Assembly: GCA_903918885.1 (NCBI GenBank)
Contig: CAIXFY010000056.1
Location: forward strand, 1-47,047
Source of the DNA: an uncultured Verrucomicrobia subdivision 3 bacterium
GTDB taxonomy: Bacteria > Verrucomicrobiota > Verrucomicrobiia > Limisphaerales > UBA11358
Reading direction: 5' to 3'
DNA length: 47,047 nt
Positions 1 through 47,047 of this stretch are shown in pieces. The notes beneath the pieces are model-generated. The model was not told where the DNA came from, did no database searches, and worked only from the letters and a program-made list of their open reading frames with translations. How positions within the stretch are numbered: position 1 is the stretch's first letter; the number at the start of each line of letters is the position of its first letter. A program made the position numbers and the translations under genes.

Positions 1-637
1 CCACCGGCAATTTTTTGATTTTCAACTCGCGCTTCAATTCACCAATCAGCCCCCGAATCAACCCACGATAGCCATGCACAGCGCCGACGAGCATCGCGTG
101 TTCGGTGCTTTTGCCGATGGCGGAGTTGATTTCGCGAATTTTAATTCTCGGCAGCAGCGCCGTTCTTTCGTGCAAGTAATCCGTCATCGCCGCCAGCCCC
201 GGCGCGATGATACCGCCGACGTAATTGCCCTTTGCGTTCACCACATCAAACGTGACCGCCGTGCCAAAATCCACCACCACCACCGGCGCGCCAAAACTGT
301 TTTTTGCCGCCACCGCGTTCGCCAAACGATCCGGTCCGATTGAATTCGGCTTCGGATAATCAATGCCCACCCCACGAATCGTGGATGGATTCAATTCGAG
401 CGCATTAACTTTCCAAGCGGTGCGAACAAATTTCTTCACCAACGGCGTGGCGCGTGGCACCACGCTGCACAAAATAGCACCGGTAATTTTCTCTTTGCCC
501 GTAAATTTCTTTACCAGCGCCGCCGCGCCGCCGCCAAACCACGTCAGCGTCGAGATGTCGGTTTGTTTCAACACGCGTTTGCCATCGGCAAGGCCTAGGT
601 GCGTGTGCGTGTTGCCGATGTCGAAGAGTAAAATCAT
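1..637 (-). CDS. coaX: Type III pantothenate kinase (partial, carboxyl end cut by window edge)
   Basis: Phosphorylates pantothenate, the first step of coenzyme A synthesis, in the cytoplasm. The reading frame starts with ATG at 637 and stays open to base 1, giving about 212 residues of a protein usually near 250. It shows the ASKHA-type phosphate motif DIGNTHTH at residues 6-13, IGPDRLANA in the middle, the DFGTAVTFD nucleotide/substrate motif, and GGIIAPGL. The start overlaps the birA stop by four bases (ATGA), so it is translated as the third gene of the nadC-birA-coaX cofactor operon. In several bacteria birA and coaX are neighbours in the same way. Nothing is odd apart from the truncation. 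Confidence 0.93.
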   Translation of the reverse strand, partial: MILLFDIGNTHTHLGLADGKRVLKQTDISTLTWFGGGAAALVKKFTGKEKITGAILCSVVPRATPLVKKFVRTAWKVNALELNPSTIRGVGIDYPKPNSIGPDRLANAVAAKNSFGAPVVVVDFGTAVTFDVVNAKGNYVGGIIAPGLAAMTDYLHERTALLPRIKIREINSAIGKSTEHAMLVGAVHGYRGLIRGLIGELKRELKIKKLPV

Positions 638-1611
638 TTTTCCAAAGTGACGTCGCCGCCGATGATACGTTCCAGATGACCGTGTTCCGTGCGGACGAGC
701 AGCGCGCCGTCATCATCCAACGCTTCCGCACAGCCGCGAATCTGCCGCGAACCCATCTGCACCGAAACATTTTTTCCGATGGTCAAACAACCGGTTTCCC
801 ATTCGTCCGCCACCTGCGCGAACTTGCCGCTGCAAATCCGCGCGTAATCAAAATCCAATTGCCGCAAAATTTCGGTCGCGAGTTCCGCGCGGCAAATTTC
901 TTCGCCCGCTTCGGCCTTCAGCGATGTGGCAATCTTGCGCAACTCCGGCGGAAATTCGTTCGCGTCCTGATTCACATCCACGCCGATGCCGAGGATGACG
1001 TGCCGCACGCGATCCACTTCTGCGCTCATCTCGGTCAATATGCCGACAACTTTTTTTCCATCGATGAGCAAATCGTTCGGCCATTTGATTTCGGCAGAAA
1101 TTCCCGCAACATTTTTTATCGCGCGGCGCAACGCCGTGGCGGAAGCAACGGTCAGCTGCGTTGTTTCCTGCGGCGTCAATTCCGGTCGTAGCAAAATCGA
1201 AAACCAAAGTCCTTTATGCGTCGGCGACAACCATTTTCTTCCGAGCCGCCCGCGACCTTTCGTTTGTGATTCGGCAAAAACCACCACACCTTCCTTCACA
1301 CCATCACGCGCGAGTTTTTCAATGACGTCGTTGGTGGAAGTCGTTTCTTCAAACACACGAATGTCGCGCCCGATGACTTTGGTTTTGCCCAACCGCGCCA
1401 GCAAATCATCCGCGTGCAGTGCGTCCGGCGAACTGACAAGGCGATAACCAAAATGCGGGCCAGCCTCGATTTCATAACCAGCCTGACGCAATTCCTCGAT
1501 GCGCGACCAAATCGCCGCTCGGCTGATGGCAAGTTGCTCCGCCAATTGCGCGCCGGAAACGCCCTCGGGATTGGCGCGCAACGCAGAAAGAATTGTGGCG
1601 TCCGTGGTCAT
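634..1611 (-). CDS. birA: Biotin--protein ligase with DNA-binding domain (BirA)
   Basis: Activates biotin to biotinyl-AMP and transfers it to the carboxylase carrier protein. The amino-terminal winged helix can make it a biotin-responsive repressor. Residues 1-60 form the helix-turn-helix (SGAQLAEQLAISRAAIW). The catalytic domain shows TTSTND, the biotinyl-AMP loop GRGRLGR near 120 and KWPNDLL near 178. The carboxyl-terminal SH3-like domain follows from about 275. The length of 325 aa is typical of bifunctional BirA. The start (ATG at 1611) overlaps the nadC stop by four bases and its stop overlaps coaX in the same way. No biotin synthesis genes or operator are visible in the window, so a regulatory role is only inferred from the domain. 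Confidence 0.95.
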   Translation of the reverse strand: MTTDATILSALRANPEGVSGAQLAEQLAISRAAIWSRIEELRQAGYEIEAGPHFGYRLVSSPDALHADDLLARLGKTKVIGRDIRVFEETTSTNDVIEKLARDGVKEGVVVFAESQTKGRGRLGRKWLSPTHKGLWFSILLRPELTPQETTQLTVASATALRRAIKNVAGISAEIKWPNDLLIDGKKVVGILTEMSAEVDRVRHVILGIGVDVNQDANEFPPELRKIATSLKAEAGEEICRAELATEILRQLDFDYARICSGKFAQVADEWETGCLTIGKNVSVQMGSRQIRGCAEALDDDGALLVRTEHGHLERIIGGDVTLEK

Positions 1612-2456
1612 TCAAAATCCAAACCGATGTCCACCGCGCGAGCCGAGTGCGTAATCGCGCCAACGGAAATAAAATCCACGCCGGTCGAGGCAATGGCGCG
1701 AACGGTTTTCAAATTCACGCCGCCGCTGGCTTCTGTTTTTGCGTGACCACACACAATTTTCACGGCTTGGCGCAACTGCGTGGTCGTCATGTTATCGAGC
1801 AGAATGATGTCGGCGCCCGCATCGGCAGCTTGGGCGACTTGCGTCAGCGTGTCCGCTTCCACTTCCACTTTCAATTTCGGAAATTTTTTACGCGCGCGCA
1901 AAATGGCGGCAGCAACGGCGTTCGGCTTTTCGTTCCGCAAGGCAACGAGATGATTGTCCTTGATCAAAATCAGGTCAAACAAACCGATGCGATGATTTTT
2001 GCCGCCGCCGCACTTAACCGCGTATTTTTCAAATCGCCGCCAGCCGGGCGTGGTCTTGCGCGTGTCGAGAATCTTCGCGCGAAAGCCTTTGATTTCATTA
2101 GCAAATGTTGCCGTAGCCGTGGCCACACCGGAAAGCCGCTGAACAAAATTTAGCGCCACGCGTTCGGCGCTCAAAATTGCGCGGCTGGAACCGGAAATTT
2201 TCAGCAGTGTTTTCCCAGCGGCAACTTTCTGGCCGTCGCGCGCCAGTTTTTGAATTTTGATCTGCGGGGACAATTCGCGAAAGGCGATTTCGGCAAATTG
2301 AATTCCTGCAGCCGTGAGCGGTTCGCGGGCGCGCATGAGCGCGACGGATCTTGCGGTGGCAGGAACGGTGGCGAGAGTGGTCGCGTCGCCGCTGCCAAGA
2401 TCTTCGGCAAGCGCGGCGCGGACGGCCCGACGGATTTCAGCAGCGGTGAGTTCCAC
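1608..2456 (-). CDS. nadC: Nicotinate-nucleotide pyrophosphorylase (quinolinate phosphoribosyltransferase)
   Basis: Converts quinolinate and PRPP to nicotinate mononucleotide, CO2 and PPi in de novo NAD synthesis. Diagnostic segments are EDLGSGDATT near the amino end, TRKTTPGWR, the KCGGGKNHR substrate loop, LIKDNH and LLDNM. The length of 282 aa is standard. The start appears to be GTG at 2456, which yields the expected amino end MELTAAEIRRAVR; no strong Shine-Dalgarno sequence precedes it. It is the first gene of a three-gene cofactor operon (NAD, biotin attachment, CoA) with ATGA overlaps. The gap of 45 bases to the upstream small protein on the same strand leaves open whether it is co-transcribed with the signalling cluster. 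Confidence 0.94.
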   Translation of the reverse strand: MELTAAEIRRAVRAALAEDLGSGDATTLATVPATARSVALMRAREPLTAAGIQFAEIAFRELSPQIKIQKLARDGQKVAAGKTLLKISGSSRAILSAERVALNFVQRLSGVATATATFANEIKGFRAKILDTRKTTPGWRRFEKYAVKCGGGKNHRIGLFDLILIKDNHLVALRNEKPNAVAAAILRARKKFPKLKVEVEADTLTQVAQAADAGADIILLDNMTTTQLRQAVKIVCGHAKTEASGGVNLKTVRAIASTGVDFISVGAITHSARAVDIGLDFE

Positions 2457-2501
2457 GCGGACAAGATGACGGGCGCGAGGAAAAGGAAAAGCAAAAAGGC
2501 G

Positions 2502-2849
2502 CTACTTGAGTTTGCCTTCCGCAAATTCGGCCGACAGGAGGTCGAGGTTTTTCTCCGCCTCGGTGTCCGGGGCGACAAGGAGCATGAGCAGCCACCGGTC
2601 GCTTCGCGGAACATAGCGGAGTCGTCCATATTCAAATGCCCAAGTGCTCCAGCGCGGCGCCAGTTCTGCGGCGGCCAGAGGTTCGTGCAGGCCGGGAAAA
2701 TTGTTGAGCAATTCCTCGATTTTTTCGATGGGATAGAATTTTTCGTCACCGAAGCCACCGCATTTTCCGTTGGGACGGCGGACGCCGCAGGCGAGCAGGC
2801 CGGGAATGGCCGGCAGATTGGCAAACCAGTCTTTGAAATTATCCTTCAT
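2502..2849 (-). CDS. Small Roadblock/LC7-like protein (hypothetical)
   Basis: A 115-residue cytoplasmic protein without signal or membrane segment. Its pattern resembles a stand-alone Roadblock/LC7 domain: amphipathic helix (FKDWFANLPAIPG), first strand LLACGVRRPNGKCG, a long helix around 40-55, then two strands (TWAFEYGRLRYVPR and WLLMLLVAP) and a final helix. This is a fold-level guess from the pattern, not a family match. It overlaps the upstream response-regulator-like gene by 11 bases, so the two are almost certainly translationally coupled. That neighbour also appears to end in a Roadblock-like domain, so a hetero-oligomer is plausible. Function unknown. Confidence 0.7.
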   Translation of the reverse strand: MKDNFKDWFANLPAIPGLLACGVRRPNGKCGGFGDEKFYPIEKIEELLNNFPGLHEPLAAAELAPRWSTWAFEYGRLRYVPRSDRWLLMLLVAPDTEAEKNLDLLSAEFAEGKLK

Positions 2850-3879
2850 GTTTTTCTTCGGGATTAGTCATGCGGACAAAAATCAGCCGGTCGGCGCGCG
2901 GTTGCAGAACGGCGCGGCCATCGGCCAGCTCAATTTCCACCCGATCCATTTTTCCCAACTGGAGCTGGGGAATTAACTGCTCGGCGCGTTGAGCTACTGC
3001 CTGCAACAGCGTCACGCGCGCGGCGGCATCGGCGCATTGCCAACTGTAAAAAATTTCACCGGCGGCGGAACAGATAAGTAGCTCCGCCGCTTTGCCGCCC
3101 GGCGCTGCGACAAGCGTTTCTTCAATACCGGAAACCGGATGGCCGGCGGCGGCGCGCGCCTTGAGCAAATCCTGTTCACGCGCGGCCTCATTGAGTAGAA
3201 ATTCCCAAGTGCGGTTGACAGTGCGCTCGGAAGGCGGCTCGAAGTCGTGCAGTTCAAACGTGCCAAAATCCAATGTGAGCAGTTTTTGAAAAGCGCGCTC
3301 GCCGGAAAATTCGCCGCAGATGGCGTGGATGATCTGGCCGTTTTCGACATAAATCCGGCCGAGCGATTGCTCGCGGAAAAGTTCGAGCACCGAAGAATTG
3401 CGCGCCAGACATTCCATCTGGATGAGATCAACCAGGCCGACGCTGCGCGCACCAACTGGCGAATCCGGCGGCGGCGCCCAATTGACCAGTTCGCTCACGC
3501 TGATGAAGACGGCTTTCAATCCCTCGGGCGAAACCGGTTTTTCAAAAAACAAATTAGCGCCCGCCGCCAGACTCGCGGCGCGGTTTTCGGCCGTGGCCTG
3601 AGCAGCCATGACCACGGTTTTGAATTGAGCCGGATCCTGACTGAAGCTGCCGAGCAAGAGCGAAACATCTAGCGTCGGTGAATTGACCGCGACGACGACC
3701 AATTTAATTTTGTTGGCCTTGATGGCCTCCAATGCTGCCGCCGCGCCCAGTGCCGGATAAATCTTCCAACGGTTGTCGCTCAGCGCCCGAAAAGAATTTC
3801 CCAGCATCGCCAAATCATCGTGGTCGTCATCCACGATCAGGACGCGCAGCTCGGGCTCAATTTGATTTTCGGTGGCCAT
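2839..3879 (-). CDS. Pseudo-receiver / PATAN (DUF4388) / Roadblock-like signalling protein
   Basis: A 346-residue cytoplasmic protein. Residues 11-125 look like a response-regulator receiver: hydrophobic strand LRVLIV, acidic cluster D17-D19, and the conserved lysine in FFEKP (K114). The phosphoacceptor aspartate is missing: the strand reads LVVVAVNSP, with Ala64 where DxNMP-type receivers have Asp, and the usual Thr/Ser is Ala as well. Residues about 145-245 match the PATAN/DUF4388 pattern (LVDLIQMECLARNSSVLEL, GRIYVENGQIIHA, GERAFQKLL). Residues 250-338 resemble a Roadblock domain ending in VEIELADGRAVLQPR. It lies 6 bases from the HEAT-repeat gene upstream and overlaps the small protein downstream. 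It is probably an unphosphorylated adaptor. Confidence 0.82.
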   Translation of the reverse strand: MATENQIEPELRVLIVDDDHDDLAMLGNSFRALSDNRWKIYPALGAAAALEAIKANKIKLVVVAVNSPTLDVSLLLGSFSQDPAQFKTVVMAAQATAENRAASLAAGANLFFEKPVSPEGLKAVFISVSELVNWAPPPDSPVGARSVGLVDLIQMECLARNSSVLELFREQSLGRIYVENGQIIHAICGEFSGERAFQKLLTLDFGTFELHDFEPPSERTVNRTWEFLLNEAAREQDLLKARAAAGHPVSGIEETLVAAPGGKAAELLICSAAGEIFYSWQCADAAARVTLLQAVAQRAEQLIPQLQLGKMDRVEIELADGRAVLQPRADRLIFVRMTNPEEKHEG

Positions 3880-3885
3880 TAAAAA

Positions 3886-5253
3886 TTAATTCAAAGCCGC
3901 CAAGGCGGCGTGGGCTGCTTGTTGCACTGCCGGGTCGGCATCGCGCGCGGCGGCGGCGAGCACGGACACGGCGTTGCGGTCGCGCAACCGTCCGAGCGCT
4001 TCGGCGGCAGCCAGCCGCAAATCGCAATCGCGATCAAACAACAAATCCGTGAGGAACGGCAGCGCCATATGCGGCGGGGCAGCTTCGGCATCATCCGTAG
4101 CCGATGCTTTCAATTCCTCAACCAGACTGGAAACATCGATTTTCAATTCTTCCAACAGCAGCCGCGCGCTGTAACGCACCCAATAGTCCGGGTGATTCAA
4201 GGCCATTTGGATTTCGGGCAAGGCGTCGCGTGCCTGCGCGGAGCGCTCCCAATCCTTGTCCAGTTTGCGCGCAACGGTCTGGGCAAGATTACGCACCGTC
4301 CGTTCCACATCCATCAGCGCGCCGATGACCGCAACCAGCGCCCGCTGGTCGTGCAATTGTCCCAGCGCGGACAACACCGCTTCCCGCACATCATGATCCG
4401 GATCCTTGACCAGCTCGCACAGATTCGGCACGGCGGATTTCTGGCCAAGCGCACCCAAAGCCTTCGCCGCGGCGCGGCGGACATCCCAAAAAGTATCCTG
4501 CAAACAGCCAGTCAAAACCGCCACAGCGCGTTTGCCGCCGGTGCGGGCAGCCGTATCCACCGCCACGACGCGCACGCTGGCAACCGGATCCTTCAGCAGT
4601 TTTTCCACTTCGGAATAAGTCGTCGGATCGGCGATGCGTTCCAGATTGTCGAGCGCAGCGATGCGCACGGCGGGGCTTTCCTTTTGCAACGCCTCGAGCA
4701 TGGCGCGCGTCAGGCGTGGGTCCTTCATCTGGCCAAGCGTCTTCACGGCGGCGAGCTGCTTATTGGGCGGACCGAAGCGCATGAGTTCCAAAAGCGGTTC
4801 CACCGCCTCGGGCCCGACGGTCAGCAGCATCTGTAAATTGCCGAGGGCGAGGAGCTGCTGGATTTTTTGCGAGTCCGTCGCCGGCTGCCAGCCAAGTCGG
4901 CTCAAACTGCGCGCGGCGACGGCGCGAACAATCTGATCCTGATCCCGCAGCAACGGAAAAATCCGGTCAATCGCCAGCGGATCGCCAAGTTTTCCAAGCG
5001 ATTCCAAAGCCGCCACGCGCGCCAGCGGCACGGTGTCCTTCAGCATCTCAATCAACGGCACGGCCGCGCGCCGGTCTTGAAACGCCACCAGCATTTTGGC
5101 GGCGGCGCACCGGACGTCCGCATCCTGGTCCTTCAAAGTTTTGATGAGCACGCCGACGGATTTCGGGTCACCCTCGTTCGCGAGTTTTTCCAGCACCGCC
5201 AGCCGAGTTTTCGGGTCGCGGGCGCGCAGTTTTTGATAGGTCCACCAAAGCAT
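3886..5253 (-). CDS. HEAT-repeat (PBS lyase-type) scaffold protein
   Basis: A 455-residue protein built almost entirely of about 14 short HEAT repeats of roughly 31 residues, each with the pattern D..VR.aAa.aLg.lgd..avp.L...L.D. Clear examples are DQDADVRCAAAKMLV, DPVASVRVVAVDTAA and DPDHDVREAVLSALG. The amino end (MLWWTYQKLRARDPKTR) lacks a convincing signal peptide, so a cytoplasmic location is assumed. Such solenoids serve as protein-binding scaffolds; the partner cannot be read from sequence. It is the promoter-proximal gene of the cluster with the pseudo-receiver/PATAN protein (6-base gap) and the Roadblock-like protein, so those two are the obvious candidate partners. A 234-base divergent intergenic region separates it from transaldolase. 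Confidence 0.85.
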   Translation of the reverse strand: MLWWTYQKLRARDPKTRLAVLEKLANEGDPKSVGVLIKTLKDQDADVRCAAAKMLVAFQDRRAAVPLIEMLKDTVPLARVAALESLGKLGDPLAIDRIFPLLRDQDQIVRAVAARSLSRLGWQPATDSQKIQQLLALGNLQMLLTVGPEAVEPLLELMRFGPPNKQLAAVKTLGQMKDPRLTRAMLEALQKESPAVRIAALDNLERIADPTTYSEVEKLLKDPVASVRVVAVDTAARTGGKRAVAVLTGCLQDTFWDVRRAAAKALGALGQKSAVPNLCELVKDPDHDVREAVLSALGQLHDQRALVAVIGALMDVERTVRNLAQTVARKLDKDWERSAQARDALPEIQMALNHPDYWVRYSARLLLEELKIDVSSLVEELKASATDDAEAAPPHMALPFLTDLLFDRDCDLRLAAAEALGRLRDRNAVSVLAAAARDADPAVQQAAHAALAALN

Positions 5254-5487
5254 TAGCGTCGAGCCATATAAGCGAATGGATAGTTTCTGTTGAATCAGTC
5301 TTGCAGTCCAAACGGCAAAAGCTCGCGAAAATTACAGGTATGCGAATCCAGCCGTCAATCGCACAAACATGCGGGTAACGGTGCGCGACAGCCACCGACG
5401 AGGCGAAATGCCAGGTTCCCGCCGCAAAGAAGTTGCCAACCGGCAGCGAGCCGGTATTTTGAGTGAATCGGAAATTCAAATAAATCT

Positions 5488-6447
5488 ATGAGCGCCAGCA
5501 CCCAACTCGACCAACTCAAAAAATTCACCGTCGTCGTCGCGGATACCGGCGATTTCGCCAGCCTGAAACAATTCGCGCCGCGAGATGCCACGACCAATCC
5601 ATCGCTTATCTTCAAGGCCGCGCAGATGCCGGAGTATCAGTTCATCGTGAACAAGGCCGTCGCCGACAACAAAACCAAGTTCGGCGGCAAGGAATTGCTG
5701 ACGCATGTCATCGACGATTTAACGATTTTGTTTGGGTTGGAAATTTTGAAAATCGTCCCCGGCCGCGTCTCGACCGAGGTGGACGCGGATTTGTCTTTCG
5801 ACACCGACGCGCTCGTCGCCAAGGGACGGCATTTCATTTCGCTCTACGAAAAGAACGGCATCGCGCGCGAACGCATCCTCATCAAAATCGCCTCGACGTG
5901 GGAAGGCATCCGCGCGGCGGAAATTTTGCAGCGCGAGGGCATCAACTGCAACCTCACCCTGCTCTTCTCGCTCGCGCAAGCCGTCGCGTGCGCCGACGCG
6001 AAAATCAAACTCATCTCGCCCTTCGTCGGGCGCATCATGGATTGGTATAAGGCGAAGGAGAAAAAAGAGTTTGCGGCCGCCGAAGATCCTGGTGTGATTT
6101 CGGTAAAGGAAATTTATTCCTACTACAAAAAATTTGGTCACGCGACGGAAGTCATGGGCGCGAGCTTCCGCAACGTCGGCGAAATCACAGAGCTCGCTGG
6201 TTGCGACCTGCTGACCATCAGCCCAAACCTCCTCGCGGAATTGCAAAAGTCCGAAGCGCCGCTCGCGCGCAAGTTGAGTCCCGAACTCGCCCGCGAATCC
6301 AAAATCGAGAAGCTGCCGCTGGACGAAAAGAAATTCCGCTGGCTCTTCAACGAAAATGCCATGGCTACCGAGAAGACCGCCGAAGGTATCCGCTCCTTCA
6401 ATGCCGACGCGCAAAAGCTGGCGCAGTTCGTGGCGACGAAGCTGTGA
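5488..6447 (+). CDS. tal: Transaldolase
   Basis: Transfers a dihydroxyacetone unit between sedoheptulose-7-phosphate and glyceraldehyde-3-phosphate in the non-oxidative pentose phosphate pathway. The 319-aa length is that of the classical TalB-type subfamily. Family motifs are DATTNPSLI near 32, the [14 protein letters not shown] signature, the Schiff-base lysine in [12 protein letters not shown], and NCNLTLLFS. The start ATG at 5488 is the first in frame. It is monocistronic, divergent from the HEAT gene and followed 66 bases later by tRNA-His. A weak hairpin (ACCGG/CCGGT, about 5440-5456) lies in the leader, without evidence that it is functional. Confidence 0.96.
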
Positions 6448-6470
6448 CCGGCCAAGCAACCGCGCAAAAC

Positions 6471-6499
6471 TTGACTCGGACGGGCGAAAAAACTATCGT
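6471..6499 (+). promoter_or_regulatory. Sigma70-type promoter of tRNA-His
   Basis: TTGACT at 6471-6476 (5 of 6 to consensus) and TATCGT at 6494-6499 (4 of 6) are separated by exactly 17 bases. This places transcription start a few bases before the tRNA at 6514. It lies between the transaldolase stop and the tRNA gene. Confidence 0.6.
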
Positions 6500-6513
6500 G
6501 ACTGCCCTTGGTT

Positions 6514-6589
6514 GGTGGCTATAGCTCAATGGTAGAGTCCAAGCTTGTGGAGCTTGCTGTTGCGGGTTCGAGTCCCGTTGGCCACCCCA
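6514..6589 (+). tRNA. tRNA-His (anticodon GTG)
   Basis: A full cloverleaf can be folded. The acceptor GTGGCTA (6515-6521) pairs with TGGCCAC (6579-6585). The D stem is GCTC/GAGT. The anticodon stem is CAAGC/GCTTG with loop TTGTGGA and anticodon GTG at 6547-6549. The T arm is GCGGG-TTCGAGT-CCCGT. The histidine identity element is present: an extra G at 6514 (G-1) faces C73 at 6586. CCA is encoded at 6587-6589. Confidence 0.97.
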
Positions 6590-6593
6590 TCTT

Positions 6594-6800
6594 CTAAACC
6601 GTCGGCTTTTCCGACAAACGGCGAAGCTGATTTTCCAACTGCGTCACGCGGCTGTTGAGCCGCTCCAAAGTTTTCCGCGTCTCGGCGGGAACAGCCGTGC
6701 AATCCTCGCAATGGTGACGCGTGGCGGCGCTGTCCTTGACTGGATAATCAAATTTCTTGCCGCAGGCGCGGCAGGTGCGTTGGCGTTCGCCGGAAGCCAT
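6594..6800 (-). CDS. Small zinc-ribbon-like protein with carboxyl-terminal coiled coil
   Basis: A 68-residue protein with CRACGKKF, then about 15 residues later HHCEDC. These four cysteines are spaced like a treble-clef or zinc-ribbon site (CxxC...CxxC). A heptad-patterned helix follows (LERLNSRVTQLENQLRRL), suggesting a short coiled coil. Its start (ATG at 6800) lies 3 bases after the stop of the ferredoxin-like gene on the same strand, so it is the last gene of that operon. Function unknown. It could be a small metal-binding or assembly factor for the iron-sulfur proteins, but this is only inferred from position. It ends 4 bases from the convergent tRNA gene. Confidence 0.72.
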   Translation of the reverse strand: MASGERQRTCRACGKKFDYPVKDSAATRHHCEDCTAVPAETRKTLERLNSRVTQLENQLRRLSEKPTV

Positions 6801-6803
6801 AAA

Positions 6804-7571
6804 TTATCTCTGCCGCTTTTCCAGTTCGGTGACCGAGCTGGTCACGCCGCCGTCCATGAGCAGGCGACGGTCTTTGGAGCGCGTTTCGCCCACGGCGCTC
6901 ACGCGGATGGCGGCCTCGTCGGTCACGGGACATTCGTGTTCGCACACGCCGCAGCCGATGCACAGCGCCGGATCCACATACGGCCGGCGCAGCGTGATGG
7001 GATTGCCGTCGCGCTTGATGATGGTGACTTCGCGCGAGTAAATCGCCTTGGGCGACACGGGGCAAACTTCCTCGCATACGACGCACGGCGTTTCCATGCT
7101 CCACGGTAGGCAGCGGCCCAAATCATAGAACGCGGTGCCGAGCTTGATCGGGCCTTGCGCCGCGAATTTGCCGGTGCCGGTCTTCTCCTCGATGGTGATG
7201 CGCTGGATCGCGCCGGTCGGGCAGACTTGGCCGCAGAGCGTGCAATTCACGTCGCACGAGCCGAGCTTCATGTTGAGAATCGGCGTCCAGATGCCTTCGA
7301 GGCCGGCTTCCATCAGCGCGGGCTGCAACACGTTCGTCGGGCAGGTGCGGATGCACTGGTCGCACTTGATGCAGCGGTCGAGAAAATCCTTTTCCTCCAC
7401 GGAACCGGGCGGACGGATGACCTTTTTGTCGTAGTTGCGGTCGCTCGCGCCGGAGGTGCGGGCAAACGCGTAAAAGCCGAGGCCGACGAGCGTGCCGAGA
7501 AACGCGCGGCGTCCCGTCACGGCGGGCGTGGCGACTTCGTGATCGTTTTTTAGAAAATCAAACCAGCCCAT
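6804..7571 (-). CDS. Tat-exported four-cluster ferredoxin (NapG/MauM-like)
   Basis: A 255-residue periplasmic electron carrier. The amino end has a twin-arginine signal ([12 protein letters not shown]) followed by a hydrophobic stretch. Four [4Fe-4S] motifs are visible: [34 protein letters not shown] and [12 protein letters not shown]. This layout is that of NapG/MauM-type ferredoxins. Those families pass electrons from a NapH-type membrane protein to periplasmic acceptors. Here a NapH-like gene lies 6 bases upstream, but there is no nitrate reductase, so the acceptor is unknown. It is followed 3 bases later by a small zinc protein. The identification of the pair is firm; the pathway is open. 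Confidence 0.88.
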
Positions 7572-7577
7572 AAAAAA

Positions 7578-8471
7578 TTATTTTTTAGCTTCCGGTTTTT
7601 CCGGCGGGGCAACATCGCGGTGCGCTTGCGGCATGAACTTGAATGAAATCGCGTCTTCCGGACAATCCTCGATGCAATTGAAGCAGACGAAGCATTCGCT
7701 CTTGCGAAGTTGCGTGTGCGGGTCGGACGCGCCCTCGCAGCTTTTCAAGCAGAGGTCGCAGTCCACGCATTTCGTCGGGTCGCGGTCAATCCGCCACAGC
7801 GAGGCGATGGACAGCGTGCCGAGAAACGCGCCGAGCGGACACAGCACGCGGCAGAAAAACCGAGGAATGACAACGTTCATCCCGACGAGGAACAATAGCA
7901 TGAAACCGATTACCCACGCGCCGACATGAAAGTATTGTCGGACATAAATGCTCGAAGGGAAAAACAGGTTGATCATCGGCAAAATCACCGTGGTCATCGA
8001 ACGGTGGAAAAGGCAGATGGGATCGAGCCAGCCGATTTGCAGCGTGCCGCCGATGGCCGCCGTGATCATGGCGATGAGGATGACGTATTTCAGCGAATAC
8101 AATTTTTTGTAACGGTTGGATTCGATGCGCTCGCGTTCCTCCGCGCGGCGTTTGCCGAGCAGCCAGCCGATGAAGTGATGCAAAATTCCGTAAGGACAAA
8201 TCCAATTGCAGAAAATCCGCCCGAACAGCAGCGTCGGGATGATTAGCAGCAGGCTCCACAGCAGCCCCATGTAAACCGTGTGCGTAGTGATGGCCGTGGC
8301 GAACGCGACGAGCGGATCGAGTTCGAGGAACAGCGACACTGGATAGCCCTTGAGGTAGCGCAAGTCGGTGACAAAGACGAAAAACAAAAACAGCGAAAAG
8401 AAAAACACCTGCGCCACGCGGCGGACGCTGCGTAGTTTCAGCAAATTTTTCGGATCGAAATTCAACTTCAC
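7578..8471 (-). CDS. Membrane iron-sulfur protein (NapH-like quinol oxidase family)
   Basis: A 297-residue inner-membrane protein with about five hydrophobic segments (around 20-40, 70-100, 128-150, 165-180 and 190-215). It has the two CxxxCP motifs of the NapH/CcoG/NosR group (FCNWICPYG and FCRVLCPLG). Two [4Fe-4S] motifs follow in the carboxyl domain (CVDCDLCLKSC and CFVCFNCIEDCP). NapH proteins take electrons from the quinol pool and hand them to NapG. Start GTG at 8471 overlaps the DUF362 stop by four bases, and the NapG-like gene follows after 6 bases. No terminal reductase is adjacent. Confidence 0.87.
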   Translation of the reverse strand: MKLNFDPKNLLKLRSVRRVAQVFFFSLFLFFVFVTDLRYLKGYPVSLFLELDPLVAFATAITTHTVYMGLLWSLLLIIPTLLFGRIFCNWICPYGILHHFIGWLLGKRRAEERERIESNRYKKLYSLKYVILIAMITAAIGGTLQIGWLDPICLFHRSMTTVILPMINLFFPSSIYVRQYFHVGAWVIGFMLLFLVGMNVVIPRFFCRVLCPLGAFLGTLSIASLWRIDRDPTKCVDCDLCLKSCEGASDPHTQLRKSECFVCFNCIEDCPEDAISFKFMPQAHRDVAPPEKPEAKK

Positions 8472-9469
8472 ACCGTCACCTCTTTGTGGAGCGTATCTTT
8501 CCAGTTGATGTTGCCAAGGCCGCGTTCCTGCGCTTTGTGGAGATAAGTCAGCTCGGTGAGGTCGCGTTCGAGCAGATGCGAATAGCCGTAGGCGTCCACG
8601 GAAATCATGTCCGTGCCGGCGACGATGGTGTTCATCGGCTTCACATCGGACAGGCGGCCGCCGGTCGGACCGTTGCTCATCAGCACGTTCATGCCGTCAA
8701 GGATGACCAGCGTCGGTTTCATCATCAGTGCGAAATCGGAAACGATGCTGTGGATGTGCTGGTGAAACTGATTTCGCCGGCCGCCGAGCAGGCCATACCA
8801 GTTTTTCGTCGTCATTGAGGCGTGGCAAAGATTGTGATCTTTGCACGGCGCGAGGCCGATGACCTTATTCGCCTTTTTGAACGGCGTGTTGAAGAAAGTC
8901 CATTCCTTCAACACCTCGCCGTCGAGTGACAACGGCGCAAAGGAATTGGTTTCCGGATACATCAAATCCAGATTCATCTCCGCCGCCACGGCGGTGAGAC
9001 CGCTCTTGAAAAAACAACCGGTCGGCGAATTGATCGGATTATCGGCGACGATGACTTTGCTCGCGCCGGCCTCGAAACACAATTTTGCCACCGCGCGCAA
9101 GGCGTCGGGATGCGTCGTGGCCGCGAGCGCCGGCGGACGGTCGAACGCGACGTTCGGCTTGATCATCACCACGTCGCCGCGCTGGATGAAGCGTTCCATA
9201 CCGCCGAGCAAACCCATTGCCGCGCGGATGGTTTTCTCGTGCTCCGTGCCGTGCGCGATGGCGAGCGACGGCATGACTTTGCTGACTTCCGGCGCGTAGC
9301 TTTTGAGTTGCAGCCCTTTTTCCTTTTCAAAACCGGGAACGAAATGGTTCGGCGTCCAAAGTTTTTTGGCCGCGAGGCCGGAACCGGCGATGAGTGCGCC
9401 GGTGATGCCGAGGCGCACGAGAAATTCGCGCCGGTTCACGCCGGATTCATTTTGATTGGGTGCGCTCAT
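8468..9469 (-). CDS. Tat-exported DUF362 protein
   Basis: A 333-residue protein with a twin-arginine signal (VNRREFLVRLG, then a hydrophobic stretch to about 35) and a DUF362 domain from about 68 to 315. Family features seen are VVMIKPNVAFD, the phosphate-binding-like SKVIVADNP segment, NLCHASMTTKNWYGLLGG and a late VAGTDMISVDAYG. DUF362 has no settled biochemical role, and many members carry ferredoxin domains or lie next to ferredoxins. This one has few cysteines of its own but is translationally coupled (ATGA) to the NapH-like gene, so it may be the redox partner or substrate enzyme of that module. Confidence 0.85.
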   Translation of the reverse strand: MSAPNQNESGVNRREFLVRLGITGALIAGSGLAAKKLWTPNHFVPGFEKEKGLQLKSYAPEVSKVMPSLAIAHGTEHEKTIRAAMGLLGGMERFIQRGDVVMIKPNVAFDRPPALAATTHPDALRAVAKLCFEAGASKVIVADNPINSPTGCFFKSGLTAVAAEMNLDLMYPETNSFAPLSLDGEVLKEWTFFNTPFKKANKVIGLAPCKDHNLCHASMTTKNWYGLLGGRRNQFHQHIHSIVSDFALMMKPTLVILDGMNVLMSNGPTGGRLSDVKPMNTIVAGTDMISVDAYGYSHLLERDLTELTYLHKAQERGLGNINWKDTLHKEVTV

Positions 9470-9490
9470 AATTTCAGTTAGTCAACCTAC

Positions 9491-10663
9491 TCACTTAATC
9501 TCCCCACGCAAATACTTTTCGATAAACGCCCGGGCCTGGTCGCCGTCATCCGCATCGAACGCGCCGCCGAGTTCGCCGTTGCGCTGATAGACGACTTTCC
9601 ATTTGCCGAACACTTGCGCGCGGAAAATTTTTGCACCACTCACATCTGGCAGGTTTTCCACCGTGCCGAATTTGCCGCAGAAATCCGAAAACGATTGCCA
9701 TGCCTTCGCGGCTTCATCCGCCGAGGCGACCATGATGAAAAACGGGATTTCCGCGCCGTCAAATTTGTATTTCGCTTGGAAGACATCTTTCAGCGATGAC
9801 TGACCTTGGGCGTTTTCCGGCACGTAAGCGACGCTGTCCGCAATCATGCCATCCGCCGGCAATTTCTTTCGGCCGGCAAGCCCCTTGTCATCCGCTGGCA
9901 AATCTTTCGCACGGATGTCGGCGATGCTTTTGGCCTTGGCGAGCGTTTCCGGCTTGGTGTCGGAGGCGATGATCTGCACGTAAACCGCGCCTTGCCGGTA
10001 AAAATATCCCATGTCGGCGGCGTAACCGTCGGCGACGATTTCGAGCGGTTTCCCCTTCGGATCGCGTTCCAGCGCGAACATGCCGAACGCATCCACCGGA
10101 TTGTCGAAGCGATATTCGTAAACATCCACATAGCTGCCGGGTGCGGCGTTGACGGAGAACGAGCGGCAGCGGAGCGCCACCACGTTAAAACTTTGGTAAG
10201 CCGGCGCGCGGCCGTCAATTTTTTCGTAGAGGCTGTCGGCGGTGTAAAATTCCGTGTCGCCCATCGGCTTGATGCCGATCAGGGAAATCTCCATCGGCTC
10301 GCCTTTCGCCGCCGGCTTGGGCGCGTCGTTTGAACCTTCCGCTCCGGCATCGGGGGCCGGTTCGTCCGCGCCGGCGGTTTTTTCGGCAGTCGCTTTTGGC
10401 GCTTCGGCGGAAACCGTTTTCGTTTCCGACGCCGACAACGCGGTGCCACCCTTGCCCTCGACGGCGTTGACGGTGGATTTCAGCGCGTCGTTGCGGACGG
10501 AGTAGAGATTCGGGTCGAAGACTTTTCCCTTGTGCCAGACGGCAATCCCGATGCCGGCAATTAAAACGAGAATGACCGCGCTGGAAACGCTTTCCGCCAC
10601 CGGCACGCGGGTGCGCACGAATTGCTTGCGGCCGCCGCCGACGTATTTTTTTTCAGTGGCCAT
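9491..10663 (-). CDS. Membrane-anchored periplasmic protein, DUF6599-like
   Basis: About 390 residues. A single transmembrane anchor near residues 22-42 (ESVSSAVILVLIAGIGIAVW) is followed by a low-complexity Ala/Glu/Pro linker to about 130. A globular domain follows with the pattern of DUF6599 (FYTADSLYEKIDGRA, VYEYRFDNPVDAFGMFALER, a second half with PFFIMVASADEA). ATG at 10663 is preferred to an upstream TTG at 10684. It begins the minus-strand group that continues with DUF362 (21-base gap), NapH-like and NapG-like. The topology puts the domain in the periplasm, where the two Tat-exported proteins also act. Function unknown; the family name is from memory of the pattern. Confidence 0.72.
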   Translation of the reverse strand: MATEKKYVGGGRKQFVRTRVPVAESVSSAVILVLIAGIGIAVWHKGKVFDPNLYSVRNDALKSTVNAVEGKGGTALSASETKTVSAEAPKATAEKTAGADEPAPDAGAEGSNDAPKPAAKGEPMEISLIGIKPMGDTEFYTADSLYEKIDGRAPAYQSFNVVALRCRSFSVNAAPGSYVDVYEYRFDNPVDAFGMFALERDPKGKPLEIVADGYAADMGYFYRQGAVYVQIIASDTKPETLAKAKSIADIRAKDLPADDKGLAGRKKLPADGMIADSVAYVPENAQGQSSLKDVFQAKYKFDGAEIPFFIMVASADEAAKAWQSFSDFCGKFGTVENLPDVSGAKIFRAQVFGKWKVVYQRNGELGGAFDADDGDQARAFIEKYLRGEIK

Positions 10664-10726
10664 CAGGGAAATTTCTTTAGGCAAAATACCGTTGAAATCT
10701 TTGTTGGCATCTATAGCACCAAGTCG

Positions 10727-11623
10727 TCATTCTCGCAGTGAAATTTTATCCGTCGCGGGAAAATCAGCCGGGCAGGCGTCGCCCGGATCGCGGTGCGCCA
10801 GCCATTTCAACGCCCGCACCATGATGGTTTGAAACGCCGCGCACCTGATGCCGTGCGGGTCAATCTCGTTCGCCCAGCAGTGACCGTAGGTGGAGACAAA
10901 CACGCGGCCACTGCCGTATTGCACCGTCCACTCGATGGGAAACTGCAATTGCGACTGCGCATCCTTGGCGTAGGCGAGCACGGTCAAATCTTCCGCTGGC
11001 CCGCGCGCGTAGCGGTAAATCTCCAGTTCCGCCGCCATCCACTCGCGCGGCAGGCCGCGGTGAATCGGATGTTCGCCGAGTCGGTGCACGAGCACATCAC
11101 CCCGCCCGTGGTGGTCGGTGTTTCCGCCCTCGCCGGGCGGGATGAATTGCAGTGACTCATTCGTTGTCACGATGATGGCACGGCCGAAATCTTTTTTGCG
11201 CCAGCCGAGGCCGATCATACGGTTGTATTCCGGCCATTCGGGAAAGGAATTGTTCGCTTCGTGAAAGCAATAAAAGCCGCCGCCGTTGGTGACGAAATTG
11301 GAAAACGCCGTTTTCACCGCCGCCGGCCAGGTCGCCTTGCCGCCAAATAAATTGTTATAGCCGGACAGCACCACGTCGTATTTGGAAAAATCCGGCCGCC
11401 ATGTTTGCCACGCCGGATCGTTCGTTTTCGCCGGCGCGATGGAAACATCCACGGCAAACGATCCATTCTCGGCGAGAATATTCGTCACCAGTGCGAGCCG
11501 GTGTTTCCAGTCGTGATTACTCGCGCCCTCGATGACGAGCAGCTTGATTTTTCCAGTCGGCTCGGCGGCGTGGGTGAAAGCCGAAGCGACAAACGCCAGA
11601 ATCAGGATTCGCAGGAGTCTCAC
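10727..11623 (-). CDS. Exported ThuA-like protein (trehalose-utilisation family)
   Basis: A 298-residue protein with a signal peptide (MRLLRILILAFVASAFTHA, cleavage after A19-A20 plausible) and a ThuA domain, which has a class I glutamine amidotransferase-like fold. Visible elements are IKLLVIEGASNHDW, YDVVLSGYNN, the nucleophile-elbow-like GGGFYCFHEANN, and the late GRVFVSTYGH. ThuA proteins occur in sugar catabolism, and a role in 3-keto-sugar metabolism has been proposed. Start is GTG at 11623. It lies 23 bases downstream of a DUF1080 gene, itself downstream of an exported aldo/keto reductase. That grouping fits processing of oxidised glycosides outside the cytoplasm. Confidence 0.88.
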   Translation of the reverse strand: MRLLRILILAFVASAFTHAAEPTGKIKLLVIEGASNHDWKHRLALVTNILAENGSFAVDVSIAPAKTNDPAWQTWRPDFSKYDVVLSGYNNLFGGKATWPAAVKTAFSNFVTNGGGFYCFHEANNSFPEWPEYNRMIGLGWRKKDFGRAIIVTTNESLQFIPPGEGGNTDHHGRGDVLVHRLGEHPIHRGLPREWMAAELEIYRYARGPAEDLTVLAYAKDAQSQLQFPIEWTVQYGSGRVFVSTYGHCWANEIDPHGIRCAAFQTIMVRALKWLAHRDPGDACPADFPATDKISLRE

Positions 11624-11646
11624 AAAAATATGAATGGGAAATCAGG

Positions 11647-12288
11647 TCAGTTAAGTTCTCGCAATTTCAAATTGCGAAACTCGATGGCATAGCCTTCCGA
11701 TTCGAGCGCGATGTAGCCGGTGGGATTTCCGCACTCTGTGAACTTGGAAACTTCAACGCCATTCAGCACCACCGCGAGCGTGGAACCGACCGCCGTGACC
11801 TCGGCGGAATTCCATTCGCCCGCAGCTTTCATGCGTTTTTCACTGGCCGGCGACTTAAATTTTTTCTTTTGATCGCCGTCCGGTGTGACGCCGAACAGAA
11901 AGCCGCCGTCCATCGTCAACTGACATTGATGCCAGATGCTGCCATCGGCGGAATTACGGATGAAAATGCCGCTGTTGTATTTAGTTTTTGGCCCGGTCAC
12001 GGGGACAAACCGGAACTCGACACGAAAAGTGCAGTTGGTCAGCTCCCGATCAAACCGCAGCATCTCGTGTCCGCCGTCGCCGTCACAGACCAGCACCCGC
12101 CGCGCCGCATCCATATGCCATTGGGCGCGGCCCAGCGCATTTGTCGGCGGGATGGCGATGCGTGTCCAATGGGACAAGTCCGCCGACGGCATCAGGTCAA
12201 TCCCTTCACCCGCTGCTGTTGCTGAACCGGCGGCAAAAGTGTTGACCAAAAGACAAATGGTTAAAGCTGCAATTAGTCCGATTTTCAT
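11647..12288 (-). CDS. Exported DUF1080 (3-keto-disaccharide hydrolase-type) protein
   Basis: A 213-residue secreted or periplasmic protein of the concanavalin-like DUF1080 family. Some members hydrolyse or lyse 3-keto-glycosides. ATG at 12288 is chosen because it places the signal peptide (MKIGLIAALTICLLVNTFAAG) at the very start. The domain shows DLSHWTRI, the strand FRVEFRFVP, NSGIFIRN, and the carboxyl-terminal GYIALESEGYAIEFRNLKLREL that is typical of the family. It lies between an exported aldo/keto reductase (81-base gap) and ThuA (23-base gap) on the same strand. A second DUF1080 gene is at 25849-26469. Confidence 0.88.
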   Translation of the reverse strand: MKIGLIAALTICLLVNTFAAGSATAAGEGIDLMPSADLSHWTRIAIPPTNALGRAQWHMDAARRVLVCDGDGGHEMLRFDRELTNCTFRVEFRFVPVTGPKTKYNSGIFIRNSADGSIWHQCQLTMDGGFLFGVTPDGDQKKKFKSPASEKRMKAAGEWNSAEVTAVGSTLAVVLNGVEVSKFTECGNPTGYIALESEGYAIEFRNLKLRELN

Positions 12289-12369
12289 AGATAAAGTCCA
12301 AAGCATCCACGTTTTACGCGGGGATTTATGAATATGCTCAACCGATGGACGACGGCAAGGGGAACGCGG

Positions 12370-13590
12370 TTACGCAAAATAGCGTTCCGCGCGACGGAGA
12401 ATCTCCGGATAGTCCGTCCGGAAATGGCAGGCGTCGCGTAGTGCGGCCAGATTCACTTTGCTGGGGTTGCGATGTTCCGCCGCGAGCGCCGCGTAATAGT
12501 CGCGAGCCTCGGTGTTGCCGTCCTGCTCGTAATAGGTCACGAACCGGGCGATGTCGAGGAAGGCGAAATCCGTTCGCTGGGAATTTTCCTCGCACGCAGG
12601 GCAGCCGGTGCACATCGTGCGGCGACCGGCAAAAATCGTTTCGCGGAGCAGTTCCCGATGCGCAAACTTCAGCGGTTCCTTGTAACTGCGCGCGGCGGCG
12701 GTGCTGTTTTGCATCATGTCCACATTGTCGATCATGTTGCAGACGGCGCTGATGCGCGGGTCACTCCACGCAGAATGTAGCACGGCTTGATGCGTGGTGA
12801 GGCCAAGCTTGTCAAGCTCCGGCAGGCGTTTCGGCACATCCTTGGCGCTGCGCATGGTTTTCATCGCGACCAAGCCGATGCCCTTCGCGTGGCAGGCATC
12901 GAGCGCTTTGTCGAGTGGCCCGCCTTGGGGATAAAACGGATTGAACGCGAGCATGATGATGTCCACGAAACCGCCTTCGGCCGCCGCGTTCAAATAATCC
13001 GGCAGACGCCCGTCGTGACAGGAAAAGCCGACCATCTTCACCTTGCCGGAGCTTTTCAATTGCTCGGCAACTTTTTTGAACGCGTCGCTTTTCGGCCAGT
13101 TCAGCGAACCTTCGCCGTATTCTTTCGGGCCGATGCCATGGATGTAAAAGGCGTCGAGATAGGTTGTGCCAATGGCGGCGAGGCGCTTGTCAATCATTGT
13201 GAGCAACTGCTCCGGTTCCTGCTTGGGATGATCCTTAGAAACGAGAAAAATTTCCTTCCGCCGCTCCGGATATTTTTTAAGCCACTCTCCGATAATTTTT
13301 TCAGAATGTCCTTTGAGGTAGCAGTCCGCCGTGTCGAAATAGCGGATGCCCATGCTCCACGCGATGTCGAGATAATCAGGACTCATCGCCGCCATCATGC
13401 CACCCAAACTGAGCATGGTGACCTCCGGGCCGTTCTTGCCAAGTTGGCGGCGCGGCAGCGCGCCAACACCGGCGGGTGCAGCGGACGCCGTTTGCCCGAG
13501 CCATGCCGGCGCGGCAGCCAACGCCACGGGCAATGCAAACGAGGATTTCAGAAAGTTACGACGCGAAGTGGAAGACAGATTTTCTTTCAT
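12370..13590 (-). CDS. Tat-exported aldo/keto reductase with intact catalytic tetrad
   Basis: About 406 residues from ATG 13590, which puts a Tat signal at the start (STSRRNFLKSSFALPVALAAA). The (beta/alpha)8 aldo/keto reductase domain follows. The catalytic Asp and Tyr are seen in YFDTADCY, the Lys in FLVSKDHP and the His in AFYIHG. A carboxyl extension holds MCTGCPAC, three cysteines that could bind a metal or cluster. The reading frame extends further upstream, but that part lacks features. Upstream of ThuA and DUF1080 on the same strand, it could provide the oxidation or reduction step of a keto-sugar route. Substrate and cofactor delivery in the periplasm are unknown. Confidence 0.87.
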   Translation of the reverse strand: MKENLSSTSRRNFLKSSFALPVALAAAPAWLGQTASAAPAGVGALPRRQLGKNGPEVTMLSLGGMMAAMSPDYLDIAWSMGIRYFDTADCYLKGHSEKIIGEWLKKYPERRKEIFLVSKDHPKQEPEQLLTMIDKRLAAIGTTYLDAFYIHGIGPKEYGEGSLNWPKSDAFKKVAEQLKSSGKVKMVGFSCHDGRLPDYLNAAAEGGFVDIIMLAFNPFYPQGGPLDKALDACHAKGIGLVAMKTMRSAKDVPKRLPELDKLGLTTHQAVLHSAWSDPRISAVCNMIDNVDMMQNSTAAARSYKEPLKFAHRELLRETIFAGRRTMCTGCPACEENSQRTDFAFLDIARFVTYYEQDGNTEARDYYAALAAEHRNPSKVNLAALRDACHFRTDYPEILRRAERYFA

Positions 13591-13669
13591 AACGTTTTGG
13601 CCTTTGCAACCTAACAGCCGACAGGTTTTTCGCAACAGGATTTCAAATCAAATACGGCACCCCGCCGAC

Positions 13670-13909
13670 CTAGATGTCGAAGCTCGGCTTGTCCTTCGCC
13701 GGTTCCTTGACGCGGCCAAACGACAGTTTTTCCCAGACGCGTTCGTGCGCGTAATAAAGTCCAATCTTCGTGAACAGTTCCACCGCGCTGATGGTCAATG
13801 CCAACTTGAATTTGCCCGTCACGAGATACGAGACGATCATCGTATCAATCGTGCCGGTGGTGCGCCAAGAGACGGCTTTGATTAGACTGCGGTAATGTTT
13901 GTCGGCCAT
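13670..13909 (-). CDS. DUF2061 small membrane protein
   Basis: A 79-residue protein matching DUF2061. The amino end (HYRSLIKAVSWRTTGTIDTMIVSYLVTG) has the family's WR.tGt.DT pattern and leads into a first membrane helix. A second helix spans about 34-53 (LALTISAVELFTKIGLYYAHERVWEK). In many bacteria such proteins accompany sulfate assimilation or remain uncharacterised. No sulfur genes are adjacent here. It stands 50 bases upstream of the pilT stop and 79 bases from the aldo/keto reductase, so it is probably its own unit. Confidence 0.85.
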   Translation of the reverse strand: MADKHYRSLIKAVSWRTTGTIDTMIVSYLVTGKFKLALTISAVELFTKIGLYYAHERVWEKLSFGRVKEPAKDKPSFDI

Positions 13910-13959
13910 GCGGCAAAACGATAGGTGAGGTCTCCGACAAGTTCAACGTGATTTGCGCA

Positions 13960-15048
13960 TCAGCCCACAATGCGACCACCTTCGTTGAGGAAGATTCCTT
14001 TAAAATTCATCTCCAGCGCCTGCGGATTGGTTGCCTTGGCCATCGCTTCCTTCTCGGTCACCCGGCCAGCCTTTACCAAGTTGAAGAGCGACTGGTTGAA
14101 GGTCAGCATGCCGTCGTCACTGCCGGTTTCAATTGCCGCCGTCAATTTGTCCAGCCGGTTTTCCTCCAGCATCTTTTTGATCAACGGCGAATTAATCATG
14201 ATTTCCAACGCCGGCGTCATCTTCCCGTCCACCGTCGGCACCATGCGCTGGCAAATCACGCCGCGCAACGTGCCGGCGAGCTGACGGCGCACCTGCTCGC
14301 GTTCATCCGCCTTGAAAAAATCCAGAATGCGCGTGATGGACTGCGCCGCCGTGGTCGTGTGCAGCGTGGACAAAACCAGATGCCCCGTGTCCGCCGCGCT
14401 CATCGCCGCGCCGAAACTGATGTCGTCGCGCATTTCGCCGAGCATGATGATGTCCGGGTCCTGCCGCAAAACGTGTTTGAGCGCGTGATGAAACGAACTT
14501 GTATCCAAACCGACCTCGCGTTGCTCAATCACCGACTGGTTGTCTTCGAACACAAATTCAATCGGGTCTTCCAGCGTGATGATGTGCTTTTTAAAATTGG
14601 CGTTAATGTGTTCGATCATTGCCGCGAGCGTCGTAGACTTACCGGAACCGGTCGATCCGGCCACCAGCACGATGCCGCGCGGTGATTCCGCGATGGACTT
14701 GATCTGCTCCAGCAGGCCGAGTTCCTCGAAGCTCGCGACGTGGCTTTTCACATGGCGCATCGCCAGCGCCCACTGGCCGCGCTGCTGAAAAAGATTCGTG
14801 CGGAACCGCCCGACTTCCGGCGCGTAATACGAAAAATCAACTTCGCGATCCTCTTCCAGTTTTTTCTTCAAATGCACCGGCGTGATGGTTTCCACAACTT
14901 TATTCATCCAGTCCGCAGTCGGATGCGGACATTCGACAGCAACTAGTTCGCGGCTGATGCGAAAAATAACGGGCGTCCCAATTTTGATATGAATGTCCGA
15001 AGCGCCGCCTTCTACGGCAATCTTGAGAATTTTTTTGAAGAGTTCCAT
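13960..15048 (-). CDS. pilT: Type IV pilus retraction ATPase PilT/PilU
   Basis: A 362-residue hexameric secretion-superfamily ATPase that powers pilus retraction (twitching). Visible motifs are Walker A GSTGSGKST near 130, the Asp box IITLEDPIEF, Walker B IIMLGEMRD, the His box HLVLSTLHTTTA, and GTLRGVICQRM. The length matches PilT (about 345-370). The usual PilT retraction motif AIRNLIRE is not obvious at the carboxyl end, so PilU or a gliding-related paralogue is possible. No other pilus gene is in the window. It is divergent from mtnP with 111 bases between them. Confidence 0.92.
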   Translation of the reverse strand: MELFKKILKIAVEGGASDIHIKIGTPVIFRISRELVAVECPHPTADWMNKVVETITPVHLKKKLEEDREVDFSYYAPEVGRFRTNLFQQRGQWALAMRHVKSHVASFEELGLLEQIKSIAESPRGIVLVAGSTGSGKSTTLAAMIEHINANFKKHIITLEDPIEFVFEDNQSVIEQREVGLDTSSFHHALKHVLRQDPDIIMLGEMRDDISFGAAMSAADTGHLVLSTLHTTTAAQSITRILDFFKADEREQVRRQLAGTLRGVICQRMVPTVDGKMTPALEIMINSPLIKKMLEENRLDKLTAAIETGSDDGMLTFNQSLFNLVKAGRVTEKEAMAKATNPQALEMNFKGIFLNEGGRIVG

Positions 15049-15159
15049 GCCCGCAGTTTAGTGGTTCCTGCTCCAAACGCCAATCGGGAAAATTTTCACT
15101 CCCCCAACCAACGTTTTATTTTCGTGTCTTTCCCGCGTTTCGCGGTTAAAAATTTCCGC

Positions 15160-16020
15160 ATGTCAAAACATCGCATCGGCATCATCGGCGGAACCGGACT
15201 TTACGGCATTGAAGGCTTCACCAACCAGAAGTGGGTGAAAGTCAAAACGCCGTTCGGCGCGCCGTCCGACGCTTTGCTCACCGGCAGACTCGCCGGACGC
15301 GAAGTCGTTTTCCTCCCGCGCCACGGACGCGGCCACCGCATCTTACCCACCGAACTCAATCATCGCGCCAACATCTGGGCCATGAAAAAACTCGGCGTGC
15401 AATGGATCATCAGCGTTAGCGCCGTCGGCTCGTTGCAGGAAAAATACCGGCCATGCGACATCGTGGTCATTGACCAATTTCTTGATCGCACCAAGCAATC
15501 GCTTAACCACACCTTCTTCGGACGCGGCATCGTGGCGCACGTTGCCTTTGCCGAACCCGTCAGCATGGAATTGCGACAACTGCTCGTCCGCACCGCCAAA
15601 GCCGCCAAAGCGCGCGCCCACGACGGCGGCACTTACGTGAACATGGAAGGCCCGGCGTTCAGCACCCGCGCCGAATCCCTCGCCAACCACCGCGCCGGCT
15701 ACGACGTCATCGGCATGACCAATCTCGGCGAGGCCAAGTGCGCCCGCGAAGCCGAGATCGCCTACGCCACGCTCGCGATGGCCACCGACTACGATTGCTG
15801 GAAGGAAGAGGAACACGTCTCGCTGGAAATGATCATCGCCAACCTCCATCGCAACGCCGACACGGCGAAAAAAATCGTCGCCGCCGCCGTCGCGCAAATT
15901 CCGGCGGAACCGAATTGGAAAGCCCACTCCGCTTTGAAGAATGCTTTCCTCACTGACAAAAAGTTCTGGCCGAAGAAAACCGTCGCCGAACTGAAACCAA
16001 TTCTGGCGAAGTATCTTTAA
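15160..16020 (+). CDS. mtnP: S-methyl-5'-thioadenosine phosphorylase
   Basis: Phosphorolyses methylthioadenosine to adenine and methylthioribose-1-phosphate in methionine salvage. Start ATG at 15160 gives 286 residues, the normal size; an in-frame extension to 14989 is rejected because it runs into the divergent pilT start. Motifs are GIIGGTGLYG at the amino end, FLPRHGRGH, and the purine-phosphorylase segment with YVNMEGPAFSTRAE, followed by GMTNLGEAKCAREAEIAYA. A short TA-rich and pyrimidine-rich leader (TTAAAAATTTCCGC) precedes the start, without a Shine-Dalgarno sequence. Monocistronic. Confidence 0.95.
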   Translation: MSKHRIGIIGGTGLYGIEGFTNQKWVKVKTPFGAPSDALLTGRLAGREVVFLPRHGRGHRILPTELNHRANIWAMKKLGVQWIISVSAVGSLQEKYRPCDIVVIDQFLDRTKQSLNHTFFGRGIVAHVAFAEPVSMELRQLLVRTAKAAKARAHDGGTYVNMEGPAFSTRAESLANHRAGYDVIGMTNLGEAKCAREAEIAYATLAMATDYDCWKEEEHVSLEMIIANLHRNADTAKKIVAAAVAQIPAEPNWKAHSALKNAFLTDKKFWPKKTVAELKPILAKYL

Positions 16021-16034
16021 CTTCTGTTTCATTA

Positions 16035-16106
16035 GCCACCGAGGCACGGAGCGCACAGAGAAAATTCCTTTTCCAAAATACTCTGTGTTCTCGGTGCCTC
16101 TGTGGC
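16035..16106. repeat. Dispersed imperfect inverted repeat, copy 1
   Basis: The left arm begins GCCACCGAGGCACGGAGC and the right arm ends TCGGTGCCTCTGTGGC. They fold into a long imperfect hairpin filling the space between mtnP and the Gre-like gene. Related sequences occur at 23411-23479, 24419-24502, 37527-37616 and 36625-36651. It may also act as a terminator for mtnP. Confidence 0.8.
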
Positions 16107-16119
16107 AAAATCCCCTCGC

Positions 16120-16599
16120 ATGAACAAGCGCAGCATCATCCAGAAGATCACCGCCAAGCTCGTCGGCGAATTGGAGGTGTATCTGCGCGCCGCCGAATTT
16201 TCCCGCGCCGAAGCCACGCACGAGCAGAACAAGGCCGAGAGCAAATACGACACGCGCGGCCTCGAAGCCTCGTATCTCGCGCGCGGCCAATCCAAACAGG
16301 CGGCGGAACTCGAAGCCGCCATCGCCGAATACCAAAAGCTGGGCGTGAAAAAATTCGCGCCCGGCGACGCCATCGGCATCGGCGCGCTGGTGGAACTGGA
16401 ACAACTTGGCGAAAAATCGCTTTACTTCCTCGGCCCACGCGCCGGTGGAACCGAAGTCGTCCACGACAAAAAGGAAATCCTCGTCATCACCCCGCAATCG
16501 CCGCTCGGCGAACAGCTCGCCGGCAAAAAGTCCGGCGACCAGTTGAAGTTGAAACTTGGTCACGAACTGCGCGCAGCAAAAATCCTGTCCGTGGAATAG
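16120..16599 (+). CDS. GreA/GreB-family transcript-cleavage-like factor
   Basis: 159 residues from ATG at 16120. The amino half is an amphipathic, charged coiled coil (about 5-75, rich in AE and EA repeats), as in the Gre amino-terminal domain. The carboxyl half is the FKBP-like domain seen by ALVELEQ, a late VITPQSPLGEQLAGKKSGD and the closing ILSVE. In GreA/GreB the tip of the coiled coil carries acidic DxxE-type residues that reach into the RNA polymerase secondary channel. The equivalent here (YDTRGLEAS) is consistent but not certain. Short Gre paralogues such as Rnk-like proteins are an alternative. Monocistronic. Confidence 0.8.
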   Translation: MNKRSIIQKITAKLVGELEVYLRAAEFSRAEATHEQNKAESKYDTRGLEASYLARGQSKQAAELEAAIAEYQKLGVKKFAPGDAIGIGALVELEQLGEKSLYFLGPRAGGTEVVHDKKEILVITPQSPLGEQLAGKKSGDQLKLKLGHELRAAKILSVE

Positions 16600-16687
16600 C
16601 CGTCCGTGGAATTAATCTGGCCGCCGCCCGTCACCGCCAAAAAGAAATTCGTGCCAAATCGTGAGTTTCGTGGCTTAATTTCCCCGC

Positions 16688-17092
16688 ATGAACATTCAAG
16701 TGGCGGTGCTTTGCGACGCGGCGACGGACGACAACGGCAAGTTGAACCTGCTCGGCTCGTTCGACACGATTTATGCGCCGCAGATGCCGGCGGTGCATCC
16801 GCAATGCGCCGTGGCGCTGCGCGTGACGTTCCAGCCCGGCGACGAGGGCACGCGCAAGCTCACGCTCAACTTCATCAATGCCGACGGCCGCTCCATCATG
16901 CAAGCCATTGAATTGCCCGTGCCCGTGACGCTGCCGGACGACGCCCATTTTCTCACGCGCAATTTTATCATCAACATCCAGCAGTTGAAATTTGCCGACG
17001 CCGGGCTCTATTCCGTGGACGTCCGCGTGGATAACGAAACGCAGGCCAGCATCCCGCTGCTCGTAAAACTGGTCGAGCGCCCCGTGGCCTAA
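16688..17092 (+). CDS. DUF6941-like conserved protein
   Basis: A 134-residue protein, predicted cytoplasmic and rich in beta strands. The amino end (MNIQVAVLCDAATDDNGKLN) with LLGSFDTIYAP, a central TLNFINADGRSI, and a closing YSVDVRVDNE..ASIPLLVK give an immunoglobulin-like strand pattern. That resembles the DUF6941 family. No catalytic residues can be named. The start ATG at 16688 is preceded by CTTAATTTCCCCGC, with no Shine-Dalgarno sequence. It is separated from its neighbours by about 90-115 bases on each side, so it is probably an independent unit. Function unknown. Confidence 0.75.
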   Translation: MNIQVAVLCDAATDDNGKLNLLGSFDTIYAPQMPAVHPQCAVALRVTFQPGDEGTRKLTLNFINADGRSIMQAIELPVPVTLPDDAHFLTRNFIINIQQLKFADAGLYSVDVRVDNETQASIPLLVKLVERPVA

Positions 17093-17192
17093 AATCTTTT
17101 CGGCAAAGCCATCATAATTCCGATTACTTTTCCCAGATCGTCGGATAAAAGTTTTCAATTTTGAAAATTCTGTAAATTCCGCCTCAACTTTT

Positions 17193-17198
17193 TATAAT
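17193..17198 (+). promoter_or_regulatory. Perfect -10 box just upstream of purC
   Basis: TATAAT lies only 9 bases before the purC ATG, after an AT-rich run. The -35 region is weak (CTGTAA at a 17-base spacing). If used, transcription would start at or within a few bases of the ATG, giving a leaderless or near-leaderless mRNA. Confidence 0.45.
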
Positions 17199-17207
17199 CC
17201 CGCCCCT

Positions 17208-18095
17208 ATGAACGAACCAATTCTCCAGCTCGATCTCCCCGGGATCAAAAAAATCCGCTCCGGCAAAGTCCGCGAAGTCTTTGACCTTGGCGACCGCTTC
17301 CTGCTCGTCGCCAGCGACCGCATCTCCGCGTTCGACGTCATCATGCCCAACGGCATTCCGCGCAAAGGCGAGGTGCTCACGCAAATCTCGCACTTCTGGT
17401 TCGAGAAATTTTCCGGCCTCGTCCCGAACCACCTGCTCGCCAAAGCCGACGACCCGCTCCCCGCGAACCTTCAGCCCTACGCCGCGCAACTCGACAAGCG
17501 CTCGATGATCGTGAAGAAAGCCAAGCCGCTCGCCATCGAGTGCATCGTGCGCGGCTACCTTTCCGGCAGCGGCTTGAAGGAATACAAAAAATCCCAGACC
17601 GTCTGCGGCATCCAGTTGCCCGCTGGATTGGTGGATTCTTCCGAATTGCCCGAGCCGATTTTCACGCCGTCCACCAAGGCCGAGGCCGAACACGACGAAA
17701 ATATTTCCTTCGAAGAAGCCTGCAAGATCGTGGGCACCGACCTCGCCACACAGGCGCGCGACTTGAGCCTGAAAATCTACAATGCCGGACGCGATTACGC
17801 CAAGCAACGCGGCATCATCATCGCCGACACGAAATTTGAGTTCGGTCTATTCGAAGGCAAACTCATCCTCATTGACGAAGTGCTCACGCCCGATTCCTCG
17901 CGCTTCTGGCCGGCGGACAAATACGCGCCCGGCCGCAGCCAGCCGAGCTTCGACAAACAATTCGTCCGCGACTATCTCGAAACACTGACGTGGGACAAAA
18001 CCCCGCCCGGCCCGACGCTCCCCGCCGAAGTCGTCGCCAAAACCAGCGCGACGTATCTGGAGGCTTACGAGCGGCTGACGGGGAAGAAGCTGTGA
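17208..18095 (+). CDS. purC: Phosphoribosylaminoimidazole-succinocarboxamide synthase
   Basis: Ligates CAIR and aspartate using ATP to form SAICAR in purine synthesis. The 295-aa length matches the longer yeast-like SAICAR synthetases. Motifs are KIRSGKVREVFDLGD (ATP-binding glycine region), LVASDRISAFDVIMP, ECIVRGYLSGSG, IIADTKFEFG, LIDEVLTPDSSRFWP and SFDKQFVRDYLE. The last 60 bases (18036-18095, encoding AKTSATYLEAYERLTGKKL and stop) are repeated at 18619-18678 with only silent changes. This marks the carboxyl end as a recombination junction. Its stop overlaps the GTG start of the next gene. Confidence 0.96.
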   Translation: MNEPILQLDLPGIKKIRSGKVREVFDLGDRFLLVASDRISAFDVIMPNGIPRKGEVLTQISHFWFEKFSGLVPNHLLAKADDPLPANLQPYAAQLDKRSMIVKKAKPLAIECIVRGYLSGSGLKEYKKSQTVCGIQLPAGLVDSSELPEPIFTPSTKAEAEHDENISFEEACKIVGTDLATQARDLSLKIYNAGRDYAKQRGIIIADTKFEFGLFEGKLILIDEVLTPDSSRFWPADKYAPGRSQPSFDKQFVRDYLETLTWDKTPPGPTLPAEVVAKTSATYLEAYERLTGKKL

Positions 18096-18394
18096 CCGAG
18101 ATCACCAAATCCAAAAACGGTGTCATCATCCGGCTCACGGATGAACGCTGGTCGCACATCTGCGAAGAACACGCCGAGTTGGCGGGTTTGAAGCTGGACG
18201 TGCTGGAGACGGTAGCCGAGCCGGAGCGGATTCTGTCTGGCGGCGGAGGTGAACTGCTGGCGCTCAAGAAACAAACCGATGGCAAAATCCTCGTGGCCGT
18301 GTATCGTGAGGAGGCTGGCGACGGCTTTGTCATCACCGCGTTTCTGACGCGGCGAGAAACCGCGCTCAACCGGAGAAAACAATTATGGCCGTAG
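18092..18394 (+). CDS. Putative toxin-like protein paired with DUF2283 protein
   Basis: 100 residues from GTG at 18092, which overlaps the purC stop (GTGA). The pattern is RLTDERWSHICEEHAEL, then a helix with VLETVAEPERIL, strands LLALKKQ and ILVAVYRE, and FVITAFLTRR. This W..I...H.EL..L......P..I pattern is common in small proteins encoded just upstream of DUF2283 proteins. They are regarded as possible type II toxins with a RelE/BrnT- or PBECR-like fold. The downstream DUF2283 gene overlaps by 10 bases, as expected for a toxin-antitoxin operon. Activity is unproven. The pair appears to have been brought in by recombination at the purC end. Confidence 0.72.
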   Translation: MTEITKSKNGVIIRLTDERWSHICEEHAELAGLKLDVLETVAEPERILSGGGGELLALKKQTDGKILVAVYREEAGDGFVITAFLTRRETALNRRKQLWP

Positions 18395-18612
18395 CCGAAA
18401 TTAACGAATATGTGAAGATGCTGGCCACCGTGAAAGGCACGCCGCACCGCTACCTCTGGTCGTCCTACGATGCCGAGGCGGATGTGCTTTACATCAACTT
18501 CAAAAAGCCCAGCCACGCCACCGATTCAGAACTGACCGACGACGACATCCTCGTCCGTTATGAGGGTGAAGAAGTTGTTGGCCTGACCGTCCTACACGCC
18601 AGCAAGCGCTGA
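18385..18612 (+). CDS. DUF2283 protein, putative antitoxin partner
   Basis: 75 residues. The DUF2283 pattern is clear: SSYDAEADVLYINF, then SELTDDDILVRYEGEEVVGLTVLHASKR (shown in part: DDILVRYEG, VVGLTVLHAS). DUF2283 proteins are small beta proteins often encoded with toxin-like partners. This one overlaps the preceding gene by 10 bases and starts with ATG. Its stop is followed after 6 bases by the second copy of the purC 3' end, so the two-gene module is neatly bracketed by purC sequence. Confidence 0.8.
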   Translation: MAVAEINEYVKMLATVKGTPHRYLWSSYDAEADVLYINFKKPSHATDSELTDDDILVRYEGEEVVGLTVLHASKR

Positions 18613-18618
18613 AAACCC

Positions 18619-18678
18619 GCCAAAACCAGCGCGACGTATCTGGAAGCTTACGAACGGCTCACGGGAAAAAAGCTTTAA
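18619..18678 (+). pseudogene. Remnant: duplicated 3' end of purC
   Basis: 60 bases align without gaps to 18036-18095 of purC. The first 26 bases are identical and there are seven differences overall. Every difference is at a third codon position and silent, or changes TGA to TAA. The copy still encodes the purC carboxyl end AKTSATYLEAYERLTGKKL plus stop but has no start or ribosome-binding site. It is best read as the end of a former resident or donor purC left behind when the toxin/antitoxin-like pair was inserted. Confidence 0.9.
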
Positions 18679-18784
18679 TCATTTAAGCCCATTGTGGCTG
18701 CGGCGGACAATATGGGTTATCGCTAGGAATGAAATTTAATGAGAGGGAACAGAGAAACAAAATTCTCACCAAAAGAACGAAGCC

Positions 18785-19846
18785 ATGAAAACCCGGGTTA
18801 TAGCGGTATGCTTGTGCTTGGTTGCCCTTGTTCTGCTTCTGCGGCCATACCTTGCCCGGAAATGGAGCGCTTTCGACACGAACCGCATGTTTCGTGGCGA
18901 GCCCGTTTACAATGGCAAGCCGCTCCATGAATGGGCGATTCAAACTGAAAATGGTGACTATGTCACCGGCGGTCCTTCGGCGGGCGCCATCGAAGCGGCC
19001 AGAGCCATCCAAGCCATCGGGCCGAAAGCTGTTCCATGGCTCATCAAATGGATGGAATCACCGGTGAGTGATTATCGGACGTCCGGAGCGGTCTATGCTT
19101 TTAAGGCTTTAGGTTCGGACGGAAAACCAGCCATTCCGGAGTTAGCAAAAATCTTGAATAATAAAGATGCCATGGATGATTATAGCTCTTGGCACAATGC
19201 CGCCGAAGCGATCTCTTATTTAGGCCCAGAAGCCATTCCGGCGATGCTCACCGCAGCAACAAATCTTTCAGGGCGGCATATCCGATGGGAGCTAATTGAA
19301 AATCTCGGCAACATGGAGACTAACGGCATTTCTGCAATACCTGCATTAATTGGATGGACGCAAGACAAGGATGAGTGGGTAAGATTAGGTGCGGTCAATG
19401 CTCTGGGCCGAATCGGAATGGAACCAGCACGGGTCATTCCTGTGCTCGTCAAGGCACTGAGGGATGCAGACCCCTTGGTTCGACGCGATGCGGCGAGTGC
19501 TTTGGGAAATTACGGCAAAGAAGCAAAAGATGCCGTGCCGGACTTAATCAAGGTGCTGGATGATGCCGATTGGCAGACACAGACCGGCGCGATTGAAGGG
19601 CTGGGTTGGATTGGCGAACAACGGGAAGTAGTCATACCGTTGATTATTAAGAAACTGCATTCCAATAACGGAATTGTCCGACGGGTCTCGGGTTTTGCCT
19701 TGGGCGAACTGGGTGGAAAGGAGGCTTTTGACGCTTTGATGCAAGCGACGGATGACCCCGATGGGTTTGTGCGCGAAGCAGTCTTTCATTCGTTAACTAA
19801 AATTGACCCCAATGCATTGGAGAAATCTGGGAAAAAATTCTACTGA
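18785..19846 (+). CDS. Membrane-anchored HEAT-repeat protein (accessory)
   Basis: 353 residues. An amino-terminal hydrophobic segment (VIAVCLCLVALVLLLRPYLA, residues 5-24) acts as anchor or signal. A short linker (NGKPLHEWA) leads to about eight HEAT/PBS-lyase repeats from 50 to the end. Clear repeats include DKDEWVRLGAVNALG, DADPLVRRDAASALG, DADWQTQTGAIEGLG and DPDGFVREAVFHSL. The repeats would lie outside the cytoplasm. Base composition is visibly AT-richer than purC or alkD, and the gene sits between two recombination scars, so recent acquisition is likely. Function unknown. Confidence 0.82.
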   Translation: MKTRVIAVCLCLVALVLLLRPYLARKWSAFDTNRMFRGEPVYNGKPLHEWAIQTENGDYVTGGPSAGAIEAARAIQAIGPKAVPWLIKWMESPVSDYRTSGAVYAFKALGSDGKPAIPELAKILNNKDAMDDYSSWHNAAEAISYLGPEAIPAMLTAATNLSGRHIRWELIENLGNMETNGISAIPALIGWTQDKDEWVRLGAVNALGRIGMEPARVIPVLVKALRDADPLVRRDAASALGNYGKEAKDAVPDLIKVLDDADWQTQTGAIEGLGWIGEQREVVIPLIIKKLHSNNGIVRRVSGFALGELGGKEAFDALMQATDDPDGFVREAVFHSLTKIDPNALEKSGKKFY

Positions 19847-19924
19847 TTCAGAGTCCTCTCGTGACTTGCCGACTATCTGCTGGCGCAGCTTTTCACCTTG
19901 GCGGCATTTCTTTATGGTTTTCGA

Positions 19925-20647
19925 ATGCGTCCCACTAAAATCTCGTTAACAATTTTGCGTTCGCGATTGCAAACCCTCGCCTCGCCAGCCGCGGCGAAGG
20001 TCGCGCAAGGATTTTTCAAAACCGCGCCGGGTGAATATGGCGCGGGCGATACGTTCATCGGCATCCGCGTGCCGGTCTTGCGCACGCTGGCCAAGGAATT
20101 TCGCGCGTTGCCGTTGCCGGAGGTGTCGGCGTTGCTACATTCGCCCATCCACGAGGAACGACTGCTGGCGTTGATGATCCTGGTGGACGGCTATGCGCGG
20201 GCCGATGCCGCCGGTCGCGCCAAAATCTACGCGCTCTATCTGGAACATCTCGACCGCGTGAATAACTGGGATCTGGTGGATACCTCCGCGCCTTACATCG
20301 TCGGGCCGCATCTGGCGGAACGGTCGCGGGAGATTTTGTTCCGGCTGGCGCGGGCGAAAAATCTCTGGCATCGCCGCGTGGCCATGCTCGCGACATTTCA
20401 TTTCATCCGCCAAAACGATTTCGCCGACGCGCTGCGTCTCGCGGAACTTCTGCGCGATGATGAACATGATCTGATGCACAAAGCCGTCGGCTGGATGCTC
20501 CGCGAGATCGGCAAGCGGGACGCGCCGGTGCTGAAGAAATTTCTCCAGCAACACGCCGCACGGATGCCGCGCACGATGTTGCGCTATGCGATTGAAAAAC
20601 TATCGGAAGGCGAGCGGCAGCGGTATCTTCGCATGGGTAAGATTTAA
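19925..20647 (+). CDS. DNA alkylation repair protein, AlkD-like HEAT-fold glycosylase
   Basis: 240 residues from ATG 19925; an upstream in-frame codon at 19898 adds nothing conserved. AlkD-family proteins excise alkylated purines using a HEAT-like superhelix. Family features are YGAGDTFIGIRVPVLR near 40, the HEERLLALMILV helix, VNNWDLVDTSAPYIVG (the conserved NxWDxVD), WHRRVAMLATFHFIR, HDLMHKAVGWMLREIGKRD and MPRTMLRYAIEKL. The conserved Trp and Asp of the active cleft are both present. It directly precedes a 51-base relic of the xerC start, suggesting alkD-xerC was the original gene order. Confidence 0.9.
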   Translation: MRPTKISLTILRSRLQTLASPAAAKVAQGFFKTAPGEYGAGDTFIGIRVPVLRTLAKEFRALPLPEVSALLHSPIHEERLLALMILVDGYARADAAGRAKIYALYLEHLDRVNNWDLVDTSAPYIVGPHLAERSREILFRLARAKNLWHRRVAMLATFHFIRQNDFADALRLAELLRDDEHDLMHKAVGWMLREIGKRDAPVLKKFLQQHAARMPRTMLRYAIEKLSEGERQRYLRMGKI

Positions 20648-20650
20648 GTC

Positions 20651-20701
20651 ATGCAAACGCTCGTCGAAGATTTTCTGCAATACCTGCGCCACGTTCGGTA
20701 A
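20651..20701 (+). pseudogene. Remnant: duplicated 5' end of xerC
   Basis: Starts ATG 3 bases after the alkD-like stop and encodes MQTLVEDFLQYLRHVR, then TAA. The first 42 bases align with 22091-22132 at the start of the full xerC, with three differences: ATG/GTG start, CTG/CTA and CGC/CGG. None changes the protein. After the shared histidine codon the sequences part. It is too short to be a working gene and marks the position where xerC formerly began. Confidence 0.88.
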
Positions 20702-20802
20702 ATGGGGGATGGGACTTTGGCCATTGCCTGCTTTCGTCTGGCGGATGAAGCGAGTTTGACACCACTTGGGAGCGGAAGTATGCTCGCACCCAGAATCACA
20801 CC

Positions 20803-22032
20803 ATGAAATCTCACCACCCATCGTCGAGCGCGGGCGGATGGTCGCGCCGTCAATTCATCCAAGCCAGTGCCGCTGGTGCCGTGGGCTTGTCGCTGACAGG
20901 GCTACCCGCCAGCGCAGCCGAAAAAAGCGCCGACCTGCCAGTATTGCCCAAGCGGCGTTATGGCCGAACCGGTTTGGAAATCAGCGCGCTGGTCGGGGCG
21001 TCGGATTGGAGCGCGGACGTGATTCCTCTGGCAGTCAAGGCGGGAGTCAATTATTGGCACAAGGCGCAGCGCTGGACCAAGGAAACCTTTCCCGCCGCGC
21101 TCAAAAGCCAACCGCGCGAGGCATATAAACTCGAAGTGGTCGTGGATCGGGTGGGCGGCGATCACAAGCGCGGACACATTGACGAGGAGCAGCATTATCA
21201 GTTCGTGAAAGACGCCGTCACCAAGACTGGCGTGGGTTACTTCGACGTGTTCAAGTTCCATTTTGGGTTCCACTCACTGGAGGAGGCGAAAACAAATCCG
21301 GGAATCGTCAAAGCCTTTGAGCGATTGAAAAAGGAAGGATTGGTGAAGCATCTGGCCATCTCGCAGCACCACTACAACGACATCGGCGGCGACATGGCCT
21401 TTGAGATTCTGGATTATTTGAGCCAACATTCGCCATTCGAGGCGGCGCAATTTTTTTACACCTACGGCGACCGGAAGGAAACGCAAGATTTGATCGCAGC
21501 AGCCAAATCACGAGACTTCGGCACCATCGCCATGAAGACGATGCGAGGCATGGGGCGTGCGTCCGGAGACAAGCAAATGCAGGGGCTTCTGTCCGACCCA
21601 AAATACGCTGGCAGCACGCCGAGCACGGCGATGGTGAAGTGGCTGATGGGCAACTCCAACCTCACGGCCGCAGTAATCGCGACCAAAAGTTTTGATCAAT
21701 TGTTCGAGAACGTCCGCGCCGTCCACGCCGCCACGTTGGGGGTGAATGACCGACGCACGCTGGATTTGCTGGCTGGCTACAATCGCGGCCTGACCTGCCT
21801 ACTATGCTCCGACTGCGTGACAGTCTGCCCAGAGCAGATTGGCATCGCGGACATCCTACGCTACGAACGTTACGCCCTGGATTACCACGAATTGGATCGC
21901 GCCAAGGCCGAGTATCGTGCACTGACCAAGAACGGCACCGCCTGCATCGCCTGCGGCGACTGCATGCCGAACTGCCGTGCGGACATCAACATCCTCGCCA
22001 AACTCAAGGAAGTGCACTCGCTGTTAGGTTGA
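20803..22032 (+). CDS. Tat-exported aldo/keto reductase-like protein with two [4Fe-4S] sites and degenerate catalytic residues
   Basis: 409 residues with a Tat signal (WSRRQFIQASAAGAVGLSL, cleavage near SAA-E). A (beta/alpha)8 aldo/keto reductase-like domain spans about 50-330, and a ferredoxin-like tail has CLLCSDCVTVCP and CIACGDCMPNC. By motif alignment, the catalytic Asp-Tyr pair of YFDTA..Y is replaced in GVNYWHKAQRW (H86 and W91) and the Lys of the next strand by Arg (VVVDRVGG, R116). The His is kept (KFHFGF). It may be an electron-transfer or binding protein instead of a normal reductase. It is inserted between alkD and xerC and preceded by an xerC relic. Confidence 0.85.
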   Translation: MKSHHPSSSAGGWSRRQFIQASAAGAVGLSLTGLPASAAEKSADLPVLPKRRYGRTGLEISALVGASDWSADVIPLAVKAGVNYWHKAQRWTKETFPAALKSQPREAYKLEVVVDRVGGDHKRGHIDEEQHYQFVKDAVTKTGVGYFDVFKFHFGFHSLEEAKTNPGIVKAFERLKKEGLVKHLAISQHHYNDIGGDMAFEILDYLSQHSPFEAAQFFYTYGDRKETQDLIAAAKSRDFGTIAMKTMRGMGRASGDKQMQGLLSDPKYAGSTPSTAMVKWLMGNSNLTAAVIATKSFDQLFENVRAVHAATLGVNDRRTLDLLAGYNRGLTCLLCSDCVTVCPEQIGIADILRYERYALDYHELDRAKAEYRALTKNGTACIACGDCMPNCRADINILAKLKEVHSLLG

Positions 22033-22090
22033 GCGGCAACCGACTGCTTTTGCCGTGCGTCCACGTCCGCGGATGCATTATTATTGCTTC

Positions 22091-23035
22091 GTGCAAACGC
22101 TCGTCGAAGATTTTCTACAATACCTGCGGCACGAGCGCGGGCAGTCCGACAACACGGCGAAAACTTACGCTGCGCTCCTAGGTAAATTCACCGCGTGGGC
22201 GGCGAAACAAAATCTCCCGGACTGGCAATCGGTTGAACTGAAACATCTCATGGCGTTTCTCGCGCACGAGCGCGTGCGCGGCGCGTCCACCGGTCGCCCA
22301 TCCACGCGAGAGAGTGCTGCGCCCAAGCCCGCACGGCGCATGAGCGGCGAGAGTGTCTATTTGGAAATCGCGGCGCTGCGGGCGTTTTACAAATTTGCCG
22401 AGAACGAAAAGTTTTTGCCGGCGAACATTGCGGAAAATCTTTCTTTACCGCGCCGCTGGAAACGTTTGCCCAAGGCGTTGAGCAACGACGAAATCAAAAA
22501 ATTGCTCGCGCCGGAAAATCCTGAAACCCCGCAAAGCTTGTGCGATCAGGCGATTTTGGAACTAGCTTACGCTTCCGGCTTGCGTCTGTCTGAATTAAAA
22601 AATTTGCGGCTGGAGCAACTTCACCTTGACGCGGGATTCATCAATGTCATCGGCAAAGGCAACAAGGAACGCGTCGTGCCAGTGGGCCGGACCGCGGTGG
22701 CAGCACTGAATCGTTTCATCGAAGTTGGTCGGCCAAAATTGATTACGCCGAAATCACCGGCGAATGTTTTCCTCACAAAACGCGGCACGCCGTTCGCGTC
22801 GGTGACGCTTTGGCTGCACATCAAAAATCGCGTTCGTCGTGCCGGAGTCGAACGCAACATGACGCCGCACATGCTGCGGCACAGTTTTGCGACGCATCTG
22901 CTGGAGCACGGCGCGGATTTACGGGTGATTCAGGAATTACTCGGCCACGCGAATATCGGCACCACGGAAATTTACACGCACGTCGCCAGCAACCGGCTGC
23001 GCGATATCCACCGGAAGTTCCACCCGCGAGCTTAA
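22091..23035 (+). CDS. xerC: Tyrosine recombinase XerC/XerD
   Basis: 314 residues from GTG at 22091. This start is chosen because the relic at 20651 has ATG at exactly the homologous codon; the longer frame from 22055 has no counterpart there. The SAM-like core-binding domain is in 1-105. The catalytic domain contains ASGLRLSELKNL (first Arg), GKGNKERVVPVG (Lys), HMLRHSFATHLLEHGADLR (H..R; given in part), LLGHANIGTTEIYTH (His and nucleophile Tyr). An insertion of about 20 residues rich in Pro, Arg and Ser (GRPSTRESAAPKPARRM) lies before helix four. It resolves chromosome dimers at dif with a partner recombinase. Confidence 0.92.
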   Translation: MQTLVEDFLQYLRHERGQSDNTAKTYAALLGKFTAWAAKQNLPDWQSVELKHLMAFLAHERVRGASTGRPSTRESAAPKPARRMSGESVYLEIAALRAFYKFAENEKFLPANIAENLSLPRRWKRLPKALSNDEIKKLLAPENPETPQSLCDQAILELAYASGLRLSELKNLRLEQLHLDAGFINVIGKGNKERVVPVGRTAVAALNRFIEVGRPKLITPKSPANVFLTKRGTPFASVTLWLHIKNRVRRAGVERNMTPHMLRHSFATHLLEHGADLRVIQELLGHANIGTTEIYTHVASNRLRDIHRKFHPRA

Positions 23036-23098
23036 AACTCTTTCCCCGCAGATTAAATCCTTTCTCCGAAAATCCGCACCATCGGCGGGGAAAAATGG

Positions 23099-23398
23099 TT
23101 ATTCAAAATCGTAGATGACGACTTTTTTGCCGACACGCTTGAAGACTTTCTCCACGAATTCGATGTGCTGCGGATGAACTTGATACGCCTGTTCCGCCGC
23201 CTTGTTCGGAAAAACCAGATTCAGCCCAACTTGATAGGATTGATCCACGACTGGGCGTGGGCTGGGCGACATCTGGCCGACGTGGAATTGCAGCACGCCG
23301 GGGATGTCCTTGAGATATTTGTTCGCGCCGGCGATGAGTTCGGCGGCGGCGTTTCGTTGCGCGGGGTCGATCCAGAAAATGACGATGTGTGAAAGCAT
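23099..23398 (-). CDS. Dabb (stress-responsive alpha/beta barrel) protein
   Basis: 99 residues from ATG 23398. The Dabb ferredoxin-like fold is indicated by the amino end MLSHIVIFWIDP, a helix with AAELIAGANKYLKDIPGV, strands FHVGQMSPS and VGLNLVFPNKAAEQAYQVHPQH, and the closing VIYDFE. Dabb proteins dimerise; plant members respond to stress, and some bacterial ones act as cyclases or aldolases. No catalytic residues are certain. It is convergent with xerC across 63 bases and divergent from fabD across a palindromic repeat. Upstream in-frame codons come from that repeat and are not counted. Confidence 0.87.
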   Translation of the reverse strand: MLSHIVIFWIDPAQRNAAAELIAGANKYLKDIPGVLQFHVGQMSPSPRPVVDQSYQVGLNLVFPNKAAEQAYQVHPQHIEFVEKVFKRVGKKVVIYDFE

Positions 23399-23410
23399 GG
23401 CTCGAATTAA

Positions 23411-23479
23411 AACACCAAGACCCGGAGACACAAAGAAAAATTTATTTTCAAAACTTGGTGTCTCGGTGTCTTTGTGGTT
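23411..23479. repeat. Dispersed imperfect inverted repeat, copy 2
   Basis: The arms ACACCAAGACCCGGAGACAC and GGTGTCTCGGTGTCTTTGTGG pair around an AT-rich centre. The element occupies nearly the whole space between the Dabb gene and fabD, so it lies where the promoter of fabD must be. Confidence 0.78.
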
Positions 23480-23484
23480 AGAAT
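23479..23484 (+). promoter_or_regulatory. Candidate -10 box of fabD at the edge of the repeat
   Basis: TAGAAT (5 of 6 to consensus) ends 6 bases before the fabD ATG, with TTGGTG 18 bases upstream inside the repeat arm. If used, the fabD message would be nearly leaderless, and the repeat would supply the -35 region. Confidence 0.35.
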
Positions 23485-23490
23485 TTTTCC

Positions 23491-24420
23491 ATGAGCAAAA
23501 CTGCATTCTTATTCGCTGGGCAAGGCGCACAAGTCGTCGGCATGGGCAAAGACCTCGCCGAGAAATTTCCGTCTGCCAAAGCGTGGTTCGACCGCGCTAA
23601 TGCCGCGCTCGGCTACGACCTCGCCGGCATTTGTTTCAACGGGCCGGAAGCCGAACTCACCAAGACGGAACACGCGCAACCGGGGATTTTTCTCGTGAGC
23701 TGGGTCGCATTTCAATTGCTCAAAGAACAAGTGCCGAATTTGAAATTTGACGCGACTGCCGGTCTTTCGCTCGGCGAATTCACGGCACTGACAGCAGCAG
23801 GCACACTGAGTTTTGAGGATGGCCTGCGCGTGGTGCGTCAGCGCGGCAAGTTCATGCAGGAAGCGTGTGAAGCGACCAAGGGCGGCATGGCGGCGATCAT
23901 CGGCCTCGACGAAGCGCCGACGCGCGAAGTCTGCGCGGAAGCTGGCGTGGTGCTAGCGAATCTGAATTGCCCCGGCCAGCTCGTGATTTCCGGCGCAGCG
24001 GAAAAAATTGTGATGGCCTGCGAACTCGCCAAGGCCAAGGGCGCGAAACGCGCGCTGCCGTTGCCGGTGGCGGGCGCATATCACTCGCCGCTCATGGCCA
24101 GCGCGCAGCCGAAGCTCGGCGCGGAACTGGCGAAGGTGAATCTGGTTTCGCCCAGCGTGCCGGTGATTTCCAACGTCACCGCGCAAGCGCACGGAACGCC
24201 GGCGGAAATTTCCGCGAAACTTGTCGAACAGGTGTGCGCGTCGGTGCTGTGGGAAACCTCGATGCGCGCGTTGCTGGCGCAAGGCTACACGCGGTTCATC
24301 GAACTCGGACCGGGCACGGCCTTGAGCGGATTTATGAAACGCATTGATAAAACGGCGACGATGCTGAACGTCGCGGACGTAGCGAGCTTGGAAGCCACGG
24401 TCAAAGCAATTTCAATTTAG
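23491..24420 (+). CDS. fabD: Malonyl-CoA--acyl carrier protein transacylase
   Basis: Loads malonate from CoA onto acyl carrier protein to start fatty acid elongation. The 309-aa length is typical. Motifs are AFLFAGQGAQVVGMG at the amino end, the nucleophile elbow GLSLGEFTAL (Ser near 92), VRQRGKFMQEA with the malonate-binding Arg, the catalytic His in VAGAYHSPLM, and FIELGPGTALSG. It is the only fab gene here; fabH, fabG, acpP and fabF are not adjacent, unlike the usual fab cluster. Its TAG stop overlaps the next palindromic repeat. Confidence 0.96.
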   Translation: MSKTAFLFAGQGAQVVGMGKDLAEKFPSAKAWFDRANAALGYDLAGICFNGPEAELTKTEHAQPGIFLVSWVAFQLLKEQVPNLKFDATAGLSLGEFTALTAAGTLSFEDGLRVVRQRGKFMQEACEATKGGMAAIIGLDEAPTREVCAEAGVVLANLNCPGQLVISGAAEKIVMACELAKAKGAKRALPLPVAGAYHSPLMASAQPKLGAELAKVNLVSPSVPVISNVTAQAHGTPAEISAKLVEQVCASVLWETSMRALLAQGYTRFIELGPGTALSGFMKRIDKTATMLNVADVASLEATVKAISI

Positions 24421-24502
24421 CCACAAATTTTCACAGATGAAACACCGTGTTTTTGCCGCAACGCTATTCCACAATTTCCCCCTCTGTGTTTAATCCGTGG
24501 CT
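24419..24502. repeat. Dispersed imperfect inverted repeat, copy 3 (divergent)
   Basis: The left end AGCCAC (overlapping the fabD stop) and the right end GTGGCT are complementary, with inner ACAGATGAAACAC and CTCTGTGTTTAATC partly complementary. It belongs to the same broad type as copies 1 and 2 but is more diverged. It forms most of the fabD-hisD spacer. Confidence 0.6.
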
Positions 24503-24534
24503 GACAATTTTGTGTGGATTGTTAATCTCATTCT

Positions 24535-25827
24535 ATGAAGATTGTCCGCTACACCGATAAGAATTTTTCCGCCAGGCTGCGCGCCGTCGCCGCCGACTCC
24601 AGTTTGTTCGACGCCGAAATTGAAGGGTGCACCAAGGCGATTCTTCATGAGGTTTTTGTGTGCGGCGACGATGCGGTGCTTGAATTCACAGAAAAATTTG
24701 ACGGCGCAAAGCTCACAGCCGAACAACTTGCCGTGACGCAGGCGGAACTCTTCAGCGCCTCGCTTGCCGCCGATGAATCGTTGCGCGCGGCGGTGGCGGA
24801 AGCGGAAAACAACATCGCTTTGTTCTCAAAAAAATCAAAACGTGAGAATTGGGCGGCAAAAAATTCCCACGGCGCAAGCGTCGGCGAAAAATTTGATCCC
24901 TTCACGCGTGTCGGTGTCTACATTCCCGGTGGCACTGCGCCGCTGGTCTCGACAGCCCTGATGACCATCACGCTCGCCAAGGTCGCGGGCTGCAAAGAAA
25001 TCGTCGTCACCACGCCGTGCGGCAAGGACGGCTCCATTAATCCAGCAATTTTGTTCGCCGCACGGGCGGCGGGCGCGACGGAGATTTACCGCGTCGGCGG
25101 TGCGCAGGCGATTGCGGCGATGGCTTACGGCACCAAAACAATTCGTCGCGTGCAGAAAATTTTCGGCCCCGGCAATGCCTACGTCAGCATGGCAAAACGG
25201 TTGCTCGTCGGGCGCGTGGCAATTGATTTGCTCGCCGGGCCGAGCGATTTGCTGGTGCTGACGGACGACACGGCGAATCCAAAGTTCGCCGCCGCCGACA
25301 TGCTCGCGCAGGCCGAACACGGCTCTGGCCACGAACGCGTCTGGCTAGTAACGACCTCAGCGAAAATTTTGCGAGCGGTGGAAAAAGAAATTTCCAAACA
25401 GCTTCCGAAACTGTCGCGCCGCGCACTCATCAAAACCGTGTTGGCGCGGAATGTCTGGCTCATCCAAGTCGCCAGCCTCGCAGATGGTGTGGCGCTGGCG
25501 AACCAGATTGCGCCGGAACATTGCGAAGTCATCACGCGCGACGCACGCAAGGTCAGCGATGGCATCGTGACGGCGGGCGCGATTTTTCTGGGGAATTATT
25601 CGCCGACGGCGCTGGGTGATTACATTGCCGGACCGAGCCATGTGTTGCCGACGGATGGTGCCGGCGCCAGTTTTGCCGGGCTGACGGTGGATCAATTTCA
25701 GCGCCGCACGAGCGTGGTGGAATACAATCTTGCCGGGCTCAAAAAAGCGCTGAAGAGCGTGAAGAAATTTGCCGAATTGGAAGGCCTCGATGCCCACGGC
25801 AAATCCGCCGAGACGCGGCTGAAATAA
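24535..25827 (+). CDS. hisD: Histidinol dehydrogenase
   Basis: Oxidises L-histidinol to L-histidine with two NAD+, using a catalytic zinc. The 430-aa length is standard. Motifs are RVGVYIPGGTAPL, the nucleotide region TPCGKDGSINPA, GGAQAIAAMAYGT, IFGPGNAYV, IDLLAGPSDLLVL, the zinc/catalytic AEHGSGHERV and IAPEHCE, and SPTALGDYIAGPSHVLPT. It stands alone, without other his genes, as is common for dispersed his genes in PVC bacteria. The ATG at 24535 follows GTTAATCTCATTCT without a Shine-Dalgarno sequence. Confidence 0.96.
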   Translation: MKIVRYTDKNFSARLRAVAADSSLFDAEIEGCTKAILHEVFVCGDDAVLEFTEKFDGAKLTAEQLAVTQAELFSASLAADESLRAAVAEAENNIALFSKKSKRENWAAKNSHGASVGEKFDPFTRVGVYIPGGTAPLVSTALMTITLAKVAGCKEIVVTTPCGKDGSINPAILFAARAAGATEIYRVGGAQAIAAMAYGTKTIRRVQKIFGPGNAYVSMAKRLLVGRVAIDLLAGPSDLLVLTDDTANPKFAAADMLAQAEHGSGHERVWLVTTSAKILRAVEKEISKQLPKLSRRALIKTVLARNVWLIQVASLADGVALANQIAPEHCEVITRDARKVSDGIVTAGAIFLGNYSPTALGDYIAGPSHVLPTDGAGASFAGLTVDQFQRRTSVVEYNLAGLKKALKSVKKFAELEGLDAHGKSAETRLK

Positions 25828-25848
25828 AATCCAGCGCCAGTGCGCGAC

Positions 25849-26469
25849 TCAGTCCAGTCGCTTCACCCGGATGTTTTTGTAGCGGACGATGCTTTTGGGA
25901 TCGTGAGCTTGTAACGCAAAAGTTCCTTCCGCCAGTTTGCGTGTGAATACTTTTCCCGGTTGCACGCCGGGTGGCTCGGTATATTCCAACACAGTGATGT
26001 CGTTGATTTTGCAAGTCACGTTCTTGTCCTTCACGATGATATCCTGCGTCCACCATTCGTTGTCTTTCGCCGGCGTGTTGCCGAGATTCGCGACGTCGTA
26101 GAGGCTGCCGGTTCTTTTCCAGTCGCCGTGCGAAACATTCACTTGGCTCTCAAAGCCGTTCGTCGGCCAGCCGACCGCCTGATATTTCGTGTGAAAATAA
26201 ATGCCACCGTTCGCATGCGGCTCAGCCATCACGTCCACCTTGAGTTCAAAATTTTTGAACGCTTTTCCATCGCCGACGTAATAAAGATGGCAGCGCTCGC
26301 CGTGCGTGACGAACGCACCGTCAGCAATGCTCCAGGTGTTGCTGTGCTCGGTCGCGGTCTGCCAGCCGTTGAAAGTTTTCCCGTCAAAGAGGTTGGTGAA
26401 TCCGTCTTCGGTCTGCGCCACGGCTTGGAGACACGCGCAAACAATAGCTGCTGCAAGAATGTTTTTCAT
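25849..26469 (-). CDS. Exported DUF1080 (3-keto-disaccharide hydrolase-type) protein
   Basis: 206 residues from ATG at 26469, chosen because it gives a signal peptide (MKNILAAAIVCACLQAVAQ). The frame continues upstream into engB but those codons are antisense-like filler. Domain features are FTNLFDGKTFNGWQ, FKNFELKVDVMAEPHANGGIYF (in part), NEWWTQDIIVKDKNVTCKIN and the family ending FALQAHDPKSIVRYKNIRVK. Compared with the copy at 11647-12288, it has the canonical HDPxSxVxYxNIxVKxL tail. Members are probable glycoside-active enzymes in PVC bacteria. It follows engB on the same strand at 50 bases and is convergent with hisD. Confidence 0.9.
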   Translation of the reverse strand: MKNILAAAIVCACLQAVAQTEDGFTNLFDGKTFNGWQTATEHSNTWSIADGAFVTHGERCHLYYVGDGKAFKNFELKVDVMAEPHANGGIYFHTKYQAVGWPTNGFESQVNVSHGDWKRTGSLYDVANLGNTPAKDNEWWTQDIIVKDKNVTCKINDITVLEYTEPPGVQPGKVFTRKLAEGTFALQAHDPKSIVRYKNIRVKRLD

Positions 26470-26519
26470 GGGCGCAAAATAGCAGCGCGTGGTGTTGGCG
26501 GCAACGCGCAAACCGTGAT

Positions 26520-27230
26520 TCACCACGGTCGCTGCAAATCCGGGCCGCGCTTGCGGGTCGGCGGCAGTTTGGCGGCCAGTTCTTCGGGCGTCTCCGGCAC
26601 TTGGTTTTCCTGCGCCCGAATGGCGGCCAGCGCTTCCGCAATCACGCCGAGCAATTCCTGCCGACCGCTGCCCGTCTCGGCAGAACACAGGAATGCCGCG
26701 GGCGGCTGCACGAACCACGGGGAAATTTTTTCCATGAACGCCGCGATGTTCGCCGACACCGTAGCGGGCGGCACTTTGTCGGCCTTGGTGAAGACGAGGA
26801 CAAACGGCACCTGATGTTGCGCGAGCCATTCAATGAATTCCACATCAATCGCCTGCGGCTCCAATCCGGATTCGATAAGCGCGAATACCATGCACAGATT
26901 CACGCGATGCTTCAGGTATTGCGCCACCGACTTGTTGAACTGCCGGGAATTTTTTTTGGAACCCTCCGCGAAACCGTAGCCCGGCAAATCCACCAGCCGC
27001 CACGTTTTGTTCATCGTAAAAATGTTGATGAGCTTGGTGAAGCCTGGCGTGGGCGAGACGCGCGCCAGACCATTTTCGCCCGCGAGCAGGTTCAGCAGTG
27101 ACGACTTGCCGACGTTCGAGCGGCCGATGAAGGCAAATTCCGGCAGCGTCTCGTCCGGACAATCGTCCAAGGTCGGCGCGCTGCAATGAAAGATGGCGGA
27201 TGAAATATGCACGTTGAAACTGGCGACCAT
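26520..27230 (-). CDS. engB: Ribosome-biogenesis GTP-binding protein EngB/YsxC
   Basis: A GTPase required for 50S subunit assembly. 236 residues from ATG 27230, slightly long because of a Pro/Glu/Lys-rich carboxyl tail. G motifs: G1 GRSNVGKSSLLN, G2 region TPGFTKLIN, G3 DLPGYGFA, G4 FTKADKV, G5 CSAETGSGRQEL. The 25 codons upstream of this ATG lack conservation signals. It is divergent from the YkgJ-like gene with an 86-base gap. Confidence 0.93.
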   Translation of the reverse strand: MVASFNVHISSAIFHCSAPTLDDCPDETLPEFAFIGRSNVGKSSLLNLLAGENGLARVSPTPGFTKLINIFTMNKTWRLVDLPGYGFAEGSKKNSRQFNKSVAQYLKHRVNLCMVFALIESGLEPQAIDVEFIEWLAQHQVPFVLVFTKADKVPPATVSANIAAFMEKISPWFVQPPAAFLCSAETGSGRQELLGVIAEALAAIRAQENQVPETPEELAAKLPPTRKRGPDLQRPW

Positions 27231-27316
27231 TATCGCAACAAATCCGCTCCGCCGATACAACCATTTTTCCACTCGCACAACAGGAAAACTTTTGGCATTC
27301 AATCCGCACTCTCAAC

Positions 27317-27754
27317 ATGCGCAGTGAAGAACAACAGCAAGCCGTGGCCGAAGTCCGCGCGATTTATGCCGAACTGGCCTATCGCCCAGTGACCCGCACT
27401 TGTATGGCGCGCACGAAATGTTGCCAATTCCAACTCACCGGCCTCACGCCGCAACTCACCAAAGGTGAAGCACTCCTCGCAGCAAAAGGTTTTCGCGCCA
27501 CCGGTCGCAAGCAGCTTCCCGAGTCCGCCGACGGCGCCTGTCCGCTGCTCCAGCGCGCGACCGGCAAATGTATGATTTACGCCGACCGACCGTTCGGCTG
27601 CCGCACGCATTTTTGCGACGCGGCGGGCGGGCCATATGCGCGCAAGGAAGTCATTGATTTGATTAGGCGGCTCGAAGAAGTGGACCGCCAACTCGGTGGC
27701 GATGGCCCCAGAAAAATCCAAGCCGCCGTGGCCGCCGCACTGGAAGAAATTTGA
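27317..27754 (+). CDS. YkgJ-family cysteine-cluster protein
   Basis: 145 residues. The cysteine pattern TCMARTKCCQ, then ACPLLQRATGKCMIY, and RPFGCRTHFCD matches the YkgJ/UPF0153 zinc- or iron-chelating cluster. In this family Cys residues at the amino end and a central CxxY/Y.RP..CR..FC segment form the site. The carboxyl half is a helix with a coiled-coil look (VIDLIRRLEEVDRQL). It is convergent with the CapK-like gene, 6 bases apart. Biochemical role unknown in general. Confidence 0.85.
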   Translation: MRSEEQQQAVAEVRAIYAELAYRPVTRTCMARTKCCQFQLTGLTPQLTKGEALLAAKGFRATGRKQLPESADGACPLLQRATGKCMIYADRPFGCRTHFCDAAGGPYARKEVIDLIRRLEEVDRQLGGDGPRKIQAAVAAALEEI

Positions 27755-27760
27755 TTTTCC

Positions 27761-29050
27761 TTATTCTGCCGGACAAGTCAGCCGGAATTTCCCCGACGGC
27801 GACGGCAGTAAAGTTTTCATCGCTTCCGTTTTGATTTCGCCGGCCGGAATTTTCAGCAACTCCCCGAGCCGCGCCGTCATGTTGCGCAAATTTTCCGCCG
27901 TTGGCTCGTCGCCGTCCGGCACGAAAAGCAGGACGCATTCGCCGTTCCGGTTCTGCCGCAATTCGTAGTGTGCGAAGCCGTGCGCGTCCGCGAAACATTG
28001 ATCTACCTGCCAGGTCGTCACGCGCGCGCCATCGCAGGCCGTCAGCGCGGCGCTCGCGCGACCATGGATCACAAATTCATTTCCGTAGGGTTGCACGCGT
28101 TTTTCCGCGAGGTCACCGATGCGGTAGCGCAGTAAGGGCATGTAATCATTACTTAAAGTCGTGACCACAAGATTGCCGATGCCGTCCGCATCCGCGTTCT
28201 CGATTTCCAGAAACGCCGTGTCGTAGCTCGGCTTCATCGCGCCGGCCTCGTTTTCCATCAGCAGATGGCCGGTCTCGGTCGAGCCGTAAAGGTTGAACAC
28301 CGGCACGCCGAAGACGCGCGACAAAATCTTTTTGTGAACGACGCTGATAAATTCATAACTGCAAAAGATAAATTTCAGTGACGGAAACTTGATTCCGTTC
28401 CGCTCGCAATACAGCGCAAACCACGCGCCGTGCACGGGATCAACGTCGAGAAACTGCGGCTGCCACTCGGCAATTTCCCGCGCCATCCGCGCCAGCTCGG
28501 CCTCGGCCAACACGAACGGAATGCGCGCCAGATTCACGAACAGCGCGCGGCCGATGACGCGTTGTTCGCGCGACATCCAAACCGTCGGGCAGGTCAGTCC
28601 GTTGCACGCGGGCGAGGTCATCGTTGCCCGGCGGGCGGCGGGAAATTCATCCAAAATTTTTGCGATGAAACCGTTCAGGCGCAGCGCGCGCTCCTCCTGC
28701 GCGTCCCACCAACCGCGCGCGAAAATCACCGGCAAGCGTTCAGAAGTGGTGCCGGAAGTGTGCTCCAGCTCGATGAGATTTTGCGCGAGCAGGGATTCCA
28801 CCGACGCATTGTCCGCGAGGAAATTTTGCGGAAAATTTTCCCGGAGCGTGGGCTTGCCGAGCAACGGCAGCCGCTGGAAACAGTCCAAATCAACTTGCGG
28901 ACAATCCGCCGCGGCCAGCGCCGCGCGATACAGCGGAACTGCCCGCCAACGCGGCAAAAGTTCGGCCAGTTGCTGGAACTGGCCGTTTTCGCGAATGAGT
29001 TCAGGCGTCGAAAGCACCGCGCAATATGGGGCGAAATCTGGAAAAAGCAA
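27761..29050 (-). CDS. CapK/phenylacetate-CoA ligase-like adenylate-forming protein
   Basis: 429 residues of the ANL superfamily. Visible are the phosphate-binding loop EHTSGTTSERLPV near 100, the AMP-site NLYGSTETGHLL near 262, LRYRIGDLA near 322 and the terminal SGKFRLTCP, close to the usual G.K.R. ending with the catalytic Lys. This grouping holds enzymes that activate aryl or fatty acids. The substrate cannot be read off. The probable start is TTG at 29050, 7 bases after the pfp stop, with GAAGG before it; no ATG or GTG is available before the in-frame upstream stop. Coupling to pfp looks fortuitous. Confidence 0.85.
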   Translation of the reverse strand: MLFPDFAPYCAVLSTPELIRENGQFQQLAELLPRWRAVPLYRAALAAADCPQVDLDCFQRLPLLGKPTLRENFPQNFLADNASVESLLAQNLIELEHTSGTTSERLPVIFARGWWDAQEERALRLNGFIAKILDEFPAARRATMTSPACNGLTCPTVWMSREQRVIGRALFVNLARIPFVLAEAELARMAREIAEWQPQFLDVDPVHGAWFALYCERNGIKFPSLKFIFCSYEFISVVHKKILSRVFGVPVFNLYGSTETGHLLMENEAGAMKPSYDTAFLEIENADADGIGNLVVTTLSNDYMPLLRYRIGDLAEKRVQPYGNEFVIHGRASAALTACDGARVTTWQVDQCFADAHGFAHYELRQNRNGECVLLFVPDGDEPTAENLRNMTARLGELLKIPAGEIKTEAMKTLLPSPSGKFRLTCPAE

Positions 29051-29057
29051 ATCGCCT

Positions 29058-30290
29058 TCAGTGTTTCACTTCCACGGCCTTGCCCATCGGCTGGCCGATG
29101 TCTTTGAGCAAAGACACGAACCACTTCGCTTTGACGTTGAAAGGTTTTCCACCTTTGATGCGCTCAAATTCAATCGCCCGAAGCTGTTTGCCGCGTTCCT
29201 CATCCTCGCCCACCACGCCACCCTTGCCGGCGAAGGCGCATTGCACGGCTTTCACCGCGCAGCGGCGGATGAGTTTGCGGTCGGCGGCGTTCGCGGCTGC
29301 GGCGCGGCTGTAATAACCGCTCTTCTGCACGAGCGTTTTTTCCGCGCCGAGCAGTTCGGCAAATTGTTTGGAGAACCACGAACCGACGTTCACCTTGTCC
29401 AAACGCACATGGCCGAACGCATCGCGCGGCACTTCTTCGCCGCGCGATTTCATTTCGGCGACGATAGACTCCACGCCCGCGCCTTCGGAGATGAAGAGAT
29501 TCACGCAATCATGTTTGTCCATGATTTTACGCAAGCGCGCGGCCTCGCCTTTGATGTCGAGCGCCATTTCGGGAATGTAGATGCCGTGAACATCGCGGCG
29601 CTCCTCGCTCAAGCCGAGATCGGGCAAAAAGTTCATCGTGCCCATGAATTTGCGATACTCCTCCGCCGTCGCCGCCGTGAGCCAGCCGCAGTTGCGGCCC
29701 ATCACTTCGTGGATGATCAACATGCGCGGATTCGCGTTGTGCTCCGCAACAACATTGGCGAAATAATGCGCGCCTTCTTCCGCCGCCGTCCACGCGCCGA
29801 GACTTTGATGAATCGGAATCACGTCGTTATCAATCGTCTTGGGCATGCCGACGACCGTGAGATTGTAGTTGTTCGTCTTGAGAAATTTCGCGAGATCCGC
29901 CGCCGCCGTGTTCGTGTCATCGCCGCCGATCGTGTGCAACACGTCCACGCCGTCCTTGATAAGTTGATCCGCCGCGACCTTTTGCGGGTCTTGACCTTCC
30001 TTTACGAGACCGCGCTTCACGCAATCTTTTATGTTCGTGAGCTTCACGCGGCTGTTGCCGATGGGGCTACCGCCGTGTTCCACGAGCGCCTGCCAATTTT
30101 TGCGCGCCTGCGCCGTCACCTTCATGCTCTTGCCTTGCAGCACACCCATGTAACCGTTGACGTAGCAGATGATCTCCACCTTAGGCGCGACGCGCGTGTA
30201 AGCTTCAATCAAGTAACCGATGGACGCGCTCAAACATGGAGCCAGACCGCCCGCTGTTAGGATGCCAACCTTCTTTACTTTTTTATTCAT
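29058..30290 (-). CDS. pfp: 6-phosphofructokinase, pyrophosphate-dependent type
   Basis: 410 residues. Phosphorylates fructose-6-phosphate. The donor-site motif reads GGDDTNTAA: the second Asp of GGDD, in place of the GGDG of ATP enzymes, together with Lys in MPKTIDNDV, is the recognised signature of PPi-dependent enzymes, which work reversibly. Other sites are GILTAGGLAPCLSA at the amino end, the MGRNCGW substrate segment and LFISEGAGVES. The first glycine loop GGLAPCLSA differs from the usual GGDAPGLNA. This enzyme and transaldolase (5488) belong to central sugar metabolism. Start ATG at 30290. Confidence 0.93.
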   Translation of the reverse strand: MNKKVKKVGILTAGGLAPCLSASIGYLIEAYTRVAPKVEIICYVNGYMGVLQGKSMKVTAQARKNWQALVEHGGSPIGNSRVKLTNIKDCVKRGLVKEGQDPQKVAADQLIKDGVDVLHTIGGDDTNTAAADLAKFLKTNNYNLTVVGMPKTIDNDVIPIHQSLGAWTAAEEGAHYFANVVAEHNANPRMLIIHEVMGRNCGWLTAATAEEYRKFMGTMNFLPDLGLSEERRDVHGIYIPEMALDIKGEAARLRKIMDKHDCVNLFISEGAGVESIVAEMKSRGEEVPRDAFGHVRLDKVNVGSWFSKQFAELLGAEKTLVQKSGYYSRAAAANAADRKLIRRCAVKAVQCAFAGKGGVVGEDEERGKQLRAIEFERIKGGKPFNVKAKWFVSLLKDIGQPMGKAVEVKH

Positions 30291-30437
30291 AAAATAATTT
30301 CTAGGTGCTGCCCGATTCGGGAAAGGGGATTAAGCGTTTGATTTTTACTGTTTGAAAATAAACCCCTGCGCGAATAATGCGGCAAGTGCGTTTTAAGCTC
30401 AACTGCAAACCACATTCAAACCAACCGCAACGCCGTT

Positions 30438-30726
30438 GTGCCGGAGGCACGATGGAAATTAGCCAGCTACGAAGTGGCTGGTTGAAATCGGAAAATGAAT
30501 TGCGTCCTGAAAGGACGATGGAAACGGGCGATGTGAAATGTTCCGCCGTCCTTTCAGGACGGGATGAATTTACGGATGCGTCACCAGCCACAATGTGGCT
30601 GGCTAATTTCCGGTTGTCCCTCGCGGGACGAAGCGGAGCGCCGTCAGGCGCGGCATAGTTGTAGCATCCAAAATCAAACAAGGTTTCAAGCTCCGTCAGG
30701 AGCGCAATATGCCGCCCCGACGGGGC
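30438..30726. repeat. Nested palindrome array (REPIN-like) in a 535-base gene-free stretch
   Basis: Nine short hairpins with 3-4 base loops stand in a row: GTGCC/GGCAC 30438, CCAGCTAC/GTGGCTGG 30463, GTCCT/AGGAC 30504, CCGTCCT/AGGACGG 30546, CCAGCCAC/GTGGCTGG 30584, GTCCC/GGGAC 30616, GCGCC/GGCGC 30638, GCTCC/GGAGC 30690 and GCCCC/GGGGC 30714. The first three mirror the next three around about 30530, so 30438-30629 is also one large inverted repeat. The rest of 30291-30825 shows no gene. The layout resembles paired REP elements; no REP-associated transposase is in the window. Confidence 0.85.
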
Positions 30727-30825
30727 TGGGGAATTGGGTGGCGCGGGTGGCTACAAAGATTTCGCTCCTGATGGAACTGTTGCCCAGTTCAGCGAAATGA
30801 AATTAAGATGGAAGTCGGGGGGAAA

Positions 30826-31203
30826 TTATTCTTCCAAAATGGTTTTGAATACATCATCAATTCTTGAGTGTTTTCGCTGAAGTTCCAAGAACAACTGCTC
30901 AAAAAGCTTGGTGATTTCGGCGTCTTTATAATCACCCGAATTATATGAAACCATATCAGGTTCATCCAAAGTTCCCTGCGATGATAATTGTGCGATTCCG
31001 CTTAAGGAAGACGATACATCCCAAAGCGGATAAACATAAAAGGAATATGGACCCCATTTAGCTTCTCGGTTAAATGCCCGCATGATTGAAAAAGTTATTC
31101 CCTTATAGCGAAAGTAGTATTCGCTTGAGGTTCCGAATGTTTCCTCAATCTTGTCGATATTGCTTAATATCTTTTTGATTACCTCAATCGCTTTTGGGTT
31201 CAT
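30826..31203 (-). CDS. Hypothetical protein in AT-rich two-gene cassette
   Basis: 125 residues, not recognised. No signal or membrane segment. A helical amino end (AIEVIKKILSNIDKIEE) is followed by strand-like aromatic segments (SEYYFRYKGITFSIM, YSFYVYPLWDV) and a helical carboxyl end (KLFEQLFLELQRKH). The composition is clearly AT-richer than the neighbours and codons are A/T-ending, which suggests foreign origin. The gene overlaps the upstream membrane-anchored gene by 20 bases, so the two form one translational unit. It lies between the palindrome array and the shortened carB. Confidence 0.68.
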   Translation of the reverse strand: MNPKAIEVIKKILSNIDKIEETFGTSSEYYFRYKGITFSIMRAFNREAKWGPYSFYVYPLWDVSSSLSGIAQLSSQGTLDEPDMVSYNSGDYKDAEITKLFEQLFLELQRKHSRIDDVFKTILEE

Positions 31204-31633
31204 TTGATTCCTCCATCAGGTTTAACGCAGCATTCAAGCCTTGTTCGTCTAACAAAGCGTGAATTTCTTCGGTAATTCTCCTCTTTGTAGACTCAGATAA
31301 ATTTACTGGATTTCCAGCAAGTGTTAGCATCTCACCATAGAGTGCGTTGAATTGCTTGTGGCGCGAGGCTAGGCTACGAGTCATGCCCGCCAGTTCACCA
31401 AGAATAGCGATTATTTCTTTTCGATCTTCTTTAACATCGTAATTTAAACTGTCCATTCTCGCGAGAGTTCCCTTTATTTTCTTTATTCTCTCCGTAATCA
31501 AATTGTGTGCGAGCAATCTGACGAAAGCGTTAATCTTTTTCCTGTGTTTAATAAGACCCCATATTGCCAATGAACCCAGAATCGCCGTAAGAAAATCGGC
31601 AATCAGTCCAATAGCTTTGCAAAGATTATCCAT
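31184..31633 (-). CDS. Hypothetical membrane-anchored helical protein in the same cassette
   Basis: 149 residues, not recognised. One amino-terminal membrane helix (IGLIADFLTAILGSLAIWGLI, residues 8-28) is followed by a Lys/Arg-rich turn, so the bulk is probably cytoplasmic. The remainder is predicted helical and partly coiled coil (ERIKKIKGTLARMDSL, KEIIAILGELAG). Base composition is AT-rich, as in its partner. This pairing of a small membrane-anchored protein and a soluble protein, with overlapping ends and foreign composition, is typical of accessory cargo such as defence or surface-exclusion genes. No function can be assigned. Confidence 0.68.
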   Translation of the reverse strand: MDNLCKAIGLIADFLTAILGSLAIWGLIKHRKKINAFVRLLAHNLITERIKKIKGTLARMDSLNYDVKEDRKEIIAILGELAGMTRSLASRHKQFNALYGEMLTLAGNPVNLSESTKRRITEEIHALLDEQGLNAALNLMEESNEPKSD

Positions 31634-31736
31634 TGCTTACTTGGATTTAAACAAGCACCGCATGGAGATTCAACATAAACATTTTACCCAAATGCCTCGC
31701 AGCATCCGAAACGGATGGTCTCGGGCTAGAGAATTT

Positions 31737-33242
31737 TTAATTCTTCGCCCCCGCCAGCTCTTCCTCAAAATCCACAATCTCTTTGATCTGCACCAGAAAC
31801 CAGCGGTCAATTTTCGTGAGGTTGAAAATCTCCTCGATGGTGAAGCCGGCGCGCAGGGCGTGGCGGATGAAGAAGATGCGTTCGGCGTTGGGCACGCTCA
31901 GTTTGCGGCTGATGACATCGCGCGGGAGGATGTCGCGGTCGCCGTAGAGTTCCGTGCCGATGCGCCAGGGTTTGCCGTCGCCGCCCAGGCCGCTGCGGCC
32001 GATCTCCAGCGAGCGCAGGCATTTTTGCAGGCTTTCCTTGAACGTGCGCCCGATGGCCATCGCTTCGCCCACGCTTTTCATCTGCGTGGTGAGCGTGGGG
32101 TCGGCTTGCGGGAATTTTTCGAAGGCAAAGCGCGGGATTTTGGTGACGACGTAATCAATGCTCGGCTCGAAGCTCGCGGGGGTTTCGCGCGTGATGTCGT
32201 TCTTGAGTTCGTCGAGCAGGTAGCCGACGGCCAGCTTGGCGGCGATCTTCGCGATGGGAAATCCGGTGGCCTTGGACGCGAGCGCGGAACTGCGGCTGAC
32301 GCGCGGGTTCATCTCGATGATGACCATGCGGCCATTCTCCGGGCTGACGCCGAACTGGATGTTCGAGCCGCCGGTCTCCACACCCACGGCGCGGATCACG
32401 GCGAAGCTCTGGTCGCGCATGATCTGGAATTCCTTGTCAGTGAGCGTCTGGATGGGCGCGACAGTGATGCTGTCGCCGGTGTGGACGCCCATGGGGTCGA
32501 AGTTCTCGATGCTGCAGATGATGACGCAGTTGTCAGCCTTGTCGCGCATGACTTCCATCTCGTATTCCTTCCAGCCGAGGAGGGATTCTTCGATGAGGAT
32601 TTCGTTCACGGGCGAGAGTTCGATGCCGTTCTTGGCGATGGCTTCAAACTCTTCCTGATTGTAACCGATGCCGCCGCCCGTGCCGCCGAGCGTGAACGCG
32701 GGGCGGATGATCAGCGGGAAACGTCCGATCTTCTTCGCGACGTCGCGGGCTTCGTCCATGTTGTGCGCAACGCCGGAGATGGGAACGTCGAGGCCGATCT
32801 GGAGCATCAATTCCTTGAACGCAAAACGGTCTTCACCTTTGTGGATGGCTTCAGGTTTCGCACCGATCATTTCCACATCGTGACGTTCAAGCGTGCCCAT
32901 TTTATTGAGAGCCATCGCGGTGTTGAGCGCGGTCTGGCCGCCGAGCGTCGGGAGCAAAACGAGTTTGCCCTTCGCGCCGAGACGTTTCATTTCCGCTTTC
33001 TCGCGCACGATGATCTTCTCCACGCATTCGGGCGTGATGGGTTCGATGTAGGTGCGGTCGGCGAACTCCGGATCGGTCATGATGGTGGCCGGGTTGGAGT
33101 TAATGAGGACGACGCGATAGCCTTCCTCGCGGAGGGCCTTGCACGCCTGCGTGCCGGAATAATCGAACTCGCACGCCTGGCCGATGATGATCGGGCCGGC
33201 GCCGATGATGAGGACGCTGTGGATGTCGGTGCGTTTAGGCAT
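31737..33242 (-). CDS. carB: Carbamoyl-phosphate synthase large subunit, amino-terminal half only
   Basis: 501 residues from ATG 33242. Complete CarB has about 1070 residues with two ATP-grasp halves. This gene holds only the carboxyphosphate half (residues 1-400) and the first part of the oligomerisation domain. Seen are [63 protein letters not shown] and [16 protein letters not shown]. It ends cleanly at ELAGAKN and no other frame continues the family sequence. The second half must be encoded elsewhere, as in the split carB1/carB2 of some archaea and Aquifex, or the gene is truncated. Needed for pyrimidines and arginine. Confidence 0.9.
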
Positions 33243-33342
33243 AATCGAAACGGCAAGATGAAACACGAATCGGCGGTGAAGTGAAAGACAAAAGCCAATC
33301 CGCAGGCTTGAGAAAATCTGCAGAAACGAACAACAATCAGCC

Positions 33343-33882
33343 ATGGACGAAAGTCGCTGGGAAAAAATCACCGGCTGGAAGCTCGCGGGCTTCGCGCTCG
33401 GACTGGCAGCGTTCGCAGCGCTGCTGTGCGCGAGCGAACCGGGCTTCGTCTTCGGCCTCGACCATGCGAATCTGTTGTTCCACGAGGCGGGCCATCCGTT
33501 CGTCGGTCTGTTCAGCAACCGGCTGGAAACTTACGGCGGAACGATCGGCCAATTGGTATTTCCCGTGTTACTGGCGGTTTCCTTCTGGCGCAAGGGCCAA
33601 GCCCTTTCGTTTGCCGCATCGGTCATCTGGTTTTTCGAGAACTGGCTGAACATCGCGCGCTACATGGCCGACGCGCGGGCGCTGGAATTGCCGTTGGGCG
33701 GCGGCGGCGATCACGATTGGAACACGATCTTCACCCGCTGGAATGTGCTGCAATACGATTTGAACATCGCCGGCACGATGAAATTTATCGGTTGGGCGGG
33801 AATGTTTGCGGCGGTGCTGTGGGTCGGCTGGCGCTGGTGGCGTGATCGCAATCGGGCAGACGAATCAATTGAACAATTTTGA
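33343..33882 (+). CDS. Integral membrane protein with HExxH metalloprotease-like motif
   Basis: 179 residues with four hydrophobic segments: about 10-30, 65-85, 87-100 and 145-165. In the first periplasm- or membrane-facing part it carries [12 protein letters not shown], which fits HExxH as in M50-type site-2 proteases. A late GGGDHDWN could supply a third metal ligand, but this is a guess. It is shorter than typical M50 enzymes and lacks a PDZ domain. Divergent from carB by 100 bases and convergent with ruvB, overlapping its end by 18 bases. Confidence 0.75.
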
Positions 33883-34884
33883 TTGTCCGCCCGTCGCCGG
33901 TTTCAAGCCGAGTTTCTTGTAACTCAATTCCGTCGCGATGCGGCCTTGCGGCGTGCGGTTGAGGTAGCCTTCCATGATGAGATACGGCTCATAAACTTCC
34001 TCGATCGTGTCCGGTTCCTCACCGACGGCGACGGCGAGCGAATTCACACCGACCGGCCCGCCGCCGAATTTTACGATGATGGCTTCAAGAATTCTTTTGT
34101 CCATTTCGTCCAAACCATTTTCGTCAATTTCCAGCATCGCCAGCGCCTTGTCGGCAACTTCTTTTGTGATGCGCCCGTCGTGCCGCACCTGGGCGTAATC
34201 GCGCACGCGGCGGAGCAGATTATTCACGATGCGCGGCGTGCCACGACTGCGGCGGGCGATTTCGTGTCCGCCGGCGGGATCAATCTCGACGTTGAGCAAG
34301 TTGGCCGAGCGTAAAACAATTTTATCCAAGTCCGCCGCGCAATAATAATCCAGCCGCTCGCGCATCCCGAAACGCGTCAACAGCGGCGCGCTCAACAAAC
34401 CGCTGCGCGTCGTCGCGCCGATGAGCGTGAAGCGCGGTAAATTCAAACGCACGCTGCGCGCATTCGGCCCTTGGTCAATGATAATGTCGAGTTTGAAATC
34501 CTCCATCGCAGGATACAGATATTCCTCGATGGTTTTTTGCAGGCGATGAATTTCATCAATGAACAGCACGTCGCCCTCTTCGAGATTGGTGAGCAGGCCG
34601 GCGAGGTCGCTGGCTTTTTCAATCGTCGGGCCGCTGGTGGCCTTGACATTCGCGCCCATCGCCTTGGCCAGAATATTGGCGATGGTGGTTTTGCCCAATC
34701 CCGGTGGACCGGAAAGCAGGATGTGGTCGAGTGCTTCACCGCGTTGCTTGGCAGCAGTGACGGCGATTTCCAACCGCTCCTTCACCTTCGGCTGGCCGGT
34801 GAAATCGGAGAAGAGCGATGGCCGCAGCGTCATTTCAAGCGCAGCATCGGGTTTGTTCAAAGTTGAAACGGGACGTTCAGCCAT
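33865..34884 (-). CDS. ruvB: Holliday junction branch-migration ATPase RuvB
   Basis: 339 residues from ATG 34884, a length typical of RuvB; a longer start at 34920 is less likely. Hexameric AAA+ motor that drives branch migration with RuvA. Motifs are [12 protein letters not shown], Walker [12 protein letters not shown], Walker B DEIHRL, sensor 1 [13 protein letters not shown], the arginine-finger segment [10 protein letters not shown], sensor 2 [13 protein letters not shown], and the winged-helix tail [12 protein letters not shown] with [17 protein letters not shown]. ruvA and ruvC are not adjacent. Start lies 54 bases past the stop of the U32 gene on the same strand. Confidence 0.96.
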
Positions 34885-34938
34885 TCCGAACAGCTTGCGG
34901 AAACCATGCCGCAGCGGCAAGCGCGATTGTCGCCGCTA

Positions 34939-37512
34939 CTATTTCCCCATCTGGCCGCGCGTGACGCCGAGCTGGTTGAAGAGTTTCAGTTCGCGCCAGA
35001 GCTGCGTGCCGGAAATTTCGCCGCGCAACAACTGCCGGTATTTCGTGATGGTGCGGACGACTTCATCGGAATTTTCATTCAGAAATTCCACGCGGAAATT
35101 GCGGACGCCGAGCGCGAGGAGCCGTTCCACAAATTCCGCGCCGGTCTGCGCCTGCGAATTGAAGACGGTGTTGCGGCAGCCGGCGTCGGCCTTGAGCGGA
35201 TGTTCGGCGCCCACGCGGTCGCGCAGGCGCACGTCATGCGTGTCGCACGGGCGGCCGCAGTCGCGATAATCTTTGCCGCTGGAAAGAAATGCGCAGAACA
35301 CGCAATGCTCCATGTGAAACATCGGCATGTGCTGATGAATGGTGACCTCAAACCATTCCGGCGGCGCGGCGGTCAACAACGCGTCGAGCTGCACGACATT
35401 CAAATCGTAACTGGCGGTGAGACGTTCGAGGCCGAACTGATTTTTGAAATAGTCCGCCGTGATGCGGTTCGCGACGTTCAGCGAAAAATCCCCGACGCGC
35501 CGCGTGTCCGTAAAAAATTTCAGGTGGTCGTAGTTGCGGACGAGATAGCCGTCGGCGTTGCAGGAACGGACTTGGTTCAAAATCCATTCTTCGCCCATCT
35601 TGGTGATGCGCGGTGGCGCGACGAAGATGGCGGGAGATGAAAGTTGGGAGATGGAAGTTGGGGCAGCGCAACCGTAAGCCGTGTGAAACGTGGTCACAGC
35701 CTCGCGGTATTTTTTCGGGTCTTCAAACTCGCAATAAACCGTCTGCACGCCGCATTTCAGCGTGGCTTCCAGTTGCGCGAGATTGCGGACGAGGATAATC
35801 AATTGTGCATTGGCGATTTCGGATTTCGGATTGGCTGGCGCATTTTTTAATCCGCAATCCGCAATCCGCAATCCGCAATCATTCATCGTCCACCGTTTCG
35901 GCTGCGCGCGGAGTATTTCCAGTTCGGCTACGACTTCGCGGCGCAGACGATTTAATTCGCTCACGGGAATCAGCACGTCGCCGGACAGAAAGTTTTTCAG
36001 TTCGCCGAGCTTGAACGGCGTGCCGCCAAGCCGACCAAATTGTTCGCGCAATTTTTCTTCGGTGAGCGGAAGTTTTTCCGCCTTCGCCAGCGGCATGGTG
36101 GATTCGACTTTCGCGACGCGCCCTTCTTCGTCACGCGCGATAAGCGTGAGCGGTTGGCCAGCGAGGCCATGAACTTCGATTTCTACCGGACGCTGAAAGC
36201 GAATTTTATCGCCAGCGAAACTTTGGCGCAAGCGCTTGTCGAGTTCGGGATCGTTCGTTTTCCAAATTTTGTCGCCGACATGAACCCGCAAAAAATCAAT
36301 GCTGCCGTAGCCGAAACGCAGTTCGGTCAATTTCTCGCCGGGAATTTTAAAACGCGGGTCCTGAATTTCGTAAATGCGACCGCCTTCTTCTTTTTCATCC
36401 GGCTTGCCAGCATCAAACACAATTCCATCGCCGAGTTTCACGGGCGCAGCGAGATTCACGATGACGCCGTCGCGCACAATTTTTTTAACTTCGCCAAGAT
36501 ACACGCCGCGCTTTTTGCCGAAGCGCGCGTGAACGAGTTTTTGATTGTCGTTACCACTGAACCAACCGGTGAATAGGCCGCGAGAGAACGACATTTCCAG
36601 CTCGTATTTTTCGGATTGGTCATTGCTCTGTGTCTCTGTGCCTCGGCGGCCAATTCTGTCTAACGCCTGCCGGTAAACGCGGGTTATACTCGCGACATAT
36701 TCCGGCGACTTGAGTCGGCCTTCTATTTTCAGCGAAGAGACTCCAGCGCGGACAAGTTCCGGCAAAACTTCGAGGCCGGCCAAATCTTGCGGGCTCAATA
36801 AATAGCGTTTGTCGCCGAGCGGAACTTGCGCGCCGTCGGAAATTAAATCGTAAGGCATCCGGCAGGCTTGGGCGCATTCGCCGCGATTCGCGCTGCGGCC
36901 ACCGAGCGATTCGCTCGTCAAACATTGGCCGGAATACGCGACGCACAACGCGCCGTGGACGAAAACTTCCAGCGGCAATTCTAATTTGGCCAAGCCGAGC
37001 GCCGCATTCATCTTCTCGATTTCCGCGATGGAGCATTCGCGTGCGAGCACGGCGAGGTTGCAGCCGAGGTTGCGGGCGAATTCAATCCCCGCAGCACTGG
37101 AAATTGTCATCTGCGTCGAGGCGTGGATTGGAAAATCCGGCGAGAGCGAACGGATTAGTTTGCAAATGCCTACGTCCTGCACAATGGCGGCGTCCACGCC
37201 GGCGGCGATGATGGTGCGGAGATAATTTTCCGCGTCGGCGATTTCGTTCTGGAACACCAGCGTGTTGAAAGTGACGTAGCCCTTCACGCCGCGTCGGTGG
37301 AGAAATTCCATGAGCTTCGGCAAGTCGGCTTCGGTAAAATTATTGGCGCGCATCCGGGCGTTGAACTTGTCGAGGCCGAAGTAAATTGCATCCGCGCCAT
37401 TTTCCACAGCAGCTTTGACACAATCCCAGTCGCCAGCAGGCGCGAGCAGTTCCGGCAGTTGCGGACGGATGGCGGATGGCGGATTTGATTCAGTTGCGAG
37501 TGCGACGGTCAT
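34939..37512 (-). CDS. U32 peptidase-family protein (RlhA/YhbU type) with three in-frame repeat insertions
   Basis: 857 residues. U32 proteins are annotated as collagenase-like but several act in RNA hydroxylation (RlhA, TrhP). Core features: PELLAPAGDWDCVKAAVENGADAIYFGL (in part), HASTQMTI, GCNLAVLARE, EVFVHGALCVAYSGQC, the cysteine motif NRGECAQACRMPY, and SLKIEGRLKSPEYVA. A second region with DUF3656-like features follows; late cysteines in EHCVFCAFLS and DCGRPCDTHDV suggest an iron-sulfur site. Three repeat sequences are translated in frame: RRGTETQS at 36625-36651, DCGLRIADCGL at 35852-35880, and TSISQLSS at 35632-35659. Confidence 0.88.
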   Translation of the reverse strand: MTVALATESNPPSAIRPQLPELLAPAGDWDCVKAAVENGADAIYFGLDKFNARMRANNFTEADLPKLMEFLHRRGVKGYVTFNTLVFQNEIADAENYLRTIIAAGVDAAIVQDVGICKLIRSLSPDFPIHASTQMTISSAAGIEFARNLGCNLAVLARECSIAEIEKMNAALGLAKLELPLEVFVHGALCVAYSGQCLTSESLGGRSANRGECAQACRMPYDLISDGAQVPLGDKRYLLSPQDLAGLEVLPELVRAGVSSLKIEGRLKSPEYVASITRVYRQALDRIGRRGTETQSNDQSEKYELEMSFSRGLFTGWFSGNDNQKLVHARFGKKRGVYLGEVKKIVRDGVIVNLAAPVKLGDGIVFDAGKPDEKEEGGRIYEIQDPRFKIPGEKLTELRFGYGSIDFLRVHVGDKIWKTNDPELDKRLRQSFAGDKIRFQRPVEIEVHGLAGQPLTLIARDEEGRVAKVESTMPLAKAEKLPLTEEKLREQFGRLGGTPFKLGELKNFLSGDVLIPVSELNRLRREVVAELEILRAQPKRWTMNDCGLRIADCGLKNAPANPKSEIANAQLIILVRNLAQLEATLKCGVQTVYCEFEDPKKYREAVTTFHTAYGCAAPTSISQLSSPAIFVAPPRITKMGEEWILNQVRSCNADGYLVRNYDHLKFFTDTRRVGDFSLNVANRITADYFKNQFGLERLTASYDLNVVQLDALLTAAPPEWFEVTIHQHMPMFHMEHCVFCAFLSSGKDYRDCGRPCDTHDVRLRDRVGAEHPLKADAGCRNTVFNSQAQTGAEFVERLLALGVRNFRVEFLNENSDEVVRTITKYRQLLRGEISGTQLWRELKLFNQLGVTRGQMGK
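35632..35659. repeat. 14-bp tandem repeat inside the U32 gene
   Basis: Two units of GGGAGATGRAAGTT in a row (one mismatch), read on the minus strand as part of the protein (TSISQLSS). Such units are typical intergenic filler, not coding sequence. Confidence 0.75.
35852..35880. repeat. 7-bp tandem repeat (CCGCAAT, four units) inside the U32 gene
   Basis: Four perfect tandem copies of CCGCAAT plus one base. Because 7 is not a multiple of 3, the coded peptide cycles through DCGLRIA. The flanks (AATCCGAAATCCG-like on the far side) look like one noncoding repeat element that remains open in this frame. Confidence 0.9.
36625..36651. repeat. Single arm of the dispersed repeat inside the U32 gene
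   Basis: GCTCTGTGTCTCTGTGCCTC followed by GGCGGCC matches the right arm of the intergenic inverted repeat at 16035-16106 (CTCTGTGTTCTCGGTGCCTC). It is translated on the minus strand as GRRGTETQS. Confidence 0.75.
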
Positions 37513-37526
37513 TACAAATTGAATTT

Positions 37527-37616
37527 AACCACGAAGACGCGAAGACACAAAGGAACTTCACACGCGGCGGCAAAAATTCAATTTTCAACTGTGTTAATCT
37601 GTGATTATCTGTGTTT
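37527..37616. repeat. Dispersed repeat, copy 4, in the lpxA leader
   Basis: ACCACGAAGACGCGAAGACA belongs to the same repeat type. It is followed by TGTGTTAATCTGTGATTATC, a second common motif of this type. The two are only partly complementary. The element fills the space between the divergent U32 and lpxA genes, so it must contain or flank their promoters. Confidence 0.65.
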
Positions 37617-37619
37617 GAA

Positions 37620-38414
37620 ATGATTCATCCGAGCGCCGTCATCCATCCGAACGCCAAGCTAGGCGCCAACGTCTCCGTCGGTCCGTGTGCCGTAATCGAG
37701 GCGGGCGTGGTGGTGGGCGACGATTGCATCATCGGGCCGCAGGTGTGTTTGATGGGCGCGACGACCATTGGCAAAGACAATCGTTTTCACGCGGGCTGCG
37801 TCATCGGCGACGCGCCGGTGGATGTGAAATACAAGGGGGAACCCACGCGACTGCGCATCGGCGACCACAACATTTTTCGCGAACACGTCACGGTGAATTG
37901 CTCGAACACGCTGGCGGAAGACACCGTCATCGGCTCACATAATTTTCTGACACCGCACGCGCACGTCGGCCACAACTGTATCGTCGGCAATCATGTCATC
38001 CTCGGCGGCGGGTGTTTCCTAGCGGGACACGTCGTGGTGCAAGACCGCGCGTTCATTTCTGGCTGTTGCCTCGTCCATCAGTTCTGCCGCGTCGGCACGT
38101 TGGCGATGATGCAGGGTGGCGCGGCCATCAGCAAAGATTTGCCGCCGTTCACCGTCGTTCACCGCGTCAACGAACTTTGCGGATTGAATGTAGTCGGATT
38201 GCGCCGCGCGGGATTTTCCCCGGCGGAACGGATGGAGATCAAACGGCTTTACCGCGAGCTGTTCCGCAGCGGGAAAAATTTGCGCGCGGCTGTGGCCGAG
38301 GCGCAAACGACGTTCACCGGTTCGGGCGCGAAGGCAATGTTGGATTTTGTCGCCAGCGCCAAGCGCGGCGTGTGCGCCGACAGCGGCGCGGGCGGATCCG
38401 GCCAGGACGAATAA
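37620..38414 (+). CDS. lpxA: UDP-N-acetylglucosamine acyltransferase
   Basis: First step of lipid A synthesis: transfers a 3-hydroxyacyl chain from acyl carrier protein to UDP-GlcNAc. ATG at 37620 yields the usual amino end MIHPSAVIHPNAKLG; a GTG at 37611 is possible. 264 residues. The left-handed beta-helix hexapeptide repeats run from 2 to about 185 and the helical tail follows. The catalytic His lies in HAHVGHNCIVGN. The tail has RAGFSPAERMEIKRLYRELF. lpxD, fabZ and lpxB are not adjacent, so this lpxA is detached from the usual cluster. Its stop overlaps the next start (TAATG). Confidence 0.95.
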   Translation: MIHPSAVIHPNAKLGANVSVGPCAVIEAGVVVGDDCIIGPQVCLMGATTIGKDNRFHAGCVIGDAPVDVKYKGEPTRLRIGDHNIFREHVTVNCSNTLAEDTVIGSHNFLTPHAHVGHNCIVGNHVILGGGCFLAGHVVVQDRAFISGCCLVHQFCRVGTLAMMQGGAAISKDLPPFTVVHRVNELCGLNVVGLRRAGFSPAERMEIKRLYRELFRSGKNLRAAVAEAQTTFTGSGAKAMLDFVASAKRGVCADSGAGGSGQDE

Positions 38415-38728
38415 TGATATCATTGCCCCAATACAAAGTGCTCGGCGGCGACGGTCAGGAATACGGGCCGGTCTACGTCGAACAAATCTGCACTTGGATT
38501 GAGGAAGGACGGCTTGAAAAAAAATCACCCGTGAAGCCGCCGGAGGCGAAGGACTGGGTGTTTCTCGGTGATTTGCCGGAGTTTACCGAAGCGTTCAAGT
38601 GGTTTGAGACACCGGAACACATTCGCCAACGGGAAGCTCGCTGGCGGGTGGCAATTGTATTACTGGCCTTGACGGGCATGGTTTTGCTCGTGCTAATCCG
38701 ACTCATCCACCACCATCATCATCATTGA
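38414..38728 (+). CDS. GYF_2-domain membrane protein with natural His6 tail
   Basis: 104 residues from ATG 38414, overlapping the lpxA stop by one base. The amino-terminal GYF_2 (DUF4339) domain is seen in YKVLGGDGQEYGPVYVEQICTWIEEG (shown in part) and KDWVFLGDLPEF. A single membrane helix follows (AIVLLALTGMVLLVLIRLI, residues 80-98). The protein ends in six histidines encoded by CAC CAC CAT CAT CAT CAT (38708-38725). The tail is genuinely encoded in the chromosome and would be outside the membrane helix. GYF_2 is thought to bind proline-rich peptides. It probably forms a unit with the two next genes. Confidence 0.82.
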   Translation: MISLPQYKVLGGDGQEYGPVYVEQICTWIEEGRLEKKSPVKPPEAKDWVFLGDLPEFTEAFKWFETPEHIRQREARWRVAIVLLALTGMVLLVLIRLIHHHHHH

Positions 38729-38731
38729 GCC

Positions 38732-39223
38732 ATGTATAAAATAATCGGCAACGACGGCAAAACCTACGGCCCCATCAGCGTAGAAAAAATTCGCGAATGG
38801 ATTGCACAAGGCCGTGCCGACGCGCGCACCGCCGCCATCGCGGAAGGCACGACCGACTGGACGTTTCTCGGCCTGCTGCCGGAATTTGCGCGCGAACTCG
38901 CGGGCACGCCGCCGGTCATGACACCACCCAAAATCAGCGGGTTGCCAACAAGGGGCACGAATAATTTTGCCACGGCGGGCTTTGTCTGCGGATTGATTTC
39001 GCTGATGTGCTGCTGCGGCTGTCCGTTCAACGTGCTCGGCCTAATTTTTTCCACCGTCGCGCTCGTGCAGATCAACGGACAGGTGCAAAAGCAGGAAGGC
39101 TGGGGACTCGCGCTGACGGGTTTGATTTGCTCGGCAGTGAGTCTGCTCGCGACGTTCGGGCTGGGAATTTTGCAATTGGTCTTACATCCCGCCAACTTGA
39201 GCTGGCACTTTGGCGCGATTTGA
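38732..39223 (+). CDS. GYF_2 plus DUF4190 membrane protein
   Basis: 163 residues. GYF_2 domain at 1-55 (YKIIGNDGKTYGPISVEKI, DWTFLGLLPEF), closely related to that of the preceding gene, so the pair likely arose by duplication. A proline-rich linker (GTPPVMTPPKISG) precedes two membrane helices of DUF4190 type (ATAGFVCGLISLMCCCGCPFN and LALTGLICSAVSLLATFGLG). A cysteine run CCCGC falls in the first helix. The linker itself could be a GYF ligand. It starts 3 bases after the previous stop and is followed without a gap by a DUF2752 gene. Confidence 0.85.
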   Translation: MYKIIGNDGKTYGPISVEKIREWIAQGRADARTAAIAEGTTDWTFLGLLPEFARELAGTPPVMTPPKISGLPTRGTNNFATAGFVCGLISLMCCCGCPFNVLGLIFSTVALVQINGQVQKQEGWGLALTGLICSAVSLLATFGLGILQLVLHPANLSWHFGAI

Positions 39224-39643
39224 ATGAGCTCCGTTCCGCCCAAGATTAACGCCTCCAGCTCGCGCATGCTGGGATTTATGTTGGCGGGAACTGGGCTGGG
39301 CATCGCGGCGCTAGTTTTTTTCTTAAACCCGGCGACGCACAAAATCTATCCCGTCTGCCAGTTCCACCGGCTCACCGGCCTGAACTGCCCCGGCTGCGGT
39401 ATGACGCGAGCGTTTTACGCGCTGCTGCACGGCGACCTTTTGACCGCGCTGCACGACAATGCGCTGTTCGTTTTCGCCTTGGGAATGCTGGCGATTCGCG
39501 GCGGCTGGTTTGGCTGGAATGAATTTTGCGGACGCGCGAACGGTGAATTTTTCCCGGCAAAATTTCTCTGGCCGCTGCTCGTCGTCGCGCTGATGTTCAC
39601 CGTGCTGCGGAATCTCCCGTCCTACACGTTTCTTTCGCCTTGA
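39224..39643 (+). CDS. DUF2752 membrane protein
   Basis: 139 residues starting directly after the preceding stop. The family signature is GLNCPGCGMTRAFYALLHGD near 52-71, with two conserved cysteines and an Arg between hydrophobic segments. Membrane helices lie at about 17-37, 82-97 and 113-131. DUF2752 proteins are frequently encoded with GYF_2/DUF4190 proteins in PVC bacteria and Bacteroidetes. The grouping here suggests a small envelope complex, but no activity has been shown. Confidence 0.9.
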   Translation: MSSVPPKINASSSRMLGFMLAGTGLGIAALVFFLNPATHKIYPVCQFHRLTGLNCPGCGMTRAFYALLHGDLLTALHDNALFVFALGMLAIRGGWFGWNEFCGRANGEFFPAKFLWPLLVVALMFTVLRNLPSYTFLSP

Positions 39644-39689
39644 GATTTGGCTTTTGCGGACTCGCGGCGTCGTGTTCAATCAATGGCTT

Positions 39690-40025
39690 ATGAGTCTGAC
39701 CCATCCCTTGACGACGACGGCGTTTGAGCTGCCCGGTTATCGCATTGCCAAATCGTTCGGCGTGGTGCGCGGCATCATGGTGCGTTCGCGCTCGGTGGTC
39801 GGCAATTTCGGCGCGAGCATCCAATCCATTTTCGGCGGCAATATTTCCATCTACACGAACCTCTGCGAACGCACGCGCGAGGACACCTTCAATCTCATGC
39901 TCACGCACGCTGGACAGCTCGGTGCGAATGCCGTGATCGGCGTGCGCTACGACGCCACGGAAATCGCGCCGGGTATCACGGAAGTGTTGTGCTACGGCAC
40001 GGCGGTGTTTGTGGAGAAGGCGTGA
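39690..40025 (+). CDS. YbjQ/UPF0145 family protein
   Basis: 111 residues from ATG 39690. The YbjQ fold shows in GYRIAKSFGVVRGIMVRSR (first strand and turn), FGGNISIYTNLCERTREDTFNLM and the conserved LGANAVIGVRYDAT, followed by EVLCYGTAVFVE. UPF0145 proteins form pentamers with dodecin-like contacts and are called heavy-metal-binding on weak grounds. The stop lies 4 bases before the GTG of the large transporter, and the end of this gene carries that gene's Shine-Dalgarno sequence. Confidence 0.9.
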   Translation: MSLTHPLTTTAFELPGYRIAKSFGVVRGIMVRSRSVVGNFGASIQSIFGGNISIYTNLCERTREDTFNLMLTHAGQLGANAVIGVRYDATEIAPGITEVLCYGTAVFVEKA

Positions 40026-40029
40026 GCGC

Positions 40030-42807
40030 GTGAAACCGTTGAGCCCAGACAGTTTTCTGGCGAGGATGCTCGGCCGGTTGGCCGCAGCCATCATCCGTCA
40101 ACCGCGCTGGTTTTTCTGGCCGCAGGTGATTTTATTTTTCCTGTGCATCGCGGTCACGGTGAAATATCTCCAGTTCGACACGGACCGGAACAACCTCGTG
40201 GGCGGCAACCAGCGGTATCACCATAATTTTCTTCAGTTCCAAAAGGAATTTCCGCAGCAGGATGATCTCGTGGTCGTGGTCGAAAGCGAGAACGTCGAGA
40301 AAAACCGGCAGTTCGTCGAGCGGCTCGGCGCGCGGCTGGAGGCGGAGACGAATCTGTTCAAGGATGTTTTTTACAAGGGCGATTTGCCAATGATGGGCAG
40401 CAAGGCGCTGCTGTTCGTGCCGGAAAAAGATTTGGTCGAATTGGGCAGCACGCTGAAAAGTGATTTGCCATTCATTCAAAAATTTTCGCAGACGACGAAT
40501 CTGGTTTCGTTTTTCGACCTCGTCAACACGCAGTTCCGCACCGCCAAACGCGAACAAAACGCCGAGAACGACGCGCTGGTCAAATCGTTGCCTGCGCTGG
40601 AACGCATTTTGCAACAGGCGCAGGACAGCCTGGGCCGCGCCGGCACGCCGCCTTCGCCAGGGGTAACGGCATTGTTCGACGCAAGCGATGAGGCGGCGGC
40701 GGGAACTTACATCACCTTCAATCACGGGAAAATTTTCCTCGTGACCGCGCACGCACCGACGGACGATTTGAACGGCGACGCCGTGGAACGCATCCGTGAA
40801 CTGGTGGCGCAGACAAGAGCCGAAGTGACGGGCGTGAACGCGGGACTCACGGGCGAACCGGTGCTGGAACACGACGAAATGGCGCAGTCGCAGAGTGACA
40901 CCATGGTGGCGAGCATTGTTTCATTCATTTTGTGCGCGATCATTTTTATTTACGGTTACAACGAGACCGGCCGGCCGATCAAAGCCTCGATTTGTTTGCT
41001 TGTCGGACTGGCTTACACCTTTGCGTTCGCGACGCTGACGGTCGGGCATCTGAACATTTTGACGATCACTTTTTTGCCGATGTTGATTGGGCTGGCGATC
41101 GATTACGGTGTGCATCTCATCACGCGCTACGAAGAGGAATTGCGCCACGGCAAAACGGAGGCGGAAGCGCTGACGAAAGCGATGATGTTCACCGGCCAGG
41201 GAATTTTCACCGGCGCACTGACGACGGCGGGCGCGTTCGCGGCGATGTGGTTCACGGATTTCAAGGGCATTAAGGAAATGGGCATCATTTGCGGGGGCGG
41301 CCTGATGATTTGCCTCGTGCCGATGCTGACACTGCTGCCGGTGCTGCTACTGCGCGGCAAACAAAATATCATCGACCACGACATCCACGAAGACGACCGG
41401 CGGGCGCGCATCGAAAGTTTCTGGCTTGAACGACCGGTGTGGGTGGCCTTGGTCATCGCAATTATCAGCACGGCGGCGGTGTTCGGGACGCGGAAAGTTT
41501 TCTTCGATTACAATTTGCTGAACATGCAGAGCGCCGGCCTGCCCGCCGTGGTGTATGAACAAAAGCTGATTGATTCGGCGGAAAAATCCGTGCTGTTCGG
41601 CGCCATCGTGGCGGACAATCTCGACGAAGCCGTGCGGCTGGAAAAACAGATTCGCGCCCTGACCAATGTGGTTTCGGATGTCGAGTCGATTGCGGGCTTT
41701 TTGTATCAGGATCAGAACGCGAAGCTGGCTTTGATTTCCAACATCAAATCCACGGTGGCGGCGCTGAAGTTCAACGCACCGGACATGCGGCCGGCGGATG
41801 TTTATTCGTTGAGCCGGACGCTGTATTCGTTTTCCGGCTACCTGGGCGCAACCTTGGAGGAAGTGCGCCGGAGCGATCCGGAATTGGCGCGGCAACTGGT
41901 CAGCCTACAAAAAACCGTTTTAAATTTGCGCCGCGCAATGCTCGATGGCGACACAGGCGGGCTGGAGGAACACGCCGGAAAAATTGGCGCGTATCAGCAG
42001 GCACTGTTTGATGATTTGCGCCGGACGTTCCAGACCTTGCAACAGCAGGATGACCGCGCGCCGTTGCGGATTGAGGATTTGCCACCGGCGTTGCGCGACC
42101 GGTTTGTGGGCGTGAACGGAAAATTCCTTTTACAGGTCTACCCGAAAAAAGATGTCTGGCAGCACGAAAACCAGCGCGAGTTTGTCGAAACTTTGCGGCG
42201 CGAATTAGATCCGAAAGATGGCAACCGACCAATTATCACCGGCACGCCGGTGCAGTTACTCGAATACACGACGAAGCTCAAGGACAGTTACATCACGGCG
42301 GCGTGGTATTCGTTGGCGGCGATTGCGGTTATGGTGTTTTTCCATTTCCGCAGTCTGGCGGCGGTAGTTCTGTCCCTAATTCCCGTTGGTCTCGGCACGT
42401 TGTGGTTGGTGGGCTTGATGGGCTGGCGCGGCGTGCCATTCAATCCCGCAAATATCATGACGCTGCCGCTCGTCATCGGCATTGGCGTAACCAACGGCAT
42501 TCACATCCTGAACCGCTATGCGGAGGAGCGCACGCCGGGAATTCTGGCGCGCAGCACGGGCAAGGCGGTGCTGGTGTCGGGGTTGACGGCCATCGCGGGA
42601 TTCGGCAGCCTGATGCTCGCCAAGCATCGCGGCATCAACAGCCTCGGTTTCATCATGGCCATCGGCATCGCGATGTGTATGATTGCGGCGCTGACATTTT
42701 TGCCAGCACTATTAAATCTGATTGGCCAGCGTCGTCCGCTGATTGAAAATAAAAAACCCAGTGCTGGCAACGCATCGCCAACACCGGGTCAGGAGGAACC
42801 GAGGTGA
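40030..42807 (+). CDS. RND/MMPL-type lipid exporter (HpnN-like)
   Basis: 925 residues. Start GTG 40030 is set by GGAGAAGG at 40013-40020; the longer TTG start is less likely. Topology is that of RND proteins: helix near 30, a large periplasmic domain (50-290), six helices (about 300-450, with LLVGLAYTFAFATLTVGHLN and IDYGVHLITRYEEEL), a second periplasmic domain (490-755), and helices to the end (IGVGVTNGIHILNRY-like segment GIGVTNGIHILNRYAEE). Two-fold symmetry and the GD/DYG..I motifs fit MMPL/HpnN hopanoid or lipid exporters. The final residues are encoded by a terminator-like hairpin. Upstream of an Mla-type operon. Confidence 0.88.
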   Translation: MKPLSPDSFLARMLGRLAAAIIRQPRWFFWPQVILFFLCIAVTVKYLQFDTDRNNLVGGNQRYHHNFLQFQKEFPQQDDLVVVVESENVEKNRQFVERLGARLEAETNLFKDVFYKGDLPMMGSKALLFVPEKDLVELGSTLKSDLPFIQKFSQTTNLVSFFDLVNTQFRTAKREQNAENDALVKSLPALERILQQAQDSLGRAGTPPSPGVTALFDASDEAAAGTYITFNHGKIFLVTAHAPTDDLNGDAVERIRELVAQTRAEVTGVNAGLTGEPVLEHDEMAQSQSDTMVASIVSFILCAIIFIYGYNETGRPIKASICLLVGLAYTFAFATLTVGHLNILTITFLPMLIGLAIDYGVHLITRYEEELRHGKTEAEALTKAMMFTGQGIFTGALTTAGAFAAMWFTDFKGIKEMGIICGGGLMICLVPMLTLLPVLLLRGKQNIIDHDIHEDDRRARIESFWLERPVWVALVIAIISTAAVFGTRKVFFDYNLLNMQSAGLPAVVYEQKLIDSAEKSVLFGAIVADNLDEAVRLEKQIRALTNVVSDVESIAGFLYQDQNAKLALISNIKSTVAALKFNAPDMRPADVYSLSRTLYSFSGYLGATLEEVRRSDPELARQLVSLQKTVLNLRRAMLDGDTGGLEEHAGKIGAYQQALFDDLRRTFQTLQQQDDRAPLRIEDLPPALRDRFVGVNGKFLLQVYPKKDVWQHENQREFVETLRRELDPKDGNRPIITGTPVQLLEYTTKLKDSYITAAWYSLAAIAVMVFFHFRSLAAVVLSLIPVGLGTLWLVGLMGWRGVPFNPANIMTLPLVIGIGVTNGIHILNRYAEERTPGILARSTGKAVLVSGLTAIAGFGSLMLAKHRGINSLGFIMAIGIAMCMIAALTFLPALLNLIGQRRPLIENKKPSAGNASPTPGQEEPR
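42756..42789 (-). terminator. Intrinsic terminator facing left, without an obvious minus-strand gene
   Basis: ACCCAGTGCTGGC (42756-42768) and GCCAACACCGGGT (42777-42789) form a 13-bp stem with two mismatches (G-U capable) and an 8-base loop. On the minus strand the stem is followed by a run of six or seven T (42756-42750). It overlaps the end of the plus-strand exporter gene. A second tight hairpin, GAGGT-GAAA-ACCTC, is at 42801-42814. Confidence 0.6.
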
Positions 42808-42880
42808 AAACCTCAATTGGAACAAAAATACGCGACCAACGCCAAAAGTCAATCTCATTGTTAAACCACCCATCCAAACG

Positions 42881-44443
42881 GTGAAAAAGAGCAAGCCACG
42901 ACTTGAAATAACGATAACGGAAAATCGGACTAAATTCGGTAAGTCCCTGATTTTCTGGTTCTATGCGTTTTTTTTGATCGGCTTCGGATTCTTTCAAAAT
43001 TTGGCAAGTGCGGATGCAGGTGACAGCGCGGGATTTATTTTCGATCACTTTCAACTGACGCTGGAACAAGGCGAACGCACGGAATGCGCCGGGCCGTTTT
43101 ATTATTCGCAGCAAACCGAGGACGAAAACACTGTGGCGTATCCGCCGTTTTATTCCTGCTATCAGAATCCTTTCGTAAAGTCTCACGAGGACGAGTATTT
43201 GTATCCGCTGCTGACCAGCCTACGCTACGAGAACGAATGGCGCTGGCAATTTTTCCAGCTAATCAGCTTTTCCGGCGGCAAGGAGCAATCCGGAACCACG
43301 AAAGACCGCTTCACGCTTTATCCGTTTTATTTCTACCAGCGCTCTACTGATGCGAATTTGAACTACACCGCGCTGGTTCCATTTTACGGCCACTTAAAAA
43401 ATCGGCTGTTCCACGATGAGATTTTCTTCGTGATGTTTCCGTTCTACGCCGAGACGCGCAAGCGCAATGTCGTCACCGACAACTATCTTTTCCCGTTTGT
43501 GCATGTGCGACACGGCGACGGTTTGGACGGCTGGCAAGTCTGGCCGTTTATCGGCAGCGAACACAAAATTCCGACGCTCCACACCAACGGTTTCGGCGAT
43601 GTTTCAACCATACCCGGTTACGATCGTAATTTTTATTTGTGGCCGCTGTGCATCATCCAGAACAACCGTATCGGCACGAACACGGCGGAACAAATTTCCG
43701 TCACCCGCCCCAAAAGCCTGGCCGGACCAAAGACCACCGCCGCGCCAGAAAGATTCCGCGCCAGCATTCCCCTCTTCGTCTACAGCCGTTCCCCGGAAAT
43801 CGATTCAACTACCGTCGTCTGGCCATTCTTTACTTGGATAGACAACCGCGAAAAAAATTACCGCGAGTGGCAGATGCCGTGGCCGTTCGTTATTTTCGCA
43901 CGCGGCGAAGGCAAGACCACCGACCGCGTGTTCCCGATTTTCAGCCAGTCGCACAACGCCACCAAGGAAAGCAATTCGTATCTCTGGCCGCTTTACACTT
44001 ACAGTCGCACGCATTCCGATCCGCTGGATTTGCAGCGGCGGCGCGTTTTGTTTTATCTCTATTCCGACACCGTGGAGAAAAACACACAGACCGGCGCGCG
44101 GAAAGAGCGGCTCGACATGTGGCCGTTTTTCACCTGGCATCACAACTTCAACGGCAATGAAAGCCTGCAAATCCTTGCGCCGCTCGAACCCGCCGTGCCG
44201 GACAATCGCGGCATCAAGCGCAACTGGTCGCCGCTCTGGTCACTCTGGCGCGCGGAATCAAATCCGCAGGCCGGCGGGACGAGCCGCTCGTTTTTGTGGA
44301 ACTTGTATCGCGCCGAGCAATGGCCGGCGCACAAAAAAGTCTCGCTCCTGTTCGGCCTTTTTCAGTATCAATGTGACGGGGAAAACCGACGGACGAAGCT
44401 GTTTTACCTCACCGCTTCCAAGAAGACCGCCACCATCCAATGA
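42881..44443 (+). CDS. Large aromatic-repeat envelope protein (candidate beta-barrel), unknown family
   Basis: About 520 residues from GTG 42881 (an ATG at 42743 would overlap the exporter by 65 bases and encode a basic, unstructured start). One hydrophobic segment near the amino end (LIFWFYAFFLIGFGFFQNLASA, residues 24-45) is likely a signal. The rest has at least ten repeats of 25-35 residues built on a core such as LYPFYFYQRS, LVPFYGHLK, VMFPFYAETRK, WPFFTWIDNR and LWPLYTYSR. The alternating aromatic strands with polar turns suggest a beta-barrel or beta-propeller. It lies between the exporter and mlaE (15-base gap). Not a family I recognise. Confidence 0.75.
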   Translation: MKKSKPRLEITITENRTKFGKSLIFWFYAFFLIGFGFFQNLASADAGDSAGFIFDHFQLTLEQGERTECAGPFYYSQQTEDENTVAYPPFYSCYQNPFVKSHEDEYLYPLLTSLRYENEWRWQFFQLISFSGGKEQSGTTKDRFTLYPFYFYQRSTDANLNYTALVPFYGHLKNRLFHDEIFFVMFPFYAETRKRNVVTDNYLFPFVHVRHGDGLDGWQVWPFIGSEHKIPTLHTNGFGDVSTIPGYDRNFYLWPLCIIQNNRIGTNTAEQISVTRPKSLAGPKTTAAPERFRASIPLFVYSRSPEIDSTTVVWPFFTWIDNREKNYREWQMPWPFVIFARGEGKTTDRVFPIFSQSHNATKESNSYLWPLYTYSRTHSDPLDLQRRRVLFYLYSDTVEKNTQTGARKERLDMWPFFTWHHNFNGNESLQILAPLEPAVPDNRGIKRNWSPLWSLWRAESNPQAGGTSRSFLWNLYRAEQWPAHKKVSLLFGLFQYQCDGENRRTKLFYLTASKKTATIQ

Positions 44444-44457
44444 ACCGCGCCTGATTT

Positions 44458-45195
44458 ATGTTTGAGAACATCGGAGAAATCATCCTTTTGTTCTGGCGCA
44501 CGCTGCTGGCCCTGCCGCACGCGTGGCGTCAGCGCGAGAAGGTGTTTGACCAGTTCTTTGAAATCGGCAACGCCAGCCTGCTGATGGTCTGCGTGTTGTC
44601 ATTTTTTATCGGCGGCGTGATTGCGCTGAATTTCGGGCCGCCGCTCGTTGAACGCAGTTTCGTGAGCGCGGTCGGCGGCGTGGTCGGCCTCGGCATCGCC
44701 AAGGAACTCGCGCCGGTGATGATGGCGATTCTCATCGCCGGCCGCATCGGTTCGGCGATGGCGGCGGAACTTGGTTCAATGCGCGTCTATCAGGAAATTG
44801 ACGCGCTGCGCACCATGAACATCAATCCGATTCACTACCTCGTGCTGCCGCGAATTCTCGCCTTGGCGGCGGCGCTGCCGATGCTGGTGGTGTTTTCGAT
44901 TCTCGTCGGCTGGTTCGGCGGCGCGCTGGTGGCGGACATGAATCACAGCATGGAAATTCCGTTCCGTGTGTTCTTCGCCGACTTGCGAAACATTGTGGAA
45001 CTCAAAGACGTGATCAACGGCGTGTTCAAAAGCTTTTGTTTCGCGATCATCATCGGAGCGGTGTCCTGCCATCAGGGTTTAATCACCATCGGCGGACCGC
45101 GCGGCATCGGTCGCTCGGTCACGAAGGCGGTGGTTAATTCCATCGTGCTCATCGTGATCTTTGACTACATCCTCACCCGCTGTTTGCTGAAATGA
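44458..45195 (+). CDS. mlaE: MlaE-type lipid ABC transporter permease
   Basis: 245-residue inner-membrane permease that, with MlaF and MlaD, moves phospholipid between membranes. Features are an amphipathic amino-terminal helix (ENIGEIILLFWRTL), core helices near 48, 90, 140 and 220, the family signature AAELGSMRVYQEIDAL with RTMNINPIHYLVLPR, and ISCHQG-like VSCHQGLITIGGPRGIGR, where the coupling helix for the ATPase is. Its stop overlaps the mlaF start by four bases. Start ATG at 44458. Confidence 0.94.
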   Translation: MFENIGEIILLFWRTLLALPHAWRQREKVFDQFFEIGNASLLMVCVLSFFIGGVIALNFGPPLVERSFVSAVGGVVGLGIAKELAPVMMAILIAGRIGSAMAAELGSMRVYQEIDALRTMNINPIHYLVLPRILALAAALPMLVVFSILVGWFGGALVADMNHSMEIPFRVFFADLRNIVELKDVINGVFKSFCFAIIIGAVSCHQGLITIGGPRGIGRSVTKAVVNSIVLIVIFDYILTRCLLK

Positions 45196-45947
45196 GTAAT
45201 GCCTCCAACAACTCCGGCGTCGGCCTCCTCGTGCGTGGCCTCCGCAGAAATTTTGGCGCGCAGGAAGTGCTCAAGGGTGTGGACTTTGAGGTGCAGCCCG
45301 GTGAAATCTTCGTCATCATGGGGCCGAGCGGCAGCGGCAAAAGCGTTTTACTCAAGCACCTCATCGGGCTCGAGGAACCGGACGCCGGCGAAATCCTCAT
45401 CAACGGCGAATCCATCACCACGCCGGAAATCGCGGCGAAATACCGCATGGCACTCGTGTTCCAGTCCGGCGCGCTGCTAAATTCTTTGACGGTTGGCGAA
45501 AATGTTGGCTTGTATCTAACCGAGCACCGGCTGAAATCCCCGGAAGAAATCAAAAAAATTGTCGCGGAAAAACTTGAGGATGTCGGCCTACAGGATGCCA
45601 TCGATAAGATGCCCGGTGAACTTTCCGGCGGCATGAAAAAGCGCGCTGCCATTGCCCGCGCGCTCGTCATCGAGCCGCAGTTGATTCTTTACGATGAACC
45701 AACGAGCGAACTGGATCCGCTTTCATCCGTCGTCATCGGCGAAGAAATTCTGGCGCTGAACAAGCGCATCCATGTTACCTCACTGGTCGTCTCGCACGAC
45801 CGCGATTTGGCGTTTGGCGTAGCGGATCGGATTGCCGTCATGGCCGAGGGAAAAATCCTCGTTATCGGCACACCCGATGAAGTGAAAAAATTTGACCATC
45901 CGCTCGTGCAGCAATTTTTGAACGCCGATTTCAAACGCGACCTATAA
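45192..45947 (+). CDS. mlaF: MlaF-type lipid ABC transporter ATP-binding protein
   Basis: 251-residue ATPase. Walker A GPSGSGKSVLLKH near 40, Q-loop VFQSGALLNSL, ABC signature LSGGMKKRAAIARAL, Walker B LILYDEPTSELDP and H-loop VVSHDRD are all intact. The Q-loop form FQSGALLNSLTV is diagnostic for the MlaF branch. The carboxyl tail (HPLVQQFLNADF) is the part that binds MlaB in E. coli; no mlaB is present here. Four-base overlap with mlaE and an 10-base gap to mlaD. Confidence 0.95.
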   Translation: MSNASNNSGVGLLVRGLRRNFGAQEVLKGVDFEVQPGEIFVIMGPSGSGKSVLLKHLIGLEEPDAGEILINGESITTPEIAAKYRMALVFQSGALLNSLTVGENVGLYLTEHRLKSPEEIKKIVAEKLEDVGLQDAIDKMPGELSGGMKKRAAIARALVIEPQLILYDEPTSELDPLSSVVIGEEILALNKRIHVTSLVVSHDRDLAFGVADRIAVMAEGKILVIGTPDEVKKFDHPLVQQFLNADFKRDL

Positions 45948-45957
45948 CTTTTTGCCT

Positions 45958-46911
45958 ATGAAAAATTCACTCGAAACCAAGCTCGGTATTTTTGTGGCCG
46001 TCACCATCATCGCCGCCGTGATAATCATCGAAACGCTCGGCAGCGCGGATCTGTTCAGCCGCGGCCGGCATGTCAGCGCGCTGTTTGACTCGGCGCAGGA
46101 TTTGAAGGTGGGCGACCGCGTGAAGATGGCCGGTGTGGAAATCGGCCGGGTCGAGCGCATTGCGCTGGCCGACAGCAAAGTCAGCGTCACGATGAAATTA
46201 AAGACCGATGCGGCCGTGAAGACCGACAGCAAGGCCGTCATCAAATTCACTGGCCTGATGGGGCAAAATTATGTGGCGGTTTCCTTTGGCGCTTCCGGTT
46301 CGCCACGCGCGGAGGAAGGCGCAGTATTGGAAACGGGCGAGCAGCCGGACTTGAGCGCCATCATGGCCAAACTGGACAACGCCGCCGCCGGTATCCAGAA
46401 CCTGACCAAGAGTTTCACCGGCGACAAGATTGACAACCTCATGGGGCCGCTCACCGATTTCATCAAGCAGAACAGCACGCCCATCACCGCGACGATTGCG
46501 AACGTCAAAAATCTTTCCAGCCAGATTGCCGCCGGTCAGGGCACGATTGGAAAATTGATCTACGACGATTCGCTTTATACTTCCGCGCTTTCCACCGTCA
46601 GCAACTTGCAGGACACGGCCATTTCCGCAAAATCGGTGATGAGCAACGTGAGCGCCGGTCAGGGCACGATTGGAAAATTGCTGACCGATGATGCGCTCTA
46701 TGTCAACACGACCGCCGCGATGACGAACGCGAATGAAATTTTGCTTAAGGTAAACAGCGGTCAGGGAACCATCGGTAAACTGGTGAACGACCAGGAATTT
46801 TACAAGAACGCCAAGCTCTCGCTGCAAAAGTTGGACAAGGCCGCCGACGGCTTGGAAGACACCGGCCCGTTGAGCGTCATCGGCATCATGGCGAACCAAC
46901 TTGGTTTGTAA
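45958..46911 (+). CDS. mlaD: MlaD-type MCE-domain lipid-binding protein with threefold repeat
   Basis: 317 residues from ATG 45958. Anchor helix at residues 8-25 (LGIFVAVTIIAAVIIIET), MCE domain at 37-115 (LKVGDRVKMAGVEIGRVERI, shown in part, and VIKFTGLMGQNYVAVSFG). The helical tail carries three copies of a unit of about 40 residues starting GQGTIGKL: GQGTIGKLIYDDSLY, GQGTIGKLLTDDALY and GQGTIGKLVNDQEFY. E. coli MlaD is 183 residues, so the tail is long, as in LetB/Mce-like bridge proteins. It is the last gene of mlaE-mlaF-mlaD; mlaB and mlaC are absent. Confidence 0.93.
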   Translation: MKNSLETKLGIFVAVTIIAAVIIIETLGSADLFSRGRHVSALFDSAQDLKVGDRVKMAGVEIGRVERIALADSKVSVTMKLKTDAAVKTDSKAVIKFTGLMGQNYVAVSFGASGSPRAEEGAVLETGEQPDLSAIMAKLDNAAAGIQNLTKSFTGDKIDNLMGPLTDFIKQNSTPITATIANVKNLSSQIAAGQGTIGKLIYDDSLYTSALSTVSNLQDTAISAKSVMSNVSAGQGTIGKLLTDDALYVNTTAAMTNANEILLKVNSGQGTIGKLVNDQEFYKNAKLSLQKLDKAADGLEDTGPLSVIGIMANQLGL

Positions 46912-46970
46912 AAGCTGGTTCACCCCTAACTTTCAACCGGTAGAACAACATCGGCTATGCAAAGGAATTC

Positions 46971-47047
46971 ATGAAGATTCGCGATATCGCGAGGCAATAT
47001 GTCGTGTCGCGGTCAGAGTGCATTCCGTTGGTGGCCAGCGAGAATTC
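46971..47047 (+). CDS. Start of an unidentified gene (partial)
   Basis: ATG 46971 follows AAAGGA by 4 bases and the frame is open to the window edge (about 25 residues, beginning MKIRDIARQYVVSRSE). The good ribosome-binding site supports a real gene. Too short to identify. It lies 59 bases after mlaD and may belong to the same unit. Confidence 0.45.
   Translation, partial: MKIRDIARQYVVSRSECIPLVASEN

Follow-up and report, generated by a model that had tools for sequence, protein, structure and literature searches.

A conserved HEAT, receiver-PATAN and Roadblock-fold gene trio in Limisphaerales as a candidate adaptor of the MglA/MglB switch

The window analyzed here, a stretch of 47,047 nucleotides of contig CAIXFY010000056.1 (assembly GCA_903918885.1) from an uncultured Verrucomicrobia subdivision 3 bacterium, belongs to a genome of 2.46 Mb in 85 contigs that is 91% complete. 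It carries three adjacent genes for a HEAT-repeat protein, a receiver-PATAN protein with a third domain that we call X (REC-PATAN-X), and a small protein, Y (Table 1). We confirmed the tight packing of these genes reported in an earlier note on this DNA, with a 6-base gap between the HEAT and REC-PATAN-X genes and an 11-base overlap between the latter and Y, while nadC starts 45 bases past Y and is followed by birA. The HEAT protein is identified as such by Pfam (HEAT_2 over its cut-off), and the middle protein is a PATAN protein based on its DUF4388 score of 52.6 bits against a cut-off of 25, DUF4388 being what we take to be the PATAN domain. Further along the window, positions 18785-19846 (+) seem, by eye, to encode another HEAT-like protein, followed at 19898-20647 by one that resembles a DNA-alkylation-repair HEAT protein, likewise by eye.

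Table 1. Positions of the trio, its domains and its downstream neighbors in the window.
Feature	Position	Strand	Basis
birA, conserved downstream neighbor	634..1611	-	Pfam BPL_LplA_LipB
nadC, downstream neighbor kept in the window's clade	1608..2456	-	Pfam QRPTase_C 1.8e-56; same order in the closest loci
Y, free-standing protein of predicted Roadblock fold, 115 aa	2502..2849	-	AF2, Foldseek, VIA-align
Overlap of REC-PATAN-X and Y genes, 11 bases	2839..2849	-	
REC-PATAN(DUF4388)-X protein, 346 aa	2839..3879	-	Pfam and structure model
Domain X, about residues 262-339	2863..3096	-	Strand order in model; adjacency to and fusion with Y; profile match to HEAT-X-Y
PATAN (DUF4388) domain, about residues 140-244	3148..3462	-	Pfam DUF4388 6.1e-14, residues 147-237
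Degenerate receiver domain, residues 11-131	3487..3849	-	Response_reg 2.1e-9, above cut-off; acceptor and Thr/Ser residues lost
Ala64 codon at the phospho-acceptor position	3688..3690	-	Asp in 30/31 aligned relatives
HEAT-repeat scaffold protein, 455 aa	3886..5253	-	Pfam HEAT_2 E 1.6e-60, 201.8 bits, above cut-off

The receiver of the window protein retains Asp17/Asp18 and Lys114, with Ala64 replacing the acceptor Asp and Ala92 replacing Thr/Ser, and thus does not qualify as a phosphorylatable response regulator (acceptor Asp, Thr/Ser and Lys). The label pseudo-receiver given to it in the earlier note is therefore correct for this protein, though not for most of its relatives, since Ala at the acceptor position is shared only with L089 while the other 30 of 31 aligned relatives have Asp; Thr or Ser occupies position 92 in 29 of these 31, and Lys114 is present in all of them. 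In one close relative (G040) the receiver is absent altogether and PATAN-X directly follows the HEAT protein. A tree of the HEAT proteins groups the window with G036, G040 and G030 (support 100/99), while the grouping with G043 is less well supported (87/77). G030, which has an intact receiver, is nested among decayed members, which points to several separate losses, and the sequences suggest that decay or deletion of the receiver was repeated among very close relatives (the window, G036, G040 and G043). As far as the sequence comparison goes, the pseudo-receiver is a recent local state and not a trait of the family.

Protein Y matched no Pfam or NCBIfam family above its cut-off, Robl_LC7 included, and a PDB profile search with its sequence returned nothing usable. 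On the other hand, its AF2 model (36 aligned sequences; pLDDT 90.4, pTM 0.84) follows, over the whole chain, the order H-EE-H-EEE-H, i.e., that of a Roadblock (alpha-beta2-alpha-beta3-alpha). A Foldseek search with this model placed Myxococcus xanthus MglB on top (3.3e-5), followed by Asgard Roadblocks, Ragulator subunits and others, and VIA-align likewise retrieved Roadblocks over the whole chain from Z 12.8 downwards (9jue_B, Z 12.8, rmsd 2.9 over 112). By its predicted fold, Y is a Roadblock. In profile comparison, Y matched the C-terminal Roadblock of R571, a 571-aa protein of the same genome whose own Robl_LC7 match falls just below the Pfam cut-off, with E 1.8e-4 over 96 columns, which weakened to 0.0087 with larger alignments. 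The Pfam Roadblock model is known to miss some members of the family (PMC4316618). Y as an MglB orthologue was considered and rejected, as its match to the MglB profile was not significant and the genome has a separate MglB-like protein.

Domain X has no Pfam or NCBIfam assignment. In the model of the REC-PATAN-X protein (32 sequences; mean pLDDT 85.8), whose pTM of 0.49 leaves the placement of the domains unsure, X has the order EE-H-EEE, resembling the beta2-alpha-beta3 core of a Roadblock without the terminal helices. By hhalign, the X profile matched the HEAT-X-Y fusion protein (E 4e-22) and none of the profiles of Y, MglB and R571 at a significant level, a weak negative, since MglB and R571 also missed each other. 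A whole-chain Foldseek search with REC-PATAN-X was uninformative on X, the top 50 containing receiver-bearing structures, and a joint X-Y alignment (A5) for predicting the fused structure was dropped because MAFFT aligned X with the N-terminal half of Y. Considering the strand order in the model and the constant link to Y, we infer that X is a Roadblock-like half. The earlier note had proposed a Roadblock for both domains, and this is borne out for Y by predicted fold (pLDDT 90, with Roadblocks as top PDB matches), while for X it derives from strand order and the link to Y.

A neighborhood search for the same trio, suggested in the earlier note, found it kept in dozens of genomes, and most of the named relatives are MAGs labeled Verrucomicrobia subdivision 3, Limisphaerales or Pedosphaera. 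Among 76 named loci, 64 passed the REC-PATAN filter, the 12 dropped ones being mere receiver matches or weaker. X is present in 38 of the 64, and in these Y lies beside X without exception (38/38) and HEAT nearly always (35/38), the gaps being L103 (a contig edge with a HEAT fragment present), L116 and L150. In the REC-PATAN loci without X, Y was found once in 26 (L133, where the frame of X is split). A further 20 loci gave Y with X in 20 and HEAT in 19; several of these seem to duplicate named loci, as their contigs are equally long (e.g., L183 and L132, L189 and L122, L191 and L106, L201 and L125). The proteins are fused in three ways, namely HEAT-X-Y (L067, from the source genome itself, L069-L071, L180, L181, L188), REC-PATAN-X-Y (L132, L178, L182-L186) and HEAT-REC-PATAN (L109, L118), the rate of which is not to be read as a frequency, since the further loci were hand-chosen, 12 because their open frames were long or unusual. 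This co-occurrence and the three fusion types support that HEAT, REC-PATAN-X and Y form one unit, as the earlier note had claimed. With dN/dS against the nearest relative of 0.15 for HEAT, 0.24 for REC-PATAN-X and 0.23 for Y, and with gene order and protein sequence kept in dozens of genomes, the trio is more than a chance arrangement. A second PATAN family without X and without an adjoining Y was also observed in many loci (L123-L146), its only Pfam-scanned member being an FHA-receiver-PATAN protein (L124:5563-6891).

The operons of distant relatives are wider. A receiver-HDOD protein lies between HEAT and REC-PATAN-X in L115, L110 and L122 by Pfam, and also in L178, L185, L189 and L194. Downstream of Y, 8 of the 38 loci (L108, L111, L112, L115, L116, L119, L121, L125) encode a protein of 216-242 aa with an invariant His, which in the three proteins scanned reached no Pfam family above cut-off and had a weak similarity to HisKA (0.0035-0.17, under cut-off). 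This HisKA-like protein is reminiscent of ChpT and might have a similar role. The presence of both genes in distant operons makes it likely, judging from gene content, that phospho-input to the trio is ancestral.

No GTPase was found on the contig of the window; the genome has five matches to the Arf profile, all of them on other contigs. One of these contigs (C20) encodes a REC-PATAN paralogue, R571, MglA, an MglB-like Roadblock (Robl_LC7 2.8e-10) and a PilT-like ATPase, MglA being named from its Arf-profile match, the P-loop visible in its sequence and its position before the MglB-like gene. The statement in the earlier note that GTPase, kinase and output enzyme are lacking thus stands for the GTPase on the contig and fails for the genome, in which MglA, the MglB-like protein, R571 and a PATAN regulator are found together on C20. 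In the window's own genome the trio is not linked to mglA/mglB, which are on a separate contig. In G340 (L198, 3576-10051), R571, MglA, MglB, HEAT, REC-PATAN-X and Y follow in a row on one strand, and in L150/L199 (Centralia_MAG_180) the genes for PATAN-X, Y, R571, MglA and MglB overlap or abut; physical linkage of trio and MglA was seen in these two genomes only. Two side observations concern these clusters. The PilT-like ATPase beside MglB on C20 (L068:8852-10118) appears to be split over the overlapping frames 8852-9133 and 8937-10118, perhaps through a frameshift, either genuine or introduced during assembly. The MglA operon of L150 opens with a 742-aa protein (L150:4432-6660) that combines a lectin-like N-terminus (Laminin_G_3) with PATAN-X and, judged by eye, probably a membrane segment, and that might possibly be a surface-sensing input to the MglA switch.

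Co-occurrence with MglA, which the earlier note had put forward as a check for the trio, was seen for Y across the order. A search of 288 genomes of the phylum with the close-family Y profile matched the source genome alone, and the order-wide search used a broader profile (A6) in its place. Among 196 genomes of the order, MglA is present in 96 and Y in at least 57 (39 of 107 genera), which may be an undercount because at most 23 candidates per genome were scored among the matches listed. Also among the matches listed, MglA occurs in 53 of 57 genomes with Y and in 43 of 139 without (the two together in 53 genomes, Y alone in 4, MglA alone in 43 and neither of them in 96; Fisher 2e-16). The same tally, compiled from the genome lists, is 37/2/24/44 by genus (p 3e-10) and 26/1/17/18 by family (p 5e-5; the family total of 62 was read from label numbers). 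The co-occurrence test corrects for phylogeny only in part, and it draws on incomplete MAGs. Within the genus of the window, MglA is found in 38 of 49 genomes and the link is not significant (20 of 23 genomes with the trio versus 18 of 26 others, p 0.18), the trio set being defined by Y at E 4e-6 or better, with G025 excluded (3.7e-5, a fragment). Five genomes have Y and neither an MglA nor a Robl_LC7 match, i.e., G040 (94% complete), G448 (92%), G018 (91%), G043 (75%) and G363 (80%). The four order-wide genomes with Y and without MglA are G040, G448 and G363, which have no Robl_LC7 match, and G444, which does and may merely be an incomplete genome.

Based on the fold of Y, the pairing of X and Y, the status of the trio as one unit, the order-wide co-occurrence of Y and MglA, the gene run in G340 and the MglA cluster with its REC-PATAN paralogue in the source genome, we consider it fairly probable that this trio works as a Roadblock adaptor coupled to a receiver and serves the MglA/MglB Ras-like switch. 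The weak link within the genus, the trio-bearing genomes without MglA or Robl_LC7, the lack of profile similarity between X and Y and the finding of only two physical linkages count against this reading. An alternative is a pilus regulator of the PATAN type, in which the direct targets of the trio would be ATPases of type IV pili or related secretion systems (PilB/PilT), with X/Y as a dimerizing module and MglA dispensable. Matches to T2SSE-family ATPases number 10-13 in each of the seven genomes searched, including the MglA-less G040, G043 and G018, and the cyanobacterial PATAN regulator PixE binds PilB1 (PMC7690835, in excerpt). However, genes so plentiful in all seven genomes say little by their presence. 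The window does encode a PilT-like T2SSE ATPase (13960-15048, -) about 9 kb from the trio, which speaks for the pilus reading. As to the co-occurrence with pilT that the earlier note had also raised, none of the 25 loci profiled with the PilT model has a match beside the trio, which speaks against it. As direct action on the pilus also leaves the co-occurrence of Y with MglA and the gene run in G340 unexplained, we regard it as unlikely.

The same MglA-less genomes, the absence of a GTPase from the contig of the window and the decay or loss of the receiver in its subclade would also be expected of a self-standing scaffold-adaptor with its own client and no part in an MglA circuit, the description chosen in the earlier note. 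As a general rule this description is contradicted by the MglA cluster in the same genome, by the order-wide association with MglA, by the two physical linkages, among them the gene run of G340, and by the kinase-like (HisKA-like) and receiver-HDOD genes in the operons of relatives; we find it improbable for the family, and it might apply to those few lineages that lack MglA. A functional link of the trio with NAD or biotin metabolism was suggested by the order trio-nadC(-birA) in the window's clade, but nadC is missing beside the trio in distant loci (e.g., L104-L108, L110-L112, L115, L119), which makes this neighborhood a local one. The link was rejected as highly implausible, and nadC is probably merely co-transcribed with the trio.

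If the trio does serve as an adaptor of the MglA/MglB switch, X and Y would pair as a Roadblock heterodimer that docks on MglA or MglB, much as MglC stands between RomR and MglB, and the HEAT protein would keep the complex together or determine its place within the cell. For most relatives, the receiver would be phosphorylated by the HisKA-like protein or another kinase, and phosphorylation might alter the way in which PATAN-X/Y faces the MglA switch or the ATPases of type IV pili. As the receiver of the window lacks the usual acceptor Asp, the adaptor of this organism would act constitutively or by binding alone. Going further, we tentatively raise, as a possibility that is rather doubtful, that a receiver-PATAN protein and a tiny free protein provide the obligate halves of a Roadblock heterodimer on a HEAT scaffold and constitute a new class of adaptor, which began as an input to MglA and outlived MglA/MglB in several lineages, some losing phospho-control, where it now has another client. 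Detailed knowledge of MglA/MglB polarity switches comes chiefly from Myxococcus, and here a phylum with little-studied motility carries a consistently linked and testable input module of novel composition. Should X-Y prove to be an obligate Roadblock heterodimer tied to a receiver, two-component signals would reach a bacterial Ras-like GTPase without RomR. The repeated decay of the receiver among close relatives provides natural variants in which function independent of phosphorylation can be tested.

Among the matches listed from the open-licence papers searched, we found no description of the trio, and none of these papers brings HEAT repeats, a Roadblock and a response regulator together. 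PATAN genes near mglA/mglB have been published before (Wuichet and Soegaard-Andersen 2014, citing Makarova 2006; PMC4316618), and a trio that includes HEAT and an X-Y pair is not named in the excerpt of that paper. The actinobacterial conservons (CvnA-D) also join a histidine kinase, an MglB-type Roadblock and an MglA-type GTPase in one unit, but they differ in gene set and phylum, PATAN and HEAT being absent from the four conservon proteins named in the same excerpt (PMC4316618). REC-PATAN-X is similar to the cyanobacterial PatA, PixE, PixG and LsiR in combining a receiver with PATAN, the pilus ATPase PilB1 being the proposed target of PixE (PMC7690835). In the trio, however, the order is receiver, PATAN and X, whereas PATAN is N-terminal in PatA (PMC4316618), and a constant Roadblock partner and a HEAT protein are added. 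The receiver of the window resembles that of FrzS from M. xanthus, which lacks the phosphorylation residues and works by binding in pilus control (PMC11580455), although the output of FrzS is a coiled-coil, with no PATAN or Roadblock named in the excerpt. A close parallel to the proposed adaptor role is the RomR-MglC-MglB complex of M. xanthus (PMC12719032), where, together with MglA, a receiver protein, a non-GAP Roadblock, the Roadblock GAP MglB and the GTPase are united in one circuit (PMC12719032; PMC9481161). Compared with that module, with RomR taken by its description as a receiver protein with a Pro-rich linker and a C-terminal helix that binds MglC, the profile comparison does not make Y an orthologue of MglB, and the receiver protein of the trio carries PATAN and a Roadblock-like X of its own and is joined by a HEAT protein.
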